A stretch of 64,000 bases of DNA. It comes from Gemmatimonadales bacterium. GTDB taxonomy: Bacteria > Gemmatimonadota > Glassbacteria > GWA2-58-10. Shown here piece after piece: positions 1 through 64,000 of the stretch. Below the pieces are notes generated by a model. It made no database searches, was not told the DNA's origin, and worked only from the letters and a program-made list of their open reading frames with translations. Where the stretch lies: NCBI GenBank assembly GCA_024278175.1, contig JAJRTS010000003.1, positions 1 to 64,000 of the forward strand, read 5' to 3'. Each line of letters begins with the position of its first letter. Positions within the stretch are counted from its first letter, which is position 1. The translations under genes and the position numbers were made by a program.

Positions 1-130
1 CCTCTGAATTTGAATACCTCGAATAAATTGCATGTGGCTCTGGTAATCCGGAGGCCACCAATAGCAGACTGGTTGGATTCAAAGTCCCGATAAAGAAAAA
101 ACACCTTTTACCCTTGACCACGCACATAGC

Positions 131-342
131 AGCGTGTTGAAGTATTCAAAAGTATGGGCATCCGGTTGTCAAGGGCCGTTTTCCGCTATTACAGCCCGAA
201 ATGGCGTGAGCGATGCAACTGCCTGACATAACATAAGTAACGGGCTCAGCAAAAGAAACGGCTTGCCTTGCCCTTGACAACCAACAGCGCAAAATGTTTC
301 ATTTGCGGGCGTTGAACGTTTTATTTCAACGCCCCTCTAACA
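131..342. repeat. Structured dispersed repeat, copy A (~212 bp)
   Basis: Aligns almost ungapped with 50678-50890 (roughly 85% identical by eye). Contains GGTTGTCAAGGGC (164-176) / GCCCTTGACAACC (270-282) and hairpin GGGCGTTGAA (307-316) / TTCAACGCCC (325-334). Confidence 0.9.
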
Positions 343-448
343 TCACCAATATACGACACCGGCAAACGTTTGAGAAAAAGAAAAATTATCATTGCTTTGC
401 AGGCACATACATATCTAAACAGATTGAGAATAGCTGTCAACACAATTT

Positions 449-2647
449 TTACATTATTTTCAATCTGTCAGCCAGGCGGGTGTATCTGAACTGGACGCGA
501 TTGTTCTCCAGTGCCTTTTTCAGGGATGCCGGATCGCAAATGACCACGACCAGGCTTTTGCCACGGGAAATGGCGGTGTAGAGCAGATTGCGCTGCAACA
601 TCACGTGATGCTCGGGTTGCAGGACCAGCAGCACTGCCGGGTACTCGCTGCCCTGGCTCTTGTGGACAGTCACCGCGTAGGCCATGTTCAAATCGTCGAG
701 TTCCATCCCCTCATATGCCACCGGCCGCCCGTCGAAATCCACCAGCACGGTCTGATTATCGGCGTTGGCGGCCAGAATGCTGCCCACATCGCCGTTGAAC
801 ACATCCTTTTCGTAGTCGTTGCGAAGTTGCATCACGCGGTCGCCTACCCTGAAGCCGCCCCGCGCGAAAGAGATTTTAGCTCCGTGGGGATTGAGCCGCT
901 CCTGAAGGGCCTTGTTCAACTCGCGGGTACCACACTCCCCGCGGTTCATCGGCGTGATAACCTGCAACTCTCTGGCGGGGTCAATCCCGAAGCGCGCGGC
1001 CAGGCGGTCGGCGGCCAGCGTTACCAGCATTTCCCGGGCGCGGGAGCAGTCGCGCTGGTTGACAATTAAGAAGTCGTTCTCGCCGGGCGTGAGCTTCCCG
1101 CCTGCCCCGGCGGAGTCATCGAGCGGAGGAGCGCCCTCGGGCATCTTTCCCTCGCGGATCCGATGGGCGTTGGTCACAATCCGGCTGCGCCCGGCCTGAC
1201 GGAAAATCTGCTGCAGACGGAACGTGGGCACCCGTCCGCAGGCGATCAGGTCGTCCAGCACGCGTCCTGGCCCGATAGAGGGCAACTGGTCCGCATCTCC
1301 CATCAGCACCAGCAGCGCGCCGTCGGGAATGGCCTCCAGCAGGCTGGCCATCAACTGGATATCGACCATCGAGACCTCGTCGATCACGAACATGTCGCCC
1401 TTGAGCCGCCGCTCGTCGTTATGCAGGAACGCCCCCTCGGCGAAACTCCAGCCCAGCAAGCGATGGATCGTGGAGGCCTCGCAGCCGGTGGCTTCGCTCA
1501 TCCGCTTGGCGGCCCGGCCCGTGGGAGCGGCCAGCACGGCACTCATCCCACGCTCGGCGGCGAGCAACACCAGCGCCTCCACAAGTGTGGTCTTGCCGGT
1601 GCCCGGCCCGCCGGTGATTACGCTGACCCCGGCGCTGAAAGTGCCGAGCAAAGCCTTTTTCTGCTCATCGCTGAGCTCGATACTCCGCTCCCGCCCGTAT
1701 TTTTTCAGCGTGTCGTATATCTGCTTCGCATCGACCTGGAACGCCAGGCCCGGCTGAGCCGTCAGGCGCACGATATTCTCGGCCACGGTCACCTCGGCCC
1801 AGAAACAATCCGAGGTATATACATGCTCGCCGTCCTCGCCGCGCTCCACTTCCAGACGGCCCAGATCGGCCAGCCGTCTCAGCACCGGTTCGAGCGTTTC
1901 CGCTTCCACGCAGAGCAGCTCGGCCGCGCGCTGGAGGAACTTGCCAAGCGGCAGGCTGGTGTGTCCGCGCTCGGCGGCCAGCTCCCCGGTGTAGACCAGA
2001 CCGCTCTCCAGGCGGGCGGGGTTGTCGGCGGCGAACCCGAGGCTGCGGGCGATCCTGTCGGCGGTGGCGAACCCGATGCCGCGAACCTCGCGGGCCAGGG
2101 CGTAGGGATCGCGGCTGACAACCTCCACTCCCCGCTCGCGGTAGCGGCGATAGATCCGGGCGGCAATCGCCCCGCCGATTCCGTGGCTTTGCAGGAAAAT
2201 CATCAGCCGGCGGATATCGCGCTGCTGACCCCAGGACTCGCAAATCAGGGCCACTTTTTTCCTGCCCAGTCCGGATACTTTCCTCAACTGCTCGGGGTTG
2301 TTGTCGATCACATCGAGGGTTTTCCTGCCGAACTTTGCGACGATCCTCCCGGCGGTCACCGGCCCGATCCCCTTGAGCAGGCCACTGCCCAGGTAGCGCT
2401 CGATACCCTGTTCGGTATCAGGATGAACGTACTCGAACGACTCGATCCCGAACTGTTTGCCGAAACGGGGATGCTGTTTCCACTGGCCGCTCAGGCGCAG
2501 GGTTTCGCCCTCGCTCACACCGGAAAGGTGGCCGACAACGGTGACGCTTTCGCCCTGACCCTCCAGGTAAAACCGCGCCACGGTGTAATCGTTTTCCTCG
2601 TTACGGTAGGTTACCGCTTCAAGGTATCCATCTATTTTAACTGGCAA
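449..2647 (-). CDS. recD2: RecD2-like SF1B DNA helicase
   Basis: Walker A GGPGTGKTT, VIDEVSMVD, C-terminal AVTVHKSQGSEYPAVLL and YTAISRGK; N-terminal HhH-type region as in RecD2/TraA. Confidence 0.93.
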   Translation of the reverse strand: MPVKIDGYLEAVTYRNEENDYTVARFYLEGQGESVTVVGHLSGVSEGETLRLSGQWKQHPRFGKQFGIESFEYVHPDTEQGIERYLGSGLLKGIGPVTAGRIVAKFGRKTLDVIDNNPEQLRKVSGLGRKKVALICESWGQQRDIRRLMIFLQSHGIGGAIAARIYRRYRERGVEVVSRDPYALAREVRGIGFATADRIARSLGFAADNPARLESGLVYTGELAAERGHTSLPLGKFLQRAAELLCVEAETLEPVLRRLADLGRLEVERGEDGEHVYTSDCFWAEVTVAENIVRLTAQPGLAFQVDAKQIYDTLKKYGRERSIELSDEQKKALLGTFSAGVSVITGGPGTGKTTLVEALVLLAAERGMSAVLAAPTGRAAKRMSEATGCEASTIHRLLGWSFAEGAFLHNDERRLKGDMFVIDEVSMVDIQLMASLLEAIPDGALLVLMGDADQLPSIGPGRVLDDLIACGRVPTFRLQQIFRQAGRSRIVTNAHRIREGKMPEGAPPLDDSAGAGGKLTPGENDFLIVNQRDCSRAREMLVTLAADRLAARFGIDPARELQVITPMNRGECGTRELNKALQERLNPHGAKISFARGGFRVGDRVMQLRNDYEKDVFNGDVGSILAANADNQTVLVDFDGRPVAYEGMELDDLNMAYAVTVHKSQGSEYPAVLLVLQPEHHVMLQRNLLYTAISRGKSLVVVICDPASLKKALENNRVQFRYTRLADRLKIM

Positions 2648-2804
2648 CTGACAGGTCCGGGGTCGATTGAACGGTTAAATCGAACACGAAAAACACACGA
2701 AAAAAGCAACTCATAAAAGAACTGGATTTCAACATCAAACCGTTGCTGATAAAAAAGATGCGGAGGCATCTGGGGCGGAGAGCATGACGGATACTCACAA
2801 ACGG

Positions 2805-3203
2805 TCACTTCCGGGGCTTGTCCTGTTTGTCCAGCTCCCCGTTGAGGCGGCATAGCTTGTCGGTGGTTTCCCGCAGTTTTTTCACCATGTGGAGCAACAG
2901 TGCTTTCATCCCCGGGGTCATGCTGCCCAGGTAGCGGTCGAACTCTTCCCTGTCGGTAATGGCAACAGTGGTATCCTCCACCGCCCGGATCGTGGCGCTG
3001 TGGATACTGTGCTCGGGGTCGAGCAGGCTCATCTCTCCGAAAAACTCTCCGGGACCCAGTTGAGCGATCAGTATTTCCTGCTTGCCCGCTCCGCGCTTAA
3101 CCACATCAACCCTGCCCTCGCGGATGACGAACAGCGAACTGGCAAAATGGCCCTCGCTGATGATAGTCTCGCCGCTGTGGAAAACTTTCTCGACCGCGCT
3201 CAT
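2805..3203 (-). CDS. Cyclic nucleotide-binding (CAP_ED) domain protein
   Basis: IISEGHFASSLFVIREGRVDVVKRG...LGPGEFFGEMSLLDPEHSIHSATIRAVEDT; no HTH. Confidence 0.85.
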   Translation of the reverse strand: MSAVEKVFHSGETIISEGHFASSLFVIREGRVDVVKRGAGKQEILIAQLGPGEFFGEMSLLDPEHSIHSATIRAVEDTTVAITDREEFDRYLGSMTPGMKALLLHMVKKLRETTDKLCRLNGELDKQDKPRK

Positions 3204-3248
3204 TTTTTACCACACTTTCGCTATTTTTCAACACGCTTTTAGATTCAG

Positions 3249-4571
3249 TTAACTACGCTGCTTCATCCACCTTGCGGCCAGGATTGCGATAAACCAGACA
3301 GCCAGACCCAGCATAAGCGGCTCCACAGAGGCCCTGAACCGGTTGTTCTCACCCAGAACCAGCACTCCCTGAATCAGAGCGGCAATCCAGATTAAAGCAT
3401 AAATAAAACCCACCCTGATATCCAGCAAACTTTTGGGCCGGTACGAGCCGCCCACCAGCGCAAGCAGTGGAAAAAGAAGAAAAACCGCGACGAGTCCCAT
3501 CTGCATGGCGCCGTAGAGGACGGCGACAATTTTAGCGGGTAGTGTCCCCTTGGCAATGACCACCCGGATGCCGAAATTTTTCGAATACCAGGTAGGCTTG
3601 AAAAAACGGGCCATCGCGCGTACGAAACTACCGGCGTAGAGCGCGGGCTTGCGTTTGATAGTCTCCAGGGCCATGCTCAGGTAAGTGCTGTCGACCTGGG
3701 CGTAGCTCATGCCGGTTTTGTCCATTACCTCGGGCACTACAGCTTCCACGACCCCGTAGAATAAGCCCGTATCCCGGAGATAGGCCTCTCTTTCGTCGAG
3801 CAGAATTTGCTTCACCCCACCGTAGCTCTCCGGCGCATATTCGATAAAAGCCATCGCATGGTACATCAGGGTTATGCCCAGGTGAGTCGTGATCTCGGCT
3901 TTTCCGGTATGCTTGTACTGAAACACCAGCCAGGGTCCCAGCCCTGCCGCCACGGGGATAATCAGGCTGAGCGAGAAAAGGAAGGCCCTGCGTTTTTGCG
4001 CTCGCCAGCGCCAGAGGACAAAAAGCAGCAACAGCGCGGGCACGAACTGATAGTGCGGCCTGGTGAGCAGACAAATCACGGAGACCAGCCCCAGCAGGGA
4101 GTAACTCCACCATCGCTCCGGCAGATTGCCGGCGACTATCTCAACCAGCAGAAAAACGAGCAGCGTCAGCCAGAAAGTACAGACGATTTCCGGAATATAC
4201 GCCGCCTCAAATAGCAGTTGGCCGGGATTGAGCGCGTAAGCCAGCGCGGCGAAAAAACCAATCCACTCACTGCGGGTGAGCCTGAGAAAAATGAAGTAGA
4301 CGAAAACGGATATCGCCACGCCCATGGCCAGTTGGATGATGAAAACCAACTGGTAGTTGAAGCCGCAGGCGATCAGCAGGAAGGAGTAGAGCGGGACGTT
4401 CTTACCGAGATAGCCGTCGAAATTACCGCTCACGAACCGCTGGGCGATTGTCAGGTAGCGGGCGGTTTCCGGCCATATTTGCGGCGGATAAACCGCCGCC
4501 AGCACAATCCTGGCGGCCAGAGCCAGCACGATTACCCAAAATATTTTCTTCCTTGCCGGACTGAAATCCAT
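3249..4571 (-). CDS. Polytopic glycosyltransferase family 39-like (ArnT/PMT-type) membrane protein
   Basis: Multiple TM segments; N-terminal RIVLAAVYPPQIWPETARYLTIAQRFVSG resembles the GT39 D/E-x-Y region. Confidence 0.6.
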   Translation of the reverse strand: MDFSPARKKIFWVIVLALAARIVLAAVYPPQIWPETARYLTIAQRFVSGNFDGYLGKNVPLYSFLLIACGFNYQLVFIIQLAMGVAISVFVYFIFLRLTRSEWIGFFAALAYALNPGQLLFEAAYIPEIVCTFWLTLLVFLLVEIVAGNLPERWWSYSLLGLVSVICLLTRPHYQFVPALLLLFVLWRWRAQKRRAFLFSLSLIIPVAAGLGPWLVFQYKHTGKAEITTHLGITLMYHAMAFIEYAPESYGGVKQILLDEREAYLRDTGLFYGVVEAVVPEVMDKTGMSYAQVDSTYLSMALETIKRKPALYAGSFVRAMARFFKPTWYSKNFGIRVVIAKGTLPAKIVAVLYGAMQMGLVAVFLLFPLLALVGGSYRPKSLLDIRVGFIYALIWIAALIQGVLVLGENNRFRASVEPLMLGLAVWFIAILAARWMKQRS

Positions 4572-4748
4572 GGGTCAACCCGAAAGCAGGCATACGTTAA
4601 ACTGGATTGTGTCCTTCTAAAACATGTCAGTGCTAAGATAAGTTAAGCCGCTGAAAAAGCACGAAAAAACCGCCTTCCCCTGCTTCTCAGCGGGAAATTA
4701 ATGATATTATTGAGTAGCAAGGAGGATGGATTAAGCCTTAAACGCACG

Positions 4749-4789
4749 AAAGCCCGCGTTTCCTTGTGTACCGCGGAAACGCGGGCTTT
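4749..4789 (-). terminator. Rho-independent-type terminator downstream of tRNA-Ala
   Basis: Perfect 15-bp stem AAAGCCCGCGTTTCC / GGAAACGCGGGCTTT, 11-nt loop. Confidence 0.8.
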
Positions 4790-4794
4790 GTTCA

Positions 4795-4870
4795 TGGTGG
4801 AGCAGATCGGGATCGAACCGACGGCCTCATCCGTGCGAGGGATGCGCTCTCCCAGCTGAGCTACTGCCCC
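4795..4870 (-). tRNA. tRNA-Ala(CGC), CCA encoded
   Basis: Reverse complement GGGGCAGTAGCTCAGCTGGGAGAGCGCATCCCTCGCACGGATGAGGCCGTCGGTTCGATCCCGATCTGCTCCACCA; anticodon loop CTCGCAC; G3:U70 acceptor pair. Confidence 0.95.
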
Positions 4871-5084
4871 TTAGAAGTATGATAAGTGCGCTGAAAATAA
4901 TAAAATCAATACCGGTTGTAAAGATATTCCTCCACTGCTCCACTCTTCTGGCCGCTTCCCGCCGGGGGGCTGTTTGCGACTATCTGCGTAAGATAATGCT
5001 TGAGCGCACCGCCGCGACCCGCTACTATTGCCCAATAACTTCCAGTATACCTTAACCCGTGTAAAAAGAGACTCTGCGTCAGTG

Positions 5085-5555
5085 ATGAACCAGACACAAC
5101 AGGCGAGTGACGAACAGATGATGGAGCTGGCCCTGGAGCAGGCGCGGCTGGCCGGAGCCCACGGCGAAATCCCGATCGGGGCTGTTGTCTGCCGCGGGGG
5201 GCGCGCTATCGGCAAGGGCCATAATCTGACCCGCCGCCTTCAGGACGCCACTCTCCATGCCGAAATCGTGGCCATGAGGGGCGCGGCAAGCCGGCTGGGA
5301 CACTGGTACATGCAGGATTGCACCCTGTACGTGACAATAGAGCCCTGTACTCAGTGCGCCGGCTCACTGCTGCTGGCCAGAATGGGACGGCTCGTGTTCG
5401 GCGCGGCGGAGCCTAAGTTCGGCGCCTGCGGCAGCGTCAACAACCTGCTGGCCAACTCTCGGCTGAACCATCGGGTGGAGGTGACTGCCGGTGTGATGGC
5501 CAATCAGTGCTCCGCGGTAATGAAGCAGTTTTTCCGTGAGCTTCGCGACAGTTAG
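5085..5555 (+). CDS. tadA: tRNA adenosine(34) deaminase
   Basis: LHAEIVAM and TLYVTIEPCTQCAGSLLLAR zinc-deaminase motifs; internal ATG at 5085 preferred. Confidence 0.92.
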   Translation: MNQTQQASDEQMMELALEQARLAGAHGEIPIGAVVCRGGRAIGKGHNLTRRLQDATLHAEIVAMRGAASRLGHWYMQDCTLYVTIEPCTQCAGSLLLARMGRLVFGAAEPKFGACGSVNNLLANSRLNHRVEVTAGVMANQCSAVMKQFFRELRDS

Positions 5556-5712
5556 TCCTTTGTTTTTCTGCCCCGGTTTTCCCGTTTTTCGCATAACGCC
5601 TATCGCATATCTCCTTTTATCAATGCCACTTGCGTAGTCGTGCCTGCTTTGCTAATTTACTTGTATTCAGGCGGCGGTTAATGCCGGTTTCCTCTCACGG
5701 CGGAGTACTGGA

Positions 5713-7299
5713 TTGTCAACTGAGAAACCAGATATTAAGTGGCTCGAACGAAGAATCAGCGAGTTGGAGCAACTACGAAGTCGCGGCGAGAAGACCGAGG
5801 CGCAACTGCGCAGGTCCGGGGAGATGCTCCAACTGGTGATCGACAATATTCCCCAGCGTGTTTTCTGGAAAGATCGAAACCGGGTCTACGTGGGCTGCAA
5901 CCGTGCGTTCGCAAAGGACGTGGGACTGGATGATACGAGCCAGATAGCCGGTAAAACGGATCTCGACCTTTCACTTTGCGAACAGGATATCGAGAGTTAT
6001 GCCAAAACCGAATGCGGGGTCATTAACACCAACAAGCCGTTGCTGGGGATAGAGGAACTGTTTCACAAACCGGACGGCACCACCGCCTGGCTGCGCACAA
6101 ACGTGGTCCCTCTTCACGGCAATGACGCAGAAGTGTCCGGCCTGCTGGTAACCTACGAGGATGTCACCGGGCAACGCGCTACCCTGCGGGAACTGGCCGA
6201 AAGCGAGCAGCGCTACAGGATGCTGTTCGAAAGCGCCAACGACGCTGTCTTTATCGCCGACCGGGATTTCAATATTATCGACGCCAACCGCAAAACCTGC
6301 AAGATGTTAGGCTACCGCAAAAGTGAGTTGCTGTCTTTGAAGACCCCGGCTCTTCAGCCGCCCGAGATGCAGACCAGTCCACCGCGCGGCGCTACCCTGT
6401 TTGAAACCGAAGCCCTGCATCGCGATGGGCGTGTGATGAATGTGGAAGTCAGCCTGAGTTCGTTTACAAGCTCAGAGAGCACGCTTTATCTCGCTATCGC
6501 TCGCGATATTACCGAACAAAAAAACACTATGGAGCGACTGAACGCTCGCGAGGAAACCCTCCGCTCGATTTTCAACGCAGCGGTGGAGCCGATGCTGCTG
6601 CTGGACACCGACGGGGTTATTCTCAACCTCAATCAGACCGCCGCAACGAGATTTGAGGCCGAAACCGATGAACTGATAGGACGCAACAGTTACGAGCTTG
6701 TTGACAGCGACACGGCCGAACTGCGCCGCAAAAACGCCGATTTCGTGATTCACTGGTCGATGCCCGTGCGGTTCGAGGAAAAAAAAGGGGACACGGTGTT
6801 TGAGATCACCATCAACCCGGTGTTCGGCAGCGATGGCCGGGTTAACCGCCTGGCCGTTTTCAGCCGCGACACCACCGTGCAGAAACGCAAGGAATTGAAG
6901 CTGGAAACCGATGAACTGAAATACCGGACCGTGTTCAACCACTTGACCTGCGCCGCCGTGCTGTTCGACAGCGAGGTAGGGATCATCCGCGAGGTCAATA
7001 ACCAGTTGGAGCGGTTGCTGGAACGGAGCGCAGGCGAGATTACCGGTATGCACTTCAGCGAGCTTTTCTGCGCCGGCTTTCTGCACGACTGCCAGGAAAT
7101 GCTTGACCGTGCGACAGAGGAAGAAAACCTGTTTGAAACTATCCTGGCCACGATCGAAACCAAAAACGGAGAAAAAAAAGAGGTTATTGTCTCCGTGCGT
7201 AATATGTGGATAGCCAACAAATGCTATCTGCTGGCGACTGTCCAGGAGAAGCGTCAACTGGAATCGCTGCTGAAATCACGCGATAAAAAAAAGCGCTGA
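5713..7299 (+). CDS. Tandem PAS-domain protein without obvious output domain
   Basis: Successive PAS units ([72 protein letters not shown]); ends [17 protein letters not shown] start. Confidence 0.8.
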
Positions 7300-7373
7300 A
7301 TCTTTTTGCAATGTTCAGCGCCCTCCTGCAAAAAACGTCACCACTCTCCACTGCCTTCTTGCCCGGGAACAGC

Positions 7374-8675
7374 TCAGCGGCGGCCTATGTAGCGATCCGC
7401 CCACTGCAAATACTTGTCCCAGTCGTAAGCGGTAACGTCGTGCCCACCGCTGCGCAGATGGTAACTCATCCTGCCGATAACCGGCTGGTTCACTTGCGGC
7501 ATGGCCGCCGCGGCCAGGGTGTCTCCGCTAAGCAGAAAATAGACCGGGTCCGCGTTCTTGAGTGCCAGGAACTCACCGCGCGGGTCGGCCCAGCGGTCAT
7601 CCTCGGCGCTGGCCACGTAAACCGGCCGCGGGGCGATCAGCGACAGCAGTAGATGCTGATCCACCGGCAGGCTGTTTTCCCTACCGTCGTACTGCCTGAA
7701 ATTTTCGCAGAACCAGTGCGGGAAAGACTCGTTGATCCGGGCCACGGTCTCGCCGAACGCCCTTCTCGATAGCGCCGCTCCCCCGCAACCGGAGTTGTTG
7801 GAGATCACCATCGCAAAGCGCTGATCCTGCGCACCCGCCCATAGCGAGGTCTTGCCCAGCCGTGAATGGCCCAGCACTGCCACCCGCGCATGGTCGATGT
7901 CGCTGTCGGTTTCCAGGTAGTCCATGATCCGGCTCAGGCCCCAGGCCCACGTGCCGATACTGCCCCAGGCGTCCGCCGCGCGCTGGCCGCCGCCGCCGCG
8001 CTTGTCGAAAAGAGCGTGGACGCCGTTGCGGAACCCGTCGTCGAAATCCGGGTCGATATCCCCGTAATAGGCGCTCGCCACCGCGTAGCCCCTGCGCAGA
8101 ATAGTCTCGAGCGGCCAGCGCGAAGACGACGTGCCGCGTGCGGCCTCCGTGGCCCTGTTATCGACAATGCCGCTGTCCTTGCGCGGACGCATCCAGTTGG
8201 TGTTGAGAATAATCGCGGGGTCGTCGCTCAGAGTGTGATTGCCGGCGAAATTGAGCCCCAGAATCGCGGGGGCCCCTGTTTTGCCGCGCTCAGTGGGGAT
8301 ATAGAGCAGAAGGCCCACGCTAAGCTTCTTGCCTCCCTGCCTCAGCTTAATCTCCACCTGTTTGCGCACCGCCAGCCCATCGAACGCCTCTCCGCTCTCG
8401 ACAACGCGATAGCTGACATCCTCGGGGCGACCCGGCGCGTGGCCGTAAACCTGGTCCCGAAACAGTTTCAGTATTTCCGGCCGCCGCCTGGCGAACCACT
8501 GCTGCGAGTCGGCCACGGCGGAGCCATCCAGGCAGACCAGCGCCTCCGGCAGCGTGTAGCGCGGCACTTTGGCCTCGTTGTAGTTGGCCTCTGCCTCCTG
8601 GGCGCGTAGCGCCATGTGAGAGAACAGCAAAGACCCGGCTAACAGGACGGTTAACAATACGCTGAATCGTTTCAT
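7374..8675 (-). CDS. CE15-like glucuronoyl esterase / alpha-beta hydrolase, secreted
   Basis: VLGHSRLGKTSLWAGAQDQRFAMVISNNSGCGGAAL, RPVYVASAEDDRWADPRGEFLAL, GGHDVTAYDW; signal peptide from M at 8675. Confidence 0.75.
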   Translation of the reverse strand: MKRFSVLLTVLLAGSLLFSHMALRAQEAEANYNEAKVPRYTLPEALVCLDGSAVADSQQWFARRRPEILKLFRDQVYGHAPGRPEDVSYRVVESGEAFDGLAVRKQVEIKLRQGGKKLSVGLLLYIPTERGKTGAPAILGLNFAGNHTLSDDPAIILNTNWMRPRKDSGIVDNRATEAARGTSSSRWPLETILRRGYAVASAYYGDIDPDFDDGFRNGVHALFDKRGGGGQRAADAWGSIGTWAWGLSRIMDYLETDSDIDHARVAVLGHSRLGKTSLWAGAQDQRFAMVISNNSGCGGAALSRRAFGETVARINESFPHWFCENFRQYDGRENSLPVDQHLLLSLIAPRPVYVASAEDDRWADPRGEFLALKNADPVYFLLSGDTLAAAAMPQVNQPVIGRMSYHLRSGGHDVTAYDWDKYLQWADRYIGRR

Positions 8676-8926
8676 TCTGCTATCCTCCGAAGATTGTATA
8701 CAAACATTTCCCGATCTTTTAAATGATAGTCGAATGTTAGCGCCGTGAAGGTTGAAATTCAAGATCATAGCTAATCAAGAACAACCTGTTGAGCTGCCTT
8801 TAAGAGCTTTTATAACTTGAATAAACAACCTGTCAGAAATTGTTACTATTGAGATGCCTGGTATGAAGAAAGTGGAATCAGGCAGATTGATTAAATAGTT
8901 ATTTCTAAATTATACATATAAATCAT

Positions 8927-8964
8927 CAACAAAGGGGGCCGCAGTGATGCGGCCCCCTTTGTTG
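8927..8964. terminator. Perfect 16-bp stem terminator, downstream of ppdK on the minus strand
   Basis: CAACAAAGGGGGCCGC-AGTGAT-GCGGCCCCCTTTGTTG. Confidence 0.85.
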
Positions 8965-8988
8965 TCATATTTCTCTGTTTCTTCGTGC

Positions 8989-11667
8989 CTACTTCTCCGC
9001 CTCAAGCGCGGCGTGGGCCGCCGCCAGCCGCGCGATCGGCACGCGATACGGCGAGCAGGAAACGTAGTTCATCCCGATCCGGGCGCAGAACTTGACGCTC
9101 CTGGACTCGCCACCGTGCTCGCCGCAGATACCGATCTTGAGATCCTTGCGGGTGCTGCGGCCCCTCTCGATACCCATCTGCACAAGCTGGCCGATGCCTT
9201 CCTGGTCCAGGACCTGGAACGGATCGTCTTCCAGCACGCCGGCGTCAACGTACTGGGGCAGGAACTTGCCCGCGTCGTCGCGGCTGTAGCCGAAACCCAT
9301 CTGGGTCAGGTCGTTGGTGCCGAAGCTGAAGAACTGGGCGTGCTCGGCAATCTTGTCGGCCACCAGGCAGGCGCGCGGAATCTCGATCATCGTGCCCACC
9401 AGGTAGTCCACCTCGATGCCCTGCTCCTCGAACACCTTTTTCGCCGTTTCGACAACGACCTCGCGCTGGTTGACAAACTCGCCCACCGTGCCGACCAGCG
9501 GAATCATCACCTCGGGAAGGCTGGCGATATTTTCTTTCTTGAGCTTGCAGGCGGCCTCGAAAATGGAGCGGGCCTGCATGGCGGAAATCTCAGGATAGAT
9601 CAGGCCCAGACGGCAGCCACGGTGCCCCAGCATCGGGTTGAACTCGTGGAGGCTGTCCACCTTGGCCTTGACCACCTCGGCGCTCACGCCCATCTCGTCG
9701 GCCATCTCCTGCTGGTTCGCTTCCTCGTGGGGCAGGAACTCGTGCAGGGGCGGGTCCAGCAGGCGGATCGTTACCGGCTTGCCGGCCATGGCCTTGAAGA
9801 TACCGTAGAAATCATCGCGCTGGTAGGGCAGCAACTTGGCCAGGGCGTGCTCACGGCCTTGCAGGTCGTCGGCCAGGATCATCTCGCGTACGGCCTTGAT
9901 CCGGTCGCCCTCGAAAAACATGTGCTCGGTGCGGCACAGGCCGATTCCCTCGGCGCCGAAGTCGAGAGCGACCCGGCTGTCCTTGGGGCTGTCGGCGTTG
10001 GTGCGCACGCCGATGGTGCGAATCTCATCGGCCCACGACATCAGCGTGCCGAAATCGCCGCTGAGCTTGGGGATAACCGTGGCCACCCGGCCGGTCATCA
10101 CCTCGCCCGCGCTGCCGTCGAGTGAAATCCAGTCGCCCTCGGCCACAACCGTGTCGCCGACCGTGAATTTCTTTTTCTTGTAGTCGATGCTGATGGCGCC
10201 GCAACCGGCCACGCAGCATTTGCCCATCCCACGGGCCACCACGGCGGCGTGGCTGGTCATTCCACCCTGCTGGGTCAGAATGCCCTGGGCCACGTCCATG
10301 CCGCCGATATCCTCGGGGCTGGTCTCGATCCGGACCAGGAGCACCTGCTCACCCCTGGCGGTCCACTCCTCGGCGTCTTCGCTGTGGAACACAACCCGGC
10401 CGGAAGCCGCGCCGGGGGAGGCAGGCAGGCCCAAGGCGATCACGTTCCTGACCGCCTTGGGATCGAAGGTGGGGTGCAGGAGCTGATCCAACTGCTCCGG
10501 ATCGATCCGGCTGACAGCGGTCTTCCTGTCGATCATGCCCTCGTCCACCATGTCCACGGCAATCTTGATCGCGGCGGCGGCGGTACGCTTGCCGGTGCGG
10601 GTCTGCAACATCCAGAGCTTGTTTTTCTGGATCGTGAACTCGATATCCTGCATGTCCTTGTAGTGCTTCTCGAGCTTGAGGTAGATTCCCTCGAGGGTCT
10701 TGTAGGCCTCGGGCATCACTTCCTCGAGCGTCACCTGGTCAGCGGAGGTCTTGCCGGCTTCGTTGACAGGCTGGGGAGTGCGGGTACCGGCCACCACGTC
10801 CTCGCCCTGGGCATTGATCAGGTACTCGCCGTAGAAACGGTTCTCGCCGGTGGCGGGATCGCGGGTGAACGCCACGCCCGTACCGGAGTCATCGCCCATG
10901 TTACCGTAGACCATGGCCTGCACGTTAACAGCGGTACCCCAGTCTGCGGGGATGCCGTTCAGCTTGCGGTAGCGGATAGCGCGCGCACCCATCCAGGAGC
11001 CGAACACGGCGTCGATGGCGCCCTGCAACTGTTCCCACGGGTCCTCGGGGAACTCCACGTTCAGCCGGTCCTTGATCAGTTTCTTGAACTCGGCCACCAG
11101 CTCCTTGAGGTCGCCAGCCGAGAGTTCAGTGTCGTCCTTAACGTTCAACTGCTTTTTCTTCGCCTTGAGCACGACCTCGAACGGGTCTTCCTCTTCCTTG
11201 CTTTCAGGCTTCATGCCCAGCACCACGTCGCCGTACATCTGCACGAAACGGCGGTAGCTGTCCCAGCCGAAACGCTCGTTGCCGCTCTGCCTGATCAGGC
11301 CGAGAACCGTAGTGTCGTTCAGGCCGAGGTTAAGCACGGTGTCCATCATACCGGGCATCGAAACCCGCGCGCCGGAGCGAACCGAAACCAGCAGAGGATT
11401 GTCCCGGTCGCCGAAGCTGGCGCTCATGCTCTTCTCCACGTTGGCCATCGCGTCGCGGATCTGGGTCTTGAGTTCGGGCGGATAATTGCGTTCCATCTTG
11501 TAATAGACCGTGCACATCTCAGTGGTGATAGTGAACCCGGCGGGCACGGGTACGCCGAGGTTGCTCATCTCGGCCAGGTTGGCTCCCTTGCCGCCCAGCA
11601 GGTTTTTCATGTCGGATTTACCATCGGCCTTGCCATCGCCGAAAGCATACACGTACTTAGCGCTCAT
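8989..11667 (-). CDS. ppdK: Pyruvate, phosphate dikinase
   Basis: [84 protein letters not shown]. Confidence 0.97.
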
Positions 11668-11755
11668 CAGTTTCCTCCGAAACGTCTGTTGGTTATAAAA
11701 TTTTCATCCCGGATAATACAGCTTGGTGTTATGGCGAATCAGACAGCCGAACCGC

Positions 11756-13279
11756 TCAGGCTGTCCCATCATCGAGCAGCGAGGGTTGGAAATCCTCGTG
11801 CATCGTTTTCTGAAAGTTTTTCTCGAATGGAACCGCGTAGTTGCCGTTGAAACAGGCCTTGCAGTACTGGTCGCCGTCGAGAGCGCCCAGCGCATCGAGC
11901 CCTTGCTCGCTCAGGTAACCCAGGCTGTCGACACCCAGGTAGGTCTTTATCTCGTCAACCGTATGGCTGTTGCCGATCAATTCGCTGCGCGTGGGCATGT
12001 CGATCCCGTAGAAGCAGGGGAACTTGATCGGCGGGCTGGAAATCCGCATGTGGACTTCGCGTGCGCCGGCCTGACGGATCATTTTCATCAGGCGGCGGCT
12101 GGTGGTTCCACGTACTATCGAGTCGTCAACCACCACCACGCTGCGTCCCTTGAGCACGCTACGCACCGGGTTATACTTGATCCTGGTGTTGATATCGCGG
12201 ATGGACTGGCTGGGGTGGATGAACGTGCGACCCACGTAATGGTTGCGGATCAGCCCCAGTTCGAGCGCGATACCGCTCTCCTCGCTGAAACCCAGCGCCG
12301 CGGAGTTGCTGCTGTCCGGGACCGAAATAACAATATCGGCTCCCGGCACCGGGTGTTCCCGGGCCAGAACGCGTCCGAACAGGCGGCGAATCCGGTCCAC
12401 GTCGTAACCGAATACCTTCGAATCCGGGCGCGAGAAATAAATCAACTCGAAAATGCATTGCTGGGCCTGTTTGCTGGGGAACTGTTTGAACCCCCGGAGG
12501 CCTTTATCGTCGATCCTCACGACTTCTCCAGGCTCGACATCCCGCACGTACTCTGCGTTGATCAGATCAAGCGCGCAGGTCTCGCTGCTGACCACCCACC
12601 CCTCGCCCAACCGGCCGATTGACAGGGGACGGTAGCCGTAGGGGTCCCGGGCGGCATAGAGCGTATCGTTGATCAGCAGCACCAGGCAGTACGCGCCTTT
12701 GACGTGCACCAGCGCATCCGCGATTTTATCCACCGGGTCATCGAACGAACTGCGCGCGATCAGATGCAGGATCACTTCCGTATCGGTGGTGGACTGGAAA
12801 AGCGATCCCTGAACCTCCAGTTCCCGGCGCAGCTCACGCGTATTGACCAGGTTACCGTTATGGCCGATAGCGATAAAGCCGTCCTTGAAGGCGCTTGTCA
12901 GTGGCTGAACGTTGTAGCGGGAACCGCTGCCGGTGGTGCTGTAGCGGTTGTGGCCGATCGCAACCCGGCCCTTGAGGGATTCGAGCACCTGGGTGTCACT
13001 GAAAATATCGCTGACCAGACCGGTGTCGCGATGGACGTGGAACTGACTTCCATCGGCGGAGACAATCCCGGCGCTCTCCTGGCCTCTATGCTGAAGAGCG
13101 TACAGGCCGTAATAGGTCAGTTCGGCGGCGTTGGGAAGATTATATGCACCGAAAATTCCGCAATACTCCCTGAGCCGGTCCTTTTGAGAACGAGGACAAC
13201 CCCGACAACCACCCTTCACTGGTGTGACATCTTCCATCACGGATAAAACCCACCGGGCTGCAAAAGGATATATGCTCAC
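11756..13279 (-). CDS. purF: Amidophosphoribosyltransferase
   Basis: EYCGIFGAYN Ntn-type N-terminus; ALQHRGQESAGI; VVVVDDSIVRGTTSRRLMKMIRQAGAREVH PRPP loop. Confidence 0.96.
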   Translation of the reverse strand: MSIYPFAARWVLSVMEDVTPVKGGCRGCPRSQKDRLREYCGIFGAYNLPNAAELTYYGLYALQHRGQESAGIVSADGSQFHVHRDTGLVSDIFSDTQVLESLKGRVAIGHNRYSTTGSGSRYNVQPLTSAFKDGFIAIGHNGNLVNTRELRRELEVQGSLFQSTTDTEVILHLIARSSFDDPVDKIADALVHVKGAYCLVLLINDTLYAARDPYGYRPLSIGRLGEGWVVSSETCALDLINAEYVRDVEPGEVVRIDDKGLRGFKQFPSKQAQQCIFELIYFSRPDSKVFGYDVDRIRRLFGRVLAREHPVPGADIVISVPDSSNSAALGFSEESGIALELGLIRNHYVGRTFIHPSQSIRDINTRIKYNPVRSVLKGRSVVVVDDSIVRGTTSRRLMKMIRQAGAREVHMRISSPPIKFPCFYGIDMPTRSELIGNSHTVDEIKTYLGVDSLGYLSEQGLDALGALDGDQYCKACFNGNYAVPFEKNFQKTMHEDFQPSLLDDGTA

Positions 13280-13657
13280 ACCGCCTTGCCAGGCGGCAGT
13301 TTGCCAACGAATAATCTTCAGCCCGCATCATTCACAAAAATATCGCCCCATTTTAATAACTTCCGGCCATGAAGCGAGTTAACACGGAATTGCGTTGTCC
13401 GTAGAAAACGGTTTTTTATGCCAAAGAAAACAAGCCTGCACTTATTTTCCCTTCGGCTCGCCTGCTTTGTCCGAAAATAGCGGCCTCAATGACGTGGATT
13501 GCGACAGTGGCGGCAACCGCGGCGCCACTGCTTCCTTGCTTTTGCAACAAATCAGGCTTCGTGAATAATACGGGTTTAGACTTGTAAAATACAAAAAACC
13601 ACATGTTTGGGCAAGGGGTTTGTTTCCTGTGACCAGCGCTGCGGTAACACGGCCGCG

Positions 13658-14398
13658 TCAGCCCGAATTCTTATCCGGCAAGTGGCTGACCGCGCCCAGA
13701 AGGATAGCGCGGAGCATCCCCCAGCTGGCGTAGATGAATGCGAAGGGGAACAGCAGGGTTTTCCAGAAGTAGACCATACTAAACATAAAAACGGCGCCGG
13801 CCAGCAGGCCAAACTTCCCGCCAATCGTGCCCAGGTTGATCCGCGGTGCAACGGGATACTCCACGTTGCTGACCATCAGCCCGGCCAGAATCAGCATCAT
13901 CGATACAAGAAAACGGCTGTAATTCACATCGAAGAAAAGAGCGTTGAACAGCGGGCCGCTGCTGAACGGGACAAAACTGATCAGGCAGCCCGCGGCCATC
14001 GGTATCGGCAGGCCCTTGAACTTGCGCTTGCCTGCGCCGGTGGCTTCAACGTTGAACCGCGCCAGCCTCAGCGCACCGCAGAGCAGGAACAGGAAGCTGA
14101 TCAGCCAGGACCATTCTCCCCGGCCGGAGAGGAAGAAGTGGTACATGATAATCCCGGGGGCGATCCCGAACGAGGAGAGGTCGGCCAGGGAGTCCAGCTC
14201 CATCCCGAAACGGCTTTCCGTATTGCTGAAAAAAGCCACCTTACCGTCGATAAAATCCAGCAGTCCGGCAAGGACGATCAACCAGCAGGCAAATTCAATA
14301 TCGCCGCGGGTAGCGGAAATTATCGCAAAAAAACCGCAGAAGATATTGCCGGCGGTAAACGCGCTGGGCAGGATCATGCCCTTGTTCGATATTTTCAT
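13658..14398 (-). CDS. pssA: CDP-diacylglycerol-serine O-phosphatidyltransferase
   Basis: CDP-alcohol phosphatidyltransferase-type polytopic protein (LLDFIDGKVAFFSNTESRFGMELDSLADLSSFGIAPG); overlaps psd by 4 bp. Confidence 0.92.
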   Translation of the reverse strand: MKISNKGMILPSAFTAGNIFCGFFAIISATRGDIEFACWLIVLAGLLDFIDGKVAFFSNTESRFGMELDSLADLSSFGIAPGIIMYHFFLSGRGEWSWLISFLFLLCGALRLARFNVEATGAGKRKFKGLPIPMAAGCLISFVPFSSGPLFNALFFDVNYSRFLVSMMLILAGLMVSNVEYPVAPRINLGTIGGKFGLLAGAVFMFSMVYFWKTLLFPFAFIYASWGMLRAILLGAVSHLPDKNSG

Positions 14399-15075
14399 TT
14401 ATACTCCGCCAGTACGGTTTCTCCTGCTTTTACCCTGTCACCTTCGCCTACTTTCCAAACAGCAGTGTCGGCAGGGAGGAACACTTCGACCCGGCTGCCG
14501 AAGCGGATCATCCCGAATCGCTCTCCGGCTGCAAGGCTGTCACCCGGCTCAACCCGGCAGACGATCCGCCGGGCGATCAGTCCGGCGATCTGACGCACCA
14601 GCACCTTGCCGCGCCCTGCGGACTCGAACCCGATTGTCATCGCCTCGTTGCCCTTGCTGGCCTTGTCCAGGCTGGCGTTGAAAAACTTACCCGGACGGTA
14701 GCTGCGGTAGCCCACCACGCCGGCGAGCGGGGCGCGATTGACATGGACGTCAAAAACGTTCATGAAGATACTCAGCTTTTCGGCCGGTCCGTTCAGGTAT
14801 TGCGCCTGCTCCACCTGTTCAATAGCCAGCACCAGCCCATCGGCGGGGCTGATCAGCAGCTTATCGCCGGCGGGTGTTTCGCGCTGCGGGTCACGGAAGA
14901 AATAGAGGCTGAACACTGTCAGCAGCACGAACAGCATGGCCACTGCCAGCAGGACGCTCCTGAGCCATGAAGGCAGGGCGCCGCAGTAAGCGCCGAACAG
15001 CGCTGCCGCCAGAAACAGAACATGTCCGCCGACAAACGAAAGAATAATAGGAATGCCTTCCCGGGCAATGGGCAT
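14395..15075 (-). CDS. psd: Phosphatidylserine decarboxylase proenzyme (short form)
   Basis: KLSIFMNVFDVHVNRAPLAGVV; C-terminal RFGSRVEVFLP self-cleavage context; precedes pssA. Confidence 0.92.
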   Translation of the reverse strand: MPIAREGIPIILSFVGGHVLFLAAALFGAYCGALPSWLRSVLLAVAMLFVLLTVFSLYFFRDPQRETPAGDKLLISPADGLVLAIEQVEQAQYLNGPAEKLSIFMNVFDVHVNRAPLAGVVGYRSYRPGKFFNASLDKASKGNEAMTIGFESAGRGKVLVRQIAGLIARRIVCRVEPGDSLAAGERFGMIRFGSRVEVFLPADTAVWKVGEGDRVKAGETVLAEYK

Positions 15076-15090
15076 ATCGGTAAAGTGTCC

Positions 15091-15996
15091 TTATTTAACT
15101 TCGTCGCCGGTGATCATCCTGAAAGCCTTGCGATACAAATCGCTCATGTAGTCTACCACCTCAGCGGGCAACTCCGGGGCGGGCGGGGTTTTGTCCCACT
15201 TGCCTTCATCGGTCAGCTTCTGCAGCCAGTCGCGCAGAGGCTGCTTGTCGAAACCCTGCTGGTCCTTGCCCGGCTCGTACTCGTCGATCATCCAGAACCG
15301 GCTGCTGTCGGGCGTGAAAATCTCGTCGATCAGCATCAGATGCCCGTCCAGCAGGCCGAACTCGAACTTGGTGTCCGCGATCAACATCCCGCGCGTGGCG
15401 GCATAGTCGGAAGCCTTTTTAAACAGGGCGAAAGAGGTCTCGATGATGCTCTCCGAGAGCCCCCGGCCGATCATGTTTTTCATCCTGCCGATCGAGATGT
15501 TCTCGTCGTGGCCGCTCTCGGCTTTGATCGCGGGGGTGAACATCGGCGTATCCAGCTTCTGGCTCTTGACCATGCCGGCAGGCATCTTCACCTCGGCCAC
15601 AGTGCCGCGCTCGGTGTACTCGCTCCAGGCGCTGCCGGCCACGTAGGCGCGCACAACGCACTCCACCGGGATAGTCTCGGTCCTGGTGGCCAGCAGGCTG
15701 CGGCCCTCGAGCACCTGCTCATGGCCGGCCAGCCCGGGCAGTTTTTTTACCATCTCGGCCACGTCGGTGGTGACCACGTGGTTGCGGACGATATCTTTCG
15801 TCATCTCGAACCAGAACGAACTGACCTGATTGAGCACTTTACCCTTATCCGGTATCCCGCCGGGCATCACCACGTCGAACGCGCTGATACGGTCGGTGAC
15901 CACCAGCAGAAGGTAGTCGTCAAGCTCGTAGCAGTCGCGCACCTTACCCCGGCGAAAAGTGCCTACACCGAGATCCGTCTCTCTGATTATATCCAT
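15091..15996 (-). CDS. purC: Phosphoribosylaminoimidazole-succinocarboxamide synthase
   Basis: GKVRDCYELDDYLLLVVTDRISAFDVVMPGGIPDKGKVLNQ; ECVVRAYVAGSAWSEY. Confidence 0.95.
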   Translation of the reverse strand: MDIIRETDLGVGTFRRGKVRDCYELDDYLLLVVTDRISAFDVVMPGGIPDKGKVLNQVSSFWFEMTKDIVRNHVVTTDVAEMVKKLPGLAGHEQVLEGRSLLATRTETIPVECVVRAYVAGSAWSEYTERGTVAEVKMPAGMVKSQKLDTPMFTPAIKAESGHDENISIGRMKNMIGRGLSESIIETSFALFKKASDYAATRGMLIADTKFEFGLLDGHLMLIDEIFTPDSSRFWMIDEYEPGKDQQGFDKQPLRDWLQKLTDEGKWDKTPPAPELPAEVVDYMSDLYRKAFRMITGDEVK

Positions 15997-16100
15997 TGCA
16001 AATCCCCTCTATACAATCTGATATGTGTGTCATATCAAGTTATACTGTAATTAATCAGCGGATGAAGTTCAGCCTCGTTCCCGCAGCCACCGCGCCTCCT

Positions 16101-17402
16101 TCAGTCCAGCAGGCCCACCCGGCCGAAGATGTAATCGACATTGCGGGTGTGGGTCTCGATGCTGAACAGTTCCTCCAGCTCGGCGGCGGAAAGCAGAGCC
16201 GTGACCTCGCTGTCGGCCTTGAGCGTGTCCAGAAAGTCAAGCTCCTCTTTCCAGACCTTCATGGCGTTGCGCTGCACCACCCGGTAGCCGTCCTCGCGGC
16301 TCATCCCTTTCTCGGCCAGGGCAATCAGCACCCGCTGGGAGTAGATCAGTCCGTGCAGGCGGTTCAGGTTTTTCTCCATGTTTTCCGGGTAGACCAGCAG
16401 CTTGTCCACCAGAGAGCCGAACTTGCGCAGCATGTAGAGCACGGTCATCGTGCTGTCGGGCAGGATAACCCGTTCCACGCTGCTGTGGCTGATATCGCGC
16501 TCGTGCCACAGCGCCTGGTTCTCCAGCGCCGCCAGGCTGTTGCCGCGCACCAACCTGGCCATGCCGCTCAGGCGCTCGCAGATAATCGGGTTACGCTTGT
16601 GGGGCATGGCGCTGGAACCTTTCTGCCCCTTGCTGAAAAACTCCTCGGCCTCCAGCACCTCGGTGCGCTGAAGGTGTCTGATCTCGACAGCGAATTTTTC
16701 GATGGAGCCGGCCAGCACGGCCAGGGCGGTCATGTACTGGGCGTGGACGTCGCGCTGGACGATCTGGTTGCTGGTCCTGGCGGCCTGGAGGTCCAGTTTC
16801 TCGCAGACGTAGAGTTCCACCTGCGGGTCAAGATGGGCGAACGTACCCACGGCGCCGCTGAGCTTGCCGGTTGCGGCCACTTTAACCGCCGCGGCGAACT
16901 GGCTGCGGCGGCGGGTGAGCTCATCGTACCACAGCGCCAGCTTCAGCCCGAACGTAACCGGCTCGGCGTGAATCCCGTGGCTGCGGCCCATCATCAGCGT
17001 GTCCTTGTGCTCCAGGGCGCGTTTTTTTACAGCGGGAAGCACTTTCTCATCGAGCTCGCTCAGGATTAACTCGCCAGCCTGTTTCATCTGCAACGCCAGG
17101 GCGGTGTCGAGCAGGTCGCTGGAGGTCATCCCCAAGTGGATATAGCGCGCGTCGGGGCCCACGTACTCGGCCACGTTGGTCAGGAACGCGATCACGTCGT
17201 GCTTGACCTCTTCCTCGATCTCCAGGATTCGCCCGGTATCAAACGCGGCTTTTTCGCGGATGGTTTTAACCGCGGACTCGGGCACGCGGCCCAGAGTAGC
17301 CAGGGCCTCGCAGGCCAGGATTTCGATCTCCAGCCAGTGGCCGAAGCGGGCCTCATCGCTCCAGAGGGCTTCCATCTCGGGCAAAGAATAGCGTGGTATC
17401 AT
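16101..17402 (-). CDS. purB: Adenylosuccinate lyase
   Basis: GSSAMPHKRNPIICERLSGMAR signature; start at MIPRYSLPEMEALW rather than the longer ORF start 17558. Confidence 0.95.
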   Translation of the reverse strand: MIPRYSLPEMEALWSDEARFGHWLEIEILACEALATLGRVPESAVKTIREKAAFDTGRILEIEEEVKHDVIAFLTNVAEYVGPDARYIHLGMTSSDLLDTALALQMKQAGELILSELDEKVLPAVKKRALEHKDTLMMGRSHGIHAEPVTFGLKLALWYDELTRRRSQFAAAVKVAATGKLSGAVGTFAHLDPQVELYVCEKLDLQAARTSNQIVQRDVHAQYMTALAVLAGSIEKFAVEIRHLQRTEVLEAEEFFSKGQKGSSAMPHKRNPIICERLSGMARLVRGNSLAALENQALWHERDISHSSVERVILPDSTMTVLYMLRKFGSLVDKLLVYPENMEKNLNRLHGLIYSQRVLIALAEKGMSREDGYRVVQRNAMKVWKEELDFLDTLKADSEVTALLSAAELEELFSIETHTRNVDYIFGRVGLLD

Positions 17403-17523
17403 CGGCGCCTGTTTTCTTCCATGATAGTGTTTCTTAAAGATTAACCGCACAAGTGTGAGAGGGGAAAATAATAGCCGCCACGAGCTATCGCAATTCAAAT
17501 CGAATTTTTTTACCTGGGGGCTT

Positions 17524-19101
17524 CTACCGGGTAATATAGCGCCGGATACTGCGACCATCGCGCTCGATGTAGAGCACAGCGCCCCGGCTGCGCTGGAAAC
17601 GCTCCAGCAGCGTAACGGCCTGCTGCGCCGATGTGATCGGAATGTCGTTGATCCGGTAGAGGATATCGTAGCGCAGCAGACGGCCCTGGCGCTCCAGCGC
17701 GCTGTCGTCTATCTCCACCACCACCGCGCCGGCGGTGGAACGCGCCTCGAGCTGACTGCGCACCTCGCGGGTCAGGTCCACCAGCGAGAAGCCCATGCCC
17801 GTATCGTGTCGCTCCATTTTTTCGGTGGGCAGTTCCGCGGGCGTGATCGTTACCGTAAACTCGGAGCCGGGACGGCGCAGACCCAGCCGCACCGGGGAAT
17901 CGACCCTGATGTCCAGTTGTTCACCGGTCCAGTCGTCGAGCGAGCGCAACACCTTGCCGTTTATAGAGGTTATCACGTCGCCGGACTGAATGCCGCCGCT
18001 GGTCTCGGCCGGAGAGAAATCCTGAATGTGGGCGACTACCACGCCGCCGATACGCTCGCCGGAGCCGAAACCCAGGCCGGAGAGCAGGTCGGGGGTGAGT
18101 TGCTGCACCTTGAGGCCAAGCCAGGGATGACGCACCTTGCCGCCACGGATCAGGTCCTCGGCGATCCGCACCGCGCGGTTGATCGGGATGGCGAACCCCA
18201 TGCCAACGCTGCCGCCGCTGGGAGAGAAGATAAACGTGTTGATCCCGATCACCTCGCCCAGGGCGTTGGCCAGCGGTCCACCGCTGTTGCCGGGGTTGAT
18301 CGCGGCGTCGGTCTGGATCATGTTGGCGTAAACCTGGCCGCTCTTGTTACGCTCGCGGACAATGTCGCGGCCGATAGCGGAGATCACGCCGACAGTCACC
18401 GTGGGCTGGGGGTCGTCAAGCAGCAGGCCGAACGGCGAGCCGATCGCGATCACCCATTCGCCCAGCAGCAGGTCGTCGCTGTCGCCAAGCCGGACGGCGG
18501 GCAACTTGTCCCGGCCCGGGTCGATCTTGAGCAGGGCCACGTCGGAGTTGCCGTCCAGGCCGACTATCTCCGCCTCGTACTCGGTCCCGTCGCTGGTACT
18601 CACCGTGATCTGCGTCCCGTCGTGAACCACGTGGTCGTTAGTCAGGATATAGCCGCGGGAGTTGATGACGAACCCGGAGCCGATATTCTGCACGGTGCGC
18701 TGCCGGGGGATATAGAAGTTGCCGAACCAGTCGCGGTAGGCGGTGCGGACAACCTCGGTCTGCTTCACGTTGACACTCACCACCGAGGCGGCCACCTGCT
18801 CGCTGGCGGTTACTATCGCGTTGCGGCGGCCCCTGGTCAGGTCCTGCCCGATACTGTCCAGCCCATCGCCCCCCGGGGGCATGGCAGGATCGGTCCGCGC
18901 CCACAGCGCACCGGAATTTTTTACAGATTGCCATGCCGGTTTTTTTACCGGGGGGGCAGGTGCTTCCACGCTGGAGCCGGAGTCCGCACTGGCTGTAATT
19001 CCGGCAGCCGGGCGGCCTGCTGACTCGCGCCTGCCAAAATAAAGTAACGCCACGGATATCAATGCAATAGCCAGTGTTATTTTAAACAGTACTTTAAGCA
19101 T
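17524..19101 (-). CDS. HtrA/DegP-like membrane-anchored serine protease with PDZ domains
   Basis: GYILTNDHVV, DVALLKID, GNSGGPLAN catalytic motifs; N-terminal TM; two PDZ-like regions. Confidence 0.92.
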   Translation of the reverse strand: MLKVLFKITLAIALISVALLYFGRRESAGRPAAGITASADSGSSVEAPAPPVKKPAWQSVKNSGALWARTDPAMPPGGDGLDSIGQDLTRGRRNAIVTASEQVAASVVSVNVKQTEVVRTAYRDWFGNFYIPRQRTVQNIGSGFVINSRGYILTNDHVVHDGTQITVSTSDGTEYEAEIVGLDGNSDVALLKIDPGRDKLPAVRLGDSDDLLLGEWVIAIGSPFGLLLDDPQPTVTVGVISAIGRDIVRERNKSGQVYANMIQTDAAINPGNSGGPLANALGEVIGINTFIFSPSGGSVGMGFAIPINRAVRIAEDLIRGGKVRHPWLGLKVQQLTPDLLSGLGFGSGERIGGVVVAHIQDFSPAETSGGIQSGDVITSINGKVLRSLDDWTGEQLDIRVDSPVRLGLRRPGSEFTVTITPAELPTEKMERHDTGMGFSLVDLTREVRSQLEARSTAGAVVVEIDDSALERQGRLLRYDILYRINDIPITSAQQAVTLLERFQRSRGAVLYIERDGRSIRRYITR

Positions 19102-19136
19102 CGCACGTTCCCCTCACGTCTGTTCCGCCGCCTGGT

Positions 19137-19949
19137 TTAAACCGCTGTTGTCTCGTAGTGTACCTTAATCATGGTTAATCCACATGCCGGAGCGGGCACG
19201 GCACTTTTCCAGCGTCCCGGTTGCTCCAGCGCCCGGCCGAACTCGCTAAGCGGCGTCCTGCCATCGGCCACGGCCAGCATTGCCCCGCAGAGCATCCGCA
19301 CCATCGAACGCAGGAACCTGTCACCCTTTACCTCAAAATATAACGTGCCGTTGCCGGTAGTCCAATGGGCATCGAAAATAGTGCAGAGGTGGTTATCCCG
19401 GTGGCCTTCCTGCTTGCTGAACGTAAAAAAATCGTGGCATCCGCGGACCAGCGCGCAGCAGCTCTCCAGCAGGGCCGGCTCCACGTCAGTCTTGCGCAGC
19501 CAGTGTGTGCGCATCAGCAAGGGAGCTTCGGGGAGGCCCGGCCCGGCGATACTGTAGCGGTAGATCTTCCACACCGCGCCGTAGCGGGCGTGGAAGTCGG
19601 GATCGGCCACTCGCACGTCCCCGACCCTGATCGAGCGGGGCAGCAGGGCGTTAAGCGCGCGCTCAAACTGCTCCGGCTCCAACCGGCCTGCCGTGTCGAA
19701 ATGCGCCACCTGCCCGCTAGCGTGCACACCGGCGTCCGTGCGGCCCGCGCCGATGACCCTTATTTGCTCCCCGGTGATCCGCCGCAGCGCTTGCTCCAGC
19801 TCCCCCTGGACCGTGGGCACGGCAGGCTGCAACTGCCAACCGGCATAGTCGGTCCCATCGTAAGAGACTCTCATCCGCAGCCGCCGGCTTGTTTGGTTTT
19901 GTTCCGCCGGGGTTTTTTGCTGGTTTTTTGGAGAAGTGCTGTCGATCAT
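19137..19949 (-). CDS. truA: tRNA pseudouridine(38-40) synthase
   Basis: VSYDGTDYAGWQLQP; IGAGRTDAGVHASGQVAHFD. Confidence 0.95.
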   Translation of the reverse strand: MIDSTSPKNQQKTPAEQNQTSRRLRMRVSYDGTDYAGWQLQPAVPTVQGELEQALRRITGEQIRVIGAGRTDAGVHASGQVAHFDTAGRLEPEQFERALNALLPRSIRVGDVRVADPDFHARYGAVWKIYRYSIAGPGLPEAPLLMRTHWLRKTDVEPALLESCCALVRGCHDFFTFSKQEGHRDNHLCTIFDAHWTTGNGTLYFEVKGDRFLRSMVRMLCGAMLAVADGRTPLSEFGRALEQPGRWKSAVPAPACGLTMIKVHYETTAV

Positions 19950-19975
19950 CGAGTTATCAGGCTCAGGTAGAAATT

Positions 19976-20773
19976 TTACAGATAAACGCTGGTCAGAATA
20001 ACTGTAAGGGAAACCGTACAGAACAGCCAGTCTGCGCTCGAGAAAGGTTTGCCGCCCGGGTGCGCCGGAGGACGGAACGGGTTGTAGCCCCGGGCCATCA
20101 GGCTCAGGCTGAGCAATTCCGCCTCGTGCAGGGTGTAGTGCATGTAGCAGACCATCGTATCGATCACCGAGCGGAGATTGCGGCCGAACCTTGCCGCGTA
20201 TCCGTTTCCGGCATCGGCGAGCTTGCCCTGGCGGCGGAAATTATCGAACAGCTCGCGCATACGCTCCAGGGCCGGGGGAAACGTACGCAGCACCAGGCCC
20301 ACAGTGAAACCCAGTTCGCCCACCGGCACCTTAAGCCTCTCCAGCGGTCGCAGCGCTCTGGTCAGCGAATCCACAACCTCCATTGGAGGGGTACTGAAAT
20401 AAAGCCACAGCGCGGTGGCCACCAGCACCGCCAGTTTGCCGCACAACATCATGCTCTCGGCCAGCACCCGGGGCAGCCCCTGCGGGGAAAGTCCGCCGCC
20501 AAGGGAATATTCCGCCCACAGATAGTAAACAACGACAAGCAGGAACACGGACCACAAGCGTTTAAGCCTGCCCAGCACCTTGACGGCACAGGGTCCCGCC
20601 AGGGCCAGGCAACCCAGGCAGAGCAGGACGTTCAGCCCCAGGCCGATAAGTGTATCCACACTCCAGAGAGCCACGCTGAGCACTGTCAGCACGGCCACCT
20701 TGGCCCGCGCATCGATACCGTGGGCGATACTGCCGTTTACCGCACGTTGCGAAAACCGGGAATAGCGTGACAA
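19976..20773 (-). CDS. ecfT: Energy-coupling factor transporter transmembrane protein, EcfT/CbiQ family
   Basis: Polytopic; N-terminal DARAKVAVLTVLSVALWS and C-terminal AELLSLSLMARGYNP typical of EcfT; adjacent to truA. Confidence 0.8.
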   Translation of the reverse strand: MSRYSRFSQRAVNGSIAHGIDARAKVAVLTVLSVALWSVDTLIGLGLNVLLCLGCLALAGPCAVKVLGRLKRLWSVFLLVVVYYLWAEYSLGGGLSPQGLPRVLAESMMLCGKLAVLVATALWLYFSTPPMEVVDSLTRALRPLERLKVPVGELGFTVGLVLRTFPPALERMRELFDNFRRQGKLADAGNGYAARFGRNLRSVIDTMVCYMHYTLHEAELLSLSLMARGYNPFRPPAHPGGKPFSSADWLFCTVSLTVILTSVYL

Positions 20774-20864
20774 TCGATATTCCTCCGCTGATAAAGGTGG
20801 GGTTTAAGATAATCCCTTACATGGCTACACTGCAACATTCGGTGTAAAAAGCGGGCCTGACGGA

Positions 20865-20893
20865 TTGACCGGTTTGCCGGAAGCGGCTATATT
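20865..20893 (+). promoter_or_regulatory. Candidate sigma70-type promoter for GH94 gene
   Basis: TTGACC - 17 nt - TATATT. Confidence 0.45.
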
Positions 20894-20975
20894 GACCAAC
20901 GCAAGTTATTCTCCGGTGGGGATATAATGGATTAAACGTCAGATTGTAATATAATTCAGGGAGCGGGAAAGGGCG

Positions 20976-23564
20976 ATGAGTTCAGTGAACGGGTCTCAGT
21001 TAAAACCACACGTGGAAACGTCAGCGGAAAAAACACGGCTCGACACGCTGGCGCGGCGGGCAAACCGGGCACTGAGTGAGGGGAAAGGGATCGAAGATGT
21101 TCTCGAACCGGCTCAGATCGAGCGCCTGCGCACAAGATACAGCACATTCGAGGACAAGCGGGATGAACAGGGATTTCTCAGCGGTGGATGCCATCAGGTG
21201 CACAAAGTGGCCACACCCCGACCGTTCATGCACCTGCTGAGCAGTTGCCACAGCCGCGAGCACGGCTCGTTCGGCTCGTTCTGGGATGTGAGCGGTTCGG
21301 GTTTCTGTTGCCTGGACACGGTGCTGGCCGGGCCGGTCACCTCGCACAAGGACCCCAGTTACGTACCCACTGCTCCCTGCGCCAGTGACCACCGTCATTT
21401 TTACATCCGCGAGGAAACGGCCGCCGGCGTGGCGGTCCATCATCTTTTTCCCCAGCGCGGAGTGGATGAGCAGCGCTACGATTCGTTTTCCTGCGCCCAG
21501 GGCCTGGGCACGGTCAGGATCGAAGCCGGGCGCGACGGGCTGGACGCCGCCCTGCTGGCGTTCGTCCCGGTTGAGCAGCCCCTGGAAGTCTGGCGGCTGA
21601 GCGTGACCAACAAATCGGGCCGACGGCGCGTGATCGATCTGTTCAGTTGGATCAACTGGGGGCTGGAGTCGTATCCCGGCTACTATTTCGATCCGCGGGT
21701 GGTCAGCGAGGGCCGCGTCTTTGAGGAACTTAACGCGCTGGTGGCGCTCAATAACGATCAGAACAACAAGCATCCCCGCACGGGCTTTTTCATGAGCAGC
21801 GGGCGGTTCGAGGATTTTGACCTCGCGGCCGAAGAGTTTACGGGCGGGGCCAGGTTCCGCGCTTTCCCCGCCGCGGTTGAAAACGGAAAATGTACAGGCA
21901 GCCCGGGGGTGCAACCCTACCAGGGCCTGATAGCGGCCGCCCGCTGGAGGCTGGAACTGGACCCCGGTCAGGCGGTGGAACTGGATTTCCTGCTGGGAGT
22001 TACCGACCCCGATCCCGAAAAGGGCCGGGCGGATCTTGCAAGCCTGCGCTCGCATTTTTTTGCCGATGGCGGTATCGACAAGGAACTGCGGCGTCTTAAG
22101 CTGCGCTGGCAGGCGATGGTGAGCGCCCACGTGAGCGCAACGGGCGACGATGAGTTCGACCGTTTTTTCAATGTCTGGTCCAAGTACCAGGCGCTGAACT
22201 CATCGCGCTGGATCAGGGCGCTGGACAAGGTGGGCTACCGTGACCTGCTGCAGGACCTGATGGGGATCAACTCGTTCGATCCCGCTTATACGCGCACGAT
22301 GTTGCCCGCGGCTCTTCGTTACCAGCTTCCCGACGGGCGCGCCGTGCGTCAGTTCGCCAAGTTCGAGGGCGCACCGCACGATGAGCGGATGTACATGGAC
22401 AGCACGAGCTGGATCCCGGACACCCTGGTGAGTTACATTCAGGAAACCGGCGATATGGCCTTGCTCCGGCAGCAGGAGGGTTTTCTCGATCTGGCGACAG
22501 GCAGGGTGGAAGGGAATGCGAGCGTTTACGAGCACGCGTTGCGAGGATTGCGTACGCTGGATGAGAATCGCGGGCTGCACGACCTGTGCCGGATCGGCTA
22601 CGGCGACTGGAACGATTCGCTCGACGGGGTGGGCCGCGACGGCGAGGGCGTGAGTGTCTGGCTGTCGATGGCGCTGGTGTACGCGGCCCGCAGGATGCGC
22701 GAGCTGACAGTGCGGCTCCGGGACACGCAGAACACGGCCCTGATGGACCGGATAATCACGGAGTTGACCGAAGCGATCAACTCCTCGGCCTGGGACGGCG
22801 CTCATTATGTTTACGCGTTCATGTCGGACGGTACGCCGGTGGGCTCACGGAGCAACGGCGAGGGCCGGATTCATCTGAACGTCAACTCGTGGTCGCTCTT
22901 TAGCGGTGTAGCCGCCTCCGCCGGACGTGAAAGCCAGGTGCTGAAATCAATCGAGCGCCTTCGCACCCGGCTGGGCTACCTGCTGGTGGCTCCCGGCTAT
23001 ACCCCGCGCAGCAAGGACGTGGGCCGGATCGCCGATATCCGCACCGGGCAGTTCGAAAACGGATCGATCTATACCCACGGGCAGAGTTTCATGATCTACG
23101 CCCTGGCCGGCCTGGGCAAGGGCGATGAGGCTTTCGACGCGTTCAAGGCCGTGCTGCCCGACAACACGCTGCCGGACATCAGCACGGGGCCGCCGCACCA
23201 GCTCTCAAATTTCACGGTCGGGATCGAGCACGAACATTTCGGCCGCAACCTTTACAGCAATTTCAGCGGCGCACTGTCGTGGCTGCGCAAGAGCGCCGAG
23301 AGAATGCTGGGGCTGCTGCCGGATTTTGACCGGCTGGTGATCGATCCGTGCATTCCGTCGCGTTGGCCGCAGTACCGTGTGCGCAAAGTGTGGCGTGGGC
23401 GCAACGTGCTGATGCACGTGCACAATCCCGAGTCGCGCTGCACGGGTGTGGTCGCCGCCAGCCTTGACGGGGAGGCGCTGCCCGTCGTTGATGGGAAAAG
23501 CCAGGTTGAGCTTGATAAATTGCCCGGGAACGGCGAAGTTAATATCGAGGTTGTACTCGGTTGA
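20976..23564 (+). CDS. GH94-family glycoside phosphorylase (cellobiose/chitobiose phosphorylase-like)
   Basis: GSFGSFWDVSG..., RDLLQDLMG, GYGDWNDSLDGVGRDGEGVSVWLSMAL, RVRKVWRGRNVLMHVHNP. Confidence 0.88.
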   Translation: MSSVNGSQLKPHVETSAEKTRLDTLARRANRALSEGKGIEDVLEPAQIERLRTRYSTFEDKRDEQGFLSGGCHQVHKVATPRPFMHLLSSCHSREHGSFGSFWDVSGSGFCCLDTVLAGPVTSHKDPSYVPTAPCASDHRHFYIREETAAGVAVHHLFPQRGVDEQRYDSFSCAQGLGTVRIEAGRDGLDAALLAFVPVEQPLEVWRLSVTNKSGRRRVIDLFSWINWGLESYPGYYFDPRVVSEGRVFEELNALVALNNDQNNKHPRTGFFMSSGRFEDFDLAAEEFTGGARFRAFPAAVENGKCTGSPGVQPYQGLIAAARWRLELDPGQAVELDFLLGVTDPDPEKGRADLASLRSHFFADGGIDKELRRLKLRWQAMVSAHVSATGDDEFDRFFNVWSKYQALNSSRWIRALDKVGYRDLLQDLMGINSFDPAYTRTMLPAALRYQLPDGRAVRQFAKFEGAPHDERMYMDSTSWIPDTLVSYIQETGDMALLRQQEGFLDLATGRVEGNASVYEHALRGLRTLDENRGLHDLCRIGYGDWNDSLDGVGRDGEGVSVWLSMALVYAARRMRELTVRLRDTQNTALMDRIITELTEAINSSAWDGAHYVYAFMSDGTPVGSRSNGEGRIHLNVNSWSLFSGVAASAGRESQVLKSIERLRTRLGYLLVAPGYTPRSKDVGRIADIRTGQFENGSIYTHGQSFMIYALAGLGKGDEAFDAFKAVLPDNTLPDISTGPPHQLSNFTVGIEHEHFGRNLYSNFSGALSWLRKSAERMLGLLPDFDRLVIDPCIPSRWPQYRVRKVWRGRNVLMHVHNPESRCTGVVAASLDGEALPVVDGKSQVELDKLPGNGEVNIEVVLG

Positions 23565-23599
23565 TTTGCAACGTACCGGCATTGGCCTGAGGAGCTATA

Positions 23600-24700
23600 A
23601 TGGTGAACCGGGGAAAAATATTGGCCCCGCGGCGTGAGACCGTCACAGTCAGGGCGGGCAGGCTCGCTATCGGTTCCGGCCATCCGGTGGTGGTCCAGTC
23701 GATGACCAACACGGACAGCAGGGACCCGCGGGCCACGTTGCGCCAGATCGGGCAACTGGCGGCCGCCGGTTGCGAGCTGGTGCGGGTGGCCGTGCCGGAC
23801 AAGGAGGCAGCCGGCCGCTTGCGGGAGCTGGTGGACAACTCGCCGCTGCCGCTGGTGGCTGATATCCATTTCAATCACCGGCTGGCCCTGGCGGCGCTGG
23901 AAGCGGGTATCGCCAAGCTGAGGATCAACCCCGGCAACATCGGCGGCGCGGACAAGGTGAAAGAGCTGGCCCGCGAGGCCTCGGCCTGCGGAGTGCCGAT
24001 CAGGATCGGGGTCAACTCCGGCTCGTTGGAAAAAGAGCTGCTGGAACGCCACGGCGGCCCCACTGCCGTGGCGCTGGCGGCCAGCGCCCTGGGCCATTGT
24101 AAGCTGCTGGAGGACGGGGGGTTCGGGGAGATAGTGGTCTCGATCAAGGCCAGCGATGTGCCTACCACGGTGCGGGCCAACCGCGAGTTCGCCGCGCTGC
24201 GAAATTACCCGATTCACCTGGGCGTTACCGAGGCCGGCACTCTGATTCGCGGCACCGTGAACAGCGCGGCGGGGATCGGGATCATGCTGGCCGAGGGGAT
24301 CGGCGACACGTTGCGGGTGAGCCTGACCGCCGACCCGGTGGAGGAGATTTCCGTGGCCTGGAAGATCCTGGCCGCTCTGGGCATCAGACGCAGGGGAGCC
24401 GAGGTTATTTCCTGCCCGACCTGCGGCCGCACGGAAGTGAAACTGATCGCTCTGGCCGAGCGGGTCGAGCGGCTTCTTCGCTCCGTGGAGCAGCCGATGA
24501 CTATCGCCGTGATGGGCTGCGTGGTCAACGGCCCCGGCGAGGCCAGGGAGGCTGATTTCGGGATCGCCGGGGGCAGGGGCAACGGCTTGTTGTTCCGTGG
24601 CGGCGAGCAGGTGAGCCGGGTTCCGGAGAGTGAGCTGGTGGAGGAACTGCTGCGGCTGATCGAACGGGAAACCGGCGTGGTTATCCCCCGCCGGGAGTAA
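23600..24700 (+). CDS. ispG: (E)-4-hydroxy-3-methylbut-2-enyl-diphosphate synthase
   Basis: HPVVVQSMTNTDSRDPRATLRQI; KLRINPGNIG; ISCPTCGRTEV; VAVMGCVVNGPGEAREADFGIAGG-type motif. Confidence 0.96.
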   Translation: MVNRGKILAPRRETVTVRAGRLAIGSGHPVVVQSMTNTDSRDPRATLRQIGQLAAAGCELVRVAVPDKEAAGRLRELVDNSPLPLVADIHFNHRLALAALEAGIAKLRINPGNIGGADKVKELAREASACGVPIRIGVNSGSLEKELLERHGGPTAVALAASALGHCKLLEDGGFGEIVVSIKASDVPTTVRANREFAALRNYPIHLGVTEAGTLIRGTVNSAAGIGIMLAEGIGDTLRVSLTADPVEEISVAWKILAALGIRRRGAEVISCPTCGRTEVKLIALAERVERLLRSVEQPMTIAVMGCVVNGPGEAREADFGIAGGRGNGLLFRGGEQVSRVPESELVEELLRLIERETGVVIPRRE

Positions 24701-24806
24701 GAAGCTGCTGTTGTGGGCCGGGTAAATCACTTGCCAGCCGGGCCGTAATTTGTTATCTATACCTTTCCTTGCCACTGAGAGATATTTTGCTTCTTTTGCC
24801 TTTTTT

Positions 24807-24881
24807 GCCCCTGTAGCTCAGTGGATAGAGCATCGGATTCCGGTTCCGGGTGCGCTGGTTCGATTCCAGTCAGGGGTACCA
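24807..24881 (+). tRNA. tRNA-Arg(CCG), CCA encoded
   Basis: GCCCCTGTAGCTCAGTGGATAGAGCATCGGATTCCGGTTCCGGGTGCGCTGGTTCGATTCCAGTCAGGGGTACCA; anticodon loop TTCCGGT. Confidence 0.94.
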
Positions 24882-24886
24882 TAAGC

Positions 24887-24930
24887 AAAGCGCCGCGAGG
24901 CCTTGATATTAAAGGGTTCGCGGCGCTTTT
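24887..24930 (+). terminator. Terminator hairpin following tRNA-Arg
   Basis: AAAGCGCCGCGA / TCGCGGCGCTTT 12-bp stem followed by T-rich tail. Confidence 0.75.
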
Positions 24931-25112
24931 GTTTTGTCTGATATTTATAGCAAAATCGGATCAGACCCAGAAAATCATTGATGCTCACGATGAGAACGGA
25001 TAATTTATAGCAGAGATAATGGGAATCTCTTGATGCAAGCTGAAAAAAAATGAAAGTTTTAGCTCCGAATCGATAAAGAAAGCCGTCTCCTTTAATCTGA
25101 GAAAAATCGAGC

Positions 25113-27575
25113 ATGATCAAGTATAGTTCTTTCCGGCAGTCATGGCTGCAATTAGCAAGTGTGTCAGCAGTGTTTGCAATGAGTGGTTTTGTTTTTTCCA
25201 TGACCGAAGTAGCCATGCGGATGGAGCGCATTACAACATATGACTTCCTGCTTCCGATCTATGTAGTCAAGGTTACGCTGGTATTCTATATATTAGGGTG
25301 TATGTGCTTTATTGCCGTAAAGGCTATTTATAAAATCAGGCCTTTGAACAATGGAATATCACTGGAGCTATTAGTCATAGCTACCTTGGTGTTTGTGGTT
25401 ATCACATATTTCTTCAATGTATCCGGGCATCATAACTACATTAAAGAGGAATATGGAAACTCCGGATCCATTGTGGATAATATTATTGTTCAAGCTGCTA
25501 TAGTGCTATTCAGCATAGTGGTATATTGTGTACTGAGCTTATTAAAAGGCAAGCGAATCATGGCAGGAATATTTGTGCTGTGGATTTGCTTGGCAATTTT
25601 GTTGAGCTATCTGGATACAGAATATTTGGGCGGTGGTTTAGGAAAAGCGTATGAATCGACATCAAAGGCCCAAATAGGACTTCTTTTTTATCTGGTAGCC
25701 GTCCATTCCATTGTTTTGATCTGTATCGGAAAATGGATGCTCAATGATTTTGAGTTGGCGGGTTTTCTGACTTATTTGGTAATAGCTGTCTTTCAGGCTA
25801 ACCTTCCGATACCGATAATCGTTTTCTGTTACGGCATGCTCGGTATGTGGTTTGTTGTCCGTCAACGAAGGAAAAAAGTCAAAAAGAACATCCATGTAGT
25901 GGTAGGGCTGATTTTTATTATCGGATTGGGACTGACGCATAAATACTTATTCGGCGACGTGTTTCAGTACAGAGTTCTTTTTGCCGATGCAAGCAACGAT
26001 TTGGTCGGCAGCACTTGGTGGCTTCAAGCTTTTTTGGCACCAGCGGTGAAATTGTCAGTTTTGTTAATTGTCTTAAAAATAGCATTTCCTAAATACAACG
26101 GTACGGATTACGGAAAATGTTATTTCAGTGCAAAAGAAATATGCGTACCGGTATTTGCAGCAGTTTTTTTGTTCGCAATTTCCTCACAGATTGTTTTTGG
26201 AAATAAAGGTTGGTTAGGTTCGCTGACAAGTGTGAGCAATAACTATTTACCGGCTAACACGCCTAATATAATCCTTATTACCTGGGATACTGTCCGGCAG
26301 GACCATCTCTCAGTTTACGGTTATTCCCGAAAAACCACGCCTAATCTGGAAAAATTTGCTGAAAAAGCTTGCCTTTACCGGAATTTTTATGCAGCCACCG
26401 GTCTGACCCTTCCAAGCCATGCTTCTGCTTTTACTGGAATGCTTCCTTATATCCACGGCGTTCAAGACCATCGGACCAAATTCAGGTTATCTTCTCAAAA
26501 CCAAACTTTAGCGGAAGTCTTGCGGGAAAAAGGATTCGTTACCGCGGCGATCTCCGCTCACCCTTCAATTCACAGTGCAAATCTGACGGAAGGGTTCGGT
26601 TTCGTATTGGATGGAAAAACTAATACAGACCTCTATATGTTAGAAAGTTTAATATTTTGCCCTCAAAACAATCGGTTAAAAAGTTTGCTTGAAAAACTGC
26701 CTTGGTATAAGTCCAACTGGCATTTATTTCCTGCCAATGCGGAACAGGTTACGCGCAAAACTTCCAGTTGGCTGGATATGAACAACAGGAAAGCGTTTTT
26801 CCTTTTTATTAACTATCTGGATGCACATGCTCCTTACACTCCTGCCGGAAAATATGTCGATTATTACGATAACAAAACAATCGATATCAAATACAACGAA
26901 TATCCGAATGATGTGAAAGAGTCCATTAATAATTATGATGCTGAAATAACTTACCTGGACCATCATCAGGGTCGGCTATTGCAAAAACTCAAGCAATTGG
27001 GCCTGTACGATAACTCGTTGATTATAATTCAAGGCGACCACGGGGAAGCGTTCGGTGAGCACGATTTTTTCCAGCATGGGCCTTTTCTGTATAATGAAGT
27101 GTTACACGTTCCCATGTTGATTAAATACCCGCGGCAAGACACGGCTGGCATTTGTGACAGACTGGCATCCCACCCCGATATTTTCCCTACCGTGCTTGCA
27201 ACATTGGGGTATGAGATTTCCGATAAGATTCAGGGTAAGTCATTGTATTCCATCGATCCTCATCGGTCGATCATTAATGAAGGATATTTGATGGATGAAA
27301 ATGGCAGATCGAAGGCAAGAAGAAGCTTGATCAAATATCCTTTCAAAATGATGGCGGAACCGGACGGCTCTCTTAAACTATACAACTTTGCAGATGATCG
27401 TGACGAGTTGAATGATTTGTCTGTCGAAAAAAGAAATATTGCTTTGGAAATGAACGACAGCTTGCGCAAGATACTGAATGACATCGATTCTTTGAAAATA
27501 ACTCCAATAATAGGCGCTTGGAACTTATCGGACCAGGTGGTTGAGCAGTTGAAAGCTCTTGGATATGTAAAATGA
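25113..27575 (+). CDS. Polytopic membrane protein with C-terminal sulfatase-fold (alkaline phosphatase superfamily) domain
   Basis: N-terminal TM region; NIILITWDTVRQDHLSVYGY, LTLPSHASAFTGMLPYIHGV, QGDHGEAFGEHDFFQHG; visibly AT-rich versus neighbours. Confidence 0.85.
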   Translation: MIKYSSFRQSWLQLASVSAVFAMSGFVFSMTEVAMRMERITTYDFLLPIYVVKVTLVFYILGCMCFIAVKAIYKIRPLNNGISLELLVIATLVFVVITYFFNVSGHHNYIKEEYGNSGSIVDNIIVQAAIVLFSIVVYCVLSLLKGKRIMAGIFVLWICLAILLSYLDTEYLGGGLGKAYESTSKAQIGLLFYLVAVHSIVLICIGKWMLNDFELAGFLTYLVIAVFQANLPIPIIVFCYGMLGMWFVVRQRRKKVKKNIHVVVGLIFIIGLGLTHKYLFGDVFQYRVLFADASNDLVGSTWWLQAFLAPAVKLSVLLIVLKIAFPKYNGTDYGKCYFSAKEICVPVFAAVFLFAISSQIVFGNKGWLGSLTSVSNNYLPANTPNIILITWDTVRQDHLSVYGYSRKTTPNLEKFAEKACLYRNFYAATGLTLPSHASAFTGMLPYIHGVQDHRTKFRLSSQNQTLAEVLREKGFVTAAISAHPSIHSANLTEGFGFVLDGKTNTDLYMLESLIFCPQNNRLKSLLEKLPWYKSNWHLFPANAEQVTRKTSSWLDMNNRKAFFLFINYLDAHAPYTPAGKYVDYYDNKTIDIKYNEYPNDVKESINNYDAEITYLDHHQGRLLQKLKQLGLYDNSLIIIQGDHGEAFGEHDFFQHGPFLYNEVLHVPMLIKYPRQDTAGICDRLASHPDIFPTVLATLGYEISDKIQGKSLYSIDPHRSIINEGYLMDENGRSKARRSLIKYPFKMMAEPDGSLKLYNFADDRDELNDLSVEKRNIALEMNDSLRKILNDIDSLKITPIIGAWNLSDQVVEQLKALGYVK

Positions 27576-27776
27576 AAAATAAGTAGAAATAATCCTGCTG
27601 TGAAGAAGTTGTTGCACCAACTGCCGATTGTATACTCCCGAAAGCTCAAAGAGGTTTTTCTTATCCGAAAAAGTAATGCTATCAAAGTGATAAAATCTTA
27701 TCGAAATTGTCGCCGCAAAAACAAACATTAGCTATACTCCAAATGTATCACCCGTAAACCTTGTGTCAACTGGTCG

Positions 27777-27815
27777 GGTTTATTATCATAACCGCAACTT
27801 ATGAGAATGATACTC
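27777..27815. promoter_or_regulatory. Candidate metalloregulator operator(s) upstream of metal ABC operon
   Basis: GGTT-9-AACC inverted repeat (27777-27793) and imperfect palindrome GAGAATGATACTC (27803-27815), AT-rich. Confidence 0.3.
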
Positions 27816-27839
27816 TATCTCTTACCGGGGAGCCTTTCA

Positions 27840-28778
27840 ATGTCCTCTTTCAAAATTTTTTTTGTACTTTGTGCAGTATTGCTAGCCGCCTGTTCCGGTG
27901 GTGACCGAGGCAACGAAACGGCGCGTCCGGACGATTCCAGACCGGTAATTGTCGCCACCACCACTATCGTGGCCGATATTGCCCGTAACGTGGCCGGCGG
28001 GCGCATGAGAGTGGTCAGTATCATGAAGACCGGCGAGGACCCTCATATCTACGACCCCCGTCCCGGCGACGCGCGCCTGATAGCCGGGGCCGATGTGGTC
28101 CTGACCAACGGCCTGCATCTGGAGGGTACGCTGCAGGGGATCGTGCGCAACAACCTCAGAGAGGGGGCCGTTTTCCGGGAACTTGCCGAAGACGAGCGGA
28201 TCGAAGTGATCGAAAGCGTACAATACCAGGGAGCTCCCGATCCGCACTGCTGGTTCAGCATCCCCTACGTTAAGGTCTATGCCCGGAACGCCACCGAGGC
28301 CCTGTGCGATGCCGACCCGCCCAACGCCGATTATTATCGCGCCAACGCCCGCAGCTACCTGGCCCGGCTCGATTCGCTGGACTCCTATGCCCGCGGAGTT
28401 TTCGCTATGATTCCGGAAAAGAACCGGATTCTGGTCACGGCCCACGATGCGTTCCACTATTTCGGGATCGAGTACGGGATCGAGGTGATGACCGTGATCG
28501 GGATCAGCACGGACAGCGAGCCACGGCCCCTGGACCTGGAGAACCTTGTCAACCTGATCAAGCGCAACAACGTGCCGGCGGTGTTTATCGAAACCAGCGT
28601 CAGCGCCAGTCTTAACAACCTGGTGCGCAAGGTGAGCGAGAAAACCGGCGCGCTAATCGGCGGAACGCTTTACAGCGACAGCCTGGGAGAGCCTGATGGC
28701 GATTCCGGCACATTCCTCGGCATGTTCCGTCACAACGTGGACACTATCGCCGGCGCCCTGGGCAAGGGAGGGGCGTGA
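27840..28778 (+). CDS. Metal (Zn/Mn-type) ABC transporter substrate-binding lipoprotein
   Basis: Lipobox LLAACSGG; VATTTIVADIARNVAGG, GEDPHIYDPRPGDARLIAGADVVLTNGLHLE, PAVFIETSVSASLNNLVRKVSEKTG. Confidence 0.92.
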   Translation: MSSFKIFFVLCAVLLAACSGGDRGNETARPDDSRPVIVATTTIVADIARNVAGGRMRVVSIMKTGEDPHIYDPRPGDARLIAGADVVLTNGLHLEGTLQGIVRNNLREGAVFRELAEDERIEVIESVQYQGAPDPHCWFSIPYVKVYARNATEALCDADPPNADYYRANARSYLARLDSLDSYARGVFAMIPEKNRILVTAHDAFHYFGIEYGIEVMTVIGISTDSEPRPLDLENLVNLIKRNNVPAVFIETSVSASLNNLVRKVSEKTGALIGGTLYSDSLGEPDGDSGTFLGMFRHNVDTIAGALGKGGA

Positions 28779-28780
28779 GC

Positions 28781-29539
28781 ATGGAGAAAGCGCTCGAAGT
28801 GCGGAACCTGACTGTTTCCTACGGCAGTAAAATCGTGCTGCGTAATGTCACGTTCAATATCCCCGCAGGCGTAAGCGTAAGTATGGTCGGGCCCAACGGC
28901 GCTGGCAAGAGCACACTGCTCAAGGCCGCCCTGGGCCTGATCGAACGTGACAGTGGCGAGGTGGACGTGCTGGGCGCGCCGTTCAACCCCCGTCAGGGAG
29001 TACTGGCCTACATTCCGCAGAAAGAGATTATCGACTGGGATTTCCCCGTCACCGTGCGCGATGTGGTAACGATGGGCCGCGGCGCCAGGCACGGCTGGCT
29101 CGGCAGGCCGGGGCGCAAGGACAGGGCCGCGGTGGAACAGGCGCTGGAAAAATGCGGGATGACCGAATATACGGACCGCCATATCCGCCAGCTCTCCGGG
29201 GGCCAGCAGCAGCGCGTGTTTATCGCCCGGGCGCTGGCCCAGGGGGCGCGGATCCTGATCATGGACGAGCCGTTCGCCGGGGTGGACGCCGCCACGGAGA
29301 ACGCGATACTCGACCTGATGGACGGCCTTCGCGCCGAGGGCCGCACGCTGATCATGGTCAACCACGACCTGGACATCCTGGACCGGTTCGACTGGATAGT
29401 GATGCTCAACGGCACCCTGATCGCCGCCGGGCCGATGGCTGAGACCTACAACGAAAAAAACCGGCGGCTCACGTTCGGGCCCACACTGAGCGAGATTGTC
29501 CGCGCCGAGCAGATTATTGCAAAGGGGGTGGCGCGATGA
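28781..29539 (+). CDS. Metal ABC transporter ATP-binding protein
   Basis: GPNGAGKST, LSGGQQQRVFIARALAQGARILIMDEPFAGVD. Confidence 0.93.
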   Translation: MEKALEVRNLTVSYGSKIVLRNVTFNIPAGVSVSMVGPNGAGKSTLLKAALGLIERDSGEVDVLGAPFNPRQGVLAYIPQKEIIDWDFPVTVRDVVTMGRGARHGWLGRPGRKDRAAVEQALEKCGMTEYTDRHIRQLSGGQQQRVFIARALAQGARILIMDEPFAGVDAATENAILDLMDGLRAEGRTLIMVNHDLDILDRFDWIVMLNGTLIAAGPMAETYNEKNRRLTFGPTLSEIVRAEQIIAKGVAR

Positions 29540-30798
29540 TTGAAGCTTTCGCAACGGTGTTCGACGGTTACACGCTGGAGCTGGCCGCCAGTATGCTGGT
29601 GGGCACGGCCTGCGGAGTGATCGGCTGTTTCGTGGTCCTGCGGGGAATGGCGCTGGTGGGCGATGCGCTCAGCCACTCGGTGCTGCCCGGCGTGGTGGTG
29701 GCGTTCATGCTGGCAGGCGCCGGGCCGGTGCCGATGTTTATCGGGGCGATGACCTCGGGGATAGCCACCAGCGTGCTGATCAACACGATCCAGAACAACA
29801 GCCGGATCAAGGGCGACTCGGCGATCGGACTGGTGTTCACGGTCTTTTTCGCTGTCGGCGTGATCCTGATCAGCGCCCTGCCGCGCGGCACTCATTTCGA
29901 TCTGAAATGTTTCCTGTTCGGCAACCCGCTGGCGGTGGGCCAGTCTGACCTGTGGATGATGGTGATCGTGGCCGCGGTGGTATGCGCGGCGGTGGTGCTG
30001 CTGTTCCACCCGCTGCGCACGGCCAGTTTCGATCCCGTGATGGCGGCCTCGGTGGGGATCAACCCCAAGGTGGCCCATTACGTGGTGATGATCCTGCTGG
30101 CGGCCACGGTGGTGGCGAGCCTTCAGGCAGTGGGGATCATCATGGTGGTGGCGATGATTATCGCCCCCGGAGCCACGGCCTACCAGTGGACGGACAGGCT
30201 GGGTACGATGCTGTGGCTGGCCGCGCTGATCGGCACGTTCAGCACGGGACTGGGGTTCGTGGTCAGTTTCTGGCAGAACTGGCCCAGCGGCCCGGCGATG
30301 ACCCTGGTGGCGGGCGGGCTGTTCATCTTCTCGATGTTATTCTCGCCCAGCTACGGGATTGTCGCCGCGGCAACAACCAGGCGGCGCAACAAACAGCATA
30401 TCGCCCGCGAGGACTTGCTCAAGGCGCTGGCCCGGATGCCGGACCATGTCGCTTCGGATAAACAACTGGCGGAGTCGACCGGATTGAGCAGGAAAAGGGT
30501 TGTGGCTCTGGGCGGCAAGCTGGCGGCAAAAGGACTGGTGGATAAGCTGGGCGATGGCCGCTACCGGCTCAGCGCCGCCGGTGACGAGTTCGCTCACGGC
30601 CTGCTGCGCACGCACCGGCTCTGGGAGTCCCTGCTGCATGAGACGGGTATCGACCCGGCCCAGTTACATCCGCTGGCCGAGCGGCTGGAGCACGCCCACG
30701 AGCTGGCCGACGTGCTGGACAGCAGGCTCGGCTCGCCGGAGAGGGACCCTCATGGACGAAAAATTCCGCGGCCTGAAGGCAAGTATGCGGACGATTGA
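29536..30798 (+). CDS. Metal ABC transporter permease fused to C-terminal DtxR/MntR-like domains
   Basis: N-terminal ABC-3 permease (GCFVVLRGMALVGDALSHSVLPGV); C-terminal wHTH and HRLWESLLHETGIDPAQLHPLAERLEHAHE...LGSPERDPHGRKIP resembling the DtxR dimerisation/metal-binding region. Confidence 0.88.
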   Translation: MIEAFATVFDGYTLELAASMLVGTACGVIGCFVVLRGMALVGDALSHSVLPGVVVAFMLAGAGPVPMFIGAMTSGIATSVLINTIQNNSRIKGDSAIGLVFTVFFAVGVILISALPRGTHFDLKCFLFGNPLAVGQSDLWMMVIVAAVVCAAVVLLFHPLRTASFDPVMAASVGINPKVAHYVVMILLAATVVASLQAVGIIMVVAMIIAPGATAYQWTDRLGTMLWLAALIGTFSTGLGFVVSFWQNWPSGPAMTLVAGGLFIFSMLFSPSYGIVAAATTRRRNKQHIAREDLLKALARMPDHVASDKQLAESTGLSRKRVVALGGKLAAKGLVDKLGDGRYRLSAAGDEFAHGLLRTHRLWESLLHETGIDPAQLHPLAERLEHAHELADVLDSRLGSPERDPHGRKIPRPEGKYADD

Positions 30799-32337
30799 TC
30801 AGATCAGGCCGATACTGGCCAGGCTGCTCCAGAGCAGATAGGAGCCGATCAGCACCAGCGCCGCTCCCGCAACAGCCGGCAGGGACTGGACCACCTTGCC
30901 CGCTGTTTTACCAAATATTTTGCTGCTCCGCTCTTGCCTGTCAAACAGGCCACGGACGTAAATGGTCGCAAGCCCCACGGCCATCAGCACCAGCGCCAGG
31001 CCCAGGCTCATCGCCACTATCAGCATCAAACCCAGCCCCGGTTCGCCGAATCCGAGAGCGAGGAAAAAGATCCAGATCGCTCCGGGGCACGGCGCCAGCC
31101 CACCGGCGAACCCCAGCCAGAGAATCTGCCGGTAGCCGCCCTCTTCCGTAGGCGGCAGGTGATGATGGTGATCGTGATCGTCATCTTGATGCTCATGGCC
31201 GTGAGAACCATCATGGTCATGCTCATGGCTATGGCCTCCCCCGCCGCGGATGCGCTGGATACCCAGCGCCAGCACGATCAGGCCCGATACAGCGCCCAGG
31301 ATCGCCTGGCTCCGCAACCCTATCCCATCGCCCCAGGCCAGTTTCGTTATCACTGCCAGCACCAGGATGCTGCCGGTATGAGTGGCCGTCACGATGCCCG
31401 AGAGCGCAACGGCGTGGGGCCAGCCATGCCTGCTGCCCACCAGATAAGCGGCGGTGAGCGTTTTGGCGTGGCCGGGCGTGAGCGCGTGCACGGCCCCGTA
31501 GGCGAACGCCGCCAGCAGGATCAGCCATAACCCGGCCAGTCCTTCCCGCCCGTTTTCAAAGTACTCCCGCACCCGGTCGCGAAGATTATTACCGCGGCTA
31601 TCCTCCGTGGCTCTTCCCTGCGCCGCGGTTACCGCAAACGGCTTGTCGGCAGGGGCGGGTTTAACCGAGCCGGGGAAATAGTAGGCCTGGGCATAGCGCA
31701 CAATCCGCCACTGCCGCTCCCCTTTCGTTATTGCCTGTTCCAGTTCCGGGCTATCGCGGCGGCGCACGGCAAGCTCGATATTCTCCAGTTGCTTAGCCCC
31801 CGCCGGCGCGCTGTCCGGCAGGCTGATCCGCTCTACTTCAAGCGCCCTGTCCGCCACCACGGCCACGATCAACTGCCCCTGGTGCGGCCACTGGCCGCTA
31901 CCGGTAAGAGCCAGTTGCATCTTTTTCGTCCGGCCGGATTCAATGCTTAGCGGCGCGCTCAGCTCTAAAGTGATATCGCAGTGCTGGGGAATAATCCCGC
32001 GGCTGTCGAACAACTCCACCATCGGCTCCCGTATCGGCGTGAGCTCCAGCCGCGCTCCGTCCGCCCTGAGCTCTATCCGCGAGGCCACGCTGTCGAGCAG
32101 ACCGGTGCTGAAAGTCGCCGCTTCCCTGTCCGTGATAACATCGTCGGCATCCCGGTCCATCGCCAGCCGCACGCTCAGCGCTGGAAATTCCTTGTAGCCG
32201 AACTGGATCCGCAACTCCACGGCTTGCCCGGAAAGACGCAGCTCCGCCACCCGGTCGGTGTCGTACATGTTGAGCATGTGGGCGCTCGCCAGGGACGGCA
32301 ACAGTAAAAGGATTATCGCGGAGACAAATTTATCCAA
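30799..32337 (-). CDS. Nickel/cobalt efflux-type (NicO/RcnA-like) membrane protein with His-rich loop
   Basis: HALTPGHAKTLTAAYLVGSRH; GGGGHSHEHDHDGSHGHEHQDDDHDHHHH; GFAGGLAPCPGAIWI. Confidence 0.85.
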   Translation of the reverse strand: MDKFVSAIILLLLPSLASAHMLNMYDTDRVAELRLSGQAVELRIQFGYKEFPALSVRLAMDRDADDVITDREAATFSTGLLDSVASRIELRADGARLELTPIREPMVELFDSRGIIPQHCDITLELSAPLSIESGRTKKMQLALTGSGQWPHQGQLIVAVVADRALEVERISLPDSAPAGAKQLENIELAVRRRDSPELEQAITKGERQWRIVRYAQAYYFPGSVKPAPADKPFAVTAAQGRATEDSRGNNLRDRVREYFENGREGLAGLWLILLAAFAYGAVHALTPGHAKTLTAAYLVGSRHGWPHAVALSGIVTATHTGSILVLAVITKLAWGDGIGLRSQAILGAVSGLIVLALGIQRIRGGGGHSHEHDHDGSHGHEHQDDDHDHHHHLPPTEEGGYRQILWLGFAGGLAPCPGAIWIFFLALGFGEPGLGLMLIVAMSLGLALVLMAVGLATIYVRGLFDRQERSSKIFGKTAGKVVQSLPAVAGAALVLIGSYLLWSSLASIGLI

Positions 32338-32350
32338 CTCTCAAAACTCC

Positions 32351-33961
32351 TTATCGCGCTTCCGGCAACGGCAGGGCGCTGGGACGGCCCTCGAGCAGGG
32401 CTTGCAGCACCAGCTTGGCCCGCGCCAGGGCGCTGTCGATTTCGCCGGAGGAAATATGCTCCATCGAACCCTCCAGCCGTGCAATTATCTGGCGGGCGCT
32501 GTCACGGCTGAAGGGCAGTTTACCGCCGACATATACGTACACCGGATTGGTGTGGGCCTCGGTACCGGCCGGCCCGCTGACCCGCGCGGCGATCCAACTG
32601 CTCGAATTAATCCTGACTTCCCTGCTCAGGTTGACTCTCGTGCGCGGCTGGTTGTAAAGCTCCCTGGCCACCGCCCAGCCGTTGACTATCAGATCCACGC
32701 AGTTAACCGGGTAGAGCGGGCTCCGGACGCTGAGCCTCACCGTGAACGTGGTGTCCACGCCCTCGCCCAGCGAGATGATATCACCGGGCAGGTGACCGTC
32801 CATGTCGAGAAAAAGCATCGGGGCGCTGGTGGCGAAACTTTTTCCCGCAACGGCAAGCTCCGCCCAGGTTCTTGGCGACGGCGTGTTTTGCGAGTACACA
32901 TAGGTAAGCTCGCTGCCCAGCTCGCGCGTGTATGGAAAATCGCTGGCCCCGACAATCGGCAGGCGGAAGCCGATATTGAGGAAGTCGTACCAGCCGTCCA
33001 GGCCCAGGCTACGGTAGCCGCCGAACTGCAACAGCTCGAGAAAATCCATCTTACTCTCCAGTAACAGACGGTCGGTTTCCGTGTCGGAGTACCCTCCGTG
33101 GGCCAGGCCGATGAAACCATTAATATCGTGCGCCTGATCCGCGATAACCCCCAGCGACGGGCCCGCGCTCACGTCCGCGCTGGCATCTGCCTGTCCCGGC
33201 ACGTAGCCATCGGGCAGGATAATAGTCACGTGGCCCAGCTCACCCGACCTGTACTCCTGCCCGGAGCTGATCCAGTACCCGTCACGGTCGAACGAACTCC
33301 CCTCACCAAGTCCCTTTTCCTGCAACCAGGACTCGTACCGACTGCCTCTGCCGTAACCCGTGGTGTTCATCGACAACAGGTATCCGTAGCGGATACCCCT
33401 GGCGCTGGTGAGCGTCAGCAGGGAGTCGTCATTGGTCCCGGTGCGATTCATGTGGATATGCGTGTCCCCGGCGTACCAGCCGCGCGCGGCCATGTCGGTC
33501 CAGCGCTCCAGTTCAAGGGTAAGCTCCAGGGTGTCGCGCGGCGCGGTTTTGACCAGGGTTTTGCTGCTAAAGTACTCGTAGCCCCGGCCGGCCTGAAGCG
33601 TGCAGTCCCCCGGCGGGACTTTTATCGTGAATTCTCCACCGGTGTAGAAGTAATAACCCAGCTCCCGGAAACGCACCGGACCTTTTTGGCGGTTGCCGCT
33701 GTAGCGCAGGCCGAAACGCCGGTAGCCGTTGTGTTCCGGCTCCACCGCGCCGCCGTTGACGCTTACGTGGGCGCTGACAACTTTGCCCGTGCTGCTGTCA
33801 ACCACCCGGACCCTGAGCAGCGCCCAGTCCGGCTGAGGCTCAAGCGGCGGCGGAGCCACGGGCTTCGTGACTTCGATCATCGGACGGAAATGCGCAAGAG
33901 CGGGAGATCCAACGGACAAAGCCGGCAAAAACGCCAGCGCAAGAATCAGCAAAAATCTCAT
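32351..33961 (-). CDS. CehA/McbA-family (PHP-like) metallohydrolase, secreted
   Basis: WYAGDTHIHMNRTGTNDDSLLTL; GLAHGGYSDTE; VGASDFPYTRELGS; signal peptide from M at 33961. Confidence 0.75.
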   Translation of the reverse strand: MRFLLILALAFLPALSVGSPALAHFRPMIEVTKPVAPPPLEPQPDWALLRVRVVDSSTGKVVSAHVSVNGGAVEPEHNGYRRFGLRYSGNRQKGPVRFRELGYYFYTGGEFTIKVPPGDCTLQAGRGYEYFSSKTLVKTAPRDTLELTLELERWTDMAARGWYAGDTHIHMNRTGTNDDSLLTLTSARGIRYGYLLSMNTTGYGRGSRYESWLQEKGLGEGSSFDRDGYWISSGQEYRSGELGHVTIILPDGYVPGQADASADVSAGPSLGVIADQAHDINGFIGLAHGGYSDTETDRLLLESKMDFLELLQFGGYRSLGLDGWYDFLNIGFRLPIVGASDFPYTRELGSELTYVYSQNTPSPRTWAELAVAGKSFATSAPMLFLDMDGHLPGDIISLGEGVDTTFTVRLSVRSPLYPVNCVDLIVNGWAVARELYNQPRTRVNLSREVRINSSSWIAARVSGPAGTEAHTNPVYVYVGGKLPFSRDSARQIIARLEGSMEHISSGEIDSALARAKLVLQALLEGRPSALPLPEAR

Positions 33962-34908
33962 TTGGAACCTCTGAACGCGGTGAGTGAAAACAGGCTGGCC
34001 GAGACAATACACCAGACCGTGAATATGGCCGAGGGCAGGGCCACGCCGGGCATGTGGCTGAAATGGGTCAGGGCCAGCACGGTACCCATCCCGGCGTTCT
34101 GCATGCCGATCTCGATTGCCAGGGTGCGACGCTCTGCCTCCCGCAGACGGATCAGCCGGCCGAAGTACCAGCCGCCGGCCATCCCGACCGCGTTAAGGGC
34201 GACCACCAGGACCAGCAACGTTGCGCTGGCCTCACGGATAAGCTCCACGTTGCGGGCCACCACCACGGCGCAGATCACCACTATCGCGAAAATACTCAAC
34301 GTGGGAAACAACTCGATAAACCCGGCGATCCTGCGGCCCAGCAGCCGCCGGAACACCATCCCGGCCAGCAGCGGCAGCAGCACGGCCTTGATAATGGTCA
34401 ACATCATGCCCACGTACGGAATCTGAACCACATCGCCCAGCAGCACCAACGTAAGAGCCGGGGTGATCCACGGGCTGAGAAAAGTGGAAACCGTGGTCAG
34501 CGCCACCGAGTAGGCCACGTTGCCCCGCGCGAGATAGGCCAGCACGTTGGAACTCATCGCCCCCGGCACGCAGCCGGTGAGCACCAGGCCCAGGGCCAGC
34601 TCGGGCCGGACCGCCACCAGCCGTGTCAACGCGAACGCGGCCAGCGGCATAATCGTGAACTGGGCCAGCGAACCGAGCAGGATCTTGTCCCAGCGGCGAA
34701 GAGTGCCGGAGGCGTCCTCGATCCGAAGCGTGACCCCGATCCCGAACATGGTCAGCCCGAAAAAGAGAGTCACCTGCTCGCTGACCCAACCGTCGAACAG
34801 AGCTGGATGGTAAAACGCCAGAGCGCACCCGGCCACCACCCAGAGCGGAAACATGCCGTTGATCAGCTTTACCGTTCTCATCCGTTCCCGTTCTCCGGGC
34901 GCCGTCAC
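33958..34908 (-). CDS. Bile acid:sodium symporter (SBF/BASS) family transporter
   Basis: LVLTGCVPGAMSSNVLAYLARGNVAYSVALTTVSTFLSPWITPALTLVLLG; 4-bp overlap with downstream gene. Confidence 0.88.
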   Translation of the reverse strand: MTAPGERERMRTVKLINGMFPLWVVAGCALAFYHPALFDGWVSEQVTLFFGLTMFGIGVTLRIEDASGTLRRWDKILLGSLAQFTIMPLAAFALTRLVAVRPELALGLVLTGCVPGAMSSNVLAYLARGNVAYSVALTTVSTFLSPWITPALTLVLLGDVVQIPYVGMMLTIIKAVLLPLLAGMVFRRLLGRRIAGFIELFPTLSIFAIVVICAVVVARNVELIREASATLLVLVVALNAVGMAGGWYFGRLIRLREAERRTLAIEIGMQNAGMGTVLALTHFSHMPGVALPSAIFTVWCIVSASLFSLTAFRGSK

Positions 34909-35148
34909 AATGACTTCGCTATCGCTTTATTATCCGGTTCATTTAGCTTGCCTGGCGCAATGGACTGATGATCAATACTAAGCCACGTGTTGTGCGCTGG
35001 CAAGCTATTCTCCGGCCTTGTGGACCGGTATTCGTGCCGGGCCGTTTGATTTTGCGCGTTGTGAGAGGTGAAATAATTACCTGGGCGGGATTTATGCGAA
35101 CAGGCATAATTTCGGCGATTTATTGACCCGCCGGTACAAAGATTCCAA

Positions 35149-35180
35149 CCCGGTTATCCGCCGGAAATCCAATAACCGGG
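35149..35180 (-). terminator. Hairpin downstream of panD, possible terminator
   Basis: CCCGGTTAT ... ATAACCGGG 9-bp stem; weak T-tract. Confidence 0.4.
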
Positions 35181-35206
35181 CCCGGCGCTTCCGGGAAAAG
35201 ACGGCG

Positions 35207-35557
35207 CTACGGCTTAACTCTGTTCCCGCTGTCCATCAGCAGGATTCGGGGCTTAAGCGCAGCGGCCTCCGCCTGGTCCACCTGCGCGTAACTCATGATG
35301 ATAACCCTGTCGCCCTCAACGGCCAGCCGGGCCGCCGCGCCGTTGAGGCTGATCGTACGGCTGCCGGCCGGGGCCTCGATGACGTAGGTCTGGAAACGCT
35401 TGCCGTTGTTTACGTTGACCACGTCCACTTTCTCGAACGGCAGCAGTCCCGCGCCATCGATCAGCTCACGGTCAATTCCGATAGAACCCTCGTAATGCAG
35501 CACGGTCTCGGTCACCGTGGCCATGTGAATCTTGCATTTCAACATCGTGAGCAGCAT
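35207..35557 (-). CDS. panD: Aspartate 1-decarboxylase proenzyme
   Basis: MLLTMLKCKIHMATVTET...LHYEGSIGIDRELIDGAGLLPFEKVDVVNVNNGKRF (G-S cleavage context), RTISLNGAAARL. Confidence 0.96.
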   Translation of the reverse strand: MLLTMLKCKIHMATVTETVLHYEGSIGIDRELIDGAGLLPFEKVDVVNVNNGKRFQTYVIEAPAGSRTISLNGAAARLAVEGDRVIIMSYAQVDQAEAAALKPRILLMDSGNRVKP

Positions 35558-35860
35558 GATTTTAACCCCCGGCAAAACCAGCGCGTCATTACTGCCGGCC
35601 AGACAAACGGAACGAACCGGCAGGGAAAACTTAAATTAACTCCGGTGCAAGAAATTTACTCGTTAATCGTGAATTTGTAAATGCGCTGGACCCGAATCAG
35701 CTATCAAAACAGAGATCTTACCCTGATCAACCAAAATCCGCAAGCGGCTCGAAGGAAGAGCGGCAATCAATCAAAACCTGCTTAAAGTGTAACCGGGGCA
35801 TTGAAATGTAAGTTAGTAAGGTGGTAACATCAGCCGGGGCTGTCTCCTCTTTGCCAATCC

Positions 35861-35889
35861 CCTGCCGGTTGTGTTCAACGACCGGCAGG
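35861..35889 (+). other. 9-bp perfect hairpin in leader of the CxxCH/dockerin gene
   Basis: CCTGCCGGT-TGTGTTCAACG-ACCGGCAGG; no T-tract. Confidence 0.5.
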
Positions 35890-35973
35890 ATCATTGCAGC
35901 ACCGATGGCGCTATCCCGGGCTATGCTGGTTTCATTGGATTGCCCTGTTACCTGATTAAACAGGAGCGGTAAT

Positions 35974-37485
35974 ATGCGGAATCCCAAGTCATTGCCGGTC
36001 CCGGCTGCTCTGGCGACAGCACTGTTGCTGACCGCGGGAGCGGCGCTCGCCCAAAGCGACACCACGGGTTACAGGGATATGATGGCGGATGTTTTCTCGC
36101 CGGTCTGCCTTAACTGCCACGACAGCGAACTCAGTAATCGCAGCGGCGCGCCTGCCGAAATTAATTTCAATACTTACACATTGGCCGCTGCCAACGCCGG
36201 CGCCGGCAATACCCGTGTCCAGGCCGGTACCATGCCGCCCGCCTCTTTCGGGTCTCTCACCGCTTCCCAGAAAAGCACCTTCCAGGCCTGGGTGGACCAA
36301 GGCACGCCGCTCGGCACGATTGTGGACTACCAGGACCTGCGCTCACAGCTTTTCCAGCCCGTGTGCATGAACTGCCACAGCAGCACGGCCAGCAACCGTA
36401 AGGGCGCACCCGCATCTGTGAATTTTGATACTTTCGCCGCGGCAAGAACAAGCGCGGTCAAGGGCAACAACCGGGTCCAGGCCGGCACCATGCCACCCTC
36501 CTCTTTCGGCTCGCTTACGGCCGCCCAGCAGAGCGCTTTTCAGGACTGGGTCTGGCTCGATACCCCCAGCGGCGAGCGAGTCACCTATCAAACCCTCTCC
36601 GATTCCCTGCTGAAGGATTCCTGCGTGCTCTGCCACGACAGTAACAAGAGCGCAAGCTCCCGTGGGGGCGCACCTGCCAGTGTAAACTTCGACAGCTATA
36701 CAGCCACCGTGGCCAGCGCCAATATCGCCAACAACCGAATCCAGAGTGCGACCTCATCTCCCCACGGGCCGCAGAGCCAGAGCATCAAGGACTTGTTCTT
36801 CAACTGGATCTACGCGGGCATACCGGAAAGCGACACGCCTGCCTGGCCTGTCTGCGACCTGGACGGCAGCGGGGTGGTGGAAACCGCCGATGTTATCTGG
36901 CTGATCCTGTTCATCCGGGACAACTCATTTGACGAGACCTACGACCTCAACAACGACGGCAGGCTCAGTATCGGCGATGTGGTGACGCTGGTGGTAGCTA
37001 TCCGCAACGGCGCGTGCAGCGATGGCGGCTCGTTACTGGCCTCGGCCGACGCGCACAACACGCCGCGGTGGCTCGCCACTCTCCCGGACCAGGACAAGGC
37101 CGATGTGGAGAACACCCAAGCCATGCTGAGCCTGAGCCCCGAGGAAGAAGCCGCGTTCCGTCAGGCTCTCCACGGTGGTACCGGCCGGGCCGCCCTGCCC
37201 CGCGCTTTCAGCCTGGGCCAGAACAGACCCAACCCGTTCAATCCGGTCACCACTATCAGTTTCACTGTACCCGAGGGGGCCGGGGCCAGAGTGAGGATCG
37301 AGGTATTCGACATCTCCGGCAGGCTGGTTGCCGTGCTGGCCGACCAGTTCAAGGCAGCCGGCAGCTACTCGGTGTTCTGGGACGGCTCGGACGGTAACGG
37401 AGCGGACGTGTCCAGCGGAATCTATTTCTACCGGATGCGGGCCGGGGACTACCTCCAGACACGCAAGATGGTGCTGCTCAAGTAG
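35974..37485 (+). CDS. Secreted protein with three CxxCH repeats, dockerin-like domain and FlgD-like/T9SS-type C-terminal sorting domain
   Basis: CLNCH, CMNCH, CVLCH in near-tandem repeats; CDLDGSGVVETADVIWLILF...DLNNDGRLSIGDVVTLVVAI; NRPNPFNPVTTISFTVPE...SGIYFYRMRAGDYLQTRKMVLLK. Confidence 0.88.
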   Translation: MRNPKSLPVPAALATALLLTAGAALAQSDTTGYRDMMADVFSPVCLNCHDSELSNRSGAPAEINFNTYTLAAANAGAGNTRVQAGTMPPASFGSLTASQKSTFQAWVDQGTPLGTIVDYQDLRSQLFQPVCMNCHSSTASNRKGAPASVNFDTFAAARTSAVKGNNRVQAGTMPPSSFGSLTAAQQSAFQDWVWLDTPSGERVTYQTLSDSLLKDSCVLCHDSNKSASSRGGAPASVNFDSYTATVASANIANNRIQSATSSPHGPQSQSIKDLFFNWIYAGIPESDTPAWPVCDLDGSGVVETADVIWLILFIRDNSFDETYDLNNDGRLSIGDVVTLVVAIRNGACSDGGSLLASADAHNTPRWLATLPDQDKADVENTQAMLSLSPEEEAAFRQALHGGTGRAALPRAFSLGQNRPNPFNPVTTISFTVPEGAGARVRIEVFDISGRLVAVLADQFKAAGSYSVFWDGSDGNGADVSSGIYFYRMRAGDYLQTRKMVLLK

Positions 37486-37518
37486 CATTTGCTTTTGGCA
37501 ACGGATATCGGGTAAAAT

Positions 37519-37550
37519 AAAGGGACGGCCTTAAGGGGCTGTCCCTTTTT
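37519..37550 (+). terminator. Rho-independent terminator
   Basis: AAAGGGACGGCC ... GGCTGTCCCTTTTT (one G-T pair) with T-run. Confidence 0.85.
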
Positions 37551-37616
37551 ATGAAAAACCCGCAGAATGCTCCGCCTTGTGGCGGGGTAATTCATTTCTT
37601 TTTGCCCGGGGGTGAT

Positions 37617-38591
37617 ATGCGAAACCAACTGCTGGCTGTGTCCTGTGCGCTCATATTAGCACTGGCAGGCTGCGGCAGCCGTGCTGCTGACCAGACACCA
37701 CAACAACAGGCTGCGGCGGACAATGACGGGAGGCATTGCATGTTGCTGCGTGCCGGGGAGATCGAGGCAATTATCGGCGATGGATCGAGAATCCGCAACC
37801 ACCCCGGGATCTGGCTGCTGGCCAGCCAGTACAGCCCGTTCAACGTGGCCCATAACAAGAGCGCGATGATGCTCGGCGGCGGCCTTCGTAACCGCCAACC
37901 CACCTTGAGAAAACTGGACGATTTTTCCTGCGCATTGGAGCGCTCATCCACACCTGACGATCCCTCTGACATCAGGGCAATCTACCGGATCAGTGCGCCT
38001 TATTACCTGGACTACGAGCACAATATCCGCGATACGGCCGACCGGATTGACTCAAGCCTGGACTATCGCTCCGTGGGGTTCGCCAATTATACGAACAGCC
38101 CCGATGATCTCAGGATTCACTTCATTTCCAATGGAGAGTGGTTTCGCTGGACTCCCGACAGACACGGCGGCGAGGGCAGCGCCGTGGCGCCCTCCTACCT
38201 TCCGGCCGCTAAGCTCGAGGTCTGGCCCGAGGGGCATCCTGACCCGTCTTTCTGGTGGTACAAGCGGCTTGATCGTGGATTCGACGAGCCTTTCTTCTAC
38301 GGGCGGTTCGAGGACATGGTGCTGATCTGGGTCTTCGACCAGCCGCGCTATCTCCGGTTCTTCCTCTCCCCTGAGGGCGGCGGCAGGAGCCATCGCGAGG
38401 GCAAAACAAGCACGGCCTGGGATTTTGAGTGGATTATTCCGCGCGACCAGTGGCAGGTGGGCAAGTGGTACCGCTTCCGCGCCAGGTTGATCCTGAAGCG
38501 CTACGCAGGCGACGACGACGTGCTGCTGGAGGTGAGGAAAGCCCAGCAGGAATTAGGATTTGAGACCGTAGTGGCGGTGGATGACAAATAG
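37617..38591 (+). CDS. Hypothetical lipoprotein of unrecognised family
   Basis: Signal peptide with lipobox LALAGCGS; no family motif recognised. Confidence 0.75.
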   Translation: MRNQLLAVSCALILALAGCGSRAADQTPQQQAAADNDGRHCMLLRAGEIEAIIGDGSRIRNHPGIWLLASQYSPFNVAHNKSAMMLGGGLRNRQPTLRKLDDFSCALERSSTPDDPSDIRAIYRISAPYYLDYEHNIRDTADRIDSSLDYRSVGFANYTNSPDDLRIHFISNGEWFRWTPDRHGGEGSAVAPSYLPAAKLEVWPEGHPDPSFWWYKRLDRGFDEPFFYGRFEDMVLIWVFDQPRYLRFFLSPEGGGRSHREGKTSTAWDFEWIIPRDQWQVGKWYRFRARLILKRYAGDDDVLLEVRKAQQELGFETVVAVDDK

Positions 38592-38637
38592 CTGCAAAGA
38601 CACGGCATGCCGCGTCTTTTTCCGTTTCCGGCAAAGA

Positions 38638-39045
38638 TCAGCCAAGCGCTGCCTCCACAAGCTCGCGTGTGATCAGATGGTGGCTCCAGTGCTCGATGAC
38701 CATGCCGTCCCCGATCAGCAGCAGTTGCGGAGACTCGTGGAGCACTCCCAGTTTTTCTGCCAGCTCGTTGGAGATATTGCGCTGCTCCTGCACTACCACA
38801 AGGTAAACATCGAGATCCGGATTATCCGCCAGCAGACTATCCAGCTCGCGCTTTGCCCGGCTGGAGATCGGGCATGTGGCGCTGTGCTTGAGCACCATCA
38901 GTTTCTGGCCCCGGCTGGCCACCAGTATCTCGTCCACTGTTTTTACCTGCTTGTACATCCGACCTCCCTCTGCTTTCGCCTTTTCATGCTCAGGGACGCT
39001 CAGGCTCAGCCGTTTCGTCAACATGCGCTTAATTGCACTGAACAC
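38638..39045 (-). CDS. YtxJ-like thioredoxin-fold protein (bacillithiol-associated family)
   Basis: LMVLKHSATCPISSRAKRELDSLLADNPDLDVYLVVVQEQRNISNELAEKLGVLHESPQLLLI. Confidence 0.8.
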   Translation of the reverse strand: MFSAIKRMLTKRLSLSVPEHEKAKAEGGRMYKQVKTVDEILVASRGQKLMVLKHSATCPISSRAKRELDSLLADNPDLDVYLVVVQEQRNISNELAEKLGVLHESPQLLLIGDGMVIEHWSHHLITRELVEAALG

Positions 39046-39068
39046 TCCGGTTCTCTCCTCGTGAGTTG

Positions 39069-40748
39069 TTATTTGCCTGGTTTCGCCTGGTTGACCGATA
39101 GGTTAAGCTGTTTTCCGCCGGGCAGTTCCAGCTCAATTCCATCGATCAGCTTGCTGCCGGTCAGAGTTCTGCTCTCTTTGCCCACGCCGCCGTCCAGCCG
39201 GTAGAGCTCCAGCGGCCGGGCTGTAAACCACTCGGCGAACGCGTTGATTCTCGGGTAGTTGGCGCTCATCCCCAGCCACTGGGAGTAACGCTGCCTGTCG
39301 AAGAACAGCTTACCGCGCCAGGGCTTCTCGCTGCTCAGGTAGAGTTCGAGACTTTCGCTGTCACCGCCGAAGCGGGCGGCGATCCGCAGGTCCTCGCGCC
39401 AGGGCGCAAGGCGGCAGCCGGCACTTTTCCAGAACGCGTACATCAGGGCCGTGCGCGCGAAATTCCCATCACCCCACCAGCCCTCGATTACCCCGTCATC
39501 GCGCTGCATGGCCAGCATCCTGCCTATTTCATGGTCGACCCATTCGCCGGCGCCCGGCTCCGGCAGATAGCTCAGCAGCAGCAGCGCGCCCTCCACCGCG
39601 TCGGCGATCCCGTCTTGCGACTGCCCGCTTTCGCCGCGCGGCTCCCAGCGGTAATCCTTGAATTGGTTCAGGTTCCCCAGCGCCCGCCGCACAGGGACCA
39701 GGTAGGACTCATCCCCCGTGGCCATCGCCATCGTGATCCAGGCGTAATAGTCATAGCCCCAGTTATCGGAAACGGCGCCGCGCGTTAACTCGCCCGTGGC
39801 GGCGTCGACCTCGTTGTAGAAAAATCCCAGGCTGTCGGTGCCGATCTCAACCGAGCGCCGCAGCATTCTGTCGATCGCCGGAAAATACGTATCCGCGCGG
39901 CGGCTGCCCAACTCCTTTTCGATAGCGTAAAGCAGAGTCAGCCCGCTGATAATTTCGCAGCCGTGATCGCGCAGCTTCAAGCTGCCGTCGCCCGTGTGGC
40001 TGCTGAAATCCCAGAAATGGGCCGGGACCCCGTAATTGCCCGGCAGAACTTCAAAACAGTAGGCGTCGCCTATCCTGCGCGAGAACTCCAGGTATTCCTC
40101 CCGCCCGGTCATCCAGTACAGGCGACACAGTACCTGGAGCATCTCCCCGTTCACTTCGGCATCGTTCGAGGGCAGCTTGCCCCACGCAGTCTCCAACGGA
40201 GCAGCGCTGATTATCCCCTCCGCAAGCGCGGCCATCCGCTGTGACCAGACGCCGGGGCCGAGGATTTCCAGCATCGGCACCAGACCGTCCTTGGCGTACT
40301 CCGAGGCCCCGAATATCAGGCGATCCAGTTGCATGGGCACTTGCCTGCCGGCGGCCAAATCGAATGTGCCGGGCAGGCCGAATCGCTGGATCGTATGTTT
40401 CAGTTCCCCCACAAGCGAGTTTTCCAGCAGCGGACGGAACAGCTCCCGGCGGGTAAAAAACGCGGAGATCAGCATGAACGGGAAATTATCGGCGGCGGAG
40501 TTGGCGGTGGTCCAGAGCGGGCTGTCGCCCAGCCGCTGCGGCAGCAGGCCGGTGGCCGGGTCAACCTGGGGCAGCCAGCCCTCCAGGAACTTCCGGCTGT
40601 GGTTGAACGCCTGTGCCGCCAACTGCGCATCATCAGCCAAAGCATCCTGACCGGGCGCACAATAGAGCGGTTTTGAATCATAAAACAATATTGCAACACA
40701 TAAAGCAATACATGATACGAATGAACATATCTTATTTACAATAAGCAC
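39069..40748 (-). CDS. Secreted (alpha/alpha)-barrel, six-hairpin-glycosidase-like protein
   Basis: Signal peptide; Trp/Tyr-rich repeats such as VSDNWGYDYYAWITMAMATGDESYL and AVEGALLLLSYLPEP. Confidence 0.5.
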   Translation of the reverse strand: MLIVNKICSFVSCIALCVAILFYDSKPLYCAPGQDALADDAQLAAQAFNHSRKFLEGWLPQVDPATGLLPQRLGDSPLWTTANSAADNFPFMLISAFFTRRELFRPLLENSLVGELKHTIQRFGLPGTFDLAAGRQVPMQLDRLIFGASEYAKDGLVPMLEILGPGVWSQRMAALAEGIISAAPLETAWGKLPSNDAEVNGEMLQVLCRLYWMTGREEYLEFSRRIGDAYCFEVLPGNYGVPAHFWDFSSHTGDGSLKLRDHGCEIISGLTLLYAIEKELGSRRADTYFPAIDRMLRRSVEIGTDSLGFFYNEVDAATGELTRGAVSDNWGYDYYAWITMAMATGDESYLVPVRRALGNLNQFKDYRWEPRGESGQSQDGIADAVEGALLLLSYLPEPGAGEWVDHEIGRMLAMQRDDGVIEGWWGDGNFARTALMYAFWKSAGCRLAPWREDLRIAARFGGDSESLELYLSSEKPWRGKLFFDRQRYSQWLGMSANYPRINAFAEWFTARPLELYRLDGGVGKESRTLTGSKLIDGIELELPGGKQLNLSVNQAKPGK

Positions 40749-40972
40749 TTAACGTCTCCTTCCAAAGGTAAGCGCACGGGCGCGGCAACAATTCATCGCA
40801 GATGACAGCTAATTTTCTTCTAATAATTGTGCCGGGAGGCCAGGCGCGCATTGTACCGTATCGCCATACCACCGTTGCTTGTGCCCTCCGGTATTATATA
40901 TTAAATTTTTCTCAAGCGCAAAGCTTAACACTCCCTTGCTTCCGACACGCCTTCCCGTGCGAGGACATACCG

Positions 40973-43324
40973 GTGCGTTACTTTTACAGAATTCTTTATT
41001 CAGGCCTGCTGTTGCTGCTGCCGTTGGTCTGTTCCTGCCAGTTGGATGGCGGTCCCGGCGGACTGCAGAGCGAAGCCTACAGCAGACTTAACTCTCTCTA
41101 TAAACTCCATCCCCGCCTGCTTATTCCCGCCGGCGAGGACAGTCTGCTTCGCGAGCGGCTGGGAAGCTCCCACCGCATGCTCTGGAAGCGCTACCTTCAG
41201 GACCTGCCCGGCAAGCTTGAGCGTGGGCGTTCATTCACGGCTGACCCGGACCGTGGCGAGGGTAACCTGGCCGCAGATCTGGCGTTCGCCTGGCGCGCCA
41301 CCGGCGAGGACAGTTTACTCGACGCCGCGCGCAGTTACCTGCTGAAACTGGCGAGCCTGGAAACCTGGGACCCGGATTACGATCTTCTGCAGGGCCATCT
41401 GCTGCTGGGAACAGCGCTTGCCTACGACTGGCTCTACCATGAACTCAATCGCTCCCAGCGCGCGCTTGTGACCGCCAAACTGGGTGACGAGGCCGAGGCG
41501 CAGTACCGGCAGATCACCCGCAACAGGGCCTGGTATCGCACCCAGTACCTGCAGAACCACGCCCATGTAAACTATACCGGGATGGCTTACGCCGCCGTGG
41601 CGCTCTACGGCGAGGACGCCAGGGCGCAGAAATGGCTGGCGGCCTGTGAGGAGTTTTTCCCCCGCGTGTTCGAGTTAAGCCCATCCGACGGCGGCTCCAT
41701 AGAGGGACTGAGCTACGGCAACTATGCCATGGAGTTCTGCCTGCTCTATGCCGAGCTGGCCCGCGCTGCGCTGGGCAAGGACTACTATTCCAGTAAATGG
41801 ATCGAAAATTATCCGCGCTACGTTCTGCACAGCACGCTTCCCGTTCAGACAGAGAAAGAGTGGGCGATGACGTTCGGCGACAGCCCTCGCCACGGCAACT
41901 CTCACGGGCCGGAGCAGATGCTGTATCTGATCGCCTCCCGGCTCAACGACCCCAGCGCGCAGTGGCTGGCCAATCATCTGATCGCCCTGAACGATTCGGG
42001 CCTGGCCAGCGCATCCTGGTGGGCGCTGCTCTGGTATGACCCGAACGTGGGAGAATCCTCGCCGGCCTCGTTCGCACCCCTGCACCGTTTTAACGAAATC
42101 GGGCAGGTGGTGACGCGCACCGCCTGGCAGGATACGGCAGCCACCATGATCGCCCTTAAGAGCGGCGCGTTCATGGGCGATTCCAACGCGGAGGGCGCCG
42201 TGTTCGATCTGGGAGCGGCCCACGGGCACCCGGATGCAGGCAGCTTTCAGCTTTACTCTCATGGGCGTTTTCTGCTGATCGATCCAGGTTACACCTCTTT
42301 CAAGAGTACGGCCAACCACAACACCCTGCTGGTGAAGGGCCGTGGCCAACTGGGCGAGAACGAACCCTGGTTCGCCGCCGCGGAGGCGATTCAATACGGC
42401 CACCGGCCGCGGGTGCTGGAAACGTTGTCCACCACTGCTTACGACTACATCCTTGCCGATATCGCCCCCGCGTACCATCCCGCGCTCAATCTGAGCAAGG
42501 CGCTGCGCCACCTGCTGTTCGTCAAACCGGACATTCTGCTGATAGTCGATGAGGCGATCCTGGGAGACACGGGTGTGCTCTACAGTTGGCCCGCCGATAC
42601 GCTGGAACTCTCCGGCCTGCTGCGCCTGGAGGACGGTTACGTGGTTGGCAGCCGCGGCAGCGCCGGTGCCACATTCGCCGGCGTGGGGGGCGACTATACG
42701 GTCGGGGTAAGCTATCTCGACAACTTCCCCGGTAGCGGCTCGTACAGCCTGCTGATCAACGGGGAGAAAATATCCGCTTGGAAAAACCATGCCGAGGCAA
42801 CCGACACGCACCTGAAACTGATAGAGTCCGTGCGGCTTGATCCCGGCTGCAAAATCAGCGTGGCAGCGGACCCGATGGGCCGGGAAGCCAGGATTGTCAA
42901 AATCACCGCCCACAGCAGCCGTGTCCGCCAGCCGCGCAGCGTAACCTGGCTGGCTCATTTCGACCCGTCGGTTAAGCTGGAGCGCAAGTACACCTGGATC
43001 GAAGCGGACGCCGGCGAGTTGCTAGTCGATATCCACCCCCTGGCTCCCGAACATCGCTCCCACGACTGGGGCATCCACACGGTCAAGGGTGGGCGACAGA
43101 TCAAGCAGACCATGCGCCTGGAGATAACACCGGCGTTCACCGACTCGGCCACCACGATGATGAACCTGCTCTTTATCCGCCCCAAGGGCGGCAGGCCGCT
43201 GCAGTGGCTGCGCGCGGGCATTACCGGCAGGACCGCCACGGTGCGCTACTACCGCGACCAGCGTCTGCATACGATCACCTTGAATCTCGACACCAGGGAA
43301 ATCGGTATAGAGCCGCAGGATTGA
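40973..43324 (+). CDS. Heparinase II/III-family lipoprotein (polysaccharide lyase-like)
   Basis: GTG start giving lipobox-type LVCSCQ; NHAHVNYTGMAYAAVALYGEDA; DLGAAHGHPDAGSFQLYSHGRFLLIDPGYTSFKSTANHNTLLVKGRGQ. Confidence 0.85.
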   Translation: MRYFYRILYSGLLLLLPLVCSCQLDGGPGGLQSEAYSRLNSLYKLHPRLLIPAGEDSLLRERLGSSHRMLWKRYLQDLPGKLERGRSFTADPDRGEGNLAADLAFAWRATGEDSLLDAARSYLLKLASLETWDPDYDLLQGHLLLGTALAYDWLYHELNRSQRALVTAKLGDEAEAQYRQITRNRAWYRTQYLQNHAHVNYTGMAYAAVALYGEDARAQKWLAACEEFFPRVFELSPSDGGSIEGLSYGNYAMEFCLLYAELARAALGKDYYSSKWIENYPRYVLHSTLPVQTEKEWAMTFGDSPRHGNSHGPEQMLYLIASRLNDPSAQWLANHLIALNDSGLASASWWALLWYDPNVGESSPASFAPLHRFNEIGQVVTRTAWQDTAATMIALKSGAFMGDSNAEGAVFDLGAAHGHPDAGSFQLYSHGRFLLIDPGYTSFKSTANHNTLLVKGRGQLGENEPWFAAAEAIQYGHRPRVLETLSTTAYDYILADIAPAYHPALNLSKALRHLLFVKPDILLIVDEAILGDTGVLYSWPADTLELSGLLRLEDGYVVGSRGSAGATFAGVGGDYTVGVSYLDNFPGSGSYSLLINGEKISAWKNHAEATDTHLKLIESVRLDPGCKISVAADPMGREARIVKITAHSSRVRQPRSVTWLAHFDPSVKLERKYTWIEADAGELLVDIHPLAPEHRSHDWGIHTVKGGRQIKQTMRLEITPAFTDSATTMMNLLFIRPKGGRPLQWLRAGITGRTATVRYYRDQRLHTITLNLDTREIGIEPQD

Positions 43325-43347
43325 CCCCGCGCAACCTCAAACACCGG

Positions 43348-45282
43348 ATGGCGGCGATGGAATTATTCGTACCCGGCAGGATCTGTATGTTCGGCGAGCA
43401 CTCGGACTGGGCGGGCGGCTACCGCAGGATCAATTCCGAAATCGAAAAGGGTTACACGATAATCGCCGGGACCAATCAGGGGATCTACGCCCGCATACGC
43501 CCCCACCCCGGCAAGCTGGTACTGACATCGTGCCTGCCCGACGGGCGCAGGATCGGGCCGTACGAGATACCGATGACCCGCGAGGCGCTGCTGGCCGAGG
43601 CCGAAAAAGGCGGGTTTTTCAGCTACATCGCGGGTGTGGCGTTCCAGGTGATGACGTTCTATCCGGTCAAGGGACTGGAGATAGACAACTACCGCACGGA
43701 CATGCCGGTCAAGAAGGGACTGAGCAGTTCGGCGGCGGTTTGCGTGCTCACCGCCAGGGCGTTTAACAAAATCTACGATCTGCGGATGACTGTCCGCGGC
43801 GAGATGGAGTTCGCCTACATGGGCGAAGTGATCACTCCCAGCCGCTGCGGCAGGATGGACCAGGGCTGCGCCTACGGCAACCGCCCCACGATGATGACGT
43901 TCGACCGTGACCTGCTGACCGTGGACGAGCTGAACGTGCCGGAAACGCTCCACATGGTGATTGTCGACCTCCGGGCGGAAAAAGATACCAAGGAAATTCT
44001 GGCCAGCCTGAACCACTCCTACCCGTTCGCCGAGAACGAGCTGGACCAGGGCGTGCAGCATTACCTGGGCAAGGCCAACAAGATGCTGGTCCACGAGGCG
44101 GTCAAAGCGCTAAAAGCGGGCGATGCACAAGCTCTCGGCGCACTGATGACGCGGGCGCAGAAACTGTTCGACCAGTACCTGACCCCGGCCTGCCCGGAAC
44201 AACTGACAGCCCCGATCCTTCACGAGGCCCTCCGGTTCGGGGATATCAGCAAATTGATCTGGGGCGGCAAGGGTGTTGGCAGCCAGGGTGATGGGGCCGC
44301 GCAGTTCGTGGCCAGAGGCCCTGAGGAGCAGGCCGAAATAATCAGGCTGTTCGAGGAAGTAAAGGCAATGAAGGCGCTCAAGCTCGATATTCCGGCCACG
44401 CGAAGGGCGCGCAAGGTGCTGATCCCGGCCGCGGGTTTCGGTACGCGGCTGTTCCCGGCAACCAAGGCTATCCGCAAGGAGTTGTTTCCGGTTATCGGCC
44501 GCGACGGGGTGGCCCGCCCGGCGATTCTGATTCTGGTGGAAGAGGCGTTCGACTCTGGGGCGAGCTCGGTTTGTATCGTTGTGCGGAAAGAGGACGTGGA
44601 GATGTTCGAGAGCTTTTTCAACGCTCCGCTGGAGATTGGTCATTTCAACAAGCTCAGCCGCCAATCGAAAGCATACCAGAACCGGCTGATGGAACTTGGC
44701 TCAAAAACAGCCATTATCGCTCAGGACCACCAGGAAGGCCTGGGCCACGCGGTCCACGTGGCCGGCGACTGGGTAAACGGCGAGCCGTTTCTGCTGATGC
44801 TCGGCGATCACATCTACCGCTCCAACTCCGATCTCCCCTGCGCCCGCCAGTTGCTGGACGTCTACGAAAAATACCAGAAGAACGTAGTGGGCCTTCGCGT
44901 GACAAAAGAAAGCGAGATCGGCCGCTTCGGTACGGTGGCGGGCCTGTGGGAGCCGGGCGATGAGCGTCTGCTCAATGTGACCGGGATCGCCGAGAAACCC
45001 TCGGTGGACTACGCCCGCGCCAACCTGAGAGTGGACAACCTGGCCGACGACGAGTACCTGACCATATTCGGCCTCTACGTTCTCAGCCCATCGGTGCTGA
45101 ACATCCTCAGGGAACATATCACCGACAACCTGCGCCGCAAGGGCGAGTTCGACCTGACCGCCGCGCTGGACGTGATGCGGGCCGAGGAAGGTTTCCTGGG
45201 CTATGTGGTCGATGGCGACCGGTTCGACATCGGCGTGCCCCAGGCCTATCTGGAGAGCCTGTTGGAATATCCGGCCGGCTGA
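43348..45282 (+). CDS. Fusion: GHMP-family sugar kinase + GalU-type UTP-sugar-1-phosphate uridylyltransferase
   Basis: GRICMFGEHSDWAGG, MPVKKGLSSSAAVCVLTARAF and WGGKGVGSQGDGAAQFV (GHMP motifs); KVLIPAAGFGTRLFPATKAIRKELFPV...IAQDHQEGLGHAV...IAEKP (GalU). ATG at 43348 avoids overlap with the upstream gene. Confidence 0.9.
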   Translation: MAAMELFVPGRICMFGEHSDWAGGYRRINSEIEKGYTIIAGTNQGIYARIRPHPGKLVLTSCLPDGRRIGPYEIPMTREALLAEAEKGGFFSYIAGVAFQVMTFYPVKGLEIDNYRTDMPVKKGLSSSAAVCVLTARAFNKIYDLRMTVRGEMEFAYMGEVITPSRCGRMDQGCAYGNRPTMMTFDRDLLTVDELNVPETLHMVIVDLRAEKDTKEILASLNHSYPFAENELDQGVQHYLGKANKMLVHEAVKALKAGDAQALGALMTRAQKLFDQYLTPACPEQLTAPILHEALRFGDISKLIWGGKGVGSQGDGAAQFVARGPEEQAEIIRLFEEVKAMKALKLDIPATRRARKVLIPAAGFGTRLFPATKAIRKELFPVIGRDGVARPAILILVEEAFDSGASSVCIVVRKEDVEMFESFFNAPLEIGHFNKLSRQSKAYQNRLMELGSKTAIIAQDHQEGLGHAVHVAGDWVNGEPFLLMLGDHIYRSNSDLPCARQLLDVYEKYQKNVVGLRVTKESEIGRFGTVAGLWEPGDERLLNVTGIAEKPSVDYARANLRVDNLADDEYLTIFGLYVLSPSVLNILREHITDNLRRKGEFDLTAALDVMRAEEGFLGYVVDGDRFDIGVPQAYLESLLEYPAG

Positions 45283-45399
45283 CTGATGTCGCTACAAAAT
45301 GGTGGACAGCTCAAAACTCCAAAGCCATTCCCCCGGGCTGGAGGCCGTGGGGCCTGGTCCCATCGCCCGCTTTAGCGAACACGTTAAGCTCCCGCTCAT

Positions 45400-46305
45400 T
45401 CAACCGCTCAACATCCCGATCTCCTTCAGCCAGGCCGTGAACAGCCCGCTCCAGCCGGCCACGGCGCCGCCGCGTACTCCCAGACCGAAACCGTGGCCGC
45501 CGTTGTCGAACAGATGCATCTCCGCCCTGACCCCGGCGCTTCTGAGGGCCCGGTAGATCCGGATACTGTTTTCAGCCGGGGTGGTCGTGTCATCGCCCGC
45601 GTTGACCAGAAACATCGGGGGGGCGTTTTTGGTCACGTTCGTGGTAAAATCAGGCGGCAGGCCCGGATAAATCAGCCCCGCAAAATCGGGGCGGCAGCTT
45701 ACGCCCGCCACGGGGTCACCCACACCGTCCTTGCCCGGATAGGCCCCGGAGGCCACCGAAGCGGCCAGGTAACCGCCGGCCGAAAAACCCATCACACCGA
45801 TCCTGGCCGGATCGATCCCCCACTTTTCGGCGTTAAAGCGCACCAGCCGCACCGCCCGCCTGCCATCGGAGATAATCGCTTTCATCTGCTCCGCCCGGTC
45901 CGGCGGCCCATCCGAGCGGGTGCGGTACTTGACCACGACCGCGGTAACGCCGACAGTGTTGAGCCAGAGGGCCACGTTGTGGCCCTCTTTGTCGATAGCC
46001 AGATGGGTGAACCCACCGCCGGGGAAAATCACCACCGCGGACCCGGTCGCCTTGCCCGCCGGCGCGGGGTAGACCGTAAGGGTCGGGACGCTCACGCGGT
46101 CAATCGAGCGGTTCCGGCCGCCGGGACGCTCGGTGATCGTCTCCGCGCCGGCATGGACGATAGCGTTGTCCGGGGGGCCGGCGGGCCAGAGGGGGATTAT
46201 TTCCGGCTCCCCGGCCGCCACCGAACCGGCAACGAGCAGAACGGCAAACAGTGAAACGAAACTAAAACGGCTGGCAGGAAAAGTCCCGCGCGGGCTTAAG
46301 AGCAT
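45400..46305 (-). CDS. Secreted alpha/beta-hydrolase esterase (acetylxylan/feruloyl esterase-like)
   Basis: VVIFPGGGFTHLAIDKEGHNVALWLNTVGVTAVVVKYR; IGVMGFSAGGYLAASVAS; LFDNGGHGFGLG. Confidence 0.82.
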   Translation of the reverse strand: MLLSPRGTFPASRFSFVSLFAVLLVAGSVAAGEPEIIPLWPAGPPDNAIVHAGAETITERPGGRNRSIDRVSVPTLTVYPAPAGKATGSAVVIFPGGGFTHLAIDKEGHNVALWLNTVGVTAVVVKYRTRSDGPPDRAEQMKAIISDGRRAVRLVRFNAEKWGIDPARIGVMGFSAGGYLAASVASGAYPGKDGVGDPVAGVSCRPDFAGLIYPGLPPDFTTNVTKNAPPMFLVNAGDDTTTPAENSIRIYRALRSAGVRAEMHLFDNGGHGFGLGVRGGAVAGWSGLFTAWLKEIGMLSG

Positions 46306-46377
46306 ACCGCAACTCCTTAGTCAATTAGAGACAACCTGTAGATTATCAAGCAGTTATATCAATAATGGCTTTCCCCG

Positions 46378-48180
46378 TCAGAACGGCCAGAACACGGGGA
46401 TCAGCAGCGTGGCGGTAACAAGCAGAATGACGTTCAACGGCAAGCCCACCTTAACGAAATCGGTCAGCCGGTAGCCCCCCGGCCCGTAGACCATCAGGTT
46501 GGTCTGGTAGCCCAGCGGGGTGGCGAAACTGGCCGAGGCTCCGAATATCACCGCCATGGCGAACGCGCGCGGGTCCACGCCCAGTTGCGCGGCCAGGCTG
46601 ATCGCGAACGGGAACATCAGCGCGGCGGCGGCGTTGTTGGTTATTATCTCGGTAAAAACAGAACTCAGCAGGAACACCAGCGCCAGCATCGCCAGGTTGC
46701 CCAGACCTCCCAACTCACTTACCAGCACGCCGGTCACGCCCTCGACCAGCCCTGCATTGACCAGCGCCTTGCCCATCCCGAACGCGGCGGCGATAGTAAT
46801 CAGCGTGGACCAGTCAATCTTCTGCCGCGCCACGGAGAACGGCACGCAGCGCGTGGCCACCATCAGCCCCGCCACCAGGAACGAGGAGTAGACAATCGGC
46901 AGGACCCGGGTGGCGAGCAGTGTCACCAGCAGGCCCAGCAGGGCGATCGAGAGGATAGCCTTGTCGTGACGCACGGGCCGGGAGTCGTCGAGCCCGCCCA
47001 CCAGAAAAAAATCCGGGTTGTTGCGATGGGCGCGGATAAAGTGGGGCCCGGCCTGGATCAGCAGGGTGTCGCCCGCGCATAGCTCGACACTGCCCACCTT
47101 GCCGCGCAGGCGCTCCCTGCCACGGTTGATCGCCATGATCGCCGCGTTGTAGCGGGCGCGGAAGTCGCTGGCGCGCACGGTCTTGCCGATCAGCGGCGAA
47201 GTGTTGGAGATCACCGCCTCGCACATCATTCCCGCCTGCTGACGGATAACCGTGTCGCTTAACGGCGTCTCTCCCACCGGCTCCAGCCCGGCGATCTTGT
47301 CCAGGTCGACAATCGTGGAGGCGACACCGGTGAAGGTGAGGATGTCGCCCTCGCGAAAAATTTCATCGGGGCGCACCGGGGCAATCACCTGCTCGCCACG
47401 GATGATCTCGATCAGGAACAGGCCCGGCAGATGGCGCAGACCGGCGGCTTCCACCTGCTGGCCGCACAGACGGCAGCCGGCGCTTACCCGCATGTTGACC
47501 AGGTACTCACGCCGCGAATCGCCTGTTGCCTCGCTGAGGTCGACATGTGCGGGCAGCACCCTCCGTCCCCAGAGGACAAGGTAAAGAATCCCGATCACGG
47601 CGTAAGGTACTCCCACCACGGCCAGTTCGAACATGCCGATCGAGTGCAGCGAGGAGAACAGCTCGGGGTTCTCCTTGAATTTTTCGACCATCAGACCGTT
47701 GACCACCAGGTTGGTGCTGGTCCCGATCAGCGTGCAGGTCCCCCCCAGAATCGAGAGGTAGCTCAACGGAATCAGCAACCGTGAAGGTGAGATTTTGTGC
47801 GCCTTGCACCAGTTGTTGATTACCGGAATAAACATCGCCACCACCGGCGTGTTGTTCAGGAACGCGGAGATCGAGGGCACGAACAGGGTCATGCGCTGGA
47901 TCAGGCTCAGTTCGGTTTTTACCCGGCCCAGCAGGTAGCGGCCGATCACTTCCAGCGCGCCGGTTTCGGTCAGACCCGCCACCACCACGTAAAGCGCGGC
48001 CACGGTTAACATCCCCGTGTTGGCAAACCCGGAGAACGCCTCCTGCGGGCTGATTATCCCGGCCACCCCGCAGATCACCACTCCGCCCACCAACACGAGG
48101 TCTGGCGGGAACTTGCGCAACAATCCCCAGAATATTGCGCCCAGCACCAGCACGGTGAACCAGATTTCCCAGTTGTACAT
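46378..48180 (-). CDS. SLC13-family permease with TrkA-C (RCK_C) regulatory domains
   Basis: CitT/ArsB-like TM regions (FLNNTPVVAMFIPVI; FTEIITNNAAAALMFPFA); two RCK_C-like insertions. Confidence 0.88.
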   Translation of the reverse strand: MYNWEIWFTVLVLGAIFWGLLRKFPPDLVLVGGVVICGVAGIISPQEAFSGFANTGMLTVAALYVVVAGLTETGALEVIGRYLLGRVKTELSLIQRMTLFVPSISAFLNNTPVVAMFIPVINNWCKAHKISPSRLLIPLSYLSILGGTCTLIGTSTNLVVNGLMVEKFKENPELFSSLHSIGMFELAVVGVPYAVIGILYLVLWGRRVLPAHVDLSEATGDSRREYLVNMRVSAGCRLCGQQVEAAGLRHLPGLFLIEIIRGEQVIAPVRPDEIFREGDILTFTGVASTIVDLDKIAGLEPVGETPLSDTVIRQQAGMMCEAVISNTSPLIGKTVRASDFRARYNAAIMAINRGRERLRGKVGSVELCAGDTLLIQAGPHFIRAHRNNPDFFLVGGLDDSRPVRHDKAILSIALLGLLVTLLATRVLPIVYSSFLVAGLMVATRCVPFSVARQKIDWSTLITIAAAFGMGKALVNAGLVEGVTGVLVSELGGLGNLAMLALVFLLSSVFTEIITNNAAAALMFPFAISLAAQLGVDPRAFAMAVIFGASASFATPLGYQTNLMVYGPGGYRLTDFVKVGLPLNVILLVTATLLIPVFWPF

Positions 48181-48465
48181 CGTAACTCCCCGAACAAAAC
48201 CAACGGACGTGCGCGACGCCATGTCATCACTTCGCTGATACGCTTATCTACATAATCGCTTCGTTGCCCGCTGGCAAGTATTTATGCATCCACACCGTCA
48301 TTCGACACAAATTCAACCGCATGCGGCTCTAACCAGCGCCGGCAAGGTTGGCGTTTAATTCCCCGCCGCCGGCTGCCTTTAACACCCGCCCGTTACCCTT
48401 GCTCTTGTTTTTTCAGCTTTCCCGAGTTATCTTCAGCCATAGCCGCACATTGGCGGCTCACATAT

Positions 48466-48622
48466 CCAGCAGTGCTTTTTCTTGCAAGGGAAGACGGGTA
48501 ATCAATCCCGCGCTGACGTGCAGCCGTATGGAGCAACTTATGGGTCGGAGCCGGTCACTGTCCGTATCGGATGGGAAGGCCGGTTCTCTTGTGATGGCCC
48601 GCTCCAGAGCCGGAAAACCTTG
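48466..48622 (+). ncRNA. Cobalamin riboswitch (AdoCbl class)
   Basis: GGGAAGACGGGTAATCAATCCCGCGCTGACGTGCAGCCGTATGG ... GCCGGTCACTGTCC ... GGATGGGAAGGCCGG ... TGATGGCCCGCTCCAGAGCCGGAAAACC matches the conserved B12-box landmarks in order. Confidence 0.92.
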
Positions 48623-48676
48623 GGAAAAAGCGATGCGCTTTCCGTACCTTTCACGTTTTTTGAAGGAGGAAGTGCC

Positions 48677-50671
48677 TTGCGTACTATCCACTGCCGTTTT
48701 TCCCTCCCGCTCCTGCTCACCCTGCTCGGTTTTGCGTCGCTCAGCGCGCAGACCGACGCCGGCACGGTGGTTGTTACCGCGGCGAGACACGAAACCAGCC
48801 TGCGCAGTGTGAGCACCACGGCCACTGTCGTTACCGCCGAACAGATCGGGCAGCGCGGCTACCGTAACGTGGCCGACATCCTGCGCAACGAACTCAGCAT
48901 CGATATCGCCCAGAGCGGCGGCCCCGGCGGACTGAGCTACCCCCAGGTCCGCGGCCTGCCCGGCAAGTACCTGGTGGTGCTGGTCGATGGTGTCCGCGTA
49001 AACGATCCCTCCGACCCCAACGGCGGACCGGGCACGATTTTCAGCCACGTGACCACCGGCGATATCGCGCGGATCGAAGTTATCCGCGGGGCCAAGAGCG
49101 CGCTCTACGGCTCCAACGCCGCCATGGGCGTAATCAACATCATCACCCGCAAGGGCGAGGGCAACGGGGAACTGAGGCTCTCCTACGAGGGCGGCTCACT
49201 GGCCAGCAACCGGGTGGATTTCGGCTACAGTATCGCCCAGGCCGGCTGGTCCCTGCGCGCCGACCAGAATATCACCGACACCGACGGGGTTATCAAAGGC
49301 GAACAGTATAGCAACTTTACCACCAGCGTGAAACTGGGTTACGCAAACGGCAGCAAGTTTGAGTGGGAAACCCTTGTGCGCTACGCCAACACCGAGCAGA
49401 ATTTTTCAGAGTTGAAAGAGAATTACGGCGGCCCGGCATGGACCGTCCAGCTTCCCGATCCCAACCAGAGAAACAACATTAACTACACCACTTTCGGCAC
49501 CAGGATTAAGCACTCGATTTTCGACAACTGGCGCCAGGAACTGAACTTCGGTGTCGGCCGCCGCTCCAGAACGACCTCCGATCCAGATGACGGGCTGCTG
49601 GGCAGCATGAGAGCCCCCTATGACGGTTTTACGCTGAACTGGGCGGACTACTACGACAAGGGTCAAAACGTTCCGGTTAGCGACGGGGCCTGGGGTGACT
49701 ACTCCTACACCGGCACCAATGTCGATGTCGATTATCGTCACACGGCCACGTTCAGCGGCCAGAGGGCGAATGACATTCTGACCGCCGGGTTCGAGTATCT
49801 TTACCGTGACTACAAACAGACCGGCTCCAACGGCGATTTGACCACAAACGTCGGCAACGTGGCCGGATACCTCAACAACCAGTTGCTGCTGCTCGAGGAC
49901 GCCCTGAGTATCGACGCGGGCCTTCGTTTCGACAACCATCAGCAGGCGGGCAACTCCACCACCGGCAGTCTCGGCGCGGCCTACGACATCAAAAAGATCG
50001 GCCTGGTGCTGCGCGCCAACTACGGCAGCGCTTTCCGCGCTCCGGCAGTGTACGAACTCTTTTTCGATAACGCCTACGGCAAGGGTAATCCGAATCTTCG
50101 GCCAGAAGACGTTACTTCCTGGGAGTTCGGCTTCGAGAAATACTCCTGGGGAGGAAAATTCCAGATAATAGCCTCCACCTGGCATTCCGAAATCGACAAC
50201 GCGATTATCTATGTTACCGATCCGGCCACCTGGCAGGGGACTTATGTCAACGCCGATGAGGCCAAAAGTGATGGGGTGGAGGTGGGTATCAGCGCCGCGC
50301 CCCATCCCAACTGGCGCTTCGGGCTGAACTACACCTACACGGACAGCCGCAAGTTTGTCAAAGCCGATAACGCCTGGTCGCGGATGGTGCAGGTACCCTA
50401 CAACAAGTACAACATCAACGCCACCTGGCTCTGCGGGGAAGCCTCCGTAAGCGTGGATGGCTACTGGGTCGACGGCACCCGCCTGCGCTGGAACCTGACC
50501 GACAAGCTGGGCAGCTATTTCAAGCTGGACCTGACCGCCCGCGCCCCGGTTTCCCAGCATTTTGAACTGAGCCTGCGGGTGCGTAACCTGTTCGACAAGG
50601 ACTACAACGAATCGTACGGGATGAGAGAAGCGGGAAGAACCGCTTATGGCGGCCTGACATTCAGGTATTAG
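48677..50671 (+). CDS. TonB-dependent receptor, BtuB-like
   Basis: TTG start 7 nt after AGGAGG; TVVVTAARHETSLRSVSTTATVVTAEQI TonB box/plug; IARIEVIRGAKSALYGSNAAMGVINIITRKG; C-terminal GLTFRY. Confidence 0.93.
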   Translation: MRTIHCRFSLPLLLTLLGFASLSAQTDAGTVVVTAARHETSLRSVSTTATVVTAEQIGQRGYRNVADILRNELSIDIAQSGGPGGLSYPQVRGLPGKYLVVLVDGVRVNDPSDPNGGPGTIFSHVTTGDIARIEVIRGAKSALYGSNAAMGVINIITRKGEGNGELRLSYEGGSLASNRVDFGYSIAQAGWSLRADQNITDTDGVIKGEQYSNFTTSVKLGYANGSKFEWETLVRYANTEQNFSELKENYGGPAWTVQLPDPNQRNNINYTTFGTRIKHSIFDNWRQELNFGVGRRSRTTSDPDDGLLGSMRAPYDGFTLNWADYYDKGQNVPVSDGAWGDYSYTGTNVDVDYRHTATFSGQRANDILTAGFEYLYRDYKQTGSNGDLTTNVGNVAGYLNNQLLLLEDALSIDAGLRFDNHQQAGNSTTGSLGAAYDIKKIGLVLRANYGSAFRAPAVYELFFDNAYGKGNPNLRPEDVTSWEFGFEKYSWGGKFQIIASTWHSEIDNAIIYVTDPATWQGTYVNADEAKSDGVEVGISAAPHPNWRFGLNYTYTDSRKFVKADNAWSRMVQVPYNKYNINATWLCGEASVSVDGYWVDGTRLRWNLTDKLGSYFKLDLTARAPVSQHFELSLRVRNLFDKDYNESYGMREAGRTAYGGLTFRY

Positions 50672-50677
50672 TCTAAA

Positions 50678-50890
50678 AGCGTGTTGAAATATTCGAAAGT
50701 ATGGGCATATGGTTGTCAAGGGCCGTTTTCCGCTATTCAAACCTGAAATGGCGTGTGCGATGTAACTGACTGGTATAACTTAAGTAACAGGATCAGCAAA
50801 AAAAACGGCTTGTCTTGCCCTTGACAACCAGCCGAGCAAAAATTTTCACCACAGGGCGTTGAATGTCTTTATTTCAACGCCCCTCTAACA
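50678..50890. repeat. Structured dispersed repeat, copy B (~213 bp)
   Basis: Aligns with 131-342. IR 50711-50723 / 50817-50829 and hairpin 50854-50863 / 50873-50882 are both retained. Confidence 0.9.
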
Positions 50891-50901
50891 GGTAGCTCGC
50901 T

Positions 50902-51579
50902 ATGCATAAGCGCAGGATCCAATACGAACGCATTCTGCTACCCGCCCTGGCACTCAGCGCGGCCTGCCATCTGCTGGCCGCGCTGGTGCCCGCCGGGGCT
51001 GTCGACTTTCTCCTGCGGCGGGAAGCCCGGCCGGCGCGCACCGTGCGCTTCGAGGTCGTGGAGTTGCTCGAGGAGCCGTTGCGCTTACCCGAAATCCGCG
51101 ACGAGCAACGCCCTCCCCTCCCGCACACGGAAATTTTCGGAGCGCCTCCCCCACCCCGGCCCCGGCAGTCTGTCAACTGGCAACTGGCGGCCGTGGCCCC
51201 CGATCTCAGCTCTTTTGTAAAACCGGAACCCGACATCGTAGCGCCACCTCAACCGCCCCCTGCGGTGACGGCCACCGATTCAGCGGCCAGGATCAACTCA
51301 TATATCTCCCAGGTGCTGGCCCGGATCGAGCAGGCGCGACTCTACCCCGAAACAGCCCGCAGAATGGGCCAGCAGGGCGCGGTTGAGGTGGCGTTCGCCA
51401 TTGGCCGCGATGGTGCGATAAGCAGGCCCGCCCGCCTGGTGATGGCCTCCCCGTTCGGCTCGCTCAACCGGGCCGCCTGTAACAGCATCAAACGCAGCGA
51501 CCCGTTCCCCTCGCTCCCCCCCTGCATCATCGCCGATACGCTGTCGCTGGTGGTGACAATCAAGTTTCAACTGCATTAG
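50902..51579 (+). CDS. TonB-family energy transducer
   Basis: N-terminal TM, Pro-rich linker, C-terminal IEQARLYPETARRMGQQGAVEVAFAIGRDGAI...LNRAACNSIKRSDPFPSLP. Confidence 0.85.
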   Translation: MHKRRIQYERILLPALALSAACHLLAALVPAGAVDFLLRREARPARTVRFEVVELLEEPLRLPEIRDEQRPPLPHTEIFGAPPPPRPRQSVNWQLAAVAPDLSSFVKPEPDIVAPPQPPPAVTATDSAARINSYISQVLARIEQARLYPETARRMGQQGAVEVAFAIGRDGAISRPARLVMASPFGSLNRAACNSIKRSDPFPSLPPCIIADTLSLVVTIKFQLH

Positions 51580-51670
51580 CCCGCTGGCCGATTGACAACC
51601 CGTGCCCACTGGCCTACTTTGTCTGCCAGCGGCATTGAACCGCAACAATCAACCAGAGCGGGAGGCATAG

Positions 51671-52942
51671 ATGAGCAAGAGGATCGGGGTCGGGTTTATC
51701 GGTGCAGGCTTTATTACCAACTTTCACATCCAGTCGTGGATAGGCGTGCGCGATGCCGACATTACGGGCATTGTCAGCCGCACCAGAGCCCACGCCGAGA
51801 GTGCGGCCGGGAACTGCCGCAAGTACAAGGTGGGCGATCCCAGGGTTTACGACAACGTGACCGACATGATCGCCGACCCGAATGTGGATGCGCTCTGGAT
51901 CTGCGCTCCCAACTACGTGCGGATCCAGTTGATGGAAGAAATTGTGGCCGCGCTAAAGAGCGGCCGGGGCAAGCTGATCGGTATCGCCTGCGAGAAGCCG
52001 CTGGCGCGTAACGTGGCCGAGGCCAAAAGGATGCTTGAGCTGGTGCAGGAGGCCGGAGTGCTTCACGGGTACCTGGAAAACCAGGTATTCGCGCCCTGTA
52101 TCACCCGCGGCCGCGATATCCTCTGGCGGCGTGGTGCGGCGGTGAGCGGAGCACCGTATCTTACCCGTTGTGCGGAGGAACACTCAGGCCCGCACGAGCC
52201 GTGGTTCTGGCAGGGGGAACAGCAGGGTGGCGGCGTGCTCAACGACATGCTCTGCCACAGTATTGAAGTCGCTCGCCTGCTCCTGACCGATCCTGCTAAA
52301 CCATCGAGTTCCCTGGTCCCGAAAGCTGTAGCGGCGGAAATTGGCTGCCTCAAGTGGAGCCGCCCCGAGTACGCCGAGATTCTCAAGAACAACAGCGGCG
52401 GCCAGTTGGACTATTTGAACCATCCCTCTGAGGACTACGCACGGGCCACGGTTACGTTCGAGGACGACGAAGGCCGGGCGTGCATTGCCGAAGTGAGCAC
52501 CAGCTGGAGTTTTGTCGGCGCGGGCCTTCGGCTCACCTACGAGGTAATGGGCCCCGAGTACAATATGCAGAGCAACAGCCTCAATACCGAACTGAACGTG
52601 TTCCTCAGCCGCAAGGTAACCGGCAGCGAGGGCGAGGACCTCGTTGAAAAACAGAACGCCGAGCAGGGGCTGATGCCGGTCGTATCCGATGAGCCGGTTG
52701 CATACGGCTACACGGAACAGAACCGCCAGATGGCCCGCTGTTTCGCCGAAGGCCGTCAGCCGGAGCAGGGATTCGAGAATGGCGTGCTTGTGATGCAGCT
52801 TTTAATGAGCGCCTACATGGCCGCCGAGCAGAACAAGAAGCTTTCGTTCCCGCCCAGGGGGCTGGAACGGTTTGTCCCGAAAGTGGCGCTGGGCACCTGG
52901 AAGGCCAGGGACCTGGTGGAGGGCCTTGAGCCGGAAGACTGA
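51671..52942 (+). CDS. Gfo/Idh/MocA-family oxidoreductase
   Basis: GVGFIGAGFITNFHIQSW; DALWICAPNYVRIQLMEEIVAAL; GIACEKPLARNVAEAKRML. Confidence 0.93.
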   Translation: MSKRIGVGFIGAGFITNFHIQSWIGVRDADITGIVSRTRAHAESAAGNCRKYKVGDPRVYDNVTDMIADPNVDALWICAPNYVRIQLMEEIVAALKSGRGKLIGIACEKPLARNVAEAKRMLELVQEAGVLHGYLENQVFAPCITRGRDILWRRGAAVSGAPYLTRCAEEHSGPHEPWFWQGEQQGGGVLNDMLCHSIEVARLLLTDPAKPSSSLVPKAVAAEIGCLKWSRPEYAEILKNNSGGQLDYLNHPSEDYARATVTFEDDEGRACIAEVSTSWSFVGAGLRLTYEVMGPEYNMQSNSLNTELNVFLSRKVTGSEGEDLVEKQNAEQGLMPVVSDEPVAYGYTEQNRQMARCFAEGRQPEQGFENGVLVMQLLMSAYMAAEQNKKLSFPPRGLERFVPKVALGTWKARDLVEGLEPED

Positions 52943-52980
52943 GTGTCCGGTCTGCTGTTGTTCAACACAGATCAATCGAG

Positions 52981-53017
52981 AAAAGGACCGGGCGGTAAAT
53001 CGCCCGGTCCTTTTTTT
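52981..53017 (+). terminator. Rho-independent terminator
   Basis: AAAAGGACCGGGCG-GTAAAT-CGCCCGGTCCTTTTTTT. Confidence 0.92.
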
Positions 53018-53190
53018 ACCCTTCCCGGGCGGACGGGAAATATTTTACTGCCCCTTGCGCTTGAGACCACGCTTTGAATTTGTTATTAACTTGACTAACG
53101 GAAATAAATTGTTGATTTTACTGCTACCGCTGTTATTACGTCAGCGGCAAACCTTACCGTTATCAAAACCAACTGTCCGGGGAGAGCGCC

Positions 53191-55644
53191 ATGAGGCATG
53201 CTTTATCAACGTTAACCATTTGTCTGCTCGTTTTCGGCTCGGCTTCCGCCGAATACCAGCTCGTGGACCATCCCCGGATGTTTATCACCAAAGAGACCCT
53301 GCCCCTGCTGGCCGAAAGGGCTTACGGGACCGGGACGCTGGCCGGCGACTACGCCCTGATGAAACAGGAAGCCGACTACTTTGTCGGGCGCGGCGTGCTG
53401 AAAAAGCCGACCAGCCAGTGGCACCCGCCCTACGAACTCGTCAGCGCAGGGATCTGTTATCTCGTCGAGCGGGAGCGGGGTAACGCAAACGCGGCGGCCT
53501 ATGCCCAGGCGGTAATAGATTACTGGAACCTGGATGACGGAAAGATTCTCTCCAACTTGGGCAACAAGCATTTCGGCTACTATGCTTTGATATTTGATTG
53601 GATTTACGATGCGATGACTCAGGCGGAAAGAGAAAAGTTCGGCTTATACCTTGGAAGCTGGCTATACTGGTATACAAACAAGCCGGAGATCACGCTGCGC
53701 TACGGCGACTGGCTTTACAATCAGACATGGGGGCCGGCCCATTTAAATGTTGGCAACACGCGCGACGGGATTACGCCCAAGCTGTTTGTCGCTTTGGCGC
53801 TCTCCGGCGCAGGCACCTCCAACGAAGATGCCAGCAAGCAGTTCCTCGACTCGTTCGACAGCCGGATCCCGGCCGAGTGTATTCCCCGGTTCGACATCAT
53901 GGGCGGAGTGTGGTCCGAGAGCTACGGCCACGGCAGCTACGGGCCGACAAGGGTAATCCCCTGGGCGTTCGAGGCTTGGCGCACCGCCACGGGCCAGAAC
54001 TGGTTCGAGCTTGGGGAACCGAACACCTACCTGAAGGAACTCAACAAATGGGCCGTGCATCTTAACGTGCCGTTCTCCAACCGCACCGCCTATATCGACG
54101 ACAACCAGGGTGCGCCGTTTTTCAGCAGTTGGCTGCCCACAGCCCCTATTCTGGCAGCGCGTTACAACGATCCCGTGGCCGCCTGGTGCGCACAGCAATA
54201 CGACCGCGGAACCTGGTCCACTCGCTGGCGCGTACTTCCCTGGCAGCGCCTGCTCAGCTTTGATCCGGATATCGAGCCTCAGTCTCCGGGGCAGGCGCTC
54301 TGGCCGGTTGCCAGGCTGTTTCGCGGCGCGGGGCACGTCTACATGCGCGGCCGCTGGGACGACCCCGACGCAACCTGGGCCTTTTTTGGCGCGGGACCTT
54401 GGCTGGCGGGGCACTCTCGCGACGACGAGGGGCATTTCATGATCGCCCGCAAAGGCTGGCTGGTCAGCCGTGCCGGCGGGATGGGGCACAACGACTGGGA
54501 TTACTACTCCGGTGGATCGCTGGCGTTTAATATCGTCACGGTTTTCGATCCCGACGAGCAATACAGCCGGCTCTCGCCCAGTGAATCGGCCCTTGCCGAC
54601 GGCGGGACCAAAAACGAGCGGGACGGCGGCACGATCCGTCACGTGTACGGCGCTAACGGCGGCAACTACGGCGCTGTTCTCGCCAGGGGGAAGATTACCG
54701 CGTTCAAGCACGACTGGCGCTACACTTACGCCGCGGCCGACATGACCAAAGGTTATCGCTCCATAAAAATCAAAGAGATTACACGCCAGTTTCTCTACCT
54801 TCGCGGCGAGCAGGAATTCTTCATCATCTTCGATCGGGTGGACGCCAGGAACGAAAAATTTCCCAAAACATGGTTTCTGCACATCCCCACCGAACCCTCG
54901 GTCAGCGGCAGCGAAACCGAACTCACCGCCGACCACGTATACTCCTACAGCGATGGAAACTACAGCACCTGGCTCAGCGACCCGGCGGGTATCGATGATG
55001 TTCTTTCCAGCGGCAGATCCAGGGCCCACCTGACCACCCTGCTGCCGCGGGAATTCACGATCACCAAGCGCGGTGGCGCTGGATACCAGTTCTGGGGACA
55101 TCCTCACGAACCGACCGCCCAGTACAACCATGCCAGCAAAAGAGCAGACGATCCCCCGGTTATCAACTGGCGGCTGGAAGTGGAGGCGGGCCAGCAAGTA
55201 AACCGCGATTATTTTCTGCACGTGCTCGAGGTGACGGACGAGGACGTAACCACCCCCTCTGAAGTCACCCTGTTAGACCAGGGATCGGCCGTGACAGGCG
55301 TTCAAATCGTGCCCTCATCGGGGGGCGAACCGATTGAGGTCTATTTTTCGAGCGAGGGAGCGATGAGCGGCTCGATTAAATTCGGTAGCGCAGAGCCCGA
55401 GGCGCTACCCTCGGCAGTGGACACGACCCTTGAAATCGGCAGCAGGGGCGATATCGACGGCGACGGCCGGCTGTCAATCGCCGACGCCGTGAACATGCTG
55501 CTTTTCGGCAGGCGCGACCCCGGGCGCAGTATCAGCGATTTCAACGGGGACGGTCAGTTTACGCTGGCGGACATAACAGACCTGCTCGGCTATCTTATCA
55601 TGCGGGCGGATTATCCCACGCTGGCGGGAACGGGCAAAAACTAA
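53191..55644 (+). CDS. Secreted heparinase/alginate-lyase-like protein with C-terminal dockerin-type domain
   Basis: Signal peptide; WTYNQTWGPAHLNVGNTRDGI-like region, DDEGHFMIARKGWLVSRAGGMGHNDWDYYSGGSLAFNIVTVFDP; GDIDGDGRLSIADAVNMLLFG...SDFNGDGQFTLADITDLLGYL. Confidence 0.75.
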   Translation: MRHALSTLTICLLVFGSASAEYQLVDHPRMFITKETLPLLAERAYGTGTLAGDYALMKQEADYFVGRGVLKKPTSQWHPPYELVSAGICYLVERERGNANAAAYAQAVIDYWNLDDGKILSNLGNKHFGYYALIFDWIYDAMTQAEREKFGLYLGSWLYWYTNKPEITLRYGDWLYNQTWGPAHLNVGNTRDGITPKLFVALALSGAGTSNEDASKQFLDSFDSRIPAECIPRFDIMGGVWSESYGHGSYGPTRVIPWAFEAWRTATGQNWFELGEPNTYLKELNKWAVHLNVPFSNRTAYIDDNQGAPFFSSWLPTAPILAARYNDPVAAWCAQQYDRGTWSTRWRVLPWQRLLSFDPDIEPQSPGQALWPVARLFRGAGHVYMRGRWDDPDATWAFFGAGPWLAGHSRDDEGHFMIARKGWLVSRAGGMGHNDWDYYSGGSLAFNIVTVFDPDEQYSRLSPSESALADGGTKNERDGGTIRHVYGANGGNYGAVLARGKITAFKHDWRYTYAAADMTKGYRSIKIKEITRQFLYLRGEQEFFIIFDRVDARNEKFPKTWFLHIPTEPSVSGSETELTADHVYSYSDGNYSTWLSDPAGIDDVLSSGRSRAHLTTLLPREFTITKRGGAGYQFWGHPHEPTAQYNHASKRADDPPVINWRLEVEAGQQVNRDYFLHVLEVTDEDVTTPSEVTLLDQGSAVTGVQIVPSSGGEPIEVYFSSEGAMSGSIKFGSAEPEALPSAVDTTLEIGSRGDIDGDGRLSIADAVNMLLFGRRDPGRSISDFNGDGQFTLADITDLLGYLIMRADYPTLAGTGKN

Positions 55645-55684
55645 ACTGGCCCGTACTTAAAGGATTACAAACGCAGGAGCAAGA

Positions 55685-55726
55685 AAAGCCCGACAGGCGG
55701 CATCGAGCCGTCGGTCGGGCTTTATG
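55685..55726 (+). terminator. Terminator hairpin
   Basis: AAAGCCCGAC ... GTCGGGCTTT 10-bp stem. Confidence 0.75.
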
Positions 55727-55777
55727 TGCATCATCAGGGTAATCATCTTGAATCGATTGAGAAAAAGTCCGAGGCAG

Positions 55778-55862
55778 CGCGGGCCGGCACGTTCATTGCC
55801 CGTTCCACCGTCCGGACATTCACTCCGCCCGCGGCGATTCGCAATGAACGTGCCGGCCCGCG
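55778..55862. repeat. 22-bp perfect inverted repeat with 41-bp spacer
   Basis: CGCGGGCCGGCACGTTCATTGC (55778-55799) and GCAATGAACGTGCCGGCCCGCG (55841-55862). Confidence 0.92.
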
Positions 55863-55878
55863 TCCTTACCCGTTTTTA

Positions 55879-56037
55879 TCAATGAAACAACACATGGTAG
55901 ATTACGTAGAGCCAGCTCAGGAACCCGTGGACAATAGCCCAGAGCACGCTGTGGTTGTAGCTCCAGCTGATCGCAATGGCCAGGGCGGTGCCGAACGTGA
56001 TTCCGCTCCTGACGATTTCAGTCCTGGTGCGACTCAT
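55879..56037 (-). CDS. Small membrane protein (52 aa), not in supplied ORF track
   Basis: MSRTRTEIVRSGITFGTALAIAISWSYNHSVLWAIVHGFLSWLYVIYHVLFH*; start codon overlaps the thyX 3' end. Confidence 0.75.
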   Translation of the reverse strand: MSRTRTEIVRSGITFGTALAIAISWSYNHSVLWAIVHGFLSWLYVIYHVLFH

Positions 56038-56863
56038 CTTCAATCCCCATCTTGACAAAGAACTCGGCGCGAAGGCGGCCCTCCAGCGGGCACGGACCGC
56101 CGCCGATCATCGCCTTGAGCGCCTCGATTTCCGCGCGGCTGAAATTGGCCCCGTGCAGCAGGTGTTCCTCGAACGACTCGTAGGCCCACGGCGCCACGGC
56201 CCTGGCGATAGTGGCCAGCGCGTCGGCGTACTGCCGGATTTCCCACTGGGCGTGAGAGTCCATCCGGAGTTTGAGGAAATGGAACAGGTTGTGCAGGTCG
56301 ATCTGCCAGTACCACTGGGTGTAGAGATTGAGCGGCAGGTTGATCCGGGCCAGCTCGCGCGAGACGCCGTCGTCCAGCATGGAGCGGTAGCTGGCGAACG
56401 CGTCACCGCTCTCGCCCCGGATCAGGGAGATTACTTTCTGCTGAAGGCCAGCCGGGACTTCCTCATCGCTGGAACCCTGGACGTTGACACTGTCCTGCTT
56501 GCGGATGCGTTGGGGCGAGGGAATGTAGAACTCGTCGAGCATCTCGCTGTAGCGGCCCGAGAGTTCGTTGAGCCGGGCGGTGCGGTGACGGATCCACTGG
56601 CGGGCGACAAATATTGGCAGCTTGGCGTGGACAGTGATTATCACCTGCTCGAACGGCGAGGTATGAAGGTGGCGCATCAGGTAGTCGATCAGGATTTTAT
56701 CGCGATTAACCGTAGTGGTGCCCTCGCCGTAGGATACGCGTGCCGACTGCACTATGCGGGCGTCACCGCCCATATAGTCCACCAGCCGGACGAAACCCTT
56801 GTCCAGCACGGGGATTTCCTGATCGAGCAGTTTTTCCGCTTCGGGGGAGGTAAGACGGGCCAT
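56018..56863 (-). CDS. thyX: FAD-dependent thymidylate synthase
   Basis: RQWIRHRTARLNELSGRYSEM ThyX signature; start at MARLTSPEAEKLL. Confidence 0.95.
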   Translation of the reverse strand: MARLTSPEAEKLLDQEIPVLDKGFVRLVDYMGGDARIVQSARVSYGEGTTTVNRDKILIDYLMRHLHTSPFEQVIITVHAKLPIFVARQWIRHRTARLNELSGRYSEMLDEFYIPSPQRIRKQDSVNVQGSSDEEVPAGLQQKVISLIRGESGDAFASYRSMLDDGVSRELARINLPLNLYTQWYWQIDLHNLFHFLKLRMDSHAQWEIRQYADALATIARAVAPWAYESFEEHLLHGANFSRAEIEALKAMIGGGPCPLEGRLRAEFFVKMGIEDESHQD

Positions 56864-56986
56864 GTATGTTCCTCCAACAATATGCAAAGGTATCTCTACA
56901 ATATCCGATTCGTGCGATCTGTTAGCTGAACATAAGCCCGGAAAATGTGACATACAAGGGAAAAATCCGGAGAGATTAGCGGCAGG

Positions 56987-58159
56987 TTAAAAATACCAGC
57001 TCGTTGTCACGAAAAACGAATTCTTGGCCAGGCTGAACTCCCCCCGGTCGTTGGAGAGCATCGCGCCGAAATCGATGTCCAGGTCCTGGCGCGCGTTCCA
57101 GCTCAGGCGCGGCCCGAAAAACACTCCCCCCGCATCCGGGTCCACGCTCAGATAGCCGGCCAGATGCAACAGCGGGTGGAACTGGTAGTCCAGGTAGCCG
57201 CCGGCAAGGTGACGGCTGGTTGTCAGCACTCCCCCGGCGTTCGAGCGGTCCAGGGCGCCCAGCAATTCCAACTCGCTTAATGCGCCCGTGTTGTAAAGGT
57301 ACTCGGCCGTAACGAGCATTTTCATGCTCAAGCGGTAGTCTACCCCCAGCACGAGCTGGTCGTAATCGTCGCCGATGCCGCTAAAACTGTGCAGCCACTC
57401 GCCCCTGAACCCAGCCACGCCGATCTGGCCGCTGAAATCAGCCCCGAGCACGTTGTCCCGGAAAAAGCGCCCGGCCATCAGCGAAAAGTCGTAACCGGCA
57501 ACATTGGTGGTGAATTTCAGCGCTCCGCGGTTCCGATCCGGATCGCGCGCCTGCGCCCAGACAGCCTGCAACTGGCTCAGATCTCCCAGGGCGATCTCCA
57601 CACTGGCGGCGTCCGTGCCGAAAAGTTCCCCCGGCTCCACGAGCGCGAACGTCACCGGGTTGAACAGGTCGGTGGGCTTCCAGAAATAACCCGTGCCCCA
57701 GCTTATCTGCTGACGGCCCAGCGTAAACCTTACCGGGTAGGAGTCGTACTCGGCGTAGGCCCGGTAAAGCCTGTGCCGCCAGAGGAATTCCCCGCGAGAG
57801 TAAATCCGGCTGTCCAGATTGACCAGCTCCACCGGCGCGTAAGAGCCGAAAGTGCGGTACTCAGCCGTGGAAAGATAGTTGCCGAAACGCGCCTCGTGAT
57901 CGTACACCACGCTGAATTTCCAGACCCTGTCGGCTGTAAACAGCCAATCCGTGCGCACTCGCTGGATATCCAGATTATAGCTTTCTTCCGCCGCCAGCGG
58001 CCCCAGCCCGATTGTGCTGCCTGTGGAAAAAATATTGCGCAGTTGGCCCCGGTGACGGACACTGAGGTGCTCGCCGCGGTAGATTGTGCCCGCGCTCAGA
58101 ATACCAGGCGCCATCATAATTACCCAAATCAATACGGTAAAAAACTTAGACCGTTGCAT
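56987..58159 (-). CDS. Outer-membrane beta-barrel protein, DUF1302/porin-like
   Basis: Signal peptide from M at 58159; RFTLGRQQISWGTGYFWKPTDLFNP; C-terminal aromatic FFVTTSWYF. Confidence 0.7.
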   Translation of the reverse strand: MQRSKFFTVLIWVIMMAPGILSAGTIYRGEHLSVRHRGQLRNIFSTGSTIGLGPLAAEESYNLDIQRVRTDWLFTADRVWKFSVVYDHEARFGNYLSTAEYRTFGSYAPVELVNLDSRIYSRGEFLWRHRLYRAYAEYDSYPVRFTLGRQQISWGTGYFWKPTDLFNPVTFALVEPGELFGTDAASVEIALGDLSQLQAVWAQARDPDRNRGALKFTTNVAGYDFSLMAGRFFRDNVLGADFSGQIGVAGFRGEWLHSFSGIGDDYDQLVLGVDYRLSMKMLVTAEYLYNTGALSELELLGALDRSNAGGVLTTSRHLAGGYLDYQFHPLLHLAGYLSVDPDAGGVFFGPRLSWNARQDLDIDFGAMLSNDRGEFSLAKNSFFVTTSWYF

Positions 58160-58856
58160 GGTTCCCGTTTCCGTCATCGACCACCAAGCCGTCGCGAAGG
58201 CGCACCACGCGATGGGCGCGCTCCACTACCCGTGGATCGTGGGTGGAAAAAAGGAATGTGATCCCGCGCTGACGGTTAAGCTCCTCCATCATGCCCAGCA
58301 ACTGCCCGGCGGACCCGCTGTCCAGGTTGGCGGTGGGCTCATCGGCAAGCACAAGCCGGGGGTTGGTGCTGATCGCCCGGGCCACGGCCACCCGCTGCTG
58401 CTGGCCACCGGAGAGGCGTGTGGGACGACGGTCGGCCATGCCGGCCAGCCCGACGGCACCCAGCAGTTCCAGGGCTTTCCTGCGGCGCTCGGCCGCCGGC
58501 ACGTTTCGCAACATCAACACGTATTCCACGTTCTCCGCGGCGCTGAGCACCGGGAACAGGTTGTAGGCCTGGAACACGAATCCGATGTTGTTCAGCCGCA
58601 CTTTTGACAGCTCCTTCTCGCTGGCCAGGTCCAATCGGGTCCCATCGAGCGTGATCCGCCCCTGCGTAGGACGGTCCAGGCCGCCGAGCAGGTTGAGCAG
58701 GGTGGTTTTTCCGCAGCCGGAGGGCCCCACCACGGAAACGAATTCGCCCTGGCCCAGAGAAAGGTCCACGCCCCTGAGCGCCGGGGTTTGCACTTCTCCG
58801 CTAAGATAGATTTTCTTCAACCCGTGCGCCTCAAGGACCAACTCGTCGGCTAACAT
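58146..58856 (-). CDS. LolD/MacB-type ABC transporter ATP-binding protein
   Basis: GPSGCGKTTLLNLLGGLDRPTQG, RLSGGQQQRVAVARAISTNPRLVLADEPTANLD. Confidence 0.94.
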   Translation of the reverse strand: MLADELVLEAHGLKKIYLSGEVQTPALRGVDLSLGQGEFVSVVGPSGCGKTTLLNLLGGLDRPTQGRITLDGTRLDLASEKELSKVRLNNIGFVFQAYNLFPVLSAAENVEYVLMLRNVPAAERRRKALELLGAVGLAGMADRRPTRLSGGQQQRVAVARAISTNPRLVLADEPTANLDSGSAGQLLGMMEELNRQRGITFLFSTHDPRVVERAHRVVRLRDGLVVDDGNGNHATV

Positions 58857-58880
58857 ATTTCCTCCGTTACGTGAAAAAAA

Positions 58881-60116
58881 TCACTCGAATTGAATCGCCC
58901 GCACAGGTTCTATTCCGGCCGAACGCCATGCCGGCCAGATCGAGCTGACAATCACGGCCGCCTCCGCCGAAAGGAACGAGACCAGCCATTCCAGCGGCTC
59001 GATACGCGGATAGATCACGCTGCCCAGCCCCATGAACTCCATTCCGTCGGCCCAGCGGCCCAGGTCGAGACCGTTGGCCGCCAGGTAGCCGTTGAGCAGC
59101 CAGGCCGCTCCCCCACCCACGATTATGCCGGCCACTCCCAGCAGGGCGGCCTCCAGCAGCACCATTGTCATCACCTGTCCCGGGGTTGTGCCGATAGCCC
59201 GCATCACGCCCAGCTCCCGCGTGCGGTCGAGCACGACCATCAGCATGATATTGACCACCCCGAACGCCATCGCCAGATAAATAATCAGGTAGAACACCCA
59301 GACAAAAAAGTCGAACATCTCGATCGACTGGGCCAGCAGCGGACTGACCTCTTTCCACTCAAACACTTCCAGAGCACTTCCCTCACCCGTCACCAGCGAA
59401 TCTATCCCCGCCACAATCGGTTCAAGGCTCTTCTCGCGTTCGGCCCGGACCAGAATCGCCGTTAGTTGCAGCGGACGGCCCAGCAACTTCCGCATGGAGC
59501 GCAGAGTGATAAACGCGGCCGTTTTCTCCCAGAGCGGCGAGTTGGTCTCGAAAATCCCCCCCACGCGGAACAGGCGGCTTTGCAGTTCGTTTTCGCTGTC
59601 CTGAGTCATCACCACCAGCTTGTCTCCCAACCCGACCCCCAGGTGCTCCGCCAGCTTACGGCCGATCACGATCTTGCCGTCCTGTCCGGGACCGAGGTAT
59701 TCGCCCTGGGCGATCATGTTCCGGATCGAGGTAACCCGGCCCTCCCGCTCCGGATCGATTCCCACCAGGTCCACCCGGTTTGATTTCTCCGCGCTGTTGA
59801 CCAGCACGGCCGCGCTCAGCCGTCCGGCCGCCGCACGCACACCATGTACGCTCTCGATCCGCTCCATAAGCGAGTTGGCTGGCGTGAACGAGTTGGACTG
59901 CACCGGATGCTGGTAATAGCCCCGGCGCGTCACCTGCACGTGCCCCAGCTCCAGCTCGATGGAGACCTCCACCAACTGGTTGATAAACCCGTTCGAGATT
60001 CCGTAGTAAACCAGCAGGCCGAACAGCCCCACGCCGATCCCGCCGATCATGATCAGCGAGCGCGAATAGTTGCGCCACAGGTTGCGCCATGCAATCCGGA
60101 TAAAAATCCCCATCAT
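58881..60116 (-). CDS. LolC/E-like FtsX-family ABC permease
   Basis: FIRIAWRNLWRNYSRSLIMIGGIGVGL; VVLDRTRELGVMRAIGTTPGQVMTMVLLEA. Confidence 0.88.
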   Translation of the reverse strand: MMGIFIRIAWRNLWRNYSRSLIMIGGIGVGLFGLLVYYGISNGFINQLVEVSIELELGHVQVTRRGYYQHPVQSNSFTPANSLMERIESVHGVRAAAGRLSAAVLVNSAEKSNRVDLVGIDPEREGRVTSIRNMIAQGEYLGPGQDGKIVIGRKLAEHLGVGLGDKLVVMTQDSENELQSRLFRVGGIFETNSPLWEKTAAFITLRSMRKLLGRPLQLTAILVRAEREKSLEPIVAGIDSLVTGEGSALEVFEWKEVSPLLAQSIEMFDFFVWVFYLIIYLAMAFGVVNIMLMVVLDRTRELGVMRAIGTTPGQVMTMVLLEAALLGVAGIIVGGGAAWLLNGYLAANGLDLGRWADGMEFMGLGSVIYPRIEPLEWLVSFLSAEAAVIVSSIWPAWRSAGIEPVRAIQFE

Positions 60117-60133
60117 CGCTCCATCCACAGTGC

Positions 60134-61369
60134 TCAGTGCCTGCGCGAAACCGCCTCGGCCGGACTGATCCGGGCCGCGCGCCATGCCGGATAGATCAGC
60201 GCCAGCAGGATCACGACCGCCACGAAAAGGTTGGGATAAACAAGCGTTTGCCAGGTCAGCCTGGTGTATATCCGTGGGTCCATACCGTAAAATTTAGAGA
60301 GCTCATCACCACCCATCTCGCTGAAATCCAACGGGTGGACGCTGTTGTACACTGAGGCCCCGATACCCACGATATTGGCCAGCACGAACCCCAGGCCCAC
60401 CAGCAGGGCGGCCTCGACCACGATCAGCCCGACAACACGGCCAGGGCTGGCTCCCAGGCTGCGCATGATGCCGAACTCCCTGATCCGCTCCATCACGCTC
60501 ATCAGGAACGTATTGAGCACGGTGAACCCGATCACCAGCAGCAGGATCAGGTTGGTCAGGATGCCGAACACGTTGTCGAGCTCCACGGCCTGGACGATAT
60601 CCGGCATGATTCTGCGCCAGCCGATAACCTCCAGGCCGCCGGCGCCCAGCCTGTTATCCAGTTCGGAGATAAGCTGCGGGACCTGCTCGCTGCCGGTGGC
60701 CATCACTACCGCCGTATTGGCCATCCCCTGCATCGAGAGCATCTCCCGCGCCGAGGCGAGGCTGATCAGCAGCCCGCCCCTGTCCAGTTCCCGGGCGTGG
60801 CTGCGGACCGTGCCGCGCACTACCCTGAGCGCCCCGCAGAGCGAACCGTAGTAGTCCTGGGTGACGATTATCACCGTGTCGCCGATCCCGATGCCCAGGT
60901 TTTCCGCCAGATCGGCCCCCACCAGCGCCCCGTTTATGTCACCGGGATGAAGGTATCTGCCTTGCTCGATCTTCCGGTCCCAGTGGATGAACTCCTGCTC
61001 ACGCTCCGGTTGTATTCCCACTATCATCGCCGCAAACGAGGTCTCGCCCACACTGGCCAGACCGAACGTGCTGATCCGAAAGCTATAGTTTGCCAGGCCG
61101 GGTACGCCGCCCTCAAGCTCCGGCACGAACTGGCTGTCGGGGTAAAACACCTTGCGCAGACTTGGGTCGTCGTGGAACCCCTTGCGGTGCACCTGCACGT
61201 GGCCGGTGAACGACTCCACGGAGTTGCGGATAATCTGTTCGTGGCTGCCCTCGGTAAAGCAGAAACCCCAGATAGTGATACTCAGGCCGAACACCACCGC
61301 CGCCGCGGTGAGCCCGCTGCGCCAGCGATGCCGCCAGTTATTGCGCCAGGCCAGCTTGAACAGAATCAT
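60134..61369 (-). CDS. LolC/E-like FtsX-family ABC permease
   Basis: LFKLAWRNNWRHRWRSGLTAAAVVFGL; SVMERIREFGIMRSLGASPGRVVGLIVVEA. Confidence 0.88.
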   Translation of the reverse strand: MILFKLAWRNNWRHRWRSGLTAAAVVFGLSITIWGFCFTEGSHEQIIRNSVESFTGHVQVHRKGFHDDPSLRKVFYPDSQFVPELEGGVPGLANYSFRISTFGLASVGETSFAAMIVGIQPEREQEFIHWDRKIEQGRYLHPGDINGALVGADLAENLGIGIGDTVIIVTQDYYGSLCGALRVVRGTVRSHARELDRGGLLISLASAREMLSMQGMANTAVVMATGSEQVPQLISELDNRLGAGGLEVIGWRRIMPDIVQAVELDNVFGILTNLILLLVIGFTVLNTFLMSVMERIREFGIMRSLGASPGRVVGLIVVEAALLVGLGFVLANIVGIGASVYNSVHPLDFSEMGGDELSKFYGMDPRIYTRLTWQTLVYPNLFVAVVILLALIYPAWRAARISPAEAVSRRH

Positions 61370-61379
61370 CGCAGCTCCC

Positions 61380-62159
61380 CTACCTCGACCGTTCGAGATG
61401 CTGGCGGGTGAAATAGCGGTCCGGAATCGTAACGTCGAAATCCACGTCCAGAATCTCCAGCACGGTCCTGTTTCCCTCTTTCTTCAGGTGCGGCTCCAGG
61501 ACCCATCTGGTGGGAATCCGGCGGCCGTCCATCGTTTTGATTTCCTCGTAGGACATCGTCCGCACCTTGCGGCCCTTCTCGTCGAAATACTCATCCCTCA
61601 TCAGCATGAAATCGCCCTGACGCACCCAGAACTCGATCCGGTCCCAGACCACCGGCGCGTCCTCGTGGGGGATCAGCCGCACATGCCAGGCAGCTACACC
61701 GTCAAGAGTATCCGCACCGACCAGCTCGTGGCCGTAATCATCCAGCAGCGAGCTCTCGTTGAGCAGATCGTCGTTGGTCAGGTCGGAGCCCATCCACGAG
61801 TCCATCATCATCGACGGCGGAATCTTGACCGTGCGCTCTATGTTCGGCAGAAACGTCCACATCTGGCCATCGCGCTTAAGATATGCCGTGCCCAGATCGC
61901 GCGGCGGATCGGTGACCTCCATGTAGCTCAGTTTCTTGCCCCGCTCCCAGGAGTCCATCGTGATAGAGCGGGTCCATTCGGGCCGCACGATTGTCATCCG
62001 GTAGGTGGAGCTGTTCGAGGAGCCGCGCATCAGGGTGTCCGCATGCTCGGCGATCCTGCGGGCCAGGGTGCTGTCCGGCTCGCGGGCCTCGACAACCGGG
62101 ACGGATATCAACACTGCCAACAGACACAATAAAAAAACCGGGGCCGGTATTGATTTCAC
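61380..62159 (-). CDS. Outer-membrane lipoprotein-sorting (LolA-like) protein
   Basis: Signal peptide; YRMTIVRPEWTRSITMDSWERGKKLSYMEVTDPPRDLGTAYLKRDGQMWTFLPNIERTVKIPPSMMMDSWMGSDLTNDDL. Confidence 0.85.
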   Translation of the reverse strand: MKSIPAPVFLLCLLAVLISVPVVEAREPDSTLARRIAEHADTLMRGSSNSSTYRMTIVRPEWTRSITMDSWERGKKLSYMEVTDPPRDLGTAYLKRDGQMWTFLPNIERTVKIPPSMMMDSWMGSDLTNDDLLNESSLLDDYGHELVGADTLDGVAAWHVRLIPHEDAPVVWDRIEFWVRQGDFMLMRDEYFDEKGRKVRTMSYEEIKTMDGRRIPTRWVLEPHLKKEGNRTVLEILDVDFDVTIPDRYFTRQHLERSR

Positions 62160-62182
62160 TTCGTTTTCCTTTTTCCCACGGT

Positions 62183-62779
62183 TCAGAGATCGAACATTTC
62201 ATATAGAGTTTGCTTGAGAGCTTCTCGCCTGGTCCGGCTTGTGCTGAATTCGGCCGGCTCCATTTCCATGATCCGGTAAAACCATAGCCCATCAAGTAAT
62301 ACGGCCAGCAGATAACACTGTTCTTTAAGTTCCGCGCGCCCCAGCCTGGTAAACAACGCCTCGATAATGCCGAAGTACTCGGCCATGTACCTGTCCATCC
62401 GGGACCGCACCAGCTCCATCAGCGAGGGATCCATCACGGCCCGGTAGATGAACATGATCTCATCGTTGAGCGAGGTCTGATTCACGGCGAACCCGATCAT
62501 GGCGCGCAGGGCAATCCGTGGATCATCGATTGCACTGAAGCGGCTGAATTCCTCGGAGAACAGTTTTGTAAAAAAGAGGTCGAATACCTGCAGGTAGAGC
62601 TCGTCCTTACCCTTGAAATACATATAGAGGCTGCCCTTGGCCATGCCCGCCCGGGCGGCGATATCCTCGATCCGGATTGCCGCGTAGCTGCGGGTCCTGA
62701 ATAAATCAACCGCCGCCTGCCGCAGCCGCTCCATGCTCTGCTCGCGCCGCTGCGCGTGCCGTCCTTCCGGTGATGCCAA
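62183..62779 (-). CDS. TetR/AcrR-family transcriptional regulator
   Basis: AAVDLFRTRSYAAIRIEDIAARAGMAKGSLYMYFKGKDELYLQVF; TTG start. Confidence 0.93.
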   Translation of the reverse strand: MASPEGRHAQRREQSMERLRQAAVDLFRTRSYAAIRIEDIAARAGMAKGSLYMYFKGKDELYLQVFDLFFTKLFSEEFSRFSAIDDPRIALRAMIGFAVNQTSLNDEIMFIYRAVMDPSLMELVRSRMDRYMAEYFGIIEALFTRLGRAELKEQCYLLAVLLDGLWFYRIMEMEPAEFSTSRTRREALKQTLYEMFDL

Positions 62780-62790
62780 TTTTCCCCCCC

Positions 62791-62822
62791 ATAATTATGA
62801 CTGACCATTCAGTCATAATTAT
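62791..62822. promoter_or_regulatory. Probable TetR operator
   Basis: Perfect 14-bp arms ATAATTATGACTGA-CCAT-TCAGTCATAATTAT, 12 bp upstream of the tetR start. Confidence 0.85.
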
Positions 62823-62898
62823 AAGACACGCAACTCTCCCTGTCAAGGGATTATAATGTTTTTTGTGGGAGATACCCAACAGGCTAACCGTTAAGCAA

Positions 62899-63738
62899 CT
62901 ACCCCTCGCCCAGCGGCCTGTCCAGCTGCGGATGGACACCCTCGGCCGCACTGCGGGCGGCCCCACGGATAAAGTCGGTGAACCGCTCGCTGTCATCGGC
63001 GTCCAGCGTGGCCAGCGCCATGCCCGGCGTATGCCGGACAACGGACGAGAGCACCTGGCCGTTGAAGCGGACAATCATGCTCTCGTGCCAGGCCGGGGCT
63101 TCGCAGGTATTGGAAGCGCTCAGCCAGATTCCGTTCTCGCTGGCGCGGGTGATCAACGTGGCGGGCGCAACCGAGCGCATGTGCTCTGCGCGCGGACCAC
63201 CGCTCTGGTAACCGCTGAGCAGCACCAGCGACACCCCCGCCGCCGCCAGCCGGCGGAACAGTTCGGGGAAACGCATATCGAAACAGATTGTCAGACCGAC
63301 AGTGAAATTCCTGATCCGGGTCACGGCCAGGCGGTTGCCGGGGCTGTAGGCTTCGCGGTCGGCATCGGTGAGGAATATTTTGTCATAGCGGCTCACCTGA
63401 GCCCCGTCGGGCCCGATCAACATCAGCGAATTGAACGGCATGGCGGCATTAGGCTCAAAATTGGTCGTGCCATAAGCGATCCAGACACCCCTGGCTGCCG
63501 CAAGTGCGGCGATATCGGCGCTGCGGCGCTGCAGAAGATCGCGGTCGATAGCGTCCATTTCTTTCACGTGCACGCGGTTGTAGCCGGTAAGCGCTGCTTC
63601 CGGGAAATGCACCAGCGCCGCGCCCTCGTCCGCGGCGCGGTTCGTCCAATACTCGATAGCCTGCCAGTTGCGGCTGATATCCCCGCTCATCTCGAACCCC
63701 ACACACGCTACTTTCAGCTTACCGCCGGCCATCGCCAT
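62899..63738 (-). CDS. Carbon-nitrogen hydrolase (nitrilase superfamily)
   Basis: FPEAALTGY (Glu), YDKIFLTDADREAY (Lys), VGLTICFDMRFPELFR (Cys). Confidence 0.9.
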   Translation of the reverse strand: MAMAGGKLKVACVGFEMSGDISRNWQAIEYWTNRAADEGAALVHFPEAALTGYNRVHVKEMDAIDRDLLQRRSADIAALAAARGVWIAYGTTNFEPNAAMPFNSLMLIGPDGAQVSRYDKIFLTDADREAYSPGNRLAVTRIRNFTVGLTICFDMRFPELFRRLAAAGVSLVLLSGYQSGGPRAEHMRSVAPATLITRASENGIWLSASNTCEAPAWHESMIVRFNGQVLSSVVRHTPGMALATLDADDSERFTDFIRGAARSAAEGVHPQLDRPLGEG

Positions 63739-63871
63739 TTTCGCCTCCTCAAATTTATGGTTCGCCACATTCTTCAATATAACGCCCCCGGCAAGAGAGT
63801 AAAGCTGTAGCCTGTTTACGATGACGATATTATCTTGAGCGAATACCAGTCATCCTGACCAAAGAGAAAAA

Positions 63872-64000
63872 ATGAACGAATACAGCCCCCCCACCCTGCC
63901 GCTGCCGAACCTGCTCGAAAATCACGCCCGTAGCACCCGTAACATATTGATATTCCGCTCCGGTCCGCTGGAGATGCTGCGGGACATCATCGACACTCTA
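63872..64000 (+). CDS. 5' end of a CDS running off the window
   Basis: ATG at 63872, open to window end: MNEYSPPTLPLPNLLENHARSTRNILIFRSGPLEMLRDIIDTL; divergent from the nitrilase gene. Confidence 0.45.
   Translation, partial: MNEYSPPTLPLPNLLENHARSTRNILIFRSGPLEMLRDIIDTL

Follow-up and report, generated by a model that had tools for sequence, protein, structure and literature searches.

A dispersed intergenic repeat in a Glassbacteria genome is very probably a family of non-autonomous DNA transposons

The question raised by this locus is what kind of element lies behind two similar intergenic segments, 131-342 and 50678-50890, in the window (the whole 64,000-nucleotide stretch of DNA analyzed). 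A pairwise alignment runs over their full length with 86% identity, and copies A and B do not differ in the 13-base arms (GGTTGTCAAGGGC/GCCCTTGACAACC) or in the 3' hairpin (GGGCGTTGAA/TTCAACGCCC), as the preliminary description had observed when it proposed either a MITE-like element or a family of structured RNAs. The element is very probably a non-autonomous DNA transposon (MITE) of ~207 bp. Its edges were redrawn from the target duplication, which places copy A at 130-336 and copy B at 50677-50884, and the features in the window are as follows.

126-129, plus strand: left flank 4-mer of copy A, ATAG, at the expected position of the target duplication
130-336, plus strand: copy A of the putative MITE, 207 bp, with edges set by the conserved ends in family alignments
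131-145, plus strand: left terminal inverted repeat of copy A, AGCGTGTTGAAGTAT, conserved across genera
164-182, plus strand: left arm of the internal palindrome of copy A, GGTTGTCAAGGGCCGTTTT
183-254, plus strand: variable middle cassette of copy A, type I, the type found in 91 of 96 own copies
255-282, plus strand: right arm of the internal palindrome of copy A, GAAACGGCTTGCCTTGCCCTTGACAACC, with the conserved CTTGCCTT bulge
307-334, plus strand: right-end hairpin of copy A, GGGCGTTGAA...TTCAACGCCC, its outer arm forming the right terminal inverted repeat
337-340, plus strand: right flank 4-mer of copy A, CTAA
3210-3237, minus strand: possible remnant, a left end on its own, AGCGTGTTGAAAAATAGCGAAAGTGTGG, preceded by CTAA and located shortly before a start codon
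50673-50676, plus strand: left target duplication of copy B, CTAA
50677-50884, plus strand: copy B of the putative MITE, 208 bp, with co-directional genes on both sides
50711-50723, plus strand: left arm of the internal palindrome of copy B
50817-50829, plus strand: right arm of the internal palindrome of copy B
50854-50882, plus strand: right-end hairpin of copy B
50885-50888, plus strand: right target duplication of copy B, CTAA

Copy A lies 131 bp from the contig end and, in agreement with its earlier placement, just past the 3' end of recD2 (449-2647, minus strand), from which it is separated by ~110 bp. The left flank of copy A (window 1-130) recurs identically where contigs C112 and C84 end, followed each time by a AGCGTGTTGAA end. 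The possible remnant at 3210-3237 is weak by nhmmer (E=0.07), with an exact match to the 15-bp end. The window also holds a cobalamin riboswitch (Rfam RF00174, 42.6 bits) at 48462-48642, ~2 kb upstream of copy B, and two tRNA genes at 4798-4870 (minus strand) and 24807-24878 (plus strand).

The preliminary description counted two copies and proposed a search of the genome and its relatives together with an inspection for target-site duplications and covariation. The count of two does not hold, as a sequence-only model built from 40 copies gives at least 150 matches with E values down to 7e-57 in the own genome (G000, 4.18 Mb in 113 contigs). Copy A as the query recovers at least 40 scored copies there, the best of 167 candidates; a degenerate core pattern has at least 39 matches and its reverse has 0, and the 3' hairpin pattern has at least 51. 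Full-length copies with both flanks were recovered to the number of 108 distinct ones from the own genome and 35 from relatives. The own-genome copies are dispersed with unrelated flanks, and the family makes up roughly 0.7% of the genome. With ~150 copies so distributed, the probability that a single intergenic region was segmentally duplicated by chance to give the pair in the window is negligible. An ORF heuristic places each of the 39 testable own copies between genes. In the frame of the element the genes around these copies are co-directional in 28 cases (16 in one orientation and 12 in the other), divergent in 7 and convergent in 4, and the orientation of insertion relative to the genes is neutral. 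Some contigs end within copies, indicating that the repeat breaks the assembly, and the family accounts for several of the contig breaks.

Among the 60 relatives whose genomes were searched, homologous families are confined to the same bacterial family. Matches number 7 in the same-genus relative and at least 39, 5 and 1 in three other genera of the family, with none in one further genus; the 55 genomes from elsewhere in the phylum have none. One of the relatives used below, G003, is a Candidatus Glassbacteria MAG (JAFGTO01). The viral contigs, phages and plasmids searched gave no matches. A Spirochaetaceae contig matching a 20-base arm pattern was set aside as a chance match, the remainder of the element being absent from it.

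Read inward, the ends of the element are AGCGTGTTGAAAWAT and AGGGGCGTTGAAATAA, a pair of imperfect inverted repeats that are alike at ~11 of 16 positions and conserved across genera. The borders are the same in every alignment, with YTAR-M-AGCGTGTTGAAAWAT on the left and TTCAACGCCCCT-YTAR on the right. Equal left and right 4-mers occur in 29 of 92 own copies, where shuffling gives a mean of 6.9, and among the relatives in 17 of 35, where it gives 3.8; 0 of 10,000 shuffles came as high in either set. Agreement clearly exceeds expectation at bases 1 and 4 and does so slightly at the central TA, which hardly varies, with little or no excess outside the YTAR frame. A 4-bp YTAR target duplication is statistically solid in the own genome and in relatives, with the exact duplication gone in ~2/3 of own copies; copy B retains CTAA on both sides, and copy A has the unequal flanks ATAG and CTAA.

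The element is also seen to be present or absent at corresponding sites. Copy B is missing at the orthologous intergenic site of the congener G001, which has 71 bases compared with 275 in the window, and both flanking coding sequences have their counterparts on a single G001 contig (aligned at 75% and 70%). Conversely, the G001 copy L134, found between two genes, is absent from the own genome, in which the junction of these genes is contiguous as AAATCTAAGGACGG; at the L134 site the same sequence is split as AAATCTAA-element-CCAAGGAGCGG, corresponding to a CTAA duplication and one later change. These empty sites are direct presence/absence evidence of mobility. A candidate empty site for another G001 copy (L129) in contig C32 gave an unconvincing alignment and was not used. 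The element shows what defines a MITE, being short and non-coding with inverted ends, a target duplication, dispersed intergenic copies and presence/absence between genomes, and at 207 bp it is too short for a transposase gene. The perfect hairpin at the right end and the presence of solo hairpins of 27-36 bp resemble what a single-strand derivative of the Y1 type (IS200/IS605-type or REP-type) would have. Y1 elements are not known to make a target duplication, whereas in this family the left and right 4-mers are correlated and an empty site shows the duplication; the left end, moreover, has no such hairpin, and a Y1 derivative is extremely unlikely.

Conservation within the MITE is uneven. 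Genera share the ends, both arms (GGYTGTCAAGGGCCGTTTCC and GGAAACGGCTTGCCTTGCCCTTGACARCC) and the hairpin at the right end, and differ in the spacers and the middle (~75 nt); the added G003 copies were picked by an exact right arm, so that only the left arm is unbiased for them. The middle is exchanged for unrelated sequence between genera and falls into cassette groups of 91 own copies, 4 own with 4 G001 copies, 59 G003 copies and 4 G003 copies, besides singletons; many indels distinguish the copies in this region. The second cassette group includes at least one own copy (L206) with a 3' spacer of the first group's type, showing that copies are mosaic. The complementarity of the arms is maintained between genera by changes of T:A to C:G, and in a few copies of CCGTTTCC/GGAAACGG to CAGTTCCG/CGGAACTG. 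In the arms 95% of cells pair, and both-sided changes number 25 compared with 8.2 in shuffles (0 of 500 as high).

These compensatory changes between genera, together with the folding of single copies better than shuffles (z -2.8 and -4.7), speak for a family of structured non-coding RNAs, riboregulators or sRNAs, repeated by chance and retained for an RNA function. However, a DNA palindrome predicts the same covariation of the arms, whose two helices have few G-U pairs as expected of a DNA palindrome, and DNA-level symmetry explains the complementarity between genera equally well. The middle shows no Watson-Crick covariation, as its strongest linked column pairs in the all-pairs analysis are mostly non-Watson-Crick, i.e. 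they record subfamily history. No family reaches its gathering score in an Rfam scan listing hits up to E 10, and the neutral orientation, the unrelated middle sequence in different genera, the private mutations that the conserved parts still take and the target duplications and empty sites typical of a transposon further argue against an RNA family, which is very unlikely. The RNA half of the original alternative is therefore not supported, and its MITE-like half is strongly upheld by the copy number, inverted ends, YTAR duplication and empty sites. Hand-picked hairpins in the middle, which seemed to covary in a few copies, were unsupported by the all-pairs test.

The timing of conservation in the MITE can be read from the tree of own copies. 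Changes on internal and terminal branches number 78/427 in the conserved parts versus 642/1327 in the variable parts (p=4e-15), a test in which mosaic copies blur the tree and recombination and poor resolution inflate the terminal changes. In the conserved parts the changes are mostly private, with shared variants depleted more than private ones, and singletons per column in the arms are not below those in the middle. The conservation fits a need for transposition rather than host function, as expected if selection acts when the element moves and resident copies drift. Movement of the element probably depends on the strongly conserved internal palindrome and on the hairpin at its right end.

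A MITE with an added role for its transcript or central hairpin, such as promoting its own transposition or, as in Correia elements, RNase III processing of host mRNA, is suggested by arms near-invariant across genera unlike the spacers and middle, by the 28 of 39 copies within co-directional gene pairs and by the reported precedent that RNase III cuts Correia-containing transcripts (PMC10969869). Against this, the conservation pattern suits a need at transposition and not during residence, and the scarcity of G-U pairs in the arm helices is that of a DNA palindrome; an added function of this kind is rather unlikely. It is also doubtful, to a slightly greater degree, that the palindrome, with its interchangeable ~75-nt cassettes inside, works as an active device needed for moving, either a structured transcript or a site resembling an enhancer; if true, the MITE would carry a cis or trans mobility module of its own, beyond a mere pair of ends. 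A promoter and terminator scan of the element performs no better than on shuffles.

To mobilize the MITE, an IS5-type DDE transposase acting in trans would recognize the terminal GTTGAAAWA-type repeats, excise the element and insert it at YTAR sites. The internal palindrome or right-end hairpin may serve in binding the transposase or a host factor or in folding of the end complex, and after insertion each copy would mostly decay. The mover is probably an IS5-type transposase. IS701-type elements may use YTAR too, so the IS5 assignment is one that we only infer. YTAR is the target motif of IS5, and the IS5 family (NCBIfam NF033578, NF033580) shares with the MITE a YTAR 4-bp target duplication (PMC10359306). 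Nine contigs of the own genome end in C-terminal fragments of multi-copy IS5-family elements matched by the IS5_3 model; eight of the nine abut CTAR/YTAR (GAAACAGCTT-CTAR at three contigs and GGATAAGTT-YTAR at five of the other group) with the one-base spacing of the MITE left end, so the genome contains multi-copy IS5-family elements that use this target. The loci concerned (L313, L317, L320, L322 and L324-L328) represent two multi-copy IS5-family insertion sequences cut off by contig ends. An intact IS5_1 transposase of 449 amino acids has perfect ends, AGGGTCTACTGAAAAA, that resemble the right end of the MITE, AGGGGCGTTGAAAAA, with a GAAAAA tract at the same depth as in the MITE. The IS5-family ends (AGGGTCTACTGAAAAA, AGAAGCTGTTTCATAA) are similar and not identical to those of the MITE, which further differs from the IS5 family in having no transposase ORF and a hairpin as one end. 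A search of six genomes of the family with PF01609, NF033580 and NF033578 found no autonomous element bearing the ends of the MITE, so we infer a partner, and orphan ends in ~0.88 Mb of sequence led to none. Several orphan left or right ends taken up as partner candidates proved to be short derivatives or remnants. An autonomous partner sharing its ends is usual for a MITE but not a requirement, and here the partner may be unassembled, as repeats break this assembly.

Several derivative forms accompany the MITE. Palindromes of ~27 bp, CTAGAAGCGTGTTGAAAAAACACGCTTCTAA, consist of two left ends back to back and are apparently minimal elements, and a shorter subfamily (~150 bp) keeps the ends of the MITE around an internal hairpin of simpler form, CTGTCAAGGGTCAGCC...CTCTTGACAG. 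Of 143 copies, 6-7 carry an additional right-end hairpin or end directly next to their left end, and none carries one next to the right end. One locus (L294, own-genome contig C107 13077-13466) holds a copy split by a different ~200-bp palindromic insertion with ends CCCGGATTATTCATAAAA.

Palindromes of ~27 bp: L102 ~450-485, L089 ~410-444 and L106 ~100-135 (own-genome contigs C3, C26 and C84)
Subfamily of ~150 bp: L098 from 1308 on, L288 from 123 on, L289 from 182 on, and L293 (own-genome contigs C86, C50, C53 and C99)
Extra end upstream of the left end: L002, L032, L206, L138 and L149

Correia elements of Neisseria have ~26-bp ends and a TA duplication, and their sequence differs from that of this MITE. 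They are like it in being 204 bp long, intergenic and hairpin-forming with >120 copies (PMC10969869). Chunjie, a MITE of Geobacter uraniireducens likened here by description, is also similar (178-235 bp, tens of intergenic copies, conserved ends, partial or truncated copies), with fewer copies at 38 full and 57 partial (PMC10969869). QMITE2 of Coxiella burnetii, grouped here with REP-like palindromes, resembles it in length (~190 bp), with 78 copies and truncated REP-resembling forms comparable to the solo hairpins here; QMITE2 differs in sequence and host, and sRNAs are reported from it (PMC10969869). No description of MITEs in Glassbacteria was found in the literature searched, coverage of which is incomplete. 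The kind of element is familiar, and the family, from a barely studied lineage, matches no described family found. The lineage is uncultured, and its MITE family is well resolved. The unusual point of the family is a palindrome kept more strictly between genera than the rest while the middle is replaced, which provides a testable case of selection during transposition acting on the interior of a MITE and not on its ends alone.
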